64,000 nt of DNA. Source: Rhea pennata. Taxonomy: Eukaryota > Chordata > Aves > Rheiformes > Rheidae. The notes under the pieces are model-generated. The model saw only the letters and a program-made list of their open reading frames with translations, did not search any database and was not told the origin of the DNA. Positions 1 to 64,000 of the stretch are shown in pieces (within the stretch, counting starts at the first letter, position 1; the number at the start of each line of letters is the position of its first letter). The DNA is taken from positions 28,508,567-28,572,566 of the forward strand of contig NC_084669.1 in the NCBI RefSeq assembly GCF_028389875.1. The letters are read 5' to 3'. The position numbers were made by a program, and so were the translations under genes.

Positions 1-33
<33 letters not shown>
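1..33. repeat. (AC)n microsatellite, cut by the window edge
   Basis: Perfect AC repeat of at least 16 units, just beyond the predicted MAT1A cleavage site. Its full length cannot be seen. Confidence 0.97.
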
Positions 34-36
<3 letters not shown>

Positions 37-69
37 CAGTGCCTTAAACACATGGTAGGAAAAAGTGTT

Positions 70-75
70 TTATTG
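70..75 (-). terminator. MAT1A: MAT1A poly(A) signal
   Basis: TTTATT on the plus strand is AATAAA on the minus strand, about 590 bases past the MAT1A stop. The 3' UTR would then run from 662 to about 50 and end next to the CA microsatellite. Confidence 0.7.
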
Positions 76-662
76 AATGATTGTTGTTTTACAGGAGAAC
101 ACTTATGTTTCAAAAACACAAGTAATTGAAACACAGCAGTAACAGCACATACCCAGTGAAGATTTAAATATTATGCATATGATAACACTTTATGCAGAAA
201 AGGCTGAGATACAGTTATGTGATATATTCAGCCTTCTTCCATTAAAATGACACACAGATGTATGCAATGCTAACTCCAGTAAGGAAATTGGACCCCAGGA
301 TTTCCCACTGTGTAATCAGAAGCAAGAGATCTACTGATCCATTGCCCAAGCAGGATTTGAGGTTCAGCCATTGGTTTGTGTACCTGAGTCATATTTGCCT
401 TTATCACAAGAATTAACAGAGCAGCAATAAAAAATAAACTATTTTGTTGTCTTATACTGATAAAAAACCCAGACTCTGCCCCTAATGAAATACATTGAGG
501 GCTAGAAAAATCAATTTCCAAGAAAATAACCTTTTGTTTCTTTCTATTTAAAATCTGAAATTCTTTTTGTTGAATACTCTATCGTAACATTTGATTTTTG
601 GAAGTATCCCCATCATTAGTTGACTTCTCTTCCCTTCTGTTTTTAAAGATAGACTCTTATTG

Positions 663-765
663 TCAAAATACAAGCTTCTTTGGTACTTCCCATGAGAATT
701 CATTTCTTCCAAAGTGACCATAACATGCAGTCTTTTGGTAAATGGGTTTTTTTAGGTCCAAATCC
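663..765 (-). CDS. MAT1A: MAT1A coding exon 9 (stop codon)
   Basis: Encodes [20 protein letters not shown] through EVPKKLVF and a TGA stop at 665-663. It matches the C-terminus of mammalian MAT1A closely. The acceptor is CACATAG. Confidence 0.97.
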
Positions 766-3700
766 CTATGTGTATAATAAAGAAAGAGAAAAAAAAATCA
801 TGTTACTATATTTCATGACATATACCATTAAAATCCAGATGATGATTCCCTAACATGCTCTAGGTGACCCTGCTGAGCAGGGAAGTTGGACTAGATGATC
901 TCCAGAAGTCCTCCCTTCCAACCTTACTGATTCTGTGATTCTATGCTTATTTCATGACCTCAATCTAGTGACCATATTCTTCGGATGTAAACATGTCAGT
1001 GAATATGCCCAACAACAGAACCATAAAATTGGCAACAAAACTTAAATCTGAAGTGCTTTAGGGCTAAGATAAAGTTCTTTTAGTTATTGAGAAATATGAA
1101 TTTTAACATAAAAGAAGGAATATCTTCAATTAACTTTGTAAAATGAAATATTTTTAATTTTTACAGCACTGTAAAGGTAAGTAAAAATCCTTGGAAGTCA
1201 AAAATTAATTCATTTTATTTTATTTCAATTCATATGCTATATAAGGCCAAATGCTGAAAGTTTCATGCTCCATATGAAACTTGAGAACTACATCTGTCAT
1301 CTTAGAAGATACTGCACACTGGTAGATCCATAAAAAGTTACAACTGTGACAACTGATTAAAAAAAAAAAATCTCTTTTGTCCTACATGGAGCAATCCAAC
1401 TCCATGAGCTCAAGAGGTTGATCTATCACTGCTGCTTCATGGAAACATCTAACAGTTTTGGAAGGAATCAGTTCTGGAATGTGATCACACAGGTATTTCC
1501 CTACCTGTGTGCTCCTATTACTCTACCTGACAATGACTCCGGGCCGAAGGTCGAAGTTTTTGTGCACAATGTCCAGGAGCTCTTTCTCTGTTTTTTGGGA
1601 AGTTCCGTAAGTGAATAGTGAGATGGACAGCGGCTGAGCTACTCCAATGGCATAAGAAACCTATAGGGAAAAAGATGCTATAGTTCATAAACAAGGACAG
1701 AGCCTCAGTCAGCGGCAGAACAAAGTATTCATTTATGAACCATCTTAGGAAAATAGAGCCTCTCCTTCACTTCCTATATTTGCACAATCTGTATTCATAG
1801 AAAGAAAGAGAAACCTTTGAAAAATTTTGACCTCGCTGGTAAATTTTTGTCTGCTTTATCCAGTGATCAATGCTCACCTCCATGAGCAGAGAGCTGAGGG
1901 CTCAGTAGATGTCCAGAAGAACTTCCAATAAAATGAACGCTAAATGAAGCCCCAGCTGCTCATGTGTTGTTAGACACATTACAGTGGTCTTGAGCCATGC
2001 ACCTTAAGGTCTTTTTTTCTCCAACCCTAATTCATTTCCAGGACTGCAGCAAACTCCCAGGATCTAGCATTCTAATACTGCATCTAGCTACACTTATTTA
2101 AGGAAAAGCCGAAAAAGAATCTTTTAGAGAATCACAAAATTCAGGTTAAACCTTACCTGAACTAGAACACGACGACAGAGCCCAGCCTTCACAAGGGATT
2201 TGGCCACCCAGCGTGCTGCATATGCTGCTGACCGGTCCACTTTGGTATAGTCTTTGCCAGAAAAGGCCCCACCTCCATGGGCTCCCCATCCACCATAAGT
2301 ATCCACAATGATTTTTCGACCAGTAACACCAGCATCACCCTGCATCAGGAAAAGAATTCTGCCATTTTACAAACCATTTTGTTGTAATTCTCAAACACGG
2401 GTATAAATCCTGCTGAAGAAGGCATCAACCTATAAGGGAAGCAGGCACTTGTGGATCCTTGTGGGTAGCTGAAGGAATGAACTTGTCTCACTGAGCTACA
2501 ACAGTGGCTATAAACTTTAAAGTTATATTCGTAACACAAGCTATTCACAAATGGTATTTGGCAGTCAAGCAAAAAGGTCCACACCTGGATAGCTTGAGCT
2601 TCCAATGCCTTTTCAATTTACATTTTCATTTTCAAATTTTTATTTACATTTTCAAATGTAAATATTTCAAGCATTATGGGAATTTTGGTGGTACCCATAC
2701 CTGTTTTAAGAAGTGACCTGTCTATTGAATCCTAATTGAATACAGAACACTTGCTATCAGAACAACATGCCATATTAGAACTACTAAGAGATTTTATGCT
2801 GGGTTAAGGAAAGATGAATCAGGCTGTTGTATCTTTTGGCCAAAATCTGAAGTTATGTGAATATCTGATGTTAAAGAATAGATGCTTTTTTTTTTCTTTT
2901 TTAACATTTGTTATCGAAAGGTATGCCAGTGCTAGCTTATACACCATTAGAAAGAGGCTAGCATCCAACACTTCCAGTCCAATATTATTATGGATACTGT
3001 TGTATAAATATGTGTGAAAACAAACTTTCAACTCCAAATATTTATATTCCAATTTAAACAATATACAGCAGGTATGGAATGACAGGGAGTTAAAGGGAAT
3101 TGAGAAAGACAGATTAAAATAGATACTACAGATTAATATTCTAAGATACTAAATATGGAAATAGAGACGATGATCTAGCTGGCCACATGGCTACCTTGAT
3201 TGATACCTTTGCTTACTTGATATTTTCATTGGATTTTGACTAGTTGAGCAATATCTGAGTAATTATCTGATCCTCAGTCTCCTAAGTGCTTAAGCATTAT
3301 CAAGTGAATGAAAACATGATCAAATTTGAAATTCAGCTTCCATCTGTGCAAGCAACTTTGAAAATCTTTCTACAGAATATTATGTCAGTAAAACTCAATT
3401 GCTGGAATGTTTGCATAGCAAACACAAATGTAGAGTCAAAGTTTTTCTTAGAAAGACTGGATACAGAAGAAAACCTTTAGCACTGTTTGTCCAGTTCTGC
3501 TAAAAAAACTCCATGAGATGGAAACATGAATTGCAGATAGCTGAGCTTGTCTAAAGGGTTCTTTACTCCAGTGGTTCACCTGCTTTATTTAAACCTCAAT
3601 TTTATCATGCCACAGAAAATTGCAGTGATAACAACTTCTATGCAGTTATTATTTGACTGCAGAAAAGAGTAAGAGGAAAAGGAATGGACAGGTGAAAGAA

Positions 3701-6700
3701 GAAAAAAGCTCTTTTTACAGAGTTTGAAAGAGTACAAATGCATTTGTAGTGTGTGAAAATGACTTTGCAATGAGCTGTAACAACTTCACAGTACCAGCAG
3801 GTGCTGCTATTGGGAAAATGGTGCTTGCACACTGCAAAATTAATTTTGGCAGAGACAGAATTCAAGGTATCACAGTGCTTGAAAACATAAGGTAAAAATC
3901 CCAGTGTAATATATGTGTCCTCCTTAAATGACTGAGCTGGCATTTAAGACACCCTTCAATAGCTAGCTTAGTTTAAAAGAAAATTTAGTAATACTAAATT
4001 TAGTAATGAAAAGTAATCAGAAAGTTCAAGATTTAATGGACCATAAACTAATTAGTTATATATTTTGGTTGCCACAAACGTAAATTGCATAAATCCAGTG
4101 ATGACAGCACTTGTAAAGCCACGGACACACAAGCAGATTGACCCATGCTAAGTAAATTTATTCCTGTTTTAAAACATATGCTGCAACATGCTTGTGCTTG
4201 TAGGTGCAAACATAAGCTATACCACTTCCACTGCAAAAGCAGAAAAGGTACTGTTCATTGGCTTACACCTGATTATATTACAATTTTAAATGAACGCAGT
4301 TCAATGCACCCTTGAAAACTTTTGTATGTGTAGCCTTCTTATTGGCACGTAGCTATGACTGGTACATGGGTTGATTTGCTCCAAGTTACAGTTCAAGTTT
4401 GTCACTCCAGTGTTTTGCCCATATTCTAGAATGTTAATGATACATGAAATTATAGTGATACCACCAATTTAACTACACAAAGATATATTTTTAGGGCAAT
4501 AATGATAAGCTTCGGCACTTACTTTCATATGTATTCCATAGCACTAATGTAAAGGTACACCACCTTGGAAATAATTCTGGCAAATTCCAGAAAAATTGAT
4601 TAATTTGAATAGTAAAGGAAAAACCATGTCTGCTTGGATTTGCTGTAAAACTGGGCATAACTTCAGGAAGGAGCTTTGAAGTTTTGCTGTGATAGTTCTG
4701 GGGGGAACTAGAAGCAAAAATATAAAGAACTGTGAACTTGTTTACAAAAACTAAATCTCTGCTAAAGTCCTGACCCCACAGACAGCAGAAATTCTGTCTG
4801 ACTTCTGTGAATGCAGGATCAAATAACAAATCCTAGCTCCTGCATTTCCCTGATAAAGCAAAAGCAACATTCCTTTCTCACCCAGAGAAGCCTACTGGGG
4901 CAGATTTTCAGAACTGATGAGAACCTTCAGCTCTCACAACTGTCAGACAAACTACAGGAGCTGTACTGATCTGAAAATCAGGCTCACTGGAACAGAAATT
5001 AACCTTCAGTTGTCCATCTCTCTGCAAGCGTGCTTTTCCTGAGAAATGACTGCATGTCTTGTTCAGTGCTGGACTCAATAAGGTTTGAAGAAACTCAGAG
5101 CTAGGCTGTACGTTATGCATATAAAACTGAGCTCAAGTTGCATGCAAAGGTCATGATGCATGTATGATGTAAACATGCCCTCAAACTTACTTTGGAATCT
5201 AGCTTCCGTGGGACCCTAGGTGCTTCTCCCATTTAAAACTGCAGTTAAGTCTTCCATTAGACAACTTGCGTCTCACGCCTTAGGACAGCCATACCGGAAA
5301 AGCTGAACATTTCTATAAAAGCATGCTTACACCCAATGGCAAAGACAAGCTGATAAAGCATCAGAATAATAAAATACAAACCTGAGGCCCTCCAATAACA
5401 AAACGTCCACTAGGCTGAAGGTGATAAATAGTCTTCTCATCCAAGTATTTTGCAGGAACAACAGCTCGAATCACACTATCCTTCAGGGTTTTGCGCATAT
5501 TTTCCAGCGAAATTGTTTCATCATGCTGAACAGATATCACAATGGTGTGAACACGCACTGGGATGACTGCTCCATTCTCTTGGATATACTGAACAGTGAC
5601 CTGAGTGGAATAGGGAGAAACAGGAAGAAAAAAATGAAGATGCTACAAAATGTATTACCGGTCTACATCAAACTCCATGCCATGCCATCCCAACAGTTCG
5701 TTGCAGCAAAATGTTGGAAGATCGCTGTTTACATTGTTGCCTAGGTATGTGAAATGAAGTCTGCTTCTTCATTCTTAATTCATACAGTGGTGAGGAGAAA
5801 AAAAAAAAAAAAAAGGCCCAATATGGACAATCTGTTACTTATGAAATTGTTCAAAATCTGTTTTTTGGTTGCGATTTCCAGCTAAACTCCCATGCTGCAG
5901 AAGAATTTACATTCTTGGCACTTCTTTAAAAAAGCCAGCCCAAATTACTACGTGCAAATACACCCTGTGGATTTACTGACACTTTTTCAATCAACACTGA
6001 GCATTTAGCTCTGAAAGGGTTAAATGTTTCTTCACTGGTTTGTAGTTAAGTGCTTCTTGCATTCTGATACAGGTTAACCATCTTCCAACAGACAAGGAGA
6101 CAGTACCACAAGCATTGGAAATGCTTTATCTGCTACTTCTAGGTTATATAGTAGGAATCCTGATATTCTGAATACCATCAATTGCTCTCTTTAAAAATAC
6201 TTAAGATTTTTTGAAAGCAAAAAATGATTGTTCTCAACTACTTGGACTACCCAAAAGTGATTGAAATGCTACTGTTGGTAAAAATAAAGGAACTGGAATG
6301 AAAGTGATATTTACCTGTGTCTTAGAATCAGGTCTCAGCCAAGGAAGTTCTCCACTGCGCCTCAGCTCTGCTAACCTGGCATTCAGTTTATGAGCAAGAA
6401 TAATCGTTAGAGGCATACATTCTTCTGTCTCATCTGTTGCATATCCAAACATCAAACCCTACAACGGGAGGAGAAGAGATGCTTCAATCACTGCTGAAAA
6501 GCACTCAAAGACCACAAGATTTCATCTGAGACCAAAAGTAAACAGCCCTCAGGTTTACTTTCCACTATTTCACATTATTATCCAAGAAGCCAAACTCTGA
6601 TCAGGCTGTAACATGTAACAGCATAACGAGCAACAAACCGTGTTCCAAGAATTTTTCACTGAGCACCTGAACATTTATAGGAAGACAGAAACATGGACAA

Positions 6701-9700
6701 AAATTCAAAATTTTCTCTGAAAAATCAGTCTTTTATTCATAGAAAAAATATCTATTTGAGCAAAATAGAACTCCAGGACTATTCTGTGATATGAAAGGTG
6801 TTCTCATTAGTGTGGAAAGGTTGGAGAGAGTTTAATGTATGAATAGAGATACCTTTATACTGCAGCTTGCATCTGACATTTCTGGTATTTCTCCAGGGGA
6901 ACAGAATTTGAATACTGCTTCAAGGAAGGACAATTCAACACCTAAAGTACCTGTCTCAGCTTTCCAATGCCACACGCTTCTAGCCTGTCCTTGGGGAAGT
7001 AATGGCTTCTACTGCTATTCAGTCACACTCGCTACATCAGACTCATTTATTAGACAGAGTTAGCAGCACTTCCTTTTACCTCACCCAGTGGATGTTGTGA
7101 TACAAAAGCAATAAAGGCAGGAAACTGTTCAGATACAATGGGAAGGAAGGCCATGAAAGTGTCAAAAAAAGTAAGATACCTTTTTATTTGATGTAGCATT
7201 ATGTCCCCATGACAGCATAAAAGCATTTTAATTTAGTTCTCCAGGGTTTTTTGAACAATATTAGCTTGGCTCCTAGACTCTGGTATCTCTATTTATGGTT
7301 CTCAACAGCACTGCTATAAAGTAGGTATTAATACTAATGAGAACAACTGTAAATGTTAAACACATTCATACTGCTATCAGTCGGATTATGGAGTTTTTAT
7401 GGTAGCATCTTTCTCTTGGGAACACACTGCAGTTATCTACATGTGTTATTTAGCTCACAGAAATGTAACTTGGACAGCCTTAATTATGTGGAATATCTAC
7501 AGTAATAAAATAGACCTCTGCTTCTGGGAAATAAGTAAGAATTAGAAGTATTCTAACATATTTGCCTTCATTTTATTAATGTTGCAGACAGTTGAAACAT
7601 CACCTCTAATTTTTTGCTGTGTAAAATCTCAAGAGCTCTGTGAAAGTGGTAAGATCCTTTGTTTATTCCATCTTAAAAGACAAGTCTGGTTGCAAGATGA
7701 ATGGTCTGATAAATCTAGAGCTACTCAAACAAAAACATGAACTACATTAGCAAAAAACCTCTGCTAAATTCTAAGAGCCATGTTCTCAGCTACCACAACC
7801 AGCTGGCGCTCTTTCGGAGTGCATGGAGTGCCGTTACAAACGCTAGCAACTGCCTGCCCTCAAAGAACTGGCAACAGTTTTCGTAAAGGTATGTTTTTTT
7901 TTCTAGGCTAGTCCAAGATGGAAGTGTGCAAATCTTCACATGGGATTTGACTTAGAAAATGAGGCAATTTCCATTCAAACAACTTTGATGTTTTAGATGT
8001 GACAAGTCTTGTCCACCTGATCTCCAGCACCAACGTCCTCTTCATTCCTGTGTAGATGAACACCCTGGGCTATATCAGGTGACTGCTGTTCCAGTGCCAC
8101 TAAAACATTACAAGTCTTGTAGTCAAAGCCTATTTAGAAGAAAGCATAGTGATGAATTATTTTTTTCTGTCATGGTTAAGGAAAGTAATATGGAACCTTA
8201 TACCAACATTTTCATCCTGAAGGACACCACACATTCAGAATTCATAATCTAACTGCTATTTGTGGTTAAATTTTTATCAGTATAATACTTCAAACTTTTC
8301 TGTGAGGGGATGGGTGTATACCATCTTACTTCAGTTGCTTGCTTTTTGAATATTCAAAACCAAAAGGAAGCTTTACCTCACTAGGTATTTTGCCAAAACC
8401 TATAAATCCAGGAATGAAGCTAAACATTACACTTTTAGCTTAACTAATAAATCACCACCAAAAAGGGGGTGCCCTGCCCTCTCTTCCATCTCTCCATTAC
8501 TGCTTGTCCTCTCTTGCTTTGACATCCTGTGCCAAGCCAATTCAGCTTATGAATTGCTAAATGCAGAAAATTAACTAGTCAAAAAAGTAAATATCGAGCC
8601 TCTCCCAAATAAACAGTATTAAAAACATCTATAAAAATTCCTGTGAGCTGATGTTTTTAGTAACTGGAGGCTATGTTATTTGTAATACAGGTACAAACTG
8701 TGTATGCACCTAATTTTCTCACAGTCATTTGTGTGAGAACCACAGAGGGAAAACAGACCTGCAGCAGATCTTGACATGGGACTTTACTTTACATTACTTT
8801 CAGAGAGAAAGACTTTTAAATTCAAGGACTTCCAGATGATTATGGCATTTTTCACCTCTTTCCCTAGGTATATCACGAGTAACTTGCTTCTCTGCAAATC
8901 CTATGTTTCCCAAAACTATAGCTACCAGCAGCTGCTGCATGAATTCATGTACAGCCAATACAACACATACATGCATTCATAGGTATATGATCCACTTGAA
9001 TAATGCTCTTCATCCGTTCTTAAGAAGACTATATAGAGAAGGAAACCATAGGTCTTGTGCAATTTTTGTTTTAGTTTTTTTAAAAATTATTTTTGCAAAG
9101 CTATTGTTTTTTACCGTGTCACCACATTTCCCCTTACAATTTTTGGTGGATAGGATAAAAAGGAAATTTATGAACTATTACATTTGCCAGTATTTTCTGA
9201 AAGCACGGCTGTTGAAAGCACTGCTGTTACATCATACTAGAGGTAACCTGCAGATGTGCTGCTTTAACATTCTCCCATCACAATCTCCCAGGAAAATGTA
9301 TAGCAATTAAAGGATGACAGGAAACAAATGTTGCTAACCAAAAGCTCTTAAAAGATACACTTCATGGTAACAGTGTTATATTTGCAATGTATAAATAATG
9401 AGACTCCCTGCAAATCAGAGGGTGAAATGTGGCTGGGATATAAATTGTCTGTTTCATCACTTGTACAATACAAAAACTTGAATTGGACTGCAAAACTACT
9501 GAGTGCAGGAGTTTGTCCCAGATTTATAAAGCATCTTGCACAGCGAGCATTTGCTTTATGCCTAAGAATCCTAGCAGCTACCACAGTACAAATACATAAC
9601 AAGAATATAAAATGAAGCGAGTTTCTTCTTCCTTCTCTTTCTCACCAAGATGCATCAATCAACTTGTCAAATGAATAGCAGAGATTCAAGTGCTGGTAAG

Positions 9701-12700
9701 CTTGAATGAGTGGTAAATTCTGTGGCTTAAATTTGTGATTAACTCTGTTCTGGCCTAACAATACAGTTCAAAGTATCCTGCCTGCTCCGTTTCAGTTTTA
9801 ACTAATACATGATGTTTTTCTACTTAATAAATAGGATAAACCCAGAATGTGTATCATGGGGCAATGTGTAAGAAGCTTTCATACAGGATATTCAATTTTT
9901 ACCAGGCTTGCTAAAGTCCAGATATGGAAATGGTGACAGACCTGTTACATAGTTGTCATCTGTCTGCTATTCAAGGATTTCTTGATTTTTTTCCACCAAC
10001 CTTTAGCTGAATCATCATAGCCAATATGTCTAATTGCATCTCGGACAACTCGTTGATAATCCACAATAGCAAGAGATGTGATCTCCCCACAGAGCAACAC
10101 CATCCCTGTCTTGCACACTGTCTCTGAAAAGGGAGACAAAAACAGGATTACAGAAAAAGAATAACCCAACTCATTATTAGGAATAAGTATGTTTGTGATG
10201 ACAGTAATCTAGAGAGATCTACTGGGTATTTAAATTACAAGTACATTTTCCCCATATTTTTAGCTGTCTTAGCTCCTTCTACAACAAAATATTTTCATAT
10301 TCGCCACATTTCTGAAAGTAAGGAAAATACAAATATGCCCAATTTACAACTGGGGAAATCAAAACACTGAGCATAACTCAGTGATATGCACAGATGTTTA
10401 GGGAACCATAGCATTCAGCCATGATTTCCAAATCCACTGCAGTGCCTTACTCACTCTCAGCTGCATACTTGGGTCAAATAATCCTCATTAGTAATCAACT
10501 GTTTTGCAAACTTGCATCCAGTCTGAGGAGGAAGACTCTGAAAAGGTATATAGTCATGCAGTGAATGAACCAGGCTGATGAGCCTGAGGCTGATGGTACA
10601 ACTCTTTCTGCAGACATGTCAGAAAACACCCGAGTAGCTATGTGCAACTAAGACTGAAAAATTAGGACTTCACTAAACATAATAAATGTAAGTTTTTAAC
10701 AAAACATTCAAATTGTTTTTGAAAAAATCCACTGTAATGAAATTCAGTCCGTTTCTCCTGGGAACATTATAGCCACATACCACATTAACTGTTCTACCTT
10801 TCTACAGTATACTACTTTTCTGTAGGCTGCTCAAGACTCAGTCTTCAGAATAACTTTTATTGTTTCTTCTCATCTCTCCTTCTCTTGAAGATTACAATTT
10901 TTACATAATTACTTGAGAATAAAATGAGTTAGCAGATGACAGCATTAAGCTCTTTGCAATTCCATCATAAAAAGAACAGTGACTGGGTGATGGTGTCATG
11001 ACCTTAAACAAAGCAGCAAACAACTTACCACAAGCAACCTTGGCATCTGGGTCCTGTTTCAGATGGGCGTCTAGTACAGCATCACTGATTTGATCACAGA
11101 TTTTATCTGGAAAACATCAAAGATGTGACTCAAAACCAGAGCACTTAAAACAAAACATGGATTGTTTACATCATTTTGAACAGGGAGGGGTTTCAACAAG
11201 GAACTCTTTTATTGCTTATTACTAAAGTATTTAAGCTAATTAATGAAGACAAAAGTCACACGAAACATCCTGAAGGAGAAAAAAAAAAGATAAATACAAT
11301 AGGGAATGGGGAATTACTGGTGTAAATTAATACTGGATACAACTTCACCTGAAGTTTTCCATACATAAATGTGAAACAAATACGTTATACACAGATTTAC
11401 CTGAGAGGCTAGGAAGCTTTACTCCCAGCCTTCTCCTTCTCTAATAGCACGAGATAATGCAACATGAACTCCACAACAGGGGCCCTCTAACAACAAGGCT
11501 ATATTTAGCCATTAACTACCTCCCCAGCAGAAAGTTAGAATGTACCTGAATAGGTAAAGCCTAAAAGATAAAGCCTAAAAAACGTTTTAATCATTACAGA
11601 GAATGCACAGTGTAGACAGGCAGAACCAGCTCAAAGTACCTGTTTCCAGTTTGCATTGTCCTGAAGTGCCATCTGCTACTGATCCCTGCTACTCACTTGA
11701 GATGGAGGAGTGAGTAGCACACGCAGAAGCAAGAAGGGCTTACAAACCAAAGTTTGCCTGAGGTCAACCTTAAATACATCTTCAATTACATCCTAAATGC
11801 AAAGATTTCAGCCAAGGTTTCCAATATTAGATTTTTTTCTTTTTTTCTTTACTTCTTATCTTTTCAAATGAATAATACATCCTAATCAAATAATGTAGCT
11901 AATCTAGTGATCACAGAAGGGCAGCATCCATAACAATGCCTTCCACCTGAAACGGGTGATTTTTCTTATATACTTTCTCAAATATTTTCATTTTATTGTA
12001 CTAAAAAAGTCTACTATTGTATACAATGCTTAGAGGTTGCTGTAACATGATGAGTGGCAAAATAAATGAGTCACTTGACTTGCTATTGTGCAAGACACAA
12101 CACATCTGAAAGCAATGTTTTGTATTGGTGCGCCATTTAAGATTTCTGACACATTTATTCTCAAGTCAAAATAAATTCTCATCTAGTGGCAAGAGAAAGG
12201 TGCCTGCTCAGTTAACAGGGGCATATGAGAGATTAGACAACTAATGTGATTCTGACACTCCTATCTCCCACATTAACCACTTGAACATAGAAAAAATAAC
12301 ACGAAAGATTATTAGAAATTTAGGTTAGATTGGAGCTTTCAGTTTCTTGGGAACTGTATACAGAATACTAAATTTGGGACAGTTACTACAAAATAGGAAT
12401 CAGACACAAGTATTTAAATCTAATTTGAAGTCCAAATGACCCTTATTTAGCAAAATCAGAACTCTGATTAAGTTACATCTCTACACGCTCTCTTGAAATT
12501 TTCCATTTTTTACAAGGAAAAAATAGCCATATTTTCAAGCATAAAAGCAAAACTTACAGGTAGAAATATGAGTTTTTGATTATCTGGGTTGGATAACAGA
12601 GCAGCCGGGATAGGATAGCCTTCCTAGTGCAGCTCCCACGCACTGCCACAAACTGCAAGTGATCAGGACTGCGGTACAGTCTTTTTTTTCCAACACCCAG

Positions 12701-14820
12701 AGTTTCTACACTATTAATAATCTTTATCCCTGTTTATGCAACACACAAAGCATGTCTTACCCACACTAGATGCCAATGGCTCCAAATTTGTGCAAGATCT
12801 CTGTTGGCACATAGAAGGATACAATAGGTATATTTTTCCAAAACACCAAAAGGATACAGACCATCCCACATGACTAATTCATCTTCATTTCTCTCTGTGA
12901 CACTTACCTGGTGCAAAGAACCTTATGTTGGCTTTGTATGCTGTGGTTAAATCTAATTTATGGACTAAAGCTTTCCTGAAATGTCCCCAGGGAGCATTAG
13001 CTCTAGCAGACAGTAAAATCAATGAGTGAGGATGTAGCAGAAGGTTTTCAAGTTTTTTTTTTTTCATGAAATATATCATATTAGTATCTACAGTATTTCA
13101 TGGATATTGACAGATAAAAAAACAGCTCTTTGGTTTCCCTTTCAGAAGTGAAATAACACAGCAAACATTCATGAACAAAGAACATAGCCTGCATTTACAG
13201 AATGGAAGACTCTGTCCTGGGAAAGCATCACTTTGACAATTCGTGATAGAAAACCAGATGAACACCCACTCATGGAAATGAAATTATCTCAGCATATAGC
13301 ATTAGTGAGGCTGCTACCAAAATACTAAATTGTTGTGGTAGTATTTCAAGGACAATGTTAAGAAGCTGCGAGAAGGTTTCAAACAGACTGAAGAATGACC
13401 TAAGATCGGAACGCCTATCTCATAGGATGAAATCAATCAAGCTCAATCTAGTTCTGAAAGGTTGAAGGAAAGGCAACCTACCAGAGGAAATACTAATAGG
13501 TATTGGGATCACAATCCCTAAGTACCTACACAATGATACGCTTTTTGATGAAAGAAGCGTTCTTGTATGAAAGACAATAATGTACTATTACATTACCTGG
13601 AAATTAAGGAGATACATATAAAGATACAAAAAGCAAAATATTAAAAGACCGAAAGTTAAAACCATTTATGCAAAGGTATGTAGGATTCTTTATCTCTTCA
13701 GATCCCTAAATGAAAACTAGGTACCTCTTTAAAGGTTTTTTCATTATCTGCATATGAAGGAAGATTATACCAGGGGTCTTTTTTGGCCTTTAAAAACTAA
13801 GTGAAGACTTTCATAGGAAAATAATCAATCAGAATAATTCAATCTACTGTGCTGATAGGATATCTTTGAATTAAAATAGGCTGAGACAAATCAGACTGAC
13901 AATTGATGCCATATCAGATTGCTAATATTGCTAGTGCATCTAGATGCATTTATTGACAAGTATAGATACAACCGTCAAGACCTGAAAGTGAAATCTAGCC
14001 GGATGATGAGCTGATTAGTGCATTAAATTAAAGAAAATTCAGCTGTCTAGTACTCAAGGTCTCTAATGTAAAATAGAATCAAGCATTTCTATTTTTAGCA
14101 GTCCTTAGCAGGCTCTGTGCACTCTTCATTCTGTTATTTAAATTTCTCATCTCAGTTGTTCAAGTTCTCTTATTAGCTGCTAAATATGACAGGATGTTTG
14201 TCCATTATCTCCTCATCTTTTCTTTTTTTTTTTTTTTTTTTTCTGAAGCAAGTAAAATGTAAGGGACCATCATCTAAGAAGTTGATGGAAAAACTCCAGG
14301 AATTTTTTATATGTAATAGGTCCGAATCCTGTTGATGCGCACCTTCATGTAGTGAATTACTATACAATAGGATAAGGATTGGCAAAGGGATGTCTCATGT
14401 AAGGATTTCTTCACTGAGCAGGGAAGTATCAGATACACATGAATGCTTATCAAGAAATCTACCTAGTTCATACAGACTCAGCTCTTAAGGCAGAGATACC
14501 AGTTGGCCGTACTAATAGCTCTTGCTAGCTGCAAAGAAAATGCATGAGTCTAGGAGAGCCGATGACAAACCATATTCAAACACCCAGTTGTCAAAGTATG
14601 AAGTAAAGGAGACATTCAACAATAAAGGTGATCTCCACTAATTAGGAGGATCTTCACAGTATATGTTTTCCATATAGTTGGACATAAATTTATGTGAAGC
14701 CAGACTATATATTAAACAAGCAAGAGCCTAACACTCAGAAACACTATAGCCTTAAAAATTAATCAGTCTGTAAACAAAAACCAGTGGCAACTGCAAGTTC
14801 TCAAGACATGCCCAAGACTC

Positions 14821-14852
<32 letters not shown>

Positions 14853-17800
14853 ATGAACAACTGTAACAACTAAAAATCTAATTCAAAACAGCTCTGTGCT
14901 TTGAAGCAGAGCAAACAGGTTCAGTCACACTTCTGGCTTTGATTGTGTAGTAAATGAAACAAACATTAGCCATTTCAAAAGGTATAGTTAATTTTCTTAA
15001 AAAGCTGTGATCATCAGAATAACATTGGGTAGCTATGTCTTTAATGATACCTTATTTACATCAACCAAAACCAAACATTTTAAACTAGAAGGTGGAATTA
15101 AGCAGAGCAATTCATGGTATTCTGATGAAGAAACAAAATTTTCAAGAAAGGCAGATACTTACCATGAGCACTTCATCAAAAAATAAGCTTTTCACCACAA
15201 AAAATTTCACAGGAAAGATTTTGAATAGCTGACTTTTCCCACTATTATATTTTTAATATATTTAAAAGACTCTTGAGTAATGTTAATTGAAAAAGGCAGG
15301 GGTAGTTCAATATTAACACTATGCTGTTCAAAGAAAAGACGTCAGGGAATATACAAGATAAGCTTGTACATCTGTTCTTTTTGTTCAATACATAGTTTAC
15401 TTAAGCATTATGTATATTGTTAAGTATATATAACATTGTTAGGTGTAAGACATGCAAGCATCAACTTGCTGGAAAAAATCTGCATCTTCTAGTTTTTTAT
15501 ATTTTTTATTCTGTGAAAATCCAAAATAGTAAGTATACATTTTTAATATAGATGAAAAGCTGAGGCTGCTTTTAGTAGGTATTTTCTTTTATGTTTCTAA
15601 AGACTCCTTGTTACTTACTACAGAATTGAATGACATGTTTGCAGGCAATTCTACCTGAAGTTACATCAGAAAAGGGGAGGAATTAATCTTAAGTGGTTGG
15701 CACCTCAAAGACATTGTGGGTCAGAACAGCACACAACGTCTTCCAAAGCAGTGAGGCCATTGCGCAGCATGGACAGACACCTTTCCTACACAATGCCAAA
15801 TGGAGCAGGGACAAAACACAGTTATCAAAGAAAAAAAAATCTCTCTTCCCCATGCTGTTATCTATGTGCTTTTATTTTATTAATAAGAAGCAAGCTATAT
15901 GTAAAGCTTCTCGGAGTTTGGAATTGGCTCCACTAATACCAGGGTTAAAGACCTTCTGGAAGGAACTGCCAAACTTTACACACAGATGATTTTGAAGAAG
16001 CTGAACTGAGAAGATGGGATAAGCAGGGTCTTGTATAAAGTTTATTTGCTGAGCATGAGTAATATCAGTATACTAATTATTGCCTGCCATTAATTGCTTC
16101 TATAGAATCTGGGCTTCTTAGTTACATGGAACGGTTAAGCATTACAAAGGTATGTGGCAGTTGTCTACATCTAAACAAGTAAGTAGATAATTCCTCCCTC
16201 TTCATTTCTTAAGAAGAGGTCTACACAAGAGCATACAGTCCTCAACTAACACAATCAGAACAATTCAAAATTCCACCAGACAAGGATCTGGTTCAAGATT
16301 TTTACTTTACATAAGGCCCTCTAACAAAATTATACTATCACATATAAAAGGGAAGCAACTAGAAACAGGCAAATTATCCATTGGTATCAACCAGAGGAAC
16401 TCAAAACTTACAGTAAAATTCTAGCTCTGCTGACAACATCAAAAGCCCAAGTACAGCCTCAGATACTGGCACCATTTATGAGAAATAGCCAAGATTTTCC
16501 TAGCTAATGAAAGGCTAATGGCGATGTTCTACACCTTTAGTGTAAAACCATAGACAGGAAAAAGGGGGGTTGGCCAGGATATAAGGGTGATCAATTTGCT
16601 GTCAAAAATTAGACCTGTCACTGAGACCCATAAGACCTATCGCTGGACTGTGTTCTTGGAACAAGAATTCACACGGCCACCCGGATAGACTTACTGTCAG
16701 CCTCCCTCCATCTGGAAAATCTGGATCTTTATTTTGTGGTGGGTATCTGGTTTAATGTTGCTTAGGAAACTATAACCATCATAGCTTTGAAAAAGTCTCG
16801 GTAAATTTCAACTTTCACTTTCCACTCCCTCATCTACAGCAAGCCTCTTGGGTTCCCTGATATGTATCCTGAGGTAGCCAGAGATCTGGCAATCTCAGCC
16901 AGATGAGATACTGCATACAAATCTAACAAGCGATAATATTTTCCCAACAGTCTGCTAAGAATTTCAGAACAGGAGAAAGATAATGCTCTTGGGCGAGAGT
17001 CTATAGAGGGCCAACAGAATTTTCAGAAGTAAAGTAAGAAATGTGAGTAAGAATTGAAAAACAAGTTTAAATTCTAAAACAAGAAACCAGACAAAAAGAG
17101 ATCTGGTAAAGGAAGCAAGCTAAGGGATAAGCTAAATCTGTGGGGACTAATCTGAATTAGGTCTCTTCCTGTTCTGAGACTTACCTATTATTGCCCCAAG
17201 GAAATCAAAAAATAATGATTAGGGTAGCATAAATTGTGACCTGTCATCTTTGGAAATATCAATTTAAAATTACCTCACAGGACAACATTATTTTTCCCTA
17301 TGCAATTATATTTCTCTACAGACACTAGATGTAATTATATATAAATCTGAGATGGGACATACGTTCCTGGGACTGAATGTGGATGTCATTTTCTGACCTT
17401 GTTACATCAGAAAGAACCCCAACTGGCTTAACCTGATGTAGCTGCCTTGAAATCGAAGACAGGTACTCAATTGCATCAGCTGTGCACTTGTCTTGCAGGA
17501 ATACAGGTAACCTTGTAGAGATGTACCAGAATTATAGATGTAAAAGTGTTTTTCTTCTTACTACTGGTCTGCTATGTCATCCCTCCCATTTATGATTTAT
17601 TCGCATAACATGAGTACAGAGCTGAAAAAGTCTTGTCGTGGCAAAAGGTACAGGATGCCAAATGGTCTTCTAAAATAAATACACTTTTCAGGACATCAAA
17701 TAGCCTATTGTCCCCTGGCCTCATTTGGGGGAACACTTCTGTTGACATAAGGTACATGTTTGTGGCAGATGAACATTTGTTTTCAATAAAACTGAACTAA

Positions 17801-18501
17801 ACTCTGCTGACCATACTATTTAGCAAATAACTGTCCACTATTTGCTTAAGCAATTCCATATATTGCATCAATAGACAGATGATGGAATGGGAAAAAAAAC
17901 ACCAGCCACTCTGCAATGTACAGCTGCTAAGACCATTGAATTTAAAGGCTTTAAAATAGCCTGCTCAAGAGATGGATGACAGCTAGTTTTAGAGTATAGC
18001 ACGTATGCAGGAGAGTTTCACAGAGCCCTTAAGGATATGGAACTTGAGAAGCAAGTAATGCATTCTTGTCCATATGTGAAACTTGAGCCTATCAGAGATA
18101 CAGTAGTCTCTCCACAGTAACACAGAGAAAAATTCAGATGAAAAGGAGGAGCAGCAAGCATTAACCCCACTGCACTCCCCAGTGTAACACACACCCAGTA
18201 GGCACAGGAACTCCTGTTGGAAACACCCTTTTTATCACAGCTCTACAGTCTACACCACCAATGGAAATCCTATGGAAATAACATGAGGTATCCCTTTATG
18301 AACACCTTCTATAATAAAAACTAATAATGGATGAATTCTTTGTCATGCTTTTAAAAATAGATTTTAAACAAAAAATATTATGCCTCTTGCCACAGCTGGT
18401 TTCTTACCTGGATGTCCTTCTCCGACAGACTCTGATGTGAACATGAAAGCCCCTTCATCATCCAGCGTGTGATCACATAAACCATCCACTGGCCCATTCA
18501 T
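663..18501 (-). CDS. MAT1A: S-adenosylmethionine synthase, liver type (methionine adenosyltransferase 1A), 9 coding exons
   Basis: This enzyme makes S-adenosylmethionine from methionine and ATP in the cytosol, as a dimer or tetramer. Joined exons are 18501-18408, 11106-11029, 10123-10001, 8129-8017, 6458-6315, 5600-5382, 2339-2157, 1660-1527 and 765-663, giving 396 aa with all phases closing; exon lengths and phases are those expected for the family. The N-terminus [11 protein letters not shown] is the MAT1A rather than MAT2A type. The substrate-binding GHPDK (residues 29-33), the signature GAGDQG (132-137) and the glycine-rich GGGAFSGKD loop are all present, and the protein ends KKLVF. Cys35 and Cys61, which form a disulfide in rat MAT I/III, are kept, but residue 121, the NO-sensitive cysteine in rat, is Gly. 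Residue 125 is His where mammals have Asp. Intron 1 is by far the longest (7.3 kb). Confidence 0.97.
766..1526 (-). other. MAT1A: MAT1A intron 8
   Basis: AT-rich intron holding the CR1 fragment. I see nothing else in it. Confidence 0.9.
851..945 (+). mobile_element. CR1 LINE, 3' end fragment
   Basis: The stretch reads like the 3' tail of avian CR1 elements: a hairpin-like TGACCCTGCTGAGCAGGG, then GGACTAGATGATCTCC, CCTTCCAACC and a terminal pair of ATTCTGTG/ATTCTATG octamers in place of a poly(A) tail. It is a 5'-truncated copy in MAT1A intron 8, antisense to the gene. No target-site duplication was established. Confidence 0.88.
1527..1660 (-). CDS. MAT1A: MAT1A coding exon 8
   Basis: Encodes [19 protein letters not shown] through [10 protein letters not shown], ending in phase 2 within an Arg codon. 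The acceptor is CTATAG and the donor AG|GTAGAG. Confidence 0.97.
1661..2156 (-). other. MAT1A: MAT1A intron 7
   Basis: Plain intron sequence with no recognisable element. Confidence 0.9.
2157..2339 (-). CDS. MAT1A: MAT1A coding exon 7
   Basis: Encodes [18 protein letters not shown], then [19 protein letters not shown] and LCRRVLVQ, 61 codons. This is the most conserved stretch of the enzyme, with the glycine-rich ATP-site loop. The donor is CAG|GTAAGG. Confidence 0.98.
2340..5381 (-). other. MAT1A: MAT1A intron 6
   Basis: About 3 kb of AT-rich sequence. Short open frames occur on both strands, none with recognisable domains or codon structure. Confidence 0.85.
5382..5600 (-). CDS. MAT1A: MAT1A coding exon 6
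   Basis: Encodes [17 protein letters not shown] through [10 protein letters not shown], 73 codons in phase 0. The acceptor is CCACTCAG and the donor CAG|GTTTG. Confidence 0.97.
5601..6314 (-). other. MAT1A: MAT1A intron 5
   Basis: Contains a short A tract near 5798-5814 and nothing else recognised. Confidence 0.88.
6315..6458 (-). CDS. MAT1A: MAT1A coding exon 5
   Basis: Encodes [18 protein letters not shown] through LRPDSKTQ, 48 codons, phase 0 at both ends. The acceptor is TTGTAG and the donor CAG|GTAAAT. Confidence 0.96.
6459..8016 (-). other. MAT1A: MAT1A intron 4
   Basis: AT-rich, with no element recognised. Confidence 0.88.
8017..8129 (-). CDS. MAT1A: MAT1A coding exon 4
   Basis: Encodes [18 protein letters not shown] through GAGDQ, residues 99-136. 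Codon 121 (8064-8062, GGT) is Gly and codon 125 (8052-8050, CAC) is His. Acceptor ATAG and donor CAG|GTGGAC fit, and the exon ends in phase 0. Confidence 0.95.
8130..10000 (-). other. MAT1A: MAT1A intron 3
   Basis: AT-rich, with no element recognised. It begins with the weak donor GTTGGT at 10000. Confidence 0.88.
10001..10123 (-). CDS. MAT1A: MAT1A coding exon 3
   Basis: Encodes [17 protein letters not shown] through GYDDSAKG (residues 58-99), with Cys61 and Cys69. The acceptor TTTTCAG is good. The donor GTTGGT is canonical only at GT, so it is a weak site, but its position is fixed by the phase and by the next exon. Confidence 0.95.
10124..11028 (-). other. MAT1A: MAT1A intron 2
   Basis: No recognisable element. 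Confidence 0.88.
11029..11106 (-). CDS. MAT1A: MAT1A coding exon 2
   Basis: Encodes [18 protein letters not shown] through VAC, residues 32-57, with Cys35. It has an AG acceptor and a GTAAGT donor. Length is 78 nt. Confidence 0.97.
11107..18407 (-). other. MAT1A: MAT1A intron 1
   Basis: A 7.3 kb first intron. It holds a 29-base A tract at 14821-14849, a 20-base-class T tract near 14222-14242 and no open frame that looks like an exon. Regulatory elements may lie here but cannot be picked out from one sequence. Confidence 0.8.
14821..14849. repeat. A29 homopolymer
   Basis: Uninterrupted A run in MAT1A intron 1. No SINE-like or gene-like body was recognised on its 5' side. Confidence 0.95.
18408..18501 (-). 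CDS. MAT1A: MAT1A coding exon 1 (start codon)
   Basis: The start codon is at 18501-18499, followed by [17 protein letters not shown] and the conserved [11 protein letters not shown]. The donor CAG|GTAAGAA follows at 18407. The exon ends in phase 1; its last G joins AT of exon 2 to give Asp32 of GHPDK. The N-terminus is one residue longer than human MAT1A, as in rat. Confidence 0.97.
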
Positions 18502-18726
18502 GATTTTGATGCTTTTCCTGATGGATTATTCAACAGTAGTTGAAGAGGTCTAACTTTAGTGCCTTCTTCTTTCAAGACAGAAGGTTCTTTACCAGGAGGA
18601 CTATCACAGCCTTCAGTTACTACTGCTTAAACTAACTTGAATTTCAGTGCGTGGAATCAGCATGTGCTTGTATCCGTGTATGTGTGCAGCCAGTATGCAT
18701 GTGCCTTAAGTCTGTATCCCTACCTG

Positions 18727-18762
18727 GTCTGATCTGTCAGTCCCTGTGTAGCTCCTATATAT
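18727..18762 (-). promoter_or_regulatory. MAT1A: Possible TATA box and start site of MAT1A
   Basis: On the minus strand TATATAG lies at 18761-18755, about 255 bases before the start codon; transcription would begin near 18727-18732 and give an uninterrupted 5' UTR of about 230 nt. Upstream, at 18862-18850, GGTTAATTAG resembles one half of an HNF1 site, which would fit a liver gene, but the second half matches poorly. There is no CpG island. This is inference from motifs alone. Confidence 0.4.
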
Positions 18763-21700
18763 GGAAAAGTGAAAGTGCCTAGATAATCATGTGAGGAAAA
18801 TGGAAGAGCCCATTTCCTAGCAGGGGAGTTAGTCAACTTCGGGATATTTCACTAATTAACCCAGCTCTTGGAAACATTCTGGATTCAAATCATGCAAGAC
18901 TGGTAACTTAAGAATTCAAGTGAGCAAGAAATAATGCAGGAGTACTGGTTGCATTTCAGTTCAGCTGCTCCTTTAGTTTGGCTCTCCCCTAATTCAGGGA
19001 TCTATGTTGTATTTCCAACCATTTGTTGTGGTTTTAGATAGATAAAAAATCTGTAAACGCGTGTCTTTCCTAGCAAAAGACAGGAAGAAATTTGTTCTGC
19101 ATCATATGACTGTATTTTCCTTGTTCATCTCTTTACATGTAGAATTCTCTCCTGATATATTTTTTCATTTTCATTCATTCTGTGTGCACATTTGAGAAAC
19201 ATCTGATAACATCTAGTATAGGAGCAGTTTCTAATTTATGCAGACATCTCCCTTCAGTCTTTGCCTTTCTTTTTCCATGTCCTCTCTTCTATAGTTAAAA
19301 TCCATCCTAATTCTTTCTTATATCATCTTATATTCCGTAATTATTAGAGATACACCAACTGCCACAACTTTCAATATAGGTTGCTGAAACATCACAAATG
19401 TCCTACTCTATGGGGAGATACTGAGGCTGATTCATTTTTGGAATACAGTTGGCTTAAGTTTGAGAATAAGAATCAACATATTTGTAGCTGAGACACAGGC
19501 ATCCAATTCCAAAATCCATTAAATCCAAGGATGCTGCTGCTAAGTTTGGCTACCAAATATTTCTTCTACATTCAGATGGCTAATGTCTGGAATATGCTGT
19601 TGGAGTGACAGGTATAAAGACAGATGGTGTTTGTGGACATACACATCTGTAAGTTAGTGTAAAAATCGCAAGTAAACATACCTATGAAGCAGGCTCAGAA
19701 AATCCCTGGCACTACTGAACCATTAGAAAAAAAAGTGTAATTAATCTTAATTCATTCTGGTGTTAAATTCAGATCTAATCACCGGTCCACCAAAATCAAA
19801 GGGAAAATTTACCTTTACTTCAATAACCATTGAATCATACTCCTTTAATCATTTACTCACATGTACAAGTGAAGTACCAATACTTGGATTGGAACAAACA
19901 ACATACTGCTTGATCCACAGCCCTTGCAGTTTTGACGGCAATGAAATTCTTACCACTTGTCTGTTTAGAAAGTGAGCTAATTTACTTCAAACTCTTGGTC
20001 AATATTATTTAAAAGATCACTTCATATAGCCTCTTGAATTCAAATCTCTGCATTGCCACAAATTTATGTAAGAATTCAAGATTTTTTTTCACTTTCTGCT
20101 TACATTCCTGAAAACAATAACCAGTTCCTGTGAATGTTCACCAGTAATCTGCTGTAGCATTGGCCCATCTCTAATTATCATTGACATGGAATAGTTTGTT
20201 TCAAAGAACATTCTGCTGGTTTATCTTCTGCACAGAAGCTATTTCACAGGAGTGAACAAAACAAAAAAAGCACTGGGTGCACTTAATGCAAAATTCACAA
20301 AGCAAATACAGGCTATAAGGCACAGTTTTCTTTGCAGTAACTGTCATCACCCCTCTGACACTAAGATTCTATCCCAGTCTGAATAAATAATGCATTAAAA
20401 GCACCTACAAATCCAGAACATTACAAAAAATTAGAAGACCAAAAAGTAACTAATTATATAAACCGCAGTTAATGGATAACATTTAAATAGATTAACTTTT
20501 AAATTAAAATAACACCAGTGATAATCACTCCTTCTTAAATGCAAACGCTTTTTTTACAGGAGTACAGAAAGGCATGATGGGGATGGATAAAGCATCTCTG
20601 ACAAAAGTTCTTTTTTGTACATGTAAGAGTTTGCATTTTACCTCTACAAGTTATCCGCCAGCAGAAGCAGACAAGACAGTATTCTCTACATGAGTTCCAC
20701 CCTCACTCGTTTCTGATCCCCTTTTTTTGGCTTTCAACCCCACAAGAGGTCAGTTTGGAAATAGGCATTCCATTTTTTTTAAGGTGACACCTAGGCAAAA
20801 TGCAGGAACAGGCCTCTCATAATTCTTTTATTCAACAGAAATGCTCTTAAAATGCTGAAGAGCGAATTAATTTGGCACACAAGTAATCAATTTGTAGGCC
20901 CTGCTGTTTATTTTGCCTTTGCAGCTCCTCTCCTAGAACTCATACTTCTGGCTAGTTAAATGCACTGGTCCTACGACCTTTGAAAGATCACCCCTTCTTT
21001 AAAATAGCCTCTCTGTTAATAGTATTCTAGAAATGCTGCACAACTGCATTTCACGTAACGTGTGTAAAATCTCCTGTTTCAGCTGCTCTCAGGTGTGGTC
21101 TTACTATCAAGAGCAAGACATTTGCTTCATGACCACGAAGCATCTCAGTATGTTCTTTTCCAGGATATCTGTGACCAACTCTAAACCACTGTAAGGTTAG
21201 GTAATGTTTAATTTGGCTTCTCTTCCCAGATTTGTTAAATATTTGTAAAAAGGTAAGACTGTGCTCTACCATCGTGTGCTATTGGCACAGATCTCCTGTC
21301 TATGCAAAAAATATAATGGTAATAGTAAAATAATGATGGATATCAGTATTTTTCTCTATTACATACTACCGATAATGACTCATCTATCAATGTAACAGGC
21401 TCCCAAGATTTCTATTAACTTTATTGCAAAATTCAGCAGTTGGGTGACTGAGACAAAGTCAGTTTCTCTGCTTATCTCTTTATAATTCCTACAGTGCCTA
21501 TCACTGCATGAAGTATCTTTATACTACGTTCCATGAAATTTTGTCAGAATATGCTTAATGGGAAAATCCTCTCAATCAGTATGTCTCCTTTGTGCTGAAA
21601 TGATGCTAAACACAGGAAAATCATGATGTAAAAATAGCACTGTCCTGAATATTTCTCTAATTATTCATATCAACATAATGTCAGCCCCAACCACTGGAAT

Positions 21701-22687
21701 AGTAATGTGAATCTTTCTAACTGTCATCCCATGTTTTTGCTCCTTTTAGCTCTAGTTCTGCAAAAATAACCTCCTTCTATTTCATAGAACAACCGACTTG
21801 TCAACTCTCAGAGTATGCGGTTCTAGTGTAGCCTTGAGAAAGCCCTGAAGATAATGAAGTGAAAAACATGTAACTGAGAAAAGAATTTTATGAATGGCTA
21901 CTACTGATGCTGCTGATTCTCTAGACAGATATGACTGATAACTTGTCTTAACCTTAGACCTCTCATGAAATATTCTCATCAGTTCTTTTTACTTGCTCAC
22001 CTTCTCTTTTCCTGCATGTATCTGCTTTTCTGCCCCTCCTCTCATCTTGTATTGTTTATATCCTTTGGGCTATTTAAGACACATTACCCTTTCTTTTTGT
22101 TTTATTTAAATTTTTTACTCCTTCCATTTCTCCATCTATTTCTACTGATGTCTTATTTATATTATAATTATAAACAACTGAGAATGGGCTCTGCATGGAT
22201 AAATGGTATCTGTAGAAATGAGAAAATATGTTTGAGCTAGTAGCTTCCACATAAACCACTTCAGAACTATCACAGTGGACAGGGAAGGAAGGGGACAGGT
22301 TAGCTTTAAAACCAGGTCATCCTTACTGCACTTGCAAAACAATCATGTTTCCAGTGGTAGTAGTACAGATTTGGACTTACTCACTCATACTGTATCACTG
22401 TTTCGGTTAACCCTTAGGCAACTTGTTTTAGGTAAAGAAGAGAAGGTATGAAGACACCTCTACTTGATTAGAATCACAGTCTGGAAAACCATTGCTTAAA
22501 CTAAGTAATTTGGCTTCCTGATCACAACTTTCAAATGCAAATGGCTTGATTTTTAAGGAACATACATTTACTTACTAAACCATAAAAAATCCATTACTAT
22601 TAAAGGACACAAACTCATGCTTACTATATTATGGAAGCCCTCACAGGGACACCTTTGAAGGTTTTCTGATTTCTGATTTGCTGGTGG

Positions 22688-22728
22688 AAAAAAAAAAAAA
22701 AAAAAAAAAAAGAAGAAGAAGAAGAAGA
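22688..22728. repeat. A24 tract followed by (GAA)n
   Basis: Twenty-four A residues run directly into about six GAA units. This is an ordinary compound simple repeat. Confidence 0.95.
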
Positions 22729-25700
22729 TTTAGCCTTGGTTTGGGGAAGGTGGTGGTGGTGGTGAGGATTATTTTATTTTGTTTATAATGTTATCATAAC
22801 GAAGCTTTGTTTGATTGGGTTTCTTTTGCATGAATAATGACAAGCCTAGTCAGAGCAATAGAGCTTGAATATGAGGAACTGCACCTAGAACTCCCACCTG
22901 TTTCAGAACGCTCACCTCTTTTATCATTACCAGAAAATCTAAGTGGCTCAAGGCCTTTCAGATGTGCAGGTGTAGAATTTCACTGGACTATAGACATTCA
23001 TGGCAAAATCAAATATTATGGGACAGAAAAACAGATTCTGATTGTAGAAGGAAAGGAGGCAGCAAGGATGGGATCACAGATGAGTGTTAATCCTCTGTCA
23101 CCCAACATTTCTCCTTTCATATAATCTTTCTCCTTCTCTAGAGTACATGACCTCCTGCAACCTCTGCATACTACCATGAGCAATTTAACTATTTCATCCT
23201 TGAGTTTTCTTGGAACTTTTTCGATGAATGCAAATTCCACTCATAACAATTTCTTATAGTGTTCATTCTAACTTATTCAACTGTTACTTCATCTTCAGAG
23301 AGAGCCTCTGGTGAGTCTGCCATCTGCCTTACCTACACCTAAGGTAGTCACACAGCCATAGGTCCTTGCTGAGGGAATAGTTAGCACTCCTTACTTTTAA
23401 TGATAGGTCTGATCACCTGTGCAAACTATGCTGCTGTGACCATACTAAGCTCTAATACACCCATAGATCTATAAATCATTACGGCTAGGGTACCTTGGCA
23501 GTTTCCTAGCAGTTTGGTATTTTCTGCATTCACGTGGCTCGTGACATTATCAGTGTACATACATAAAACACTAGGACTTTCTCAGTGCTTTGGGAAACAG
23601 TCTTTACCTAAGAGAGTTTTTGCTGCAGTGGTTCATAGATGTTTACAGTACAGGTGGTCTTTAGACTTTGAAACAAATATTGACTCTAGTACATGAAGCC
23701 AGGTTTCAGGAACCTATCTGCGGGAACACAATTGTGGAATCTGTAAGTTCTGGCTTCCTGACAAGGAACATTAGGTTAAATTCAGACACTTTGGACTTTT
23801 GCAAGATATTGAATGCCAGAAGATTTTTCTTTCATGAGATACAGGACTCTAATTTCTTAATCATTCAGTGATCAAAAACCTTCATTTAAGCCTATATGCA
23901 TTGTGTATGTGAAACAATAATCAATATTTGAAGATGTACCTCATTTATTTTCCCAATGAAAATATTTACATACTTATATATTCAACTGCTTGATATAGGC
24001 AAACACATCTACTTGCACAATCAGTTTTGGAATGCTATATACACATATGGCTTGTTTCACAAGGGGTACTGTGAACAGTGACTGAAAAGCTGGATTTGCT
24101 AATCACATTCTATTCTGACGCAGTGACCTACAGGGTACTTTATGTTAACAATATAGCGGGGAGGCAACTGTAAGCTTATACTGTAGGTTTGAAAAACTCC
24201 AACTTTTTAGTTAGAAGAGGAAGTCTAGTTTTAAGAAGCCTGGACCTATTTAGACAGACTGTTTAGAATTTAGAAATACCTACTATGATTAGATCCTCCT
24301 GATTTTAATGATCCTTCCAAAATGATTAGTAATAAAAACATATGTATGTAGTGGTTTCCCTTTCCTTGTGTTCTTGGTATTTCTGTGATTGACAGACAAC
24401 TGACTTTCTACTGGAAAATACAAAAGAACCACCAAAGAATGCTATACTAACACTCATGCTTCTGCTAGAAGTAGCAGATGTGTAACAATTTTGTCTCTTC
24501 TTTGAAGGCAAATTTTTACCCTTCTGCCAAATGGCACTAAATCTGTCTAAGAACTAAGTGGGATTTGTGAGGTGTAATATTTTTGACTACCAGCACCATG
24601 AACACTTTTAACAAAGAGAAATATAAGGACCAAGAATGTCGCACCTTTCTTATTGAAAATGAAACATGCAAAAAGAACCAAAACTAACAAAAATAAACCT
24701 GAACATGACCTGGTAACAGTGTTTGCAATATGAATGAAGCCTGCAAACTTCAGAATTTAGTTCTTATGAATTAAGACTGAAAAATTTCCATTTCTGCAAT
24801 GCAGAATATTCAAGTCATACTCATCGCAAAAAGCACATTACTCCAGGAGATGGACCAATGACACTGGGTTAGTTTCCTCAAGAAAGTAGATCGCATTTTA
24901 GTTCTATAAAGGGAAACTTTCCAAAGCCTGCAGCTCTATGAGGCAGGGAAGGAGAAGGACAGAACTATAGCAGGTATTTCCTTTACATCTTGAACCCTAC
25001 CATACCTGGGTAGCTCATAACACTAAACAAGTGCAAGAATTTCTTAGGTGTATCTCCTTCTACTTCCACCCACATTTGCTCATCCCTCGGCTTTTTATCT
25101 TTTTCAACTGTTCCTACTAATGCACTTTTATTATGAGTGCCTTAATGTCCTAAATTCATACCTATCATTTATTCTTTGTTTCCTAGGCAGACGGTTGTTT
25201 TGTTTCTGAGGTTGACAGCTCACTGGGTTACAGCTATTACTTCCTTCTTATGTCCACAATCCATGTTGCTTGCAATTAGGCACAAGTGTTACTTTTGGCC
25301 TCTCAGTAGTTCTGCTAGAAAGTCAACCTGAAGAGAAAAGAGCACACTTCACAATACCATGACCAAAACTATCCCTATCAAGACTTTGAAAAGATAAAAA
25401 GTATTTGACTCATATGTATTAGAAGGTATGAAAAATTCGAACCATTTTCATCCTCAGGAGTAGATTTGTATTTTGAGAGCTATTATTCTGAAGCGAAAGC
25501 TTTCTGTTTCTGAAAATTGTTAAATCAGCACCCATCATAAACCAACATTCCTCTAAGACATCCTGTCTTTTCTATGCCTTTAGAAATCTTGATTAATGAG
25601 AGAACTAATGCTATGTCTACAACTGCAGTTTATTATTAACCACTACCCAGTTGTTACCAATGCCTTAGCATCCCAACAGCACTGGTCAGAGCACAAGGCA

Positions 25701-28700
25701 TTTGGAGGTTTTGGCATGGGCGATTAGTTCTGTTTTGTTACCTCTCTGCCTCTCCAATACCACAAAAGAATGCTACTGGGATTCTGCAAGTCTTTAGAAG
25801 CAAGATCAACAAAGTGACTGCAATGTGTAATTATTTTTAAGACACATACCCAGATATTCCCACAGAGCTGGCATGAATGTTTTGCCAGGACTTAAGCAGC
25901 AGTCCTGTCAAGGTAGGTTCAGTAGGAACAAACCTGGCCTCCTTAGAAACTAAAATATCTTCTGCATAGAAAGAAAGCTGGAATATAAAATTCATTTCCA
26001 GATTTTGAATTCACAAATACTTGAACCTATTCAAAACTGAAGGATTAATTTTGACAATATTTATAACATTGAAATACTTCAAGCAATAAAATTTTATTTT
26101 ACTAAATAGCAAGAATTTATTTATCTTCTCAAACAAAGCAATATACAAATAGTCATTTTTTTAAAAAAAGGTTAGACCGTCCTTCAATTTAAAGATGTGT
26201 GAAATATAACAGCATATTGCTTCCAGCTGCAAGAACTTCTATACATTTAGATAGCAACTTTCTTGTAGTCACAGAATAGTGAGAAAAGAGCTGTAGCTGC
26301 TGGAACAGACATTTGAAAAAACTGCAGGAAAAAAAGGAAAACTGCCTTGACAATGCTGTATTTTATGTCAAGAGTCAGGCAAAGTATATAGTCTGGCTGT
26401 ACTTTTGTGATTTTCTGTGCCAAGCAAAGCTTAGGTGAATTCTAAGACAGGTTCTTATAGAATGTAACTATGCTGAGTTTCTGTATGATAGTGTTAAAAA
26501 AAAGCTGAAAAGTCAGATGACTCAAATGGAGCTAACACTCCTAACAAAAGCCTAGGTTTGAGCAACAGTGATAACCTTTATCATAAATATCCTATATAAA
26601 GAGATCAGTGTCTATAAAAAATATGATCTATTGAGACAATATAGTAGTGTTCTAGTGTTCCAAATGGATGATTGATTATAATTCTTGCTGAGAAACTTCC
26701 TTAGTTTTTAAATACAGCTAAATACATAGAGTCACACTTAGCTCAAGGCTAAGTGAGAAAAAGAATAGTAATGGTGCGCTGGTGCACTTTTTTCTGTAGG
26801 CTCCGCTTGCACAGATACTGAAAAAATGTTGAAGAACAGCTGCCTCAGAACTTCATAGGAGTCCCAGCCCTGGAAATTTTCAGCTGTCAGTGCCTAGGGG
26901 TAACTTTTCAGTGCAGATAGGTTTACAGTGAAACAAACAACAGATCTAGTTTCCAGGGTAACAACTATCAGCTAAATAAATAGCATTTTTTAAACTTATC
27001 TACTAAACACATCAGCAGCAAAACCAAAATTGCTTAAGATAATGAACCAAATACAGGTGTGTCTGCATTCAGCCAGTTATTTCTGGAAGAAAGTCCATTC
27101 AGGAGGTGGGGTAGAAATGAAGCAGAATGATTGGAGAAGCCCACAACACACTCCCAGGAATGCGACTTGAACCTGAGCAAAGGGGAGCTGCAGTGCCCCT
27201 CTGCTGCAATGGGAATGATTTATTATCTGAGTGTTTCCTCTCTCCCATCCCCCCTGCAACAATTAATCTCTTCTTTTCTGCAGTATCTTTCTCCACCTGT
27301 AGTTTGAGTCAATCAATCCTCACATATTTTAATATTAAGTATATTAGAAGTTTAATAAATCCAAAATGGGTAGAACTTGTGTGAATAAAGAGCTCAGCCC
27401 TGTTATTAATGATTTCAACAAGAGCTCTTTCAGCAGCTTCAATGAGAAGAAAATTGAGATCCTTAGAATACTATTTCCTCAGTGCACCAAAAATATTTTT
27501 CGCTTCGAATTATTTTTAAAAAATAAGAACAGCAAAATCAACTTTATTACAGAGCTGAAAAATTAATTCAGTTCATTAAGAAAAGCAAATCAATGAAGAT
27601 ATTTGATCCATTTCAGACATACGTCATCCTCCTCCAACAGAAAAGGCTGTTGTCTTTATCTGGAATCTGCAAGACCACATCTAAATTAGAGGACCAACTG
27701 ATTAAAATCATCTGTTTTGTCCAGAAAACAAGCTGCTGAATCCAAACCACCAAACTAAAATCATATATTTTTCCCATCCACTTTCCCAAGATTATGGGAA
27801 AAATTCCTCTAGAATAGCAGCTCCTGCTGTAGATCCAGAAATGACTACAAGCAAAAAGTGACAAAATATTCTTCAAGAGTTGTTAAAAACACTCCCAAAG
27901 CTTCTATATATTCCTTAGGAAGAGTAGGACAATATAGATAACATTGGTTATGATATTCCTAACTATTGAATGTTTTTTATAAATCAAACCCAAATTTCTC
28001 ATCTTAGTTTAAAGTAAGTTTGAAATTTTTAAACAGTTTAAAACAGGCCAGACACAAAACAATGGGGAAAAGACTAATCATTATCAGTTTCATACATTTG
28101 GCAGAGTTTTCATCTATATTCATAAACCTTCTGTTGCTGCAGTTCGTGCATCCAACTCTCATTGCCATTAGCAGGTTGACATACTAAGCTTCTGCTTACA
28201 AAAGAATAAATTAGTTTATTTAGACTGTAAAGGAAAATCATCCACCATAGGAAAGAGGGCAGTAGGCTTATAAAGCCTATTCTGTTAAAAACTAACATTA
28301 AAACATGCTTGTTGCAATGTGCTTCTCTTCTTCTAGGAGAAAAGCTTCTCACACAGCAGAGCTGAGGTTCCATCTTTGTGAGCAGCCTGGTAAACTGATT
28401 CATTTTGACCTGTACTGGGCGTGATATCCGTTTTCATCCTTACACTTCAGTACTGCCAGAATGAGAACAGCTGTGAACTGGCACATTACTACCAGTGTAT
28501 TCTTTAAAGGATCTGTATTGTCTTAAGGCAGCCTAAGTAAGTCTGTTTCTGTTCTGAAGAAAGGAAAAGAGAGAATTTGATAAATCTTCGGTCAGTATTT
28601 AGCATCTTATTTTCAGGAGCATTTTCCATCACTTGCTTCTGAGTTCCATCATCTTCATTCCAAAAAAATGCTTTCAAGGGGAAAGCAAACTGTAGCTTAA

Positions 28701-31700
28701 GTTACATTAGCTAATTTCATTATTTTTCCAATTGACTACCTTATTTATGTAAAGGTTAAATTGAATTGATGCTTCTGGAATCACATTGCATGCATTAACA
28801 ACAAAATAGCATCTTTTCCTCTGTCCTCTTCATGTTCCAGGCCCTAACCGGGCCTTATTCCACAGAAGGCTGCAGTTCAGAAGGCAGCAAAGATTATTTT
28901 AAGATGCCTTTATTTCCCTACAAGTTAAGACTTCCAAGAAGAAGTCATCATTCTTTGTAAATTATAGTAATATTTCCAAGTTATGTATAGGCTGCTTTGC
29001 ATCCTAAGAAAATACTGAGCCAACAACTGTTTACCCTGTGGTCCCATGGCTGACATAAGAATTCCTACACGGAAAGCTGTAGGAAGAGATCAATACAATA
29101 GATCCATGCACACCAAATTCTGTCAACTGGAAATTCCCATTAGGACATCTGACCACCTTATGTCTTCTGTACGTGAACAGATTAATATGAAACATCAAAG
29201 GAATAGGTAAATCAGAATCTGTCATTCTATTTCGACTGCTGCTAAGGAATTTTCTGATAAAAGAAAATTCAATTCCCATCTAAAATGAGGATGAGAAATA
29301 GCAACTGCAAGATGACAGAGAAAATTCAAAGTTAAAATAAGCAAAACAAAGAAAAGACAAACAAAAGTTGCAATATTCATAGTCTGTGACTCATATAGAC
29401 ACAGGTGTGTTTTCCTTTTTTTTTTTCTTTTCAAGGATGCACTCTAGTGGATGCATATAACAAAACCCAAACCAAAATAGGAATATTATGAAATGATAGA
29501 CAATCAAAGCCACAAGTTGGAAATAGTAGTTAGAATTATCTACTAATAGATTTTTAAGTAGTCTTATAAGTAAAACAGAATTCCTAATCAAATATGAAGT
29601 CTGAAATTTTCAGTCATTATGATGATAAAATGTAAATGAACATTAGCTATTCACCAATTTTTGAATTGTTTTTGAAATTTTTAATCTAAAAAAAAGTTTG
29701 CAGTATACATACTGGTTCAAAAGAAAATCTTCAAGTATTTATGCAGTAACTCTAGCTGAGATATACATAAGAATCTGGTATATGCAATGTTTATAGATGT
29801 AATTCAAACTGTAGTATCTTAAAGTGCAGCCTTAAGAATTACTATTTTAACTATTGCTAATAAATGTAATCATAAGCTGTGACAGAACCTGTTTACTAGA
29901 ATATCAACCATAAGGACACATTCATACCAAAGAAAAGGTTCTTGGCACTTTGATTTTTATGGAAATTGCATACCTGTACCAATACAAAATACATGTAGAT
30001 ATCTAAGCCAGACCGCCTGGTCACACAAGTAGTCCCACTGTTCATTACTTAAAAAGAGTTGCACAAATATTCATCAATATTTATACTGGGAGATGCTGTT
30101 CTTTTGTTCTAATAAAAGGTTCATATCCAACATGCAAACTAGGAGTGTCAAGAGTAAAAGCGATCTGTCAATAAAGAGTACAACAGCTTTTTTAATAGAT
30201 GGGCAATAGCCTTATTATTTTTAAGGTGAAAATAATATATTATTATACTATAAATCAACAGTGATCTCCTTTAAAAAAAGGATAGAATTTTGCCTAGCAC
30301 AGGCTACATGAGCAGAATCATTTACTTAGAGCAGAAAAATATTTATTACATGATTGACCTTTGCCTATTTGCTAAAGACAGCAAAAACTTTAAAAGCCAG
30401 CTATAAATATAAATGAAGTAGTAAAGTGAAACTACGCTCAAAATCTCTTTCACCCCAAAACTAAAGAATGCCAAATAAATTAACTTCGCACAGAATTTAC
30501 AATGAATAGTATTTCATTAGACAATACTGTCAATAATTTAAATGTTAATTGTCTAACTAACCTGAATTATTAGAAGACAATAAGACAGAAGGGCAATTTT
30601 TAGCCAAGAAGCACAGGATTTCGTAATGCTGGTGTCTTTTCCACTTATAATGAATAGGCATTAAACATTCTTGACAACCTGTATGAAGATATCAATGATT
30701 ACAGAAATCTGTTCTTATAAAAATTAATGGAATCTTTAAGTATTGTAAAAATGATTTTTATAGGTAAATATGGATCAGCCTAAATATTAATCCAAAATAT
30801 TTAAAGTGAACTTCTGAAAACCAGTAATGGTATTTAGTTAAAAAAAAAAAAAAAAAAGCAACACAGACATAACATATTGATCTGTAAATTCAAAAGAAAC
30901 GCACAAAAGATTATTTTAAGATTTTACTAACCAAAAATGGTATGTAGATAATTCTTGTACAGTATTTGCATAACCTGTATCATATAATGAACATAAAAGG
31001 CTATAAAGCCTAGAGTAAACCCCTATTATTACAAAACATACCTCACGATTTTTAAGTTAGACAAGATCTTTTAGTATGTCTGTCTATAAGCCACAGAGAG
31101 CTCAATTTACCTCTTCTAGATAGCATAAATCTTGCAATTACTTTTTGGGTTGAGCTAGCTGTGTAGAACTTGAAAACATTCCATTTCCAAATCAGAAACC
31201 ATTCAAATCCTTGGAAAAATCATGTTTCAATATTTTTTTATTCTTTTGACTCAAATTACCATATTTTCACCTCTATCCCAACATAACCTTGATAGATTAC
31301 TTACTTATATTCAGTTCAAAATTTCAGGAATCAAAAGTAGAAAATACATTTACTGCTTTCTTATTAGTTACAGTTTTCCTCTAAATCAGTCATGCTAGCT
31401 ATTATGATTTAAGAACAACAAGGAAGCACTGCCTGCCAGAATTAACAGACTTTATATAAATGCCCACAAAGCACAGCAAATAGAAACAGCAGGTTACATA
31501 AATCAACTCTCTGTATAAAATACATAACTGACAATAAGTCATTACTCTTCAGGATCAGCAGGTAATGTGTAGAAAATATATTTACTGCTTTCAGATAGGC
31601 TGGGACCTTTCTTGTTCCATTTCTGCTGTGAGATCTGTTATACTCTAAAATCAGAAAAGAAGTTCTGTCAGTCACTAGCATTAACTCAACTTTGAATAAA

Positions 31701-32187
31701 AATAATAATAAAAACCCACACACGATAAACAGGCACAGCAAGCAGGTATTCATCAATATAATAATGCATTCTTTCATTCAGTGAAATATATTTAGTAAGT
31801 TTAATAAGATAATAATAAATTTATCACCAGACTTTTATAATAAAATCTAGCAAGTCTGGATGCAGACAAGTATCATAATTCTGATAACAGAATTATCTCA
31901 ATAATACAGGTGTACCTATATTCATTTTAGTGATCTATTCTTCAAGTGTATATTAATTCAACAAACACATCACTGCCAAACTTGAAATAACATCACCAAA
32001 TGCCAATGAGATTCAACTTCAAACCACTTCAGGTATGAAAATTTGGAAGCTGACATGTGTGAATTAGGAAGCAGATAAGATTACTACTTATTTTCACATC
32101 TGATTTTGCAATTTGCTTATTTAAGGGTTGATAAAATATGTCTGCACCTCATGAATATTTTTTAATATGCAATTATCAGAAAATTAT

Positions 32188-32231
32188 AAAAATCAGGGCT
32201 AGAAAAGACCTTGAGAGCTCATCTGTTTGAT
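32188..32231 (-). mobile_element. Probable decayed CR1 3' end, antisense
   Basis: The plus strand reads AATCAGGGCTAGAAAAGACC then TTGAGAGCTCATCTG, which resembles the reverse complement of an old CR1/L3-type 3' end. It is short and diverged, so the assignment is tentative. Confidence 0.35.
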
Positions 32232-32981
32232 AACAGAAAATTTAACTGTGAAAACCTGACCCTAGGTATAGTCATAAATATATTCATAAATACATTTGGA
32301 GAACACTTATAAAACAGGCTATTACACCATACTAAGCTTAAGCGTAAAGCTTGTTAATATCACAGTATTAATTCTGAGCTAGATTTACACTATTAATGAC
32401 GGAAATTATGTGAGCAAATTAGTAATGCTAATAAAAGGATTCTGAAACTGACATACTAAAACTAGACTATCAATATCTCAAGTCACACCAACTGAAAAAA
32501 GTCAGACAGACACTATTTTATGTCCACTGAATATATATAAAACGGAATGTCTGATTTCACAGGAGTTGGCATTATGCATTAAACATACTGTCATGCCTTA
32601 TAATAAGTGAAAGCAAATCACCTTTCATGATTTAGTAGGTATTCTGTATGAATATCTGTTCATAAGGGAAAGGAAAGCTACCACCTCTCTGAGAACACTC
32701 ATACTCTTCATTTGTATCATATCTGAATAAAAAAAGTTCACTTTAATACTTCAGAATTTAATCAGCTAACACCAGACATACAGTCTTTTAGACAATCTTA
32801 ACTTTCAGCAAACAGCAGTCTAAGGACAGTTTGGCAATTATAGCCAAAATATCTTCCCTTAAGAGCCACAGGTGACAATCAGCACCGTCTTGACTGTGAC
32901 TGTGATAGTTCTAGCCTTTGATAAGTTACTACAGATAAGCAAATCTTTAAGAACCAGTATTTTATAATCTCACTGTACTTC

Positions 32982-33086
32982 CTACACATTTACCTCAGAT
33001 TGTCCACTCTCATCTAGCTCCTCAACTCGGGTCAGATTAGGTGCTCCAAATCTATCTGTAAGTTCAGCTATTGTCTTTTCTTGCCC
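32982..33086 (-). CDS. DYDC1: DYDC1 coding exon 4 (C-terminal motif; end uncertain)
   Basis: Encodes [18 protein letters not shown] then [13 protein letters not shown]. In-frame reading adds VNV and a TAG at 32984-32982. Equally possible is a splice at GAG|GTAAAT (exon end 32994) to a small terminal exon that I could not identify. Confidence 0.85.
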   Translation of the reverse strand, partial: GQEKTIAELTDRFGAPNLTRVEELDESGQSEVNV

Positions 33087-36000
33087 CTATAGTAATGAGT
33101 TTTCAGTTAAAGGTATACCATGTCATGAGTAATTTTTTATACAGAACACTTCAAATACCTTAAAATGACTTTAAGTATTAATATAAAGAGAATATTATAG
33201 TTGCATGCTACACAAATATGTTAATATGTAAATAATGTCTTTGTACTCTCATTAAGACTACTTTTTTTTTTTTTAAACAGGACACATGATGTACTCCATG
33301 TGAATTTTAGAAGTATTCACATTTGAAAGCTTTATTGAGATAAACATGTCAATTAGCAGTTTATGATTTTATTGAAATACCAGTAAAAGCCCATATATTT
33401 ACATGGATCTGTGTAAGCACTTTTCTGCTAGTATAAATTCCTGTGCACCAGGAGGATTATACCTCTTATAACTAAGTGACATTGCATTTTGGAATCATAA
33501 TTCTTTTCCCAGGTACAGCAAATGGAATTTGCACTGACAGATGGTCAAACATTACTGAATAGACTCTTAAATTAGACCTAAGTTAGAATGCTTTCTCATA
33601 AAAACTGTCAAGGACAGCATCAACTAAACTGACCTTAAGCTAAATTGTGGAACAATTTATACTTTGTTCTGAATATAAACTAAACCAACCTAATAGAACA
33701 GGCCAAAACTCAAGTACAAAACTCAGACTAGAAGTAAACGGTTAGACATTCTTCCTCCATTTTCACACATTTTAAAAAAATTATTCTTAATGTGTTAGTT
33801 CAACACCTATGAGGTTCTGCCTTGCATTTTGTATTTAATGCCTGCATCTGAAAAGACAGCTGATAAATACTATTTTCAAATCCCTGACTAAGCTTTGGCT
33901 TAAACCTCTTGATTTTTCTGCTGCAACAGCCATCTTTCTGCCTTCTCCTTTTTTATCCTCTGCAGTTCCAACTCCTCACGTTCTCGTTCCAACTGCTCCT
34001 GCAGTCATTTCATGAAAGGACAAATTAGAAGGAAAAAAAAAACCCAACAACAAATCAGGCACCACTCTCCCACACACACATATAAATACACATTTATCTT
34101 CCCCATCCCATTACTTAAAATATATTTCATGACTGAAGCCTTAAAAAAAAAAAAAAAAAAAAAAAAGCATGAAACAAAACTGCAATGTTAATAAGATGAA
34201 GTCCTTTCAATGTAGAAAGGATTGGAAGGTTTTAATACCAGAGGAAAAAAAAAAAAAGACAATGGAAGATGTTAAGATATTGTCTAATTCCTCAAGCCCA
34301 TTATCAGCCTATTATCTCCTGTAATGAGGATTAAGCTCTCCAATACTCTGCACAGTATCTAGCATATAAAGATGAATCTATATACAATCAAATCTATGGA
34401 AAAGACTGATAAGTTATGTCATTAATATGAATCTTCATCATCAATCTTTACAATTTCCAATCAAAAATATGTAATACAAGGTGTTTATCCTACATGAGCC
34501 CAAAGTCCTGTTATATCAAAACATCAGAAACTACATAGTTTAAGCATTCACATTCAACAACATTAGAGGCTAGAGACAAAAACAAACTGTTCTTGTGTGC
34601 TGTAGCATTTTGTGAGCAATTACTACAAGCACTGTCATATTGTAGTAACTCTTTTTCTCATTTCCTTTTGGCATGTACAATCAAAGCAAGCCTGAGGACA
34701 TGACTAGAGCCAGTATTGTGAGTTAGGTTAAAAAAAAAAAAAAAAAAAAAAAGTCTAACTACTGTATTGTTCAACATCTTTCCCACAATTTATAAGAAAT
34801 TATATATTAAATTTTCTGTGACTTATCACTAGACACAACCTCATATTCTCAATTCCATTCACTCTTTTAAACGATTCATTAAATCTTTAAGTAAACGATT
34901 TTTGGTCTGCAAATTAGTAAATCACAAATATGAAAAAAAAAGGCACAAGTGAAATAGAATGAATGCAGCTTACACTAGAACTGGGTCTAATGAGATTAGC
35001 ATGTATGGAAAATTACACTTTTGTTTTTAATGTCATGTGAAAGTCAGCTGTGTTAAAAAAAGACCAGTAATAAAACTTTTCTCCATTACTAAAGCAACGT
35101 ACATAACTAAAGCAACATATGTAACTGAGGCTGTTACACAGGTGGCTAATTCATGAGACTCCTCTATAAAGGACAGTTAGAAATGCAGACATATCTTCAT
35201 TTCTCATATTTCAAGTCCACACAGTACAGGATTCAAATTGCCTTATGCCAACAGAATGCTCCAGTAGCACAAGACACCTCATTGGATAAGGCTATACCTT
35301 AAACAGACAATGTTCATTCACTGATTGCCAAGCATTTTCAGTAATCTGTAACTGTGTATACATTCGCATTACCTTCTTTGCCATACTGATATTACAATGA
35401 AGTAGCCTGAGACAACAGTCAGTTATAAATCCCAGACTACCTAGCAGAGGTCTGTCAAAAATTATTTGAATTATTTCTAGCTTTACATGCACCAGCTCTC
35501 ATGTAAAGTAAAGAAGATGGTTCACTAATTTTAAGTTACTTCTCACAAAAGTCTTAAATTGCTTGCTCTTTACCTTAGGCACCTTCATCTTTTTAATAAC
35601 ATCTTACCGCACGGTCTGTAAGTTTTCTTTCCCATCTGCTGACTAATCATTTCATTTATTATTTTGAAAGGTTAAAATACTTATTTTATGTCACCTCCTT
35701 TCAAAATCATTATATAGAGATCAGAAGCATACAGAGTGCTATGAGTTGCCACAGCATCATATAGTATTACAATTAACTCTTACTAACTATTATTAACCTG
35801 ACGTTCTTCTTCGAGTTTCTGCTGGATTATAAGTTCTTCTTCCTTCATTTTTTCTAAAATTTTGAGTTCTACCAAGGCAGCTTCCCGTTCTTGTTCCAAC
35901 TCGGTCCTCTCCAAAATTCTCTATTATCAAATAGGTAACACAAAATCAATTAAAAAAATAAAAGAGAAAAAGAGAGATTAATTAATATTGACTATATTGT

Positions 36001-36178
36001 CATGAAAGTTTTTGCCCAAGATAAAATCCACCTTTTGTTCTTCATCCAAGATTCTCCTGTAATTATGAATCCAGTGTGCCAGGTACTCTATTGGGTCTGC
36101 TGGCCGACGTTCTACAACCTCTGCTAGTCCCTTTACTAAGCAACTTCCGAGACATCTCTTCAGGTACTGAGATTCCAT
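32982..36178 (-). CDS. DYDC1: DPY30 domain-containing protein 1, 4 coding exons
   Basis: DYDC1 is linked in mammals to axonemal radial spokes and acrosome formation in sperm. Coding exons are 36178-36032, 35920-35798, 33998-33906 and 33086-32982, all in phase 0, giving 155 aa if the last exon runs to its TAG. Residues 1-45 form the DPY-30 dimerisation motif, with [14 protein letters not shown] and [16 protein letters not shown]. Residues 50-120 are highly charged and Glu/Lys/Gln-rich, a long coiled coil. The end carries [14 protein letters not shown], which matches the C-terminal motif of human DYDC1 and separates it from DYDC2. Human DYDC1 is 177 aa, so one short terminal exon may be missing: GAG|GTAAAT at 32994 could be a donor. 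MAT1A lies downstream on the same strand, as in human. Confidence 0.9.
33087..33905 (-). other. DYDC1: DYDC1 intron between coding exons 3 and 4
   Basis: AT-rich, with no element recognised. Confidence 0.85.
33906..33998 (-). CDS. DYDC1: DYDC1 coding exon 3 (coiled coil)
   Basis: Encodes [19 protein letters not shown] through WLLQQKNQE, 31 residues. It follows a good pyrimidine tract and CTGCAG, and its donor is GAG|GTTTAA. Confidence 0.87.
33999..35797 (-). other. DYDC1: DYDC1 intron between coding exons 2 and 3
   Basis: Holds A24 at 34143-34166 and A23 at 34730-34752. No other element was recognised. Mammalian DYDC1 has more coiled-coil residues than found here, so a small exon could be hidden in this intron, but none was seen. 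Confidence 0.8.
35798..35920 (-). CDS. DYDC1: DYDC1 coding exon 2 (coiled coil)
   Basis: Encodes [20 protein letters not shown] through QQKLEEERQ, 41 residues, matching the charged helix of mammalian DYDC1. It is flanked by AATAG and CAG|GTTAAT. Confidence 0.9.
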
Positions 36179-36187
36179 TTACACCTA
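36032..36187 (-). CDS. DYDC1: DYDC1 first coding exon (DPY-30 motif)
   Basis: The acceptor TTTTCAG precedes 36187. The ATG is at 36178-36176, nine bases into the exon. It encodes 49 residues from [10 protein letters not shown] to LDEEQK, containing the whole DPY-30 motif. The donor AAG|GTGGAT is weak but fixed by phase and by the human exon boundary. Confidence 0.92.
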
Positions 36188-37854
36188 CTGAAAACAAACA
36201 GACATTCATTAACCACCAAGTCAGATTTAAACTGAGGTTTTTAAGAATTGACTTGAATACCAAATGTTGAATATGGCATTACTCTTTTTGTTTATTTCAG
36301 TAATGCTAATTATCTGATGAGTATGGTCCAAGGATGCAAGGATTTCCAGACCTGCTGCTGACCCATTGTACGAATTTTGCTTCCATTTCCCTTTTTATAC
36401 ATTCCTCTCGCTAGGCAATTCTTCTCTAGTTCTTCTCTTCAAAACAGGAACTAAATTTGTATGCAAACAATACATGGAATTTACAAGCTCACAGAGCTAC
36501 AATCTCAGCTGAAGTATTACTATTAACTTTTTCCTACGCCTCTAAGAATATTCTTTCTAATAGATTCTGAACTGACTGGAATCAATTCCTGCGTACATAA
36601 ATAAACCAATTAGTATGACCAGCAAAATGAATAGGAAATGTTTTGTCCACCACCTCTCCTTCTTTGCTACTGACAAAGAATAGATGTACACAAGTTAGCA
36701 GACAGAAATTAAAAGTACTGTAAAGCTCAGGGTGGTACTTCAAGTGACATATAAGCTATGCAAGCTTGCAAATCAGAAAACCTAAGTATCTCTGCTGTGA
36801 TGGAATGGCAGTGTAATTGATATAGGCAAAAGCCCTATTTGGAAAGGAGAACTCTGTGTATTCTGTACCATAACTTAACCTCCTCACAACTGAGAATAGA
36901 ACAATTTACATAAGAGAGTAATAGGACCAGCAATTCAGTTTTAATTAAAAATAACCATTATAAGAGATTTTGCATGAAAGAGTTGGAACACTGTCTTCTT
37001 TCACAAAGGGAAAACAGAAGCAAGTGGGTGGGGTAAAAAAGATTCCGTGTCTCAGCTCAAGCTTGGCTGTCATTCATGGCTCATTCACAGAAATGGCCAG
37101 AAGGAATCACTGCTGTTACATTATGCTTGTTTACTAACATACTATTCTCTCCCTTCTCTAGAGCAATAGCCAAACATGCTGGTATGAGGAAAAGGGACTT
37201 TGCTACATAGGTGACTAACTTGTTTGCCACTGAGTGAGCAAGTAGTCACAGAGCAAGTGAAGCACATAGCTTAACACAGACTATTCAAAACAGGATTTGC
37301 AGGTTCTGCTTTACATCAGCCATGAAAGGGATACACAAAATAGGATTGAAGTCTCAGAAACATCTATATAGCATTTGAAAGTATATGTTTTATGCATCCT
37401 TAGTCCATATACACATAAACTTTGGATATAAATCCAGCATATCCACAGGAAACACTACTACATGCAGAGAACATCCCATTAACTCATCCATATTTTGCTA
37501 ACAGAGTGCAAGTCATATGCAGCTAAATCGCTTAAGATTTTAATTTCCTCAGTCTTCAAGTGATTTTGCCACTCAATTTTTAAGTATATTTACATTCCAG
37601 ATCTGTTTTATGGACCTGTTTTGGGAAAAGACTGGCTTAATGATTTCATCCATTTCTACAACAAAACAAGTAACTATAGAGTGGGTATAAATAACATCTT
37701 ATTATTCTGCTATACACAAAACTTATGAGTTTGAAAGCCTCTTTTCTATTTTTTTTTTACTATAGGTATTTGAAGAACAGTGAAGTGGTTCCATCAATGT
37801 TTTAGAGAAAATTTAATTTGAACTAACAAAAGCAAGCTTTAAGGTTTGAGATCT
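36188..37854 (-). other. DYDC1: Probable DYDC1 5' intron
   Basis: This stretch lies between the first coding exon and the CpG island. It is AT-rich and has no coding exon I can support. Confidence 0.6.
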
Positions 37855-38285
37855 GTGAAGCAGCACGGCCTCTCAACCCGCCGTGCAGCTCTGCGCCCCC
37901 AGGGGCCGGCGGCAGCACAGAGCCAGGACGTTTTATGTTGGCGCACGAATCGCGGCGGCGGCCCCGAGGAGAGCCACGGCTATAAAGACTCTCTCTCACC
38001 CTTCACCTTCACACCGGCTCCCAAGGGGACAGGCCAGAGCTAGCTCGCGGGGCGCCTCCCTCCCCGCTGCTACGGTCCGCTCCTCACACCCAACGCCGGC
38101 TCCAGCGCCGTAACGGACGTAACGGCCACAACGTCACCGGCGGAAGCGGCCGCAGGACGCGCTGCGTTGCTACGCGGCGCCGCTCGAGAGCGCACGCGCC
38201 CGGCAGGAGGCACCCGATTGGCGGCAGGCCCCGGCGGGGGCGGGCCACGCGGCAGGGGGCGGGGCCTCCCCGCGGCGCGTGCGAA
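37855..38285 (-). promoter_or_regulatory. DYDC1: CpG island, likely DYDC1 promoter and 5' UTR exon
   Basis: A sharp GC- and CpG-rich block between AT-rich flanks. It contains an inverted CCAAT box (ATTGG at 38217-38221), GC boxes near 38232-38268, two CRE-like cores (GACGTAAC, AACGTCAC, 38117-38138) and GTTGCTACGC near 38166-38175, which resembles half of an RFX X-box, the motif of ciliary genes. AAGG|GTGAGA on the minus strand near 37990-38000 could be the donor of a non-coding first exon. A plus-oriented TATAAAG at 37981-37987 hints at divergent transcription. Confidence 0.65.
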
Positions 38286-39109
38286 AGAAAACATTCTCAG
38301 AATTTTAGCATAAGGAACCTCGGCTAAAACTGAGCAAGGATTTTGTAGCCAAGTACAGGTTATCTTTTTAAATAGAGCTGTGATGCCACATGCTTAAAAT
38401 TAGGTTTTCTGCATTAAAGCTGACTGATCTTTTCTCCTAATTGACAAACTTCTTGGCTGATGTTCATTCACCTACTTGGCCAGTTATTTGTTTTACTGAT
38501 AACTTTTAACCAGGTAATAAAAAGAGCTCAAATAACTTGCAGTTTATAAAACAAAGTGTCTGTCCTGTTACTTCTGAAGCTTAATTGTATGAGCATTATC
38601 TTGAAGTTTTTCCCTAGCAACATTTTCCAGAATGAAAGACTGCATCAGAATAATGAAGAATACCTTCCAAAAATTGTTTTTAACAGCTGTAAGAAGCTGG
38701 CTTTGGTATTTCTTATATAATACATAATAGACATAAAAGATATACTAGGAACAGATGTAGCCATAAAACAATTTACTATTAAAGCATAATTGTACTGTAG
38801 AAATTTATAAGGAGGAAGGCTGTGATCTGGATAAAGTACAATTCAGTGAAGTATTGAGAAAAAAGCTTGAGATTCTGATAGCATGCAACAACTCTCACAG
38901 TCAAACTTACAAAACTTCCTCTGTTCTGCAACATCTAATTGAGAATTCAGTTTTGGTAATTTATTACCTTTACATAGCACCCTTTCAACAGCATACATGC
39001 CAGAGCAGTGTAACTTTAGAATTCTTTAAAATTAACACCAATGCCAAATGGTATTTCCTGACGTGATCTGACATGCAAGTCGCAGTATCTTTTCCTTTGG
39101 CCAGACGAT
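38286..39109. other. Spacer between the two CpG islands
   Basis: AT-rich sequence between the DYDC1 and EXOSC3 islands. No gene, exon or repeat was recognised. Confidence 0.8.
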
Positions 39110-39542
39110 GTCGCCGCTGCTCAACAAACAAGTGTCACAAGCCTGCATTACAGCCGCAGCCGCCCTGGCAGAGCCTACCTCCTCCTCATCACTCCCAACT
39201 TTCTAATTTAAGAGTTTAGCAACACTTACACGAGCGGCTGCCACACATTTAGGAAGCACGCTCCGAACACTCTCGCGCAGGGGCAGCTACGCCTTACAGC
39301 GAGCGAAAACAGCCGAGTGCCGCGACGGAGCTGCTCCCTCCCGGCGCTTCCCAGGGCGCCCGGTAACGGGCAGTTCCCGGGGGCCCGCAGGCTCTCCTGG
39401 GAGCCCCTCACAGCGCCAGGCCTGCGGGCCCGGGGCTGCTCTCCGGTCCTGAGGAAGGCGATGGGCAGAGGCAGCGCGGAGCCGAACCGACCCCCGCGGC
39501 CTCTCAAACCGCCCGCGCACCTCGGCGCTCGCCCCGCCCCGC

Positions 39543-39580
39543 TGCGCATGCGCCGCCGCCCCCGCGCATGCGCATGCGCG
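39543..39580. promoter_or_regulatory. EXOSC3: Three clustered NRF1-type sites
   Basis: One GCGCATGCGC core sits at 39544-39553 and two overlapping cores at 39564-39579. They end 16 bases before the chosen start codon. The consensus of nuclear respiratory factor 1 is TGCGCATGCGCA. Confidence 0.75.
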
Positions 39581-39595
39581 AGGAGGGCGCCGGCG

Positions 39596-42587
<2,992 letters not shown>

Positions 42588-43801
42588 CTGAAGAAAACCT
42601 TGTTATTTCAGATAACTGTAGGGTGGGCTATTTTTGTATTCAGCTTTATATTAAAATCCATTTTTTAAATGAAATCCTAGATGTCGCTGTTGTTGTTCTC
42701 TGGCTCCCTTTATCTACTCACCCTGTTCTGCCTTATTTACGAACTTTGCTTTTACCCACTTTTGAAATTACAAAACCTTGTTCATGGATATGATTTTTTT
42801 TTTGACTGATATAGAGGCAGTTTCTGAAAACTTTCAATAGTTGTGAATTTTGAGGAGTAACTACCAAGACTTTCATAAGAAAACAACTGGTCAATTTATA
42901 GACTGCATGTATTTGCTCTTACTAGAATTATTTTTAGTAATATTAAAACCTGAAACAATGAGTACTTACTGACAAAGCTTTAAAGGAAGTCAAGCTGCTG
43001 AATATAATCACTCTGCTGTTTGATTCCAGTTGGATAAGCTTCCTAAAATGGTAAGTCTAGTAAAAATACAAGGGGACAAGTAAAAATGTGCTTCAGCAGA
43101 TTACATAGAGAGTGAAGTGCTAGAGGTTACAAAAAACAGTTAATTCAAAATTAAGCAAAAAGTTGGCAGCATATAATTATATAGTATTTTATGATGCATT
43201 TCCTTATAATGTTACACCCTTTAGCACTATATAATGCATTTCCTTACGTACATTCTAAACTTATTAATGTAGATTGCCCAGCTGTCTTAGTCATATAATC
43301 TAGTTGTCATGAAAAGCCTTATTTCATGCCATTCTAAATACTGAAAGTGGAACACAGTGCAGAGCAGACTGTTTTCAGTGCAATTTCTGATGTGTTTCTA
43401 TATTTGCGTTTGCTAAAGTGCAAATTACTATTACCAGTGATTTTAATATTCACATTTGTCCACAGATCGTTACTCTTCTCACTATGTGTGAGAACATCTG
43501 TGTGAGGACAGCTGATGTGTCTAACTGACAGCTATTTTTGGAGACTACCTGTAGGCAAGAGGGGCTAGACCAGACCTCACTGTCTGTGAAAAACTTGCAG
43601 ATGAAATGGAACTGAACAGCATAAGGGATAGTCCCAGAACTCAATGCATTTTAACGAGGTCAAGTGAGTAGCAGGCAGTAACTTACTGCGGACGGGTTTC
43701 TAACAGAAAACAAAAAATTCCATTGCTTGCTAATGCACACTAACAAGTTTGGGAAAGAATATTTTGCTTGCTTTTCTTAGTCTCTCAGACTGTCAGTGTG
43801 G

Positions 43802-43807
43802 AATAAA
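43802..43807 (+). terminator. EXOSC3: Possible EXOSC3 poly(A) signal
   Basis: AATAAA lies 1.2 kb past the stop codon. Weaker ATTAAA hexamers lie nearer, at about 42650 and 42940, so the true end is not certain. Confidence 0.4.
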
Positions 43808-46800
43808 GTTTTGAAGAACTGAAATTCTCGGATAAGCAAGGTGAAATAATAGGATAAATGCTAATAGCAGATTGTTAGTAGATTTTTTTTCTGAATAACT
43901 GAAGTATGCATGAGAGTCTGTACTTCATCACAAGAACCTTTAAAAATCCCACTTGAGGATAATGGTGAGAGGCTGCTGAAGGCATGTGGAGAGCCTGCAA
44001 AGGGTTCACTGGCAAGCCATTGCTGTTGCAGCTGCAAAGAGTTCACATAATAGATCTGAGAGCATAGCAAACAGTAGGCTAGTGGGGTTATCCTAAAGAC
44101 TGTTTTGTTATTATTGATCTAGAGAGTCCCTAGGGTAACTGAAAGTATCCTGCTGGTTGTTTGTTCTGGTCAGGTGCTCTATATTTATACAGTGACGGGA
44201 AGTGGTTATATAATATTTTACACAATTTGAAAATAGAAATGCAGATGGAGAGTATCAGCAAATAATTGTTTAGGCAAATGTTCAGATAATAAGACCCAAC
44301 CTACTGTTGCAGTAGTTGCCACTTAGAACTTTCCCTAAGAGAGAACCTGTCTAGTAGCCCATATGGAGGTAGTGATTAGGATGTGACTTCAGTTCAAACA
44401 TTCAGGAAACCTAATGGCTCACTGGAGGTAATGATATACTTAGCAATGCTATTTGATATCACTTATACCTCCTTCACAGGTGTATTTTAACTAGAGATTA
44501 GGCAAAGACCACTGCAGAAATAGCCATATATTCCTCAATTCTAGACACTAGGTTCATTTCCCGAGTAGTTTTGCTTCAACAAAATCAGCATCTGTGAAAA
44601 GAACTGTTAGGTTTCATTGTGTAGTAGTTCACGTGCATATGGAGGAAATGCAGCCCTGGCAAGGATAAGCTCTCAGTCTATTTTAGGATATGAATGGTTT
44701 GCTTCTGTTATTTTGAGAGAAAAACAGATCACTGGAGTAATGGTAGGGGAATTACTAACATCTTCCTGTGGGAGGGAAGTCTGTCTGTGTGCACCAAAGG
44801 AACTCCATCAGAGAGGGTAGCAGTTCATAGAAATAAACTACTACTGCTCCTGGAGGAGTAGTGCACCACAGTTCCTTAGGTCCACCATGTTTTGTGGCTC
44901 TAGCTATTGCTATCAAACTATTCAGTTTAAATTAGAGAAAAAGAGTACAATTAGAGCAAACCTAAATATCTTTATTTCAAGAGGAAACAAAATTTTTCCC
45001 ACTTACTCTGTTACATCCGAAGTTCAGACCGTGGTATTTGACTATATTGTTTTCTTTGGCATCTCTAATTTTGAAATTGCTTCAACTGAGAGCCACTACT
45101 CTGACTCAACTCTAATATGCTTACCTAGGGCTACTGCTGATTTAATAGTTTTCATATGAGTCTAATGATTCCAAATCAGAACTCTCAGCGTTGAACTTGC
45201 CCTCTGTGCTTATCATTTAGGTACTGCTCTTCAGGCTTAGTAGATCTTCAGATGTCAGCTTTTATTTTCACCTCTTCCCCTCCTAGTTGAGGTGTTTTTC
45301 ATTCACTTTCCATAAATCCTGTTAGGCCTATTATCTCTCATACTACAATGGAAAAGAGGCTGTTACTTAATAAGAATTTCACTAACCTTGCTGTTCTCTG
45401 GTGTTTTCTCAACTTTACCTAGCCAAAGCCCTTGCAGGGTTGTCTATATCTTTAGAAAATTTGCAAGCATAAAAAAATACACTTGCTGAGTCGTATTTTG
45501 TGGGGCTAGTGTTCTCTGTTCTTGGGTGGTCACAATGATTAAAAAAAAAAAAAAACAATAGAATGGATTAAATCCTGAAGAGTTGGGGCTTGAAATGCAA
45601 TTAACCCTCCTACTTTTACCTGTCTAAGCAGCCTTCCTTGCCTCTGAAAAGTCTGAATTTTAAGTATAACTGCAGGATAAATACAGAATCTCCAATTTAA
45701 AAAAGCTGCTTTGGTGGCTCAGCATAGCAGTGACTTTGAAAATTTTTAACATCATTAGTGCCCTGTTTCGCACCACACACTATCCTGTCCCACTACCAGC
45801 TGGTTATTGCCCATGTAGAACCTTAGTTAAATCAAGAGTAGCAAATAAAAACACCCATTAAAATTATGCCTTTTTTTTAAATTTAACAATAAATGATGTG
45901 TTCACATAGCAGATGTTTTATCTCATACGTAATTAGTTCGAATAGTTACTACAATTTTAAGTTTCTGTTTGACCATATGAGCAGTGACAAAAGTGAAGGA
46001 GGTTGAGAACAAAATGGGTGTGGGGAAAATGCTGTAAGGCAAATATATTTAAACACATTGCTAAAAGCAGGCAATACTGGCATTTATTTCTCTTAGCTGG
46101 AGAAAAGAAAACTGTCTACCTTCCTACTAGCTTTGACAAGCTTTACCTTACCAACAAAATATTCAGGCAAAATCCATGTTGTGTCTTTGTGAACTTTCAT
46201 GTTCTGGCTCAGGGTCTAAGCCAATATCACTGTAAAGAATGGCATAGACTATAACTTGATTCTAGAAAGAAAGCCTGATGGTGAATCAATTACATCTTCT
46301 AATGAAGATTTTGTTGTTGCAGGAGGTCCCTCACTTTCCCATTGAAGGCACATAAATGTATGTGTTTTGGGAAATGGAATTTGCAGAATTGATGCTGGGG
46401 ACTTGAAAGTATCTTACTGAATGGAGTATCTTCCTGTTATATTTATGTGCACAATATACTTCCTTTTAAATTTAAGTCATTACTTACCATCATTTGTGTA
46501 AGATACCAATGATTGTGTATTAGATGTTTTGTTATATTGCTTCTCCCTCAAGTTCTCATAATAAAAACTAACAAAAGAAATAAGTAACAATTGTAAAAAT
46601 CGAAATGGAAACGACCTTTATTCCTGAAGATGAGCATCATCCCTTAAAAAGAAGTTCACAGGCAATGAAATGATAATCCTACACTGGAAATGTGAAATAC
46701 AGGTTGTGGCCTTGCCTAGGCTGACATATTATATTGAGCCCAAGAATAAATGCAAACAAGTACAGCAATGCAGCATAGAAATAGAAAGTATGAAAGTAAA

Positions 46801-49800
46801 ACATTTGTATTTTAGCTGAAGAAAATTGCACAGACGTACCGTTCAATGTAATAAGATGAAGAGTTTAATGCTTTGGTCAGGTCTTGGCTGTAACTCAGTT
46901 GGATGAAAAGTTTACTGTGCCCAACTACTCATTATCACCTTACTGCCGGAACAGGTTTCTGCCAGAATTGCGTGTGTATTTGATTCCTAACCAAGTTCTG
47001 TCAGAATGACACAGATTGGCTTCAACAGTTTTGATAGCAGGGTTGTTTTGTTTTCTAACCCAGATTTTTTAGCAGAAGAGGTTTTGGAGTTTTTTGCTCA
47101 GATTTCCAATATTAAGAGTAGCTCATCTGCTGCTAGAAAAGCCTAAATATGTTAAAGAATTCCCCATTCTCTTCCTTAGTGCTTGAATAGTTCATTCTGA
47201 GGAGCAGCTAAATCTGCTAGTGTATCAGCAGGCTATTGTAAGCCTAATAAATTAGCCACCTCTATGAAAGGCTTTGCATGTGATATTTTAAAAACATATT
47301 TATGCTAGTATTGCTACCCATATGCAACCAGATTGGTAGGATTTGCTGTTTTGACTGCTTCGGTACAGAAACTAGCTATCTTAAGCATAATGTAGGGCAC
47401 TTTAATTCAGTTGTGTTAGTAATACAAGCAGCTTTGTGCTTATTAAGGACTTGTATAGCTTTCAAGATGCAAAGCTACTATATTAAGGTCTATAGCAAGG
47501 AATTGAAGCTGTCAGCATTGCCCCAGTAACTAGAAAGGAAAACAACCATGAAACGCTTTGGGGCCTGGATTTTAATATGTAACATTTGTGGACAGTTAAC
47601 CAGGAGTGCTACCAGAATGACTGTTTTCTCTTGATGGCTGTTCTCTCAAAAGTACAGTGCTACTGCCTTGCCCATGCTATCAAGGTGGGCGTTTTGGGAT
47701 GTGTTTTGGGAGGTGGAGCCTGAAGCTTCAAAACTTAGCCTGTAGCACAGGGCGAAAAATAGTCTTTTATAACTCTTCTTACTAGGCCTCAGTATCTTAC
47801 CTGCTATGAGAAAACAGTAACAGGTGGAATCAAATACCAACATAAGTAGCAGTGTAGTAAATAGAACAAACAAAAAGTGTAGGCCACCCACATTTAAATT
47901 TGCTGTAAAATTAAGGGATTTGCTTTTTCCTTAATAGGTGTTTTTTGGAAGTGACACTAACTACTGGTGTTTTCTGAAGTGTCAATTTAATTTTAAATCC
48001 TTTTTTCCTCAGTCATAAATTCCATCATTCCTTATTGCTGTATTATATAACCTTTGCAACTGCATGTGTTCCTCACATGCTGACTGACTTCTGTAACTCC
48101 CTTGGTTCTGAGCTCCTGTCTGGGAGGTTAGCATTTGTATGAGGTGCCAAGATCAGTAACAGTGAAGCAGAAGGTATTGGTACTCATACAGCCTCTCGAA
48201 GCCCAAACAAAATTAGTAGAAAATAGAGGGAGCTGCATGAGCAATAATTCTGTAAAACACCAAATACCTTAAAGAAAAATTTACAAGAAAGGTGATAGGA
48301 GTTCAGAGCAGAGCCTGGCATAAAGAAGTTGAAGACTGAAGCACACACAAAAGGTCTAATGACCTTATCAGTGCTTTCCGAAGCCTTGGTTACCCATTGC
48401 ATTGTTGTAACTGATAGGCTTTTCTGTGATTCAGAGTGTTTATTAGGCTACTGCGGAAAGAGATTTGTATAAGCATCTGTAGAGCAGTTAAGAAGACTTA
48501 CTAATTCTTTGTTTCCTGTTCTTGTCCAGATGGAGGGTGTTGCACCAATCTATTCCTAATGTTTGTCTGTGAACTGCTCGTGTGGGTGAAACTGATTTCA
48601 AAGGTCCTGTAGATCCTTTAGTTTATTCAGTGACTACTACACCCTGATCTTACTTAAGATTAAATCTAAAATCCTATGTCTAGGATGACTGTGGACAAAC
48701 TGGTGCTTTTATTTCCTGAGAATCAAGATGAGGTTGAACACAAGACAACGTCACATGAATACATATGGCCGTACAGCTTCCAAAGAAGAGACAACTTTTG
48801 CTTGGTCTATTTGAAACCTAGGTCAGTCTGCCTCTTTGTAGGTACGCCTCTAGAAGCTAATGATACGAAAAGTTCAAGCTGTATTTTTCTGTGTCCATGT
48901 GCATCCAGTCTTACTGGCAAAATACAGAAAAGTCATTTGTCTAACAACGCCCTTGATCTAACGCTGATCTATAGAAGCATGATCCAACAAGAAATAGAAA
49001 TAATTAACTTCTGAAAAAAACATGTAGGTTTGTCATTCTGTACATGAAAGTTTCGTAACAGTAAAATCATGTTTTAGCATAGTTACTGATACAGTATAGG
49101 CTGGGTGAATTATGCACTGGCATGCTACAGAAAATTAACTAACTGATAAACTGTTTGCAGAATGATACTCTTTATAGCTGCTATATAGCTGAATTATAAA
49201 AACAGGCTCAGAGTGCTTTTTAAGAACAATATTGAAAACTTGAGAATTGGAAAATAAACTGTTGGTGCCTGATGTTCTGTGAAATGTTCTTTAGTGTGTG
49301 TCAAGGATTTTATTACCTTCTTCAGCAGGCAAGATGCCTGAATAACATCTGAACAGGTATGTGGAAAAAAATTACAGAACATGATTTTCTCCAGAGGGAA
49401 ACCCAGAAAAGTAAAGAATTTAACTTCCTGTTCAGGTTTCCTGCCAAAATCTCCGTGCTTTTCTAAAGAACTGACCATGGTGGCAGCCTAATGAAGTCAA
49501 ACTGATTGCTGCTGGGACTCCACTCACAACACAGTAGTTTTTCAGGGAAAGTGAGCATGTCTAGAGACTTAAGCAGGAGAGGTTTGCTTCCAGTATCTTC
49601 ATGATGCAAATTTTCTTAGAGTTCTGTGTCTATTGGAAATGCGCATACATTCAAGGGATTTCGCTGTCTTACAAAATTTATAAGAAAATACTCTTGGATG
49701 ACATCCAGATGTGCAGACTCACATTTTTCTGCATAAAGTTTTTTGTTACAATGAGAAGAAATGAAGCCAGAGCTGCTTCAGAGATTAACTGCTCATTGTT

Positions 49801-50329
49801 CTTGCTTGATGCCTTGATGCCGGGGCGCTGGAAGGCCAGCTGCCAGATTGTTAGAGGTGTAACGTGCAGAAATATCATTAAGAAAAAGGTTGGGTTTTTT
49901 TGTTTTGTGCTCTCACCATGGCAACAAAAATAATGGCGCTGCAATTCTACCATTGCCAAATGTTGACAGCCAAAGCCACTGTAAAATTCAGAAGCAAGGA
50001 ATGTTGCCAGCCCACAGAATTTAAGGTTTTAATCACACGATGGTGGACAACAAAATTTGTCAATCACATGTTGCTGTCGTGATGATGTGATGATGTTTTT
50101 CATAAAATTGCTTTGTCACAGTGGCAAAGATGCATATATTTGAATGCTGGGTTTCAAAACAGTGAGAAAGCCATTTCAGTATATTATGTTTAGTGTTTAT
50201 AAAAAGCATTCTCGCACTAGGTAAGGAGACAGCTAAACTGGGGATAGTGTTTTCTTTCCTCTGTTCTTTATATTTCCCAGGAGAAAAATAAAGCGATTAT
50301 TGGCAAGAAAAGATCCCAGATCTCTTCCC
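43808..50329. other. Gene-free stretch between EXOSC3 and PRXL2A
   Basis: About 6.5 kb of AT-rich sequence without an exon I can support. Open frames up to 112 codons occur (48676-49014) but match nothing known and lack splice or promoter context. A short CCATGGCAAC, the same core as in EXOSC3 intron 1, lies at 49916-49925. Confidence 0.7.
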
Positions 50330-51520
50330 TGCAACCGCTTGAAACCGTGCTGTTCCGACGGGCGTTGAGCGCGCCCCTGACGGGATGCAGCGGGGCTGCT
50401 GGTCGGGGTGGCTGGCCAGCCTCTGCGGTACGGCCTTGGGCACTGTCTGGTGACGTTTTCTGGTGAATTCAGCAAAATCCTCACTAGATCGCAGCCCCGA
50501 GTGGCGGCGGCCTCGGGTTAGGTGAGAGCTTATGAGATTCTGCAAGAAATTAAGCTTTGTGCTGAAGATAAATGCGCGCGCCCTTAGGAGAAGCTGTAAG
50601 TACAGGGTAAACTAGGCAGGTCTAATCTGGGCGCGTGCTCTGGGTGGCTGGAGGACGCTGACAAAAGCAGCTTGTCCGGGGCTCGGCTCGCGGAGCCTCC
50701 AGCAGCGGGACGTCGGCGAGGTCTGTTCTCCCGCACGCCAGCCCGTGTTACCGGCCAGCAGTACCGCGTCAGTGGGAGTCCCGGGGTAGCCAGGACGAGT
50801 CCTTGGAGCACCCGACTGGAGCGGTGCCGAATGCCACGAGCAACCGGAAAGCGCGTTTGTTACGCGGTGTTGTGGCATGTTACTGGCTGGTGTATCCGAG
50901 CAAGTATATTCTTGCACATAATAGATACGTGCTTTTAAGCGCCTGCCGTTAATCACGCTCGCTGCCTGAGCGATAAACTCCCTGCGCTCCTGGACGGCAG
51001 CCAGGAGGTTCCCGCTGCCCTCAGCACACCTCAGCGCAGCGCCCGGAGCGCCGTGCTTCTCCGCGGGGCCGGAGCCGGCGAAGTTGCAGCGCGGCGCGAA
51101 CGGGCGCCGCGGCGGCTCAGCGGGCACCCGGGCACCGTCGCTGCGGCTGCGCGGCGGCGGCGGCGGCGCGGAGCCCGGGGCGCTGCAGGGGGCGCCCGGC
51201 GGGCGCGGAGCCTGCGCGGGGCGGGGCCGGCGGCGGCGGCGGCGGCGGCGCGGGCGCGGCGCGCTGTGAGTGCGGGTGCGGGGGGCGGCGCGCCGTGAGT
51301 GCGGGCGCGGGCGCGGGCGCGGGCGCGGTGCCGGCCCCGGGGCGCGGGCGCTGCCGGCGGCCGGGCCGGGCCGGGCCGGGCCGGGCCGCGCCGCCGTGCG
51401 CTGCGCTGCGCTGCGGTGGCCGCCGGCCTTTGCCCGTCCGCAGCGATGCTTGCGTCGCTGTGGCTCTGCGGCTTGTGCCGTCCTCGCTTCGTCCCGCCCG
51501 CGTTGCAGCTCGACCTGAAA
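50330..51520 (+). promoter_or_regulatory. PRXL2A: CpG island 1, probable upstream promoter of PRXL2A
   Basis: CpG-rich from about 50330, very dense from 50990 to 51520. It has two strong plus-strand donors, CGCT|GTGAGTGCGG (GT at 51266) and CGCC|GTGAGTGCGG (GT at 51295), suited to a non-coding first exon. The dense part holds short GC repeats: (GCGGGC)n at 51301-51327 and (CCGGG)5 at 51361-51385. No ATG-containing frame joins well to the PRXL2A coding exons, so this would be a UTR exon. It could instead serve an unrecognised transcript on either strand. Confidence 0.55.
51301..51415. repeat. GC-rich short tandem repeats
   Basis: (GCGGGC)n, then (CCGGG)5 and (CTGCG)3 follow one another in the CpG island. 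They would be hard to sequence and probably vary in length. Confidence 0.8.
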
Positions 51521-51548
51521 GTTAAATTAGGAGCAAGGCACAGGAATC

Positions 51549-51575
51549 AAAAAAAAAAAAAAAAAAAAAAAAAAA
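51549..51575. repeat. A27 homopolymer
   Basis: A run just past the CpG island, followed by a second short A run. Confidence 0.93.
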
Positions 51576-53809
51576 CCAAAAAAAACCACTCGATTCGAGC
51601 TTGACTCCGGAGCAGTTGCTCCTGGCTGTCAGCAGGAGAGAGCGTTTGCTGCATTGGCCGTGGGGCAGTTGTGTGGCTTTTGGGGGCAGGACTCGTGAAC
51701 GGTGACTGGCGTTATTAGTGTCCTCGCATAAGGACTTCTGCGGTTTTGTACTTCCATGCTTCCTCCCGTGTGCGTGGTATTTCCAGTTTTCTGATTGAGC
51801 AGAGGTTTAAATTTTCCCAGATACAAGATCTAGCTGCTTTTTCCCTCTGAAAACACGTACAGAGTCAGAGGGTTGCCTGAGTTTTGTGCAAGAGCTCTTT
51901 GCTTTCCCTTGCTCAGAAGGAAGGGGCAGTTGCAATGTTGGGTTTCTTTAAAACATTTTCAAAAAGAGGCAGATGAGGCGCTTTAACACAAACTTCCTTC
52001 ATCCTTTCAAAGGAAGGAGTATGGTTTGTTTGCTTGACACAGCAGCTTTCACTTGAGGTAGAGCTGGGCACAATATTGCACAGAGTTAAGTAACGAAACA
52101 AATGCAGACTTGGAACAAAACCAGAACAGATGGCTATGGCTTTTGATACAAGGAATGATTCGCTACAGAATTTACAGTTTAGATTTTACAATGACAAAAA
52201 AGAAGAAAAAGGGGGGAAAAATCCTTCATGCTCTGAAAACTACTTACATTCATGGCTTCAAAAATGCTAGGAGACTTTTGAACTGGTGTACTGATTTTGG
52301 TGTTCGTGGGGTGACTGGGGTTGGGAGGGAGCGCTGAAGGCTCCCTAGTCCCACCTTCACTTAAAGCAGGACCAACTTTGAGGTTAGATCAGGATATTGG
52401 ATTTCATCATCCTGAAGGGTGTGTAAAGCCTCATCAAACCTTGTGCATGTCACTAAATCATTGTGAATTGTAAATATTCTTTCTAAGAGATTTACAAAGA
52501 TATTTGTAATCTGATGACTCATTTCGGGGGGGATAGCTCATAAAAAATAATCAGCTCAGGTTGTGTTTTGGGTGTGCAAGTCGGGACAAAGCTCTCGAAG
52601 ACTTTTAGGCTCAATAAGGAATGTCTTGGGAAAGCTGGAAGAGGGAGGGGAGAGAAGCGAAGGGGAAGCAATGGTCAGAACCACCTGATGGACGGAAATT
52701 TCAGACTGGGGGATACATGCTGGTGCCATCCAGTGTGCAAAGGTGCCCACTGACTGCTTCCACTTTTGCTCAACAGCATTTGTAGGAAAAGTATGTAAGT
52801 AACTGCGTGTGCTACAGTGGCTTTGATTGACACTCAAAAAAACAGACTTCCCAGCATTTGTTTTGACATAGCTGCGATGTCTCCTGTTTACACTGATAAA
52901 ATAAATGTTTAAGGATAGCTATCCTTTTAATTACATTTTTTCTCTAGTTGTGGGTAGGAGAGAAATGAGACATCTACAAAAACATGTTTTTATTGATCTT
53001 GACATAAAGTGAAGACCACTAAATGACATTTGCAGAAGAATTAAGACTAAGCTTTTTAGTTACTGGTTTGCTGAGTACTGACAAACTATGAAACAACTCA
53101 CTCCCATCTTGGGCTCTTGTGTCACCACAAAAGGATGTTTTCCCTATTGTTGATCACTTGATTTTTTTTTTTTCATTGCAGCTTATTCTCTGTAAAGAGA
53201 AGTGCTCGCTTTTGCTCACTTTTGGAGGTTTGAAGGAGTGGGGATTTTAGCAGAGTTGAGAACTTGTAAATCTGGTAGATCCAAAGAAAATAATGCCCTT
53301 TAGTGAAGGGATGTTATCAGTAAAGCTGGTAGCGTAGCATATAAACACTGGGTTAATTCAAACAGCCTTCCAGCAGTACAGCTCTCTAATTTGAAACTTT
53401 TCCCCCACATTGTGATGGCTTCTTAATTGTTTCCAGGATTGCGTACATTGTTTTTGCATGCACTGCTGCGGAGGTTAGAAGTAGCATGGAGGAAACACAG
53501 GGAAAATATTTATTATAAAAATGTGCATTTCTACAAAAAAAAAAAAAAAAAAAAAAACCCACAGATCTTAAGGTTTGGTGCTGTGTTCTCAGCTTCATGA
53601 ATGTTTTCCGTAGTCCCTGCTCCTTGTATCTCCTTTCTTGGAGCACAAAGAGGGTAACTATGTGTTTAATTAAAAAAAAAAAAAAAAAAAAAAAAAGTTG
53701 ACTAATTAAGATACCTTTAAAACAAACCTGCTGTGGATTGGGCAGCTGCCGGTTCACAACGCCCCTGTGGGGAGACCGTGGCACATATTGCTCAAATATG
53801 CTGCAAGCC
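51576..53809. other. Spacer between the two PRXL2A CpG islands
   Basis: No gene recognised. It contains A runs at 53535-53557 and 53672-53696. If CpG island 1 is used, this is intron 1 of that transcript. Confidence 0.7.
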
Positions 53810-54060
53810 GCGTTCTGACCGCAAGCAAAGGTTGCAGCGCTGGCCCCCTGCCTAGCCCTGCCCCTGGCTGCCAGCGCCGCCGCGCTCGCTGGGCCGCGCT
53901 CGCTCGGCTCTCCCGCGGCTCGGCTCGGCTCGGCTCGGCTCGGCTCGGCTCGGCTCGGCTCGGCTCGGCGGGCGCTCCCGCTGCCTCCCGCATGGGCGCA
54001 GGTGAGTGCGCACCGACCCAGGCCGTGAGCGCTGACGGGATCCTATGTCGTGTCTTTCCG
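53810..54060 (+). promoter_or_regulatory. PRXL2A: CpG island 2, probable alternative first exon of PRXL2A
   Basis: A short GC-rich block with (CGGCT)10 at 53916-53965 and then the donor GCAG|GTGAGTGCG at 54002. An ATG at 53992-53994 opens M-G-A and a single G before the donor. Spliced to the acceptor at 56859 this G joins AA to give Glu, followed by the ATG of the usual start, so the frame stays open (MGAE-MSFLPD). Kozak context is moderate: G at +4, C at -3. Confidence 0.5.
53916..53965. repeat. (CGGCT)10 pentanucleotide repeat
   Basis: Ten perfect units, about 30 bases before the putative alternative start codon, so probably transcribed in the 5' UTR. Confidence 0.97.
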
Positions 54061-54145
54061 TGTGGATGTATCGCTTGACGTTTAAAAACTTTGATCAAAA
54101 AGCAGTAGTTTGTGTGTTTTAAGGAGGGGTGTGGAGGGTTTGGAG

Positions 54146-54147
<2 letters not shown>

Positions 54148-54181
<34 letters not shown>
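54148..54181. repeat. T34 homopolymer
   Basis: Uninterrupted T run about 150 bases past the donor of the putative first exon, inside PRXL2A intron 1. Confidence 0.95.
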
Positions 54182-54182
<1 letters not shown>

Positions 54183-56859
54183 TGAGCTTCAGGTTGCCTT
54201 AATAAACAGCACCTAAAAAGAAATGAAGCTGCTAGTTGCAGACGCTCTGCTGTTCTCTCTTCAGCCTCTTCCCTTGCATTTCAATGAACCAGATGTATCA
54301 GGGCTCAGCCTAAGCTGTTAGTGTTTGAATAATCCTGGCTGCTGTTCCGCGCAGGCATCCTTCAGAGCGGCTCGCTGGATGGCGTTTGCTTAGCAGGGGG
54401 ACTTCAGTACCACTGTGCAGAACTGCTTCTTTCATGCCCCTGCTTATTTAAATAGCAGAACATGCACACTTTTGAGCCATTTTCTGTCACTGAGCAGAAA
54501 CCAAAGAATCCAGTTAATCACTGACTGGGTAAGGCATGGTTAAACTGAAGAGTCCTGTTGACTAAGCTTAGTGATCTCCTATCAACACTAAAACTGAGTA
54601 GGTGTGAAATTAACATTAGAGTGATGCTGGCCTGTGACAATGATAATGATGATGATCATAATAATAAAAAAATATGTGATGTGAGAACTTGCTCATTAAC
54701 CAGTCAAAACTTTTTGTAGACAAACCAAATGCGCAAGGGATTAATACTTGGTTTTTGCTCCCCCTCCCCCCTTCTTGTAACTAAGAATTAGGAGAAAAAC
54801 AGGTCTGGATCAGACAAGACTTAAGCCCAAAGAATAGCCGGGTAACGGCTGGAAGTGCTGGGAGGGAACAGGCTATAGCTTTTTAGGTATGCCGAAGGAG
54901 ATTTTAAGCCTTGACGCAAGGACATTGCTGCATTACAGCACCACATTTTGAGTTACATTGTGGTCATTCCAAACGCTGGAGTCAGGATGGTCTCTGGTAT
55001 GAGTCAGAAGCAGTTATCAAAAAATTGTCATTAGTATGACTTTGTGTTTGAAAAGTATGTAAGGAAAGCAGATAATAACAAGGAATTTCCCTATGTTACA
55101 AATAAGCAGGGAAACTGGCTAGATTCTGTTCTCTTATCTGCATTATGTTTATGTAAACTGACCTTGTTTCCTGTTCAGGTTCTTGGATTATGCATGTTTC
55201 TAGATCTAAGATACTGTCATCCCTGGAACTAAATACGGTGCTAGAAGAATAAAACAATCTTTTTTTTTTTTTTTTTTTTAATCTTTTTCCAATTATTTCT
55301 GCAGATGTGTAGTTGGTTATATTTGTTCATCAGTAGTATTCTGGAGCTAGTTTCAAGGATGGAACTGGAAAGGAGTTTCCTCCCTGAAAGTCTGGGGCAA
55401 CAAGGGTCTGAAACAAAAGCTAGGAGTTCTTACTAGTTTTTACTAGTTTTAATTTCTGAATTCTAACAACAACTGGTTGTGGTGATAAAGTGTGTGTGTG
55501 TGTCCATGGTTTTTTGCCAGTCATGGTTCAAAAGTTAAATATTTTCCTGTATATATGGAAAAAACACTTTGTCTTGTACAAAAGTATACACAGATGGCAA
55601 TACCTACCAAAATAGCATATCAAGGAACAGAGTTTTGCAAATGGCTCTGGAAAAAATTCAATTCTTGGTGTTGCTTAACCCCAAAGTTGGGTCACTTTTC
55701 AAGTGTACAGCCCTTTTTAACACATAATTGTTGCGTTGTAAATGTACAGTGACTTTTTTTACTGCCAAAACTCCTGTCACTCTTATATCAATTATTGCTC
55801 ACAGTTGGATCTTGAAATTTGTCCATTATGCAGGGCTAAGCTCGCTTTCCTGCATCCTCATAAGTGATACTACCTCACAGGAATGCGGCTGTCAGCCCTT
55901 TCTAGGCTTGTGAAACATGCACAAGGGTCAGGATAGGGGTTTGGGAGCTTTCTCGGGGGAGCATGGCTTGTGTTTAATAAAACTGCTACCGAACTAGAGG
56001 CACTAGTGCACAACAAGCAGTATGAGCCAGCACATGCAATAGCTTCCATTGCAGTGTTATTTGTTCTGACTAGTGGGTGTGAGTTTAAGTGGTTTGTTCC
56101 TGATGTGATTTCTGCAAGATCTGCTTTAGTAAAAGTGGAAACTTTATAGAAGTTGCTGTCCAGGATATGTCTGCAATGTTAGGTCACTGTGCCTAATGAA
56201 ATGGTTGAAAGTCTACATTATTTTTGTCTGCAGGGATAAATACTGCTCAGATTTTGGTTCCTTCCTTGTCTTGGCTCTAATGTGGAACTATAAGGGAAAA
56301 CATTACCTGTTACACTGATACACATTATGAAAAAGAATATATATATAGGAGTCAAAATATCTATGTGTACATACATGTATGTGTGTATATATATACACAC
56401 ACACTTTTAAAAGTTTCTGCAATATATTTGCAGCAATCACTGTGTATTGTAAATTAGAAAAAAGACTTTTACTCTACACTTTTTTTTTTAAAGAAACCAA
56501 TGTTGTAATTTAATAATTTAAAGTACTGACTAACAAGGAGGTCTTCTTGTTAGAGGCTCTGTATTATATACATATACTTATATCCCCTTTCTCCTCATTG
56601 TATTTGAGCACTTAAATCATTAATATTTTTATTAGTCCAGTAGCAGATATCTTGTAATATTCTTGATGTAGGTCAGGAGCAGAACTGGAATGTAATCTAC
56701 ACCTTTTTTTCCAGTTCAGTGCAGAGGTATACAGATCATCTCCAGTCAAACCAACAAAGACCATTTACTGTGTGGATTTAGTTGTTCTAAGCCAGTTCCT
56801 CCTCATCTGCTTTCATAAATGTTCAACAGTTAGAGCTGCTTTCTTCTTTTACTTTCCAG
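54182..56859 (+). other. PRXL2A: PRXL2A intron before the first shared coding exon
   Basis: AT-rich. It has a TG/TA/CA simple repeat near 56378-56404 and a T run at 55260-55279. No exon recognised. Confidence 0.75.
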
Positions 56860-57039
56860 AAATGTCCTTCCTGCCTGACATCGGGCTCTTCACTATGGGC
56901 ATGTGGTCTGTTGGCCTTGGAGCCATTGGTGCAGCTGTAACAGGGATCATCCTTGCTAACACTGACTTGTTTTTGTCCAAGCCAGAAAAGGCTACACTGG
57001 AGTTTTTAGAGGAGATAGAGCTAAAAACTTTGGTACCAG
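56860..57039 (+). CDS. PRXL2A: PRXL2A coding exon 1
   Basis: After CTTTCCAG the exon begins with AA and the ATG at 56862-56864. It encodes MSFLPDIGLFTMGMWSVG, the hydrophobic segment, LSKPEKATLEFLEEIELKTL and VP, ending in phase 1 before GTAAGA. Confidence 0.95.
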
Positions 57040-58608
57040 GTAAGATTCTGTGCATTTGAGCCCTCATTCTTTGATTGGGTTTATTTAAGAACCTTTGTAA
57101 GACTAGGATTGGAAACTCTGAAGAAGAGTGAAGTGTGTTCAGAAGGGTTAAGTTTCCCTACATGAGGGTTACCTATAAGGGAGACAGAATTTCATGCAGA
57201 CCATACTGTCTGTCTCAAGGATTTTTCTTAGTCTTTCCCAGTTACAGGAAGTAGATGGGTGTCCTTGATAGGAGATGTTTCTGGTAAAGGAAAAGCCATT
57301 ACAACTGTTATTTCTGGAAGGTCCTTGTTTTAAATAAAAATAGAATACAGTTGTGAAACTTGACACACACCTAGAAGTCAATAAAGCATTTAGTACTCCG
57401 TTACGCATATAAAAATTTCTCTGATAGAACTTTATTTGAATGTGGAATTCTCTGCAATGCTTTGTTTTCGTCCTTAAAGCATTAATCACTGTAAGCAAGA
57501 GTGGCTGGTATTACTGTTCATGCTGTTTGTCCTGTATAAACAGAACAAAGAACATTCAAGGCTGGTGAACTATGGAAGAAGAATGGTGCAGTGATCATGG
57601 CTGTGCGAAGACCTGGATGATTTTTGTGCAGAGAGGTACTTGATGGGTTTGGGGATTAATTAGGAAGAGTTGAGCCCTACTTACATAGTTCCCCTTTAGA
57701 TAAAGGCAGGGGGTAAATAGAACAGTCATCAAATATATCTGAAGCATCTGAAAGATCTTGTTTCCCAGCCCAAACTGGATTCCAGCTAACAACATATTTA
57801 GTTTAAGTTTTCTTTGCAGCTGGCCTAGGTTCTGAGCATTTTCCTACTGAAGGCAATTGGTATCTGATTTTTACATCTGCCAGGAATTTTTACATCTGCC
57901 CATAATAATTTGGGATGGAGACTACACAATTCCAATTGGTGGTGAGTCAAGTGAGCTAGTTGTATTCCATATGTTCAAAATAAAACTCTGTGAGCCAGGT
58001 AGTTTTTGGTCAAAAGGAGCCCAAAATTGGACTGGCAGAAATCCATCAGACAAAGCTCATCAGCAAAACTCTGCAGAGAGGTGAGCATAAAGTGGAGTCC
58101 ATCACTCTTCGGATGTTAGATGGGAGGCAGGAATGTAAAGAGTCAGAAGACAAGGAGAATGTGTTACAGAAACTCACTGATTCTTCCCAGTCTCTGCGAA
58201 GTGTTACTACTCCATCCCAAGGCAAGTTGGGAAACAAAGTTTGATCCTTAAGTTGGTATTGGGTTTCTTGAGTGTAGGTGGGAAGAGAGACTTAAAATAT
58301 GATTTGAATGTAAAATATTCCTGGAAACAGCCATAACTTGCACCTTGCCCCCCCCCCCCCTTTTTTTTAGTTACTGGGAAGAATAGCTATTATCTTATTA
58401 TTCACTACTCTGTAATATTAAATAATTAATACTGCCATCACTTAAGTGATCTGTTCCCATCAGTAATAATACCTTAAGTATGTGTAAAACCCATGGAAGG
58501 TGAAAGATTAAACTTCTCTGCTTATTTGAACAGGTATAGCATAGGTAAGAAGAGAATGTGCTACCTACCAGTCTGACTGCCTTCTGGATGCAGTCAGACA
58601 GGAATCCA

Positions 58609-58644
<36 letters not shown>

Positions 58645-61600
58645 TGCTAGCTTCCTAAGTAATAGTAAAGAGTCTATTTGAATGAAATATTTCTTTCAGG
58701 AAAAAAAACGGAGAGGAAGAAATTTAATTTTTAGGATTTTATTTCTGGTTCAAAACCAAGTATTTAACAGAGACAGTTACTCTGCTGCTCAGCTAGTTAT
58801 GACAAAGAATTGTTGTGTATTTTAATGGTGAAAATGTTTAAAAAGCTTTTAAAATGTCTAAACTGAAGTTATTGGATTGTTAAATGCTCAAACATTTTCG
58901 TGAGTTGACTCTTTCCCCTTATCCAAGGAGTAGTCACCTTTTATTGTCCATTAGTGTTTCTCTGCAGTAGGAGAGCTGCTCCTATCCCAGCTATCACTGG
59001 TTCTGAGCGGGTAGAATGCTTCAATACAGGTGACTGAGTATGTCTGTCAATCTGTGGGCAGTAGGTTTTTGTTTTTCCACAAAAGACAAAGTACACTCGG
59101 TTCGCACTATCTTACACCTTGGAAAGGATACTGAACTTTGTCTTTATCGAAAGCACCAAGAAAGTATATGTACTTCCCTGGCCACAGTGATGGGGTTGAA
59201 AAGTGGCCATTTTACCTCATAGACCACAAAGCTGTTATTGATGGTAGGGAGGTTTCCATTATCCACTGCAAAGGATGTCATAAGTCCTAGTAAAATGACT
59301 GCTTTGCACCATTGAAAATCAAGGCCTGTAGATTTAAGAAATATGGAGTCTTTTATCTTTATCTTCTGTATCCTAAATCATCAGATTTCTTTTTTTTTTT
59401 TTTCTTTTTTTTTTTTTTTTTAATTACTTAAGATTAGTCCTGTTGAATACAAACTCCTATTTCTCAGTTTGGATCCAGCCATGTAGTGATCCAGTACTCT
59501 AGCCATTGTGAAAATGCTGTGGACTTGTCAGATATTGTAGGTGAAACTAAGCTCAAGCAGTCTAATGTAGCAGAAGAACCACAATTGACTTGTGAAAGGG
59601 ACAAACTGAGCTGGGAATTGTTCTTTTGTGTTGTGCCTGCCTTCGTGGAGAAAGTAAATATTCTGCTAGGGTATTCTGCTAGTAAGTATTCTGCTTGTTT
59701 GTTTTTTACAAAAGCAAGAAAAACAAACAGTTTCACTTGACTAGATGAAAGGGTCAGAGCCCTCTTTTACCAATCTTAATGAGAAAGCAAGTAACTGTAC
59801 AGCTGTTACTGTGTGCAAGAATTTGCCCACCAAAAGAGATTGCTTTGCTTTCTGTTACTGTATCATTTTAAAATAGCAGTAAAGAAAAACAAGTTAGATG
59901 TAGTCTCAGGATGCTCTTTGAAGTATGATCTCTTGAGGATTTTAAATGCAAGTGTGCTCTTCCTTCATTCCTGCTTTCTCTCCTCCTAAAAGCCAAGAGA
60001 GAAGACACAAACACTCCCTTCCCTCACTGCCCCATCAAACTGCTGGAATGCCTTTTTCCAAAAGGCTAATCAAGGTTAGATGGTATCCCTGTCTCTGGAG
60101 AGCTTTCTGGTCTTACAGAGGACCCACAGCACTAGCCTGTAGCACCCTTTCCCAGACATGTAGGCTGTCACAATACATTTTTTTTTCTAATTGATTATTA
60201 GAGTTCTGAACTATAAAAAAAATCCAGGATAAAATTGCAGTTAAAACCTATTAAAGAAGATCATAAAGCATTTTTTTCAGGGAAAACCAAAAATAATTAG
60301 CAGATATGACATAAGCAGAAAGGAAAGGAAAGATCTAATAAGCTATGAGCCTTGAAGACTCTCATTTTCACTACTCACTGGTTGCTTATGATGCTGATTC
60401 ATCCTTTTCTGTTTCCTCTAGAAAAGATCATCAGTATTGGAATCCTTCTTTTACCTTTTTCACCTATTGATGTCTTTTTCTAATATCTTTTCTCTTACTC
60501 GTTAGCCCTGTGTGTGTGCTACTGTTACTCAGCAAATTTTAGATACCTAGCAAGCCTTTGTTAAGGCATTTTTTTCAGTTATCTGACTGGGAGCATTCAT
60601 GTAAACTGTGTCCTTTTTTGTGTGTCTGTGGAGTTCTTTGTGGGAATTTCATCCAGAAAAAGTGACCTGTCTCTATATAAGGTGAGAAGAAACACATTTA
60701 CCATGGACACTCTTTGATTTTTTGGAAATTTCACAGGCCTCTTGCTCTGTACAAACTGGGTCAGTTATGTTTCCTTCAGGAGAACAAAAAAGTGAACAGC
60801 TGAATGGTGATGCTTTGTATGCATACACACCAGAAAAGCTGTATTGTTTCTGGGATACAGAAGATGTGTAAAGAAATTCTTTGATCATTTTCACTGAGCG
60901 AGCTTGGAAGGGAAATGCATCTTCAGTCCTTTATCTATTCTAAATTTGTGTAGCGTGCTCTGGCATAGAGCCCTCAAAGTGCTTTCAAAGAAGGCTAATA
61001 AGGATGCATTTCTACTTGGAAAAAAAGGATGTGAAATTCTGGCCTGGCAAAATTAAATGATATGCAGGCAGTATCTTTCATTGTCTTGTAAACACTTAAA
61101 AGCTGTTGAAGTCCCAGCACAGGCAAGGTAAATCTAAAGCTTTGAATTAAAACTACGTTTTCTCCAGGATTTTACTAGTATCAAGTAAATGCTCAAAAAT
61201 TCTTCTTCCTCTTTGCCTAGTGAAGACAATTCTAGAAACAGAGCTAGCTTGAGTATCTGATTTACAGACCTATTTCTGTTTTGCACCTCAAACTAGAATT
61301 TACATATATTTCTGACACTCAGAAATTCAAGATGAAGCTTGTTAACCTCTATTCATTGCCTGAAATGTTTTAGGGTTTTGTTTTTTCTTTTTTTCCCCTT
61401 TCTTAGGAGGCTTCTGAGCTTTCCTCTCTAAAACCTCAGCTGTCCAAGCTGGGTGTCCCTCTTTATGCTGTTGTGAAAGAGAAGATAGGGACTGAAGTGG
61501 AGGATTTTCAGCATTATTTCAAAGGAGAAATCTTTCTGGATGAAAAGGTATAATGAAGTCAGTCTTTTATCTCTTTTTGTTTAAAAAAAAAAAAAAAAGC

Positions 61601-63011
61601 TTACAGATGTTCTCTTTAAAGAGCTTCTATTAGTATAGATAGAGTGTGGTCTGAATAGAAAAGGATTTAGTAACATTGTAGTTTAGTAAGTTAATAAGCT
61701 TTGCTTTTCTATATATATCATACTCAGCTTACAAGCTGTTCTCTAGCTGTGTGTTGATAACATGTTGTTGCAGGATTATTCTTCCCCTCCCCTTTAATAG
61801 GTAAACAGTATGTCCTCTTAATATTTATTCCTTGCTTCCACTGGCTGTGTGACTTGCTGATGCTTATGATGTGTAAGCCAAGGTCTAAAGATGGAATGCA
61901 TAATTAATTCATCATGTACAGCCCAAATTGCAGTGATTGTGGCTTGTCCCAGCACACAGGCATATGCTGTACTGCCAGTCTCATGTCCTACAAAACCTTG
62001 GGTCTGCTTCACTCCTGAAATCAGAAGGGAGGTTTAGAAATTGTTCGTCATCTGAAAGAAGAGGAATATCTAATATTCAACTAATATTCAAAAGCAACTG
62101 GAAAGAACTTTTGTTTTCCTTCCCCACACGTTTGAAAGAAGTAGGACGACTTAAAAAAAAAAAAAAAAAGGAAAAAAAAAAGGGCTGATAGTTGCAAGAC
62201 TTGGCACCACAGTATCTCTTTACCAGCATTTTTACTGCCATGCCATTCTTCAGCAAAGCCATTTATACCAAAGCACCTTTGTTATCAGCAGCATGGATGT
62301 AGATGTATACAATACTAAGATACCTGTGGATTGGTTGAAAAAAACGTATGAATGGTGGCAATAACGTCAGTGTAGAAAGTAAGGCTCTGGCTGTGTGGAA
62401 AGTAAGTTATGCTGTAATGTGTAACAGAGATCAGTTCAGGTGCAGTTTATTTTCAGCTCTCTGCCTATTCAGCTTTTCTGTGTTGGAACCCTTCTTGGAT
62501 ATAGGTTTGGATGGTTGAATTTAATTTGGGAGGAAAAGTTCTTTTAATTTGCTTTGCTTGTTTGTTTGCTTGCTAAGATTTTTTTCTTTCACTGCAGAAA
62601 AGCTTCTATGGTCCTCGCAGACGAAAAATGATGATGTCAGGCTTCTTCCGCTTTGGAGTGTGGCAGAATTTCTTTCGTGCTTGGAAAAATGGATTTAGTG
62701 GTAACCTGGAAGGAGAAGGATTCACGCTGGGAGGAGTGTATGTGATTGGGGCAGAAAGACAGGTACTGCAGGCCTTTTAGAAGGCTTTCATGTTTCCTGA
62801 GAGACTAAAGGCTTTTTTTGTGGAGTTGTTCAGTTGATGATCATTTGAACTCCTTCTGCTGTGCAGAGACTAGGATCAGTGTATGAATTTCCTTCTTTTT
62901 GTCTCTGATTAGGGTGTTCTACTGGAGCATCGTGAGAAGGAATTTGGAGACAAAGTCAGCCTTCCCTCTGTTCTTGAAGCTGCTGAGAAGATAAAACCAC
63001 AAGCTTCATAA
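56862..63011 (+). CDS. PRXL2A: Peroxiredoxin-like 2A, selenoprotein U, 5 coding exons with in-frame UGA = Sec
   Basis: PRXL2A (FAM213A, PAMM, SelU) is a thioredoxin-fold redox protein. Coding exons are 56862-57039, 57544-57635, 61407-61547, 62598-62762 and 62913-63011, giving 224 aa. Residues 9-31 form a hydrophobic, probably membrane or signal segment (GMWSVGLGAIGAAVTGIILA). The active site is R-R-P-G-U-F-L-C (residues 81-88): codon 85, TGA at 57618-57620, lies exactly where mammals have the first Cys of CxxC. Downstream, GVPLYAVVKEKIGTEVEDF, FFRFGVWQNFFRAW and LLEHREKEFGDKVSLPS match the family to the end, so the TGA is not a terminator. The 3' UTR holds a SECIS. The gene is complete; its 5' non-coding exon(s) are probably in the CpG islands upstream. 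Confidence 0.97.
57040..57543 (+). other. PRXL2A: PRXL2A intron between coding exons 1 and 2
   Basis: No element recognised. Confidence 0.9.
57544..57635 (+). CDS. PRXL2A: PRXL2A coding exon 2 with the selenocysteine codon
   Basis: Encodes EQRTFKAGELWKKNGAVIMA, VRRPG, then TGA (57618-57620) and FLCRE. The acceptor is TAAACAG and the donor GAG|GTACTT. Simple gene prediction would stop at the TGA and lose the rest of the protein. Confidence 0.96.
57618..57620 (+). other. PRXL2A: UGA selenocysteine codon (Sec85) of the UxxC motif
   Basis: In-frame TGA between GGA (Gly) and TTT (Phe). The reading frame continues with conserved family sequence across this exon and three more exons, and a SECIS lies in the 3' UTR. 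Confidence 0.95.
57636..61406 (+). other. PRXL2A: PRXL2A intron between coding exons 2 and 3
   Basis: 3.8 kb. It holds a short direct duplication of TTTTTACATCTGCC (about 57869-57900), a C10 run near 58350, T30 at 58613-58642 and interrupted T runs at 59391-59421. Two open frames of about 84 codons (57990-58244, 59486-59740) have no known homolog that I recognise. Confidence 0.85.
58613..58642. repeat. T30 homopolymer
   Basis: Uninterrupted T run in a PRXL2A intron. Confidence 0.95.
61407..61547 (+). CDS. PRXL2A: PRXL2A coding exon 3
   Basis: 47 codons, EASELSSLKPQLSKLGVPLY to FKGEIFLDEK, flanked by TTTCTTAG and AAG|GTATAA. Confidence 0.97.
61548..62597 (+). other. PRXL2A: PRXL2A intron between coding exons 3 and 4
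   Basis: Contains A runs near 61582-61598 and 62152-62180. No exon recognised. Confidence 0.88.
62598..62762 (+). CDS. PRXL2A: PRXL2A coding exon 4
   Basis: 55 codons, KSFYGPRRRKMMMSGFFRFG to GGVYVIGAERQ, flanked by CTGCAG and CAG|GTACTG. Confidence 0.97.
62913..63011 (+). CDS. PRXL2A: PRXL2A coding exon 5 (stop codon)
   Basis: Encodes GVLLEHREKEFGDKVSLPS then VLEAAEKIKPQAS and TAA at 63009-63011. The acceptor is GATTAG. Confidence 0.97.
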   Translation, partial: GVLLEHREKEFGDKVSLPSVLEAAEKIKPQAS

Positions 63012-63229
63012 GCTTAAAAATAGTTGCACATGTTTCTGATCACAGCTTGAAATGTAGAATGTATCTGTTTCTTGAGCATGCAGTTTAATTGCTTCTTAAC
63101 TATTTAGTGATCAATGCAGTGGAAAGATTCTCCATCAAATGTAATAATTAATGAAAGGAAAACCCTTCTGAATTTTTTTGTTATTTTATCACCCTTCAGG
63201 TGGTCAGAGTTTCAACTTGTCTTTTGGAT

Positions 63230-63290
63230 CTGACTGTATTAATGAAAGGCTGGGTCTAAAATCTGACGTAGCCTAGATGTTTTCAGTCAG
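63230..63290 (+). promoter_or_regulatory. PRXL2A: SECIS element in the PRXL2A 3' UTR
   Basis: Lower helix CTGACTG (63230-63236) pairs perfectly with CAGTCAG (63284-63290). The core is ATGA (63242-63245) opposite AGAT (63275-63278), giving the U-U, G-A, A-G, A-A quartet. The upper helix AGGCTGGGTC (63247-63256) pairs with GACGTAGCCT (63265-63274), with one G-G mismatch and one G-U pair. The apical loop carries AAAA at 63258-63261. All hallmarks of a eukaryotic SECIS are present in order; it lies about 220 bases past the stop. It recruits SBP2 and the Sec-specific elongation factor. Confidence 0.93.
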
Positions 63291-63375
63291 AGACGGTCAG
63301 TTGAAACCTGTCTATCTAGGGGAGCAAAACCCTGCTAAGGCTGGAGTAACCAAGTATTAACTGAGGTTGAAGGAT

Positions 63376-63381
63376 AATAAA
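63376..63381 (+). terminator. PRXL2A: PRXL2A poly(A) signal
   Basis: AATAAA about 85 bases after the SECIS, followed by a GT-rich stretch. Cleavage near 63395-63410 keeps the SECIS in the mRNA. Confidence 0.75.
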
Positions 63382-63409
63382 AATGTATGTAAGTGAAATG
63401 TTGTCACTT

Positions 63410-64000
63410 TTCACTTGTTCGTGAACGTGTAAACACATCTGTGTCTCTAGGAAACTAAGTTCTGTCAGCCTAGATTATTCTGAGATTCTGCATTTGAGAC
63501 ATTGCCACTGTTATCAACTCAGTAAGTTTCCTGGTAGTTAACTTCTAGCTCTGGGTCTTTCAGTTCTTTGTGTGATTCTCTGTAAGGAAGATTAAAGACA
63601 TCTAATGTTGACTCTCAAAGTTAATTGTGATATCAGGGCAAGTTCCTTCTTGTAGTTAAGATTCTAAAAGCAAAGGGAACAATATGAGAGAGCACATGAG
63701 GTAGTGTTTCCATCCTAGCTTAATTTCTGTAATAGAATGGCTGGGGTGTTGCTTCTAGAAACAGATGAAGTATTGCACAATAGATCCTTGAGAACAATTA
63801 CTAGACATAGCCAGATAAATACTTAGATTGAAGGGTTAAAATTGTTAGTAAAAACATTCGAGGACAGCTTGAGTTTTCCAGATGTGCTGACATTTCAAAG
63901 TCTAAACACAATGTTAAAATTGTTCCTGTTAAATTGGGGCAGATTATCAAGTGACCCAGCAGACCCGTCAGCAGCTGAAGTATATAAAAGGCTAGGTATC
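63410..64000. other. Sequence past the PRXL2A 3' end
   Basis: No gene or repeat recognised up to the window edge. In human the next gene is TSPAN14, which is not reached here. Confidence 0.7.

Follow-up and report, generated by a model that had tools for sequence, protein, structure and literature searches.

The window (the whole stretch of Rhea pennata DNA that was analyzed, 64,000 nucleotides at C7:28508567-28572566 of a 1.27-Gb assembly in 180 contigs) contains a PRXL2A gene together with genes that resemble MAT1A and DYDC. At the left end of the window, three minus-strand segments (687 to 812, 1523 to 1669, and 2142 to 2342) match S-AdoMet_synt_C and are MAT1A-like; the first two contain stop codons in the stretch that was read, as an exon-by-exon reading can give. 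A Dpy-30 match at 36056 to 36178, also on the minus strand, belongs to a DYDC-like gene. The gene order on human chromosome 10 is likewise MAT1A-DYDC-PRXL2A, and the rhea PRXL2A gene has the orthologous position beside DYDC and MAT1A. The PRXL2A reading frame of 224 codons is obtained by splicing five exons between positions 56862 and 63011 of the plus strand (Table 1). All four introns have GT..AG borders, and the frame is interrupted by one internal stop codon. Two islands of the window, 39001 to 40000 (G+C fraction of 0.705) and 50001 to 52000 (0.523 to 0.654), are G+C rich compared with roughly 0.3 to 0.46 elsewhere. These islands are likely to be promoters, and a 5' exon of PRXL2A may lie within the second of them.

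Table 1. Features of the rhea PRXL2A locus (positions within the window)
Feature	Positions	Strand	Basis
Coding exon with start codon	56862-57039	+	Reading frame, GT donor
Coding exon bearing the UGA	57544-57635	+	AG/GT borders, frame
In-frame TGA, codon 85	57618-57620	+	Frame; faces the first Cys of the CxxC motif of prostamide/PGF synthase 9us9
SRE-like hairpin	57630-57635 joined to 61407-61429	+	Folding of spliced RNA; 5' arm begins in the UGA exon
Coding exon	61407-61547	+	Pfam AhpC-TSA_2, 33.6 bits; folding; turkey forward primer at 61440
Coding exon	62598-62762	+	Pfam AhpC-TSA_2, 29.6 bits; turkey reverse primer at 62611-62630
Last coding part	62913-63011	+	Frame; stop TAA at 63009-63011
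SECIS	63229-63291	+	Rfam SECIS_1, fold stability, strict rule
AATAAA poly(A) signal	63376-63381	+	Sole AATAAA/ATTAAA between the stop codon and 63591

The spliced PRXL2A protein, with X at position 85, matches Pfam AhpC-TSA_2 with a score of 79.7 bits (E = 2.7e-22; cut-off, 27). When the genome was searched with the same model, the matches were two exons of PRXL2A and one additional match on C61 (locus L010). The C61 match is not a retrocopy of PRXL2A, as tblastn of the protein gave nothing at E ≤ 10 and blastn of the spliced mRNA gave only chance matches of 15 to 19 bases. The open stretches at this locus resemble exons of a different Prx-like-2 gene, probably PRXL2C. A scan of viral contigs with one PRXL2A exon found no relative.

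Two solved chains match the protein, with E values of 2.5e-13 and 4.9e-12, and both are of prostamide/prostaglandin F synthase; six further solved chains with E values of 0.066 to 0.99 were not counted as relatives. Residue 85 lies opposite the first Cys of the sequence GCVVCR in 9us9 (both Cys residues of the motif are Ser in 9usa), which places the UGA at the first position of a CxxC redox motif. The synthase in 9us9 (PRXL2B/SelU3, a prostamide reductase by its name and according to PMC3473315) is a homologue (E = 2.5e-13) with its redox motif in the same place, but it has Cys where rhea PRXL2A has a Sec codon. After the UGA, the frame is open throughout the remainder of that exon and three more exons. 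The frame and the 9us9 alignment thus uphold the original prediction that an in-frame TGA replaces the first Cys of the CxxC motif and is followed by four exon segments in which the frame is kept, these being the rest of the UGA exon and the three exons after it. We consider it most likely that this TGA is read as selenocysteine. One alternative is that codon 85 is a real stop codon, or that a Cys codon was misassembled as TGA, in which case the gene would encode an 84-residue fragment or a Cys-containing protein, and the hairpin in the 3' UTR described below would be a chance fold or a relic. In favor of this alternative, TGA is one base removed from TGC and TGT, but the open frame and the splice sites kept past the UGA argue against it.

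Eukaryotic SECIS elements have an ATGA/NGAN quartet, two helices, and an unpaired AA in the apical loop, and the element that we find in the 3' UTR of PRXL2A has all of these. Its lower helix (63229 to 63236 paired with 63284 to 63291) is 8 bp long, its quartet is formed by ATGA at 63242 to 63245 and AGAT at 63275 to 63278, its upper helix has 10 positions (9 standard pairs plus a single G-G mismatch), and its 8-nt apical loop (63257 to 63264) has AAAA within it. This is the fold that had been proposed from the sequence, with the same quartet, 10-position upper helix, and AAAA loop, except that the lower helix has 8 bp rather than 7. A 96-nt stretch containing the element has a folding energy of -30.3 kcal/mol, compared with a mean of -20.07 kcal/mol for shuffled sequences (z = -3.15), and only 2 of 200 shuffles were as stable. 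We also searched with a strict SECIS rule, which was written after the element had been seen. On the plus strand of the window this rule has one match, the PRXL2A element itself (-14.3 kcal/mol; 8-bp helix I), and on the minus strand it has one match, at 22388 to 22349 (-4.8 kcal/mol; 9-bp helix I). Thirty simulated 64-kb strands gave 8 matches, none of which combined -8 kcal/mol with a 7-bp helix I. The lack of any SECIS-like fold as strong as this one in the simulated strands argues against a chance fold behind a real stop codon.

The Rfam score of the element would favor a chance fold, since it is under the curated cut-off. Rfam SECIS_1 (RF00031) matches the element over the full length of the model and is the best among the 9 matches listed for positions 62900 to 63700. 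The score is 25.2 bits, and the E value, calculated for 801 bases and 4,227 families, is 0.019. The gathering score of this family is 35 bits, which is a curated threshold and not a defining trait of SECIS elements, and a search of the whole window at the gathering level consequently lists nothing. As controls, we used the glutathione peroxidase (GPx) loci of the same genome, for which there were 11 matches at six places; 10 loci were scanned for SECIS_1 at E values up to 1 (L019 was omitted because L015 covers the same place on C5). At four places (C5, C27, C12, and C14) the GPx match includes a TGA, and three of them have a SECIS_1 match, with scores of 28.9, 35.1, and 26.8 bits, and only one of these reaches 35. 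No SECIS_1 match was found at C12 within the stretch scanned, nor at either of the two places that have no TGA (C61 and C8). The PRXL2A score is slightly under that of the weakest of the three GPx matches. The original prediction had put forward the SECIS score as a check; with Rfam, the PRXL2A element is below the cut-off of 35 bits, but two of the three SECIS matches at GPx loci also fall short of it. The Rfam cut-off therefore misses likely SECIS elements in this genome (that of PRXL2A and two of the three at GPx loci), which matters for annotation.

The AATAAA poly(A) signal begins 98 nt past the SECIS core, and the weak variant AATGAA occurs before it, at 63150 and 63241. Based on these signals and on the 3' end of the turkey mRNA (see below), we conclude that the PRXL2A mRNA very probably reaches the SECIS, and that an mRNA ending before it, which had been named as an outcome that would speak against the element, is unlikely.

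The arrangement of the rhea gene closely follows that of turkey SELU/FAM213A (KR528576), for which Sunde et al. give the UGA and the SECIS in their Table 2 (PMC4466519). Both species have an in-frame UGA and a SECIS of 37 nt in the 3' UTR, and the distance from UGA to SECIS is 648 nt in the turkey (PMC4466519) and 653 nt in the rhea. The complete 3' end of the turkey mRNA is reported 135 nt past the SECIS (PMC4466519), which compares with the rhea AATAAA beginning 98 nt past it. The turkey reverse transcription-PCR primers (PMC4466519) can be placed on the rhea sequence, the forward primer at 61440 with 1 of 20 bases mismatched and the reverse primer at 62611 to 62630 with 3 of 20 mismatched, and the spliced rhea product would be 108 + 33 = 141 bp, the size given for the turkey amplicon. 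By the published coordinates (PMC4466519), the turkey protein has 143 residues after Sec, in contrast to 139 in the rhea with its stop codon at 63009 to 63011, so it is possible that the rhea C terminus ends earlier or that there is an indel in between. The presence of a UGA and a SECIS at matching places in a turkey cDNA (PMC4466519) is further evidence against a real stop codon or a misassembled Cys codon in the rhea, and we regard that alternative as very improbable. We conclude that the locus is almost certainly the bird orthologue of PRXL2A/SELENOU (selenoprotein U1), with UGA85 recoded as selenocysteine by means of the 3' UTR SECIS.

Other published accounts of SelU1 are consistent with this conclusion. 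Table 1 of PMC3316567 lists birds with Sec-containing SelU1, PMC3473315 describes SelU1 as Sec-containing in fishes, birds, and reptiles, and PMC2397514 states that in mammals except the platypus the Sec of SelU1 is replaced by Cys. By the statements of these papers, rather than by sequence, SelU1 of birds, reptiles, fish, and the platypus has the same Sec form as in the rhea (PMC3316567, PMC3473315, PMC2397514). Selenoprotein U has also been used in work on the chicken and the turkey (PMC6680911, PMC5708738, PMC3965025). The assertion made with the original prediction that Sec-containing SelU is known in birds and fish agrees with PMC3316567 (for birds) and PMC3473315. Its second assertion, that naming both the codon and the element explicitly is a novelty, is not upheld for this kind of arrangement, because both are given for the turkey (Table 2 of PMC4466519). 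The rhea UGA/SECIS arrangement is real, correctly interpreted, and already known biology; it is not new, since the same layout has been published for the turkey and other birds.

From what is established for selenoprotein synthesis, a ribosome arriving at UGA codon 85 would be met by SECISBP2 and EEFSEC with Sec-tRNA, recruited by the 3' UTR SECIS, and selenocysteine would be inserted at this codon. The predicted product is a peroxiredoxin-like-2 protein of 224 residues that has a thioredoxin fold and the redox motif U-x-x-C. Three exon junctions follow the UGA, at +15, +156, and +321 nt, which suggests that mRNA in which the UGA is not recoded would be exposed to nonsense-mediated decay under selenium shortage. 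A model of eukaryotic SelB domain III (EEFSEC-type) has an uninterrupted match in the genome with 160.7 bits. In the assembly, tRNA-Sec was not found with two sequence patterns, nor with Rfam RF01852, for which 53 of 56,579 candidates were scored and 23 matches were listed. These RF01852 matches were rejected as tRNA-Sec, since ARAGORN calls tRNA-Ser in all 6 of the loci examined among the 23 listed. The first turkey assembly is likewise reported to be without the tRNA-Sec gene, which was located in a gap (PMC4466519). Based on the patterns used, the share of candidates scored, and the turkey gap, we interpret the missing tRNA-Sec as a limit of the assembly or of the search rather than as absence of the gene. 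Among the matches listed, 15 of one tRNA-Ser-type sequence are found at C10:24893906-25013059, spaced at about 5.95 kb or multiples of this. At L007, the one C10 locus that was checked, tRNA-Cys and tRNA-Gln occur as well, and this region is probably a tandem tRNA array.

In the spliced RNA, the segment from +10 to +38 after the UGA forms a 12-bp hairpin (-16.1 kcal/mol) whose 5' arm contains the exon junction 57635|61407, located behind +15. Before splicing, the RNA adopts a different fold here, with -17.8 kcal/mol over 81 nt. Nowhere in the PRXL2A coding sequence does a window of 42 nt exceed the hairpin region in stability. A stable stem-loop is thus present just 3' of the Sec UGA, as in a selenocysteine redefinition element (SRE). 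To judge the stability of the region against its coding content, we compared it with several sets of randomized sequences. Synonymous permutations were as stable in 30, 14, 17, and 14 per 1,000 cases for segments of 45, 60, 75, and 90 nt, respectively; uniformly drawn synonymous sequences were as stable in 75 of 5,000 cases, and dinucleotide shuffles in 10 of 200. Other results speak against an SRE. When the coding sequence was permuted, 57 of 300 sequences had an equally stable 42-nt window at any position, and the window of greatest stability started at most 12 nt from the UGA in 34 of 300. The unspliced RNA can also fold. Of three GPx UGA contexts of the same genome (the C12 match was left out), one (L022, a genomic stretch that probably runs into an intron) is stabler than the PRXL2A hairpin, with -18.3 kcal/mol, and the two others have -11.3 and -1.8 kcal/mol. 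It is possible that the PRXL2A hairpin past the UGA resembles an SRE, and there is modest support for this.

A hairpin in this position also bears on whether UGA85 might be passed by ordinary readthrough, in which a near-cognate tRNA would decode it with the help of the adjacent structure and no Sec would be inserted. Structures of this type can stimulate readthrough (a general statement in PMC8704476), and the 12-bp hairpin starting 10 nt past UGA85 would be one of them. However, the 3' UTR has a SECIS, the UGA is at the redox position of the protein, and the family has Sec status in birds (PMC4466519, PMC3473315), which together make readthrough without Sec insertion extremely improbable. 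With UGA85 as a selenocysteine codon, the closest parallels to the hairpin are the SREs described for SELENON and SELENOT (PMC8704476). As described there, these are RNA structures close behind the Sec UGA, like that of rhea PRXL2A; the candidate stem of the rhea differs in being assembled across an exon junction. Among the papers surveyed by title and opening of the abstract, none reports an SRE for SELENOU, which is weak evidence of novelty. Splicing might create an SRE in bird SELENOU, so that the local signal favoring Sec over termination would be present only in spliced mRNA; in mammals, where Sec was lost, the stretch would then have been freed from this constraint. We think this scenario rather unlikely, however.

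The rhea has kept the Sec form of SelU1, which PMC2397514 describes as replaced by Cys in mammals other than the platypus. If the hairpin behind UGA85 proves to be conserved, SELENOU would join the few genes that have a local recoding element.
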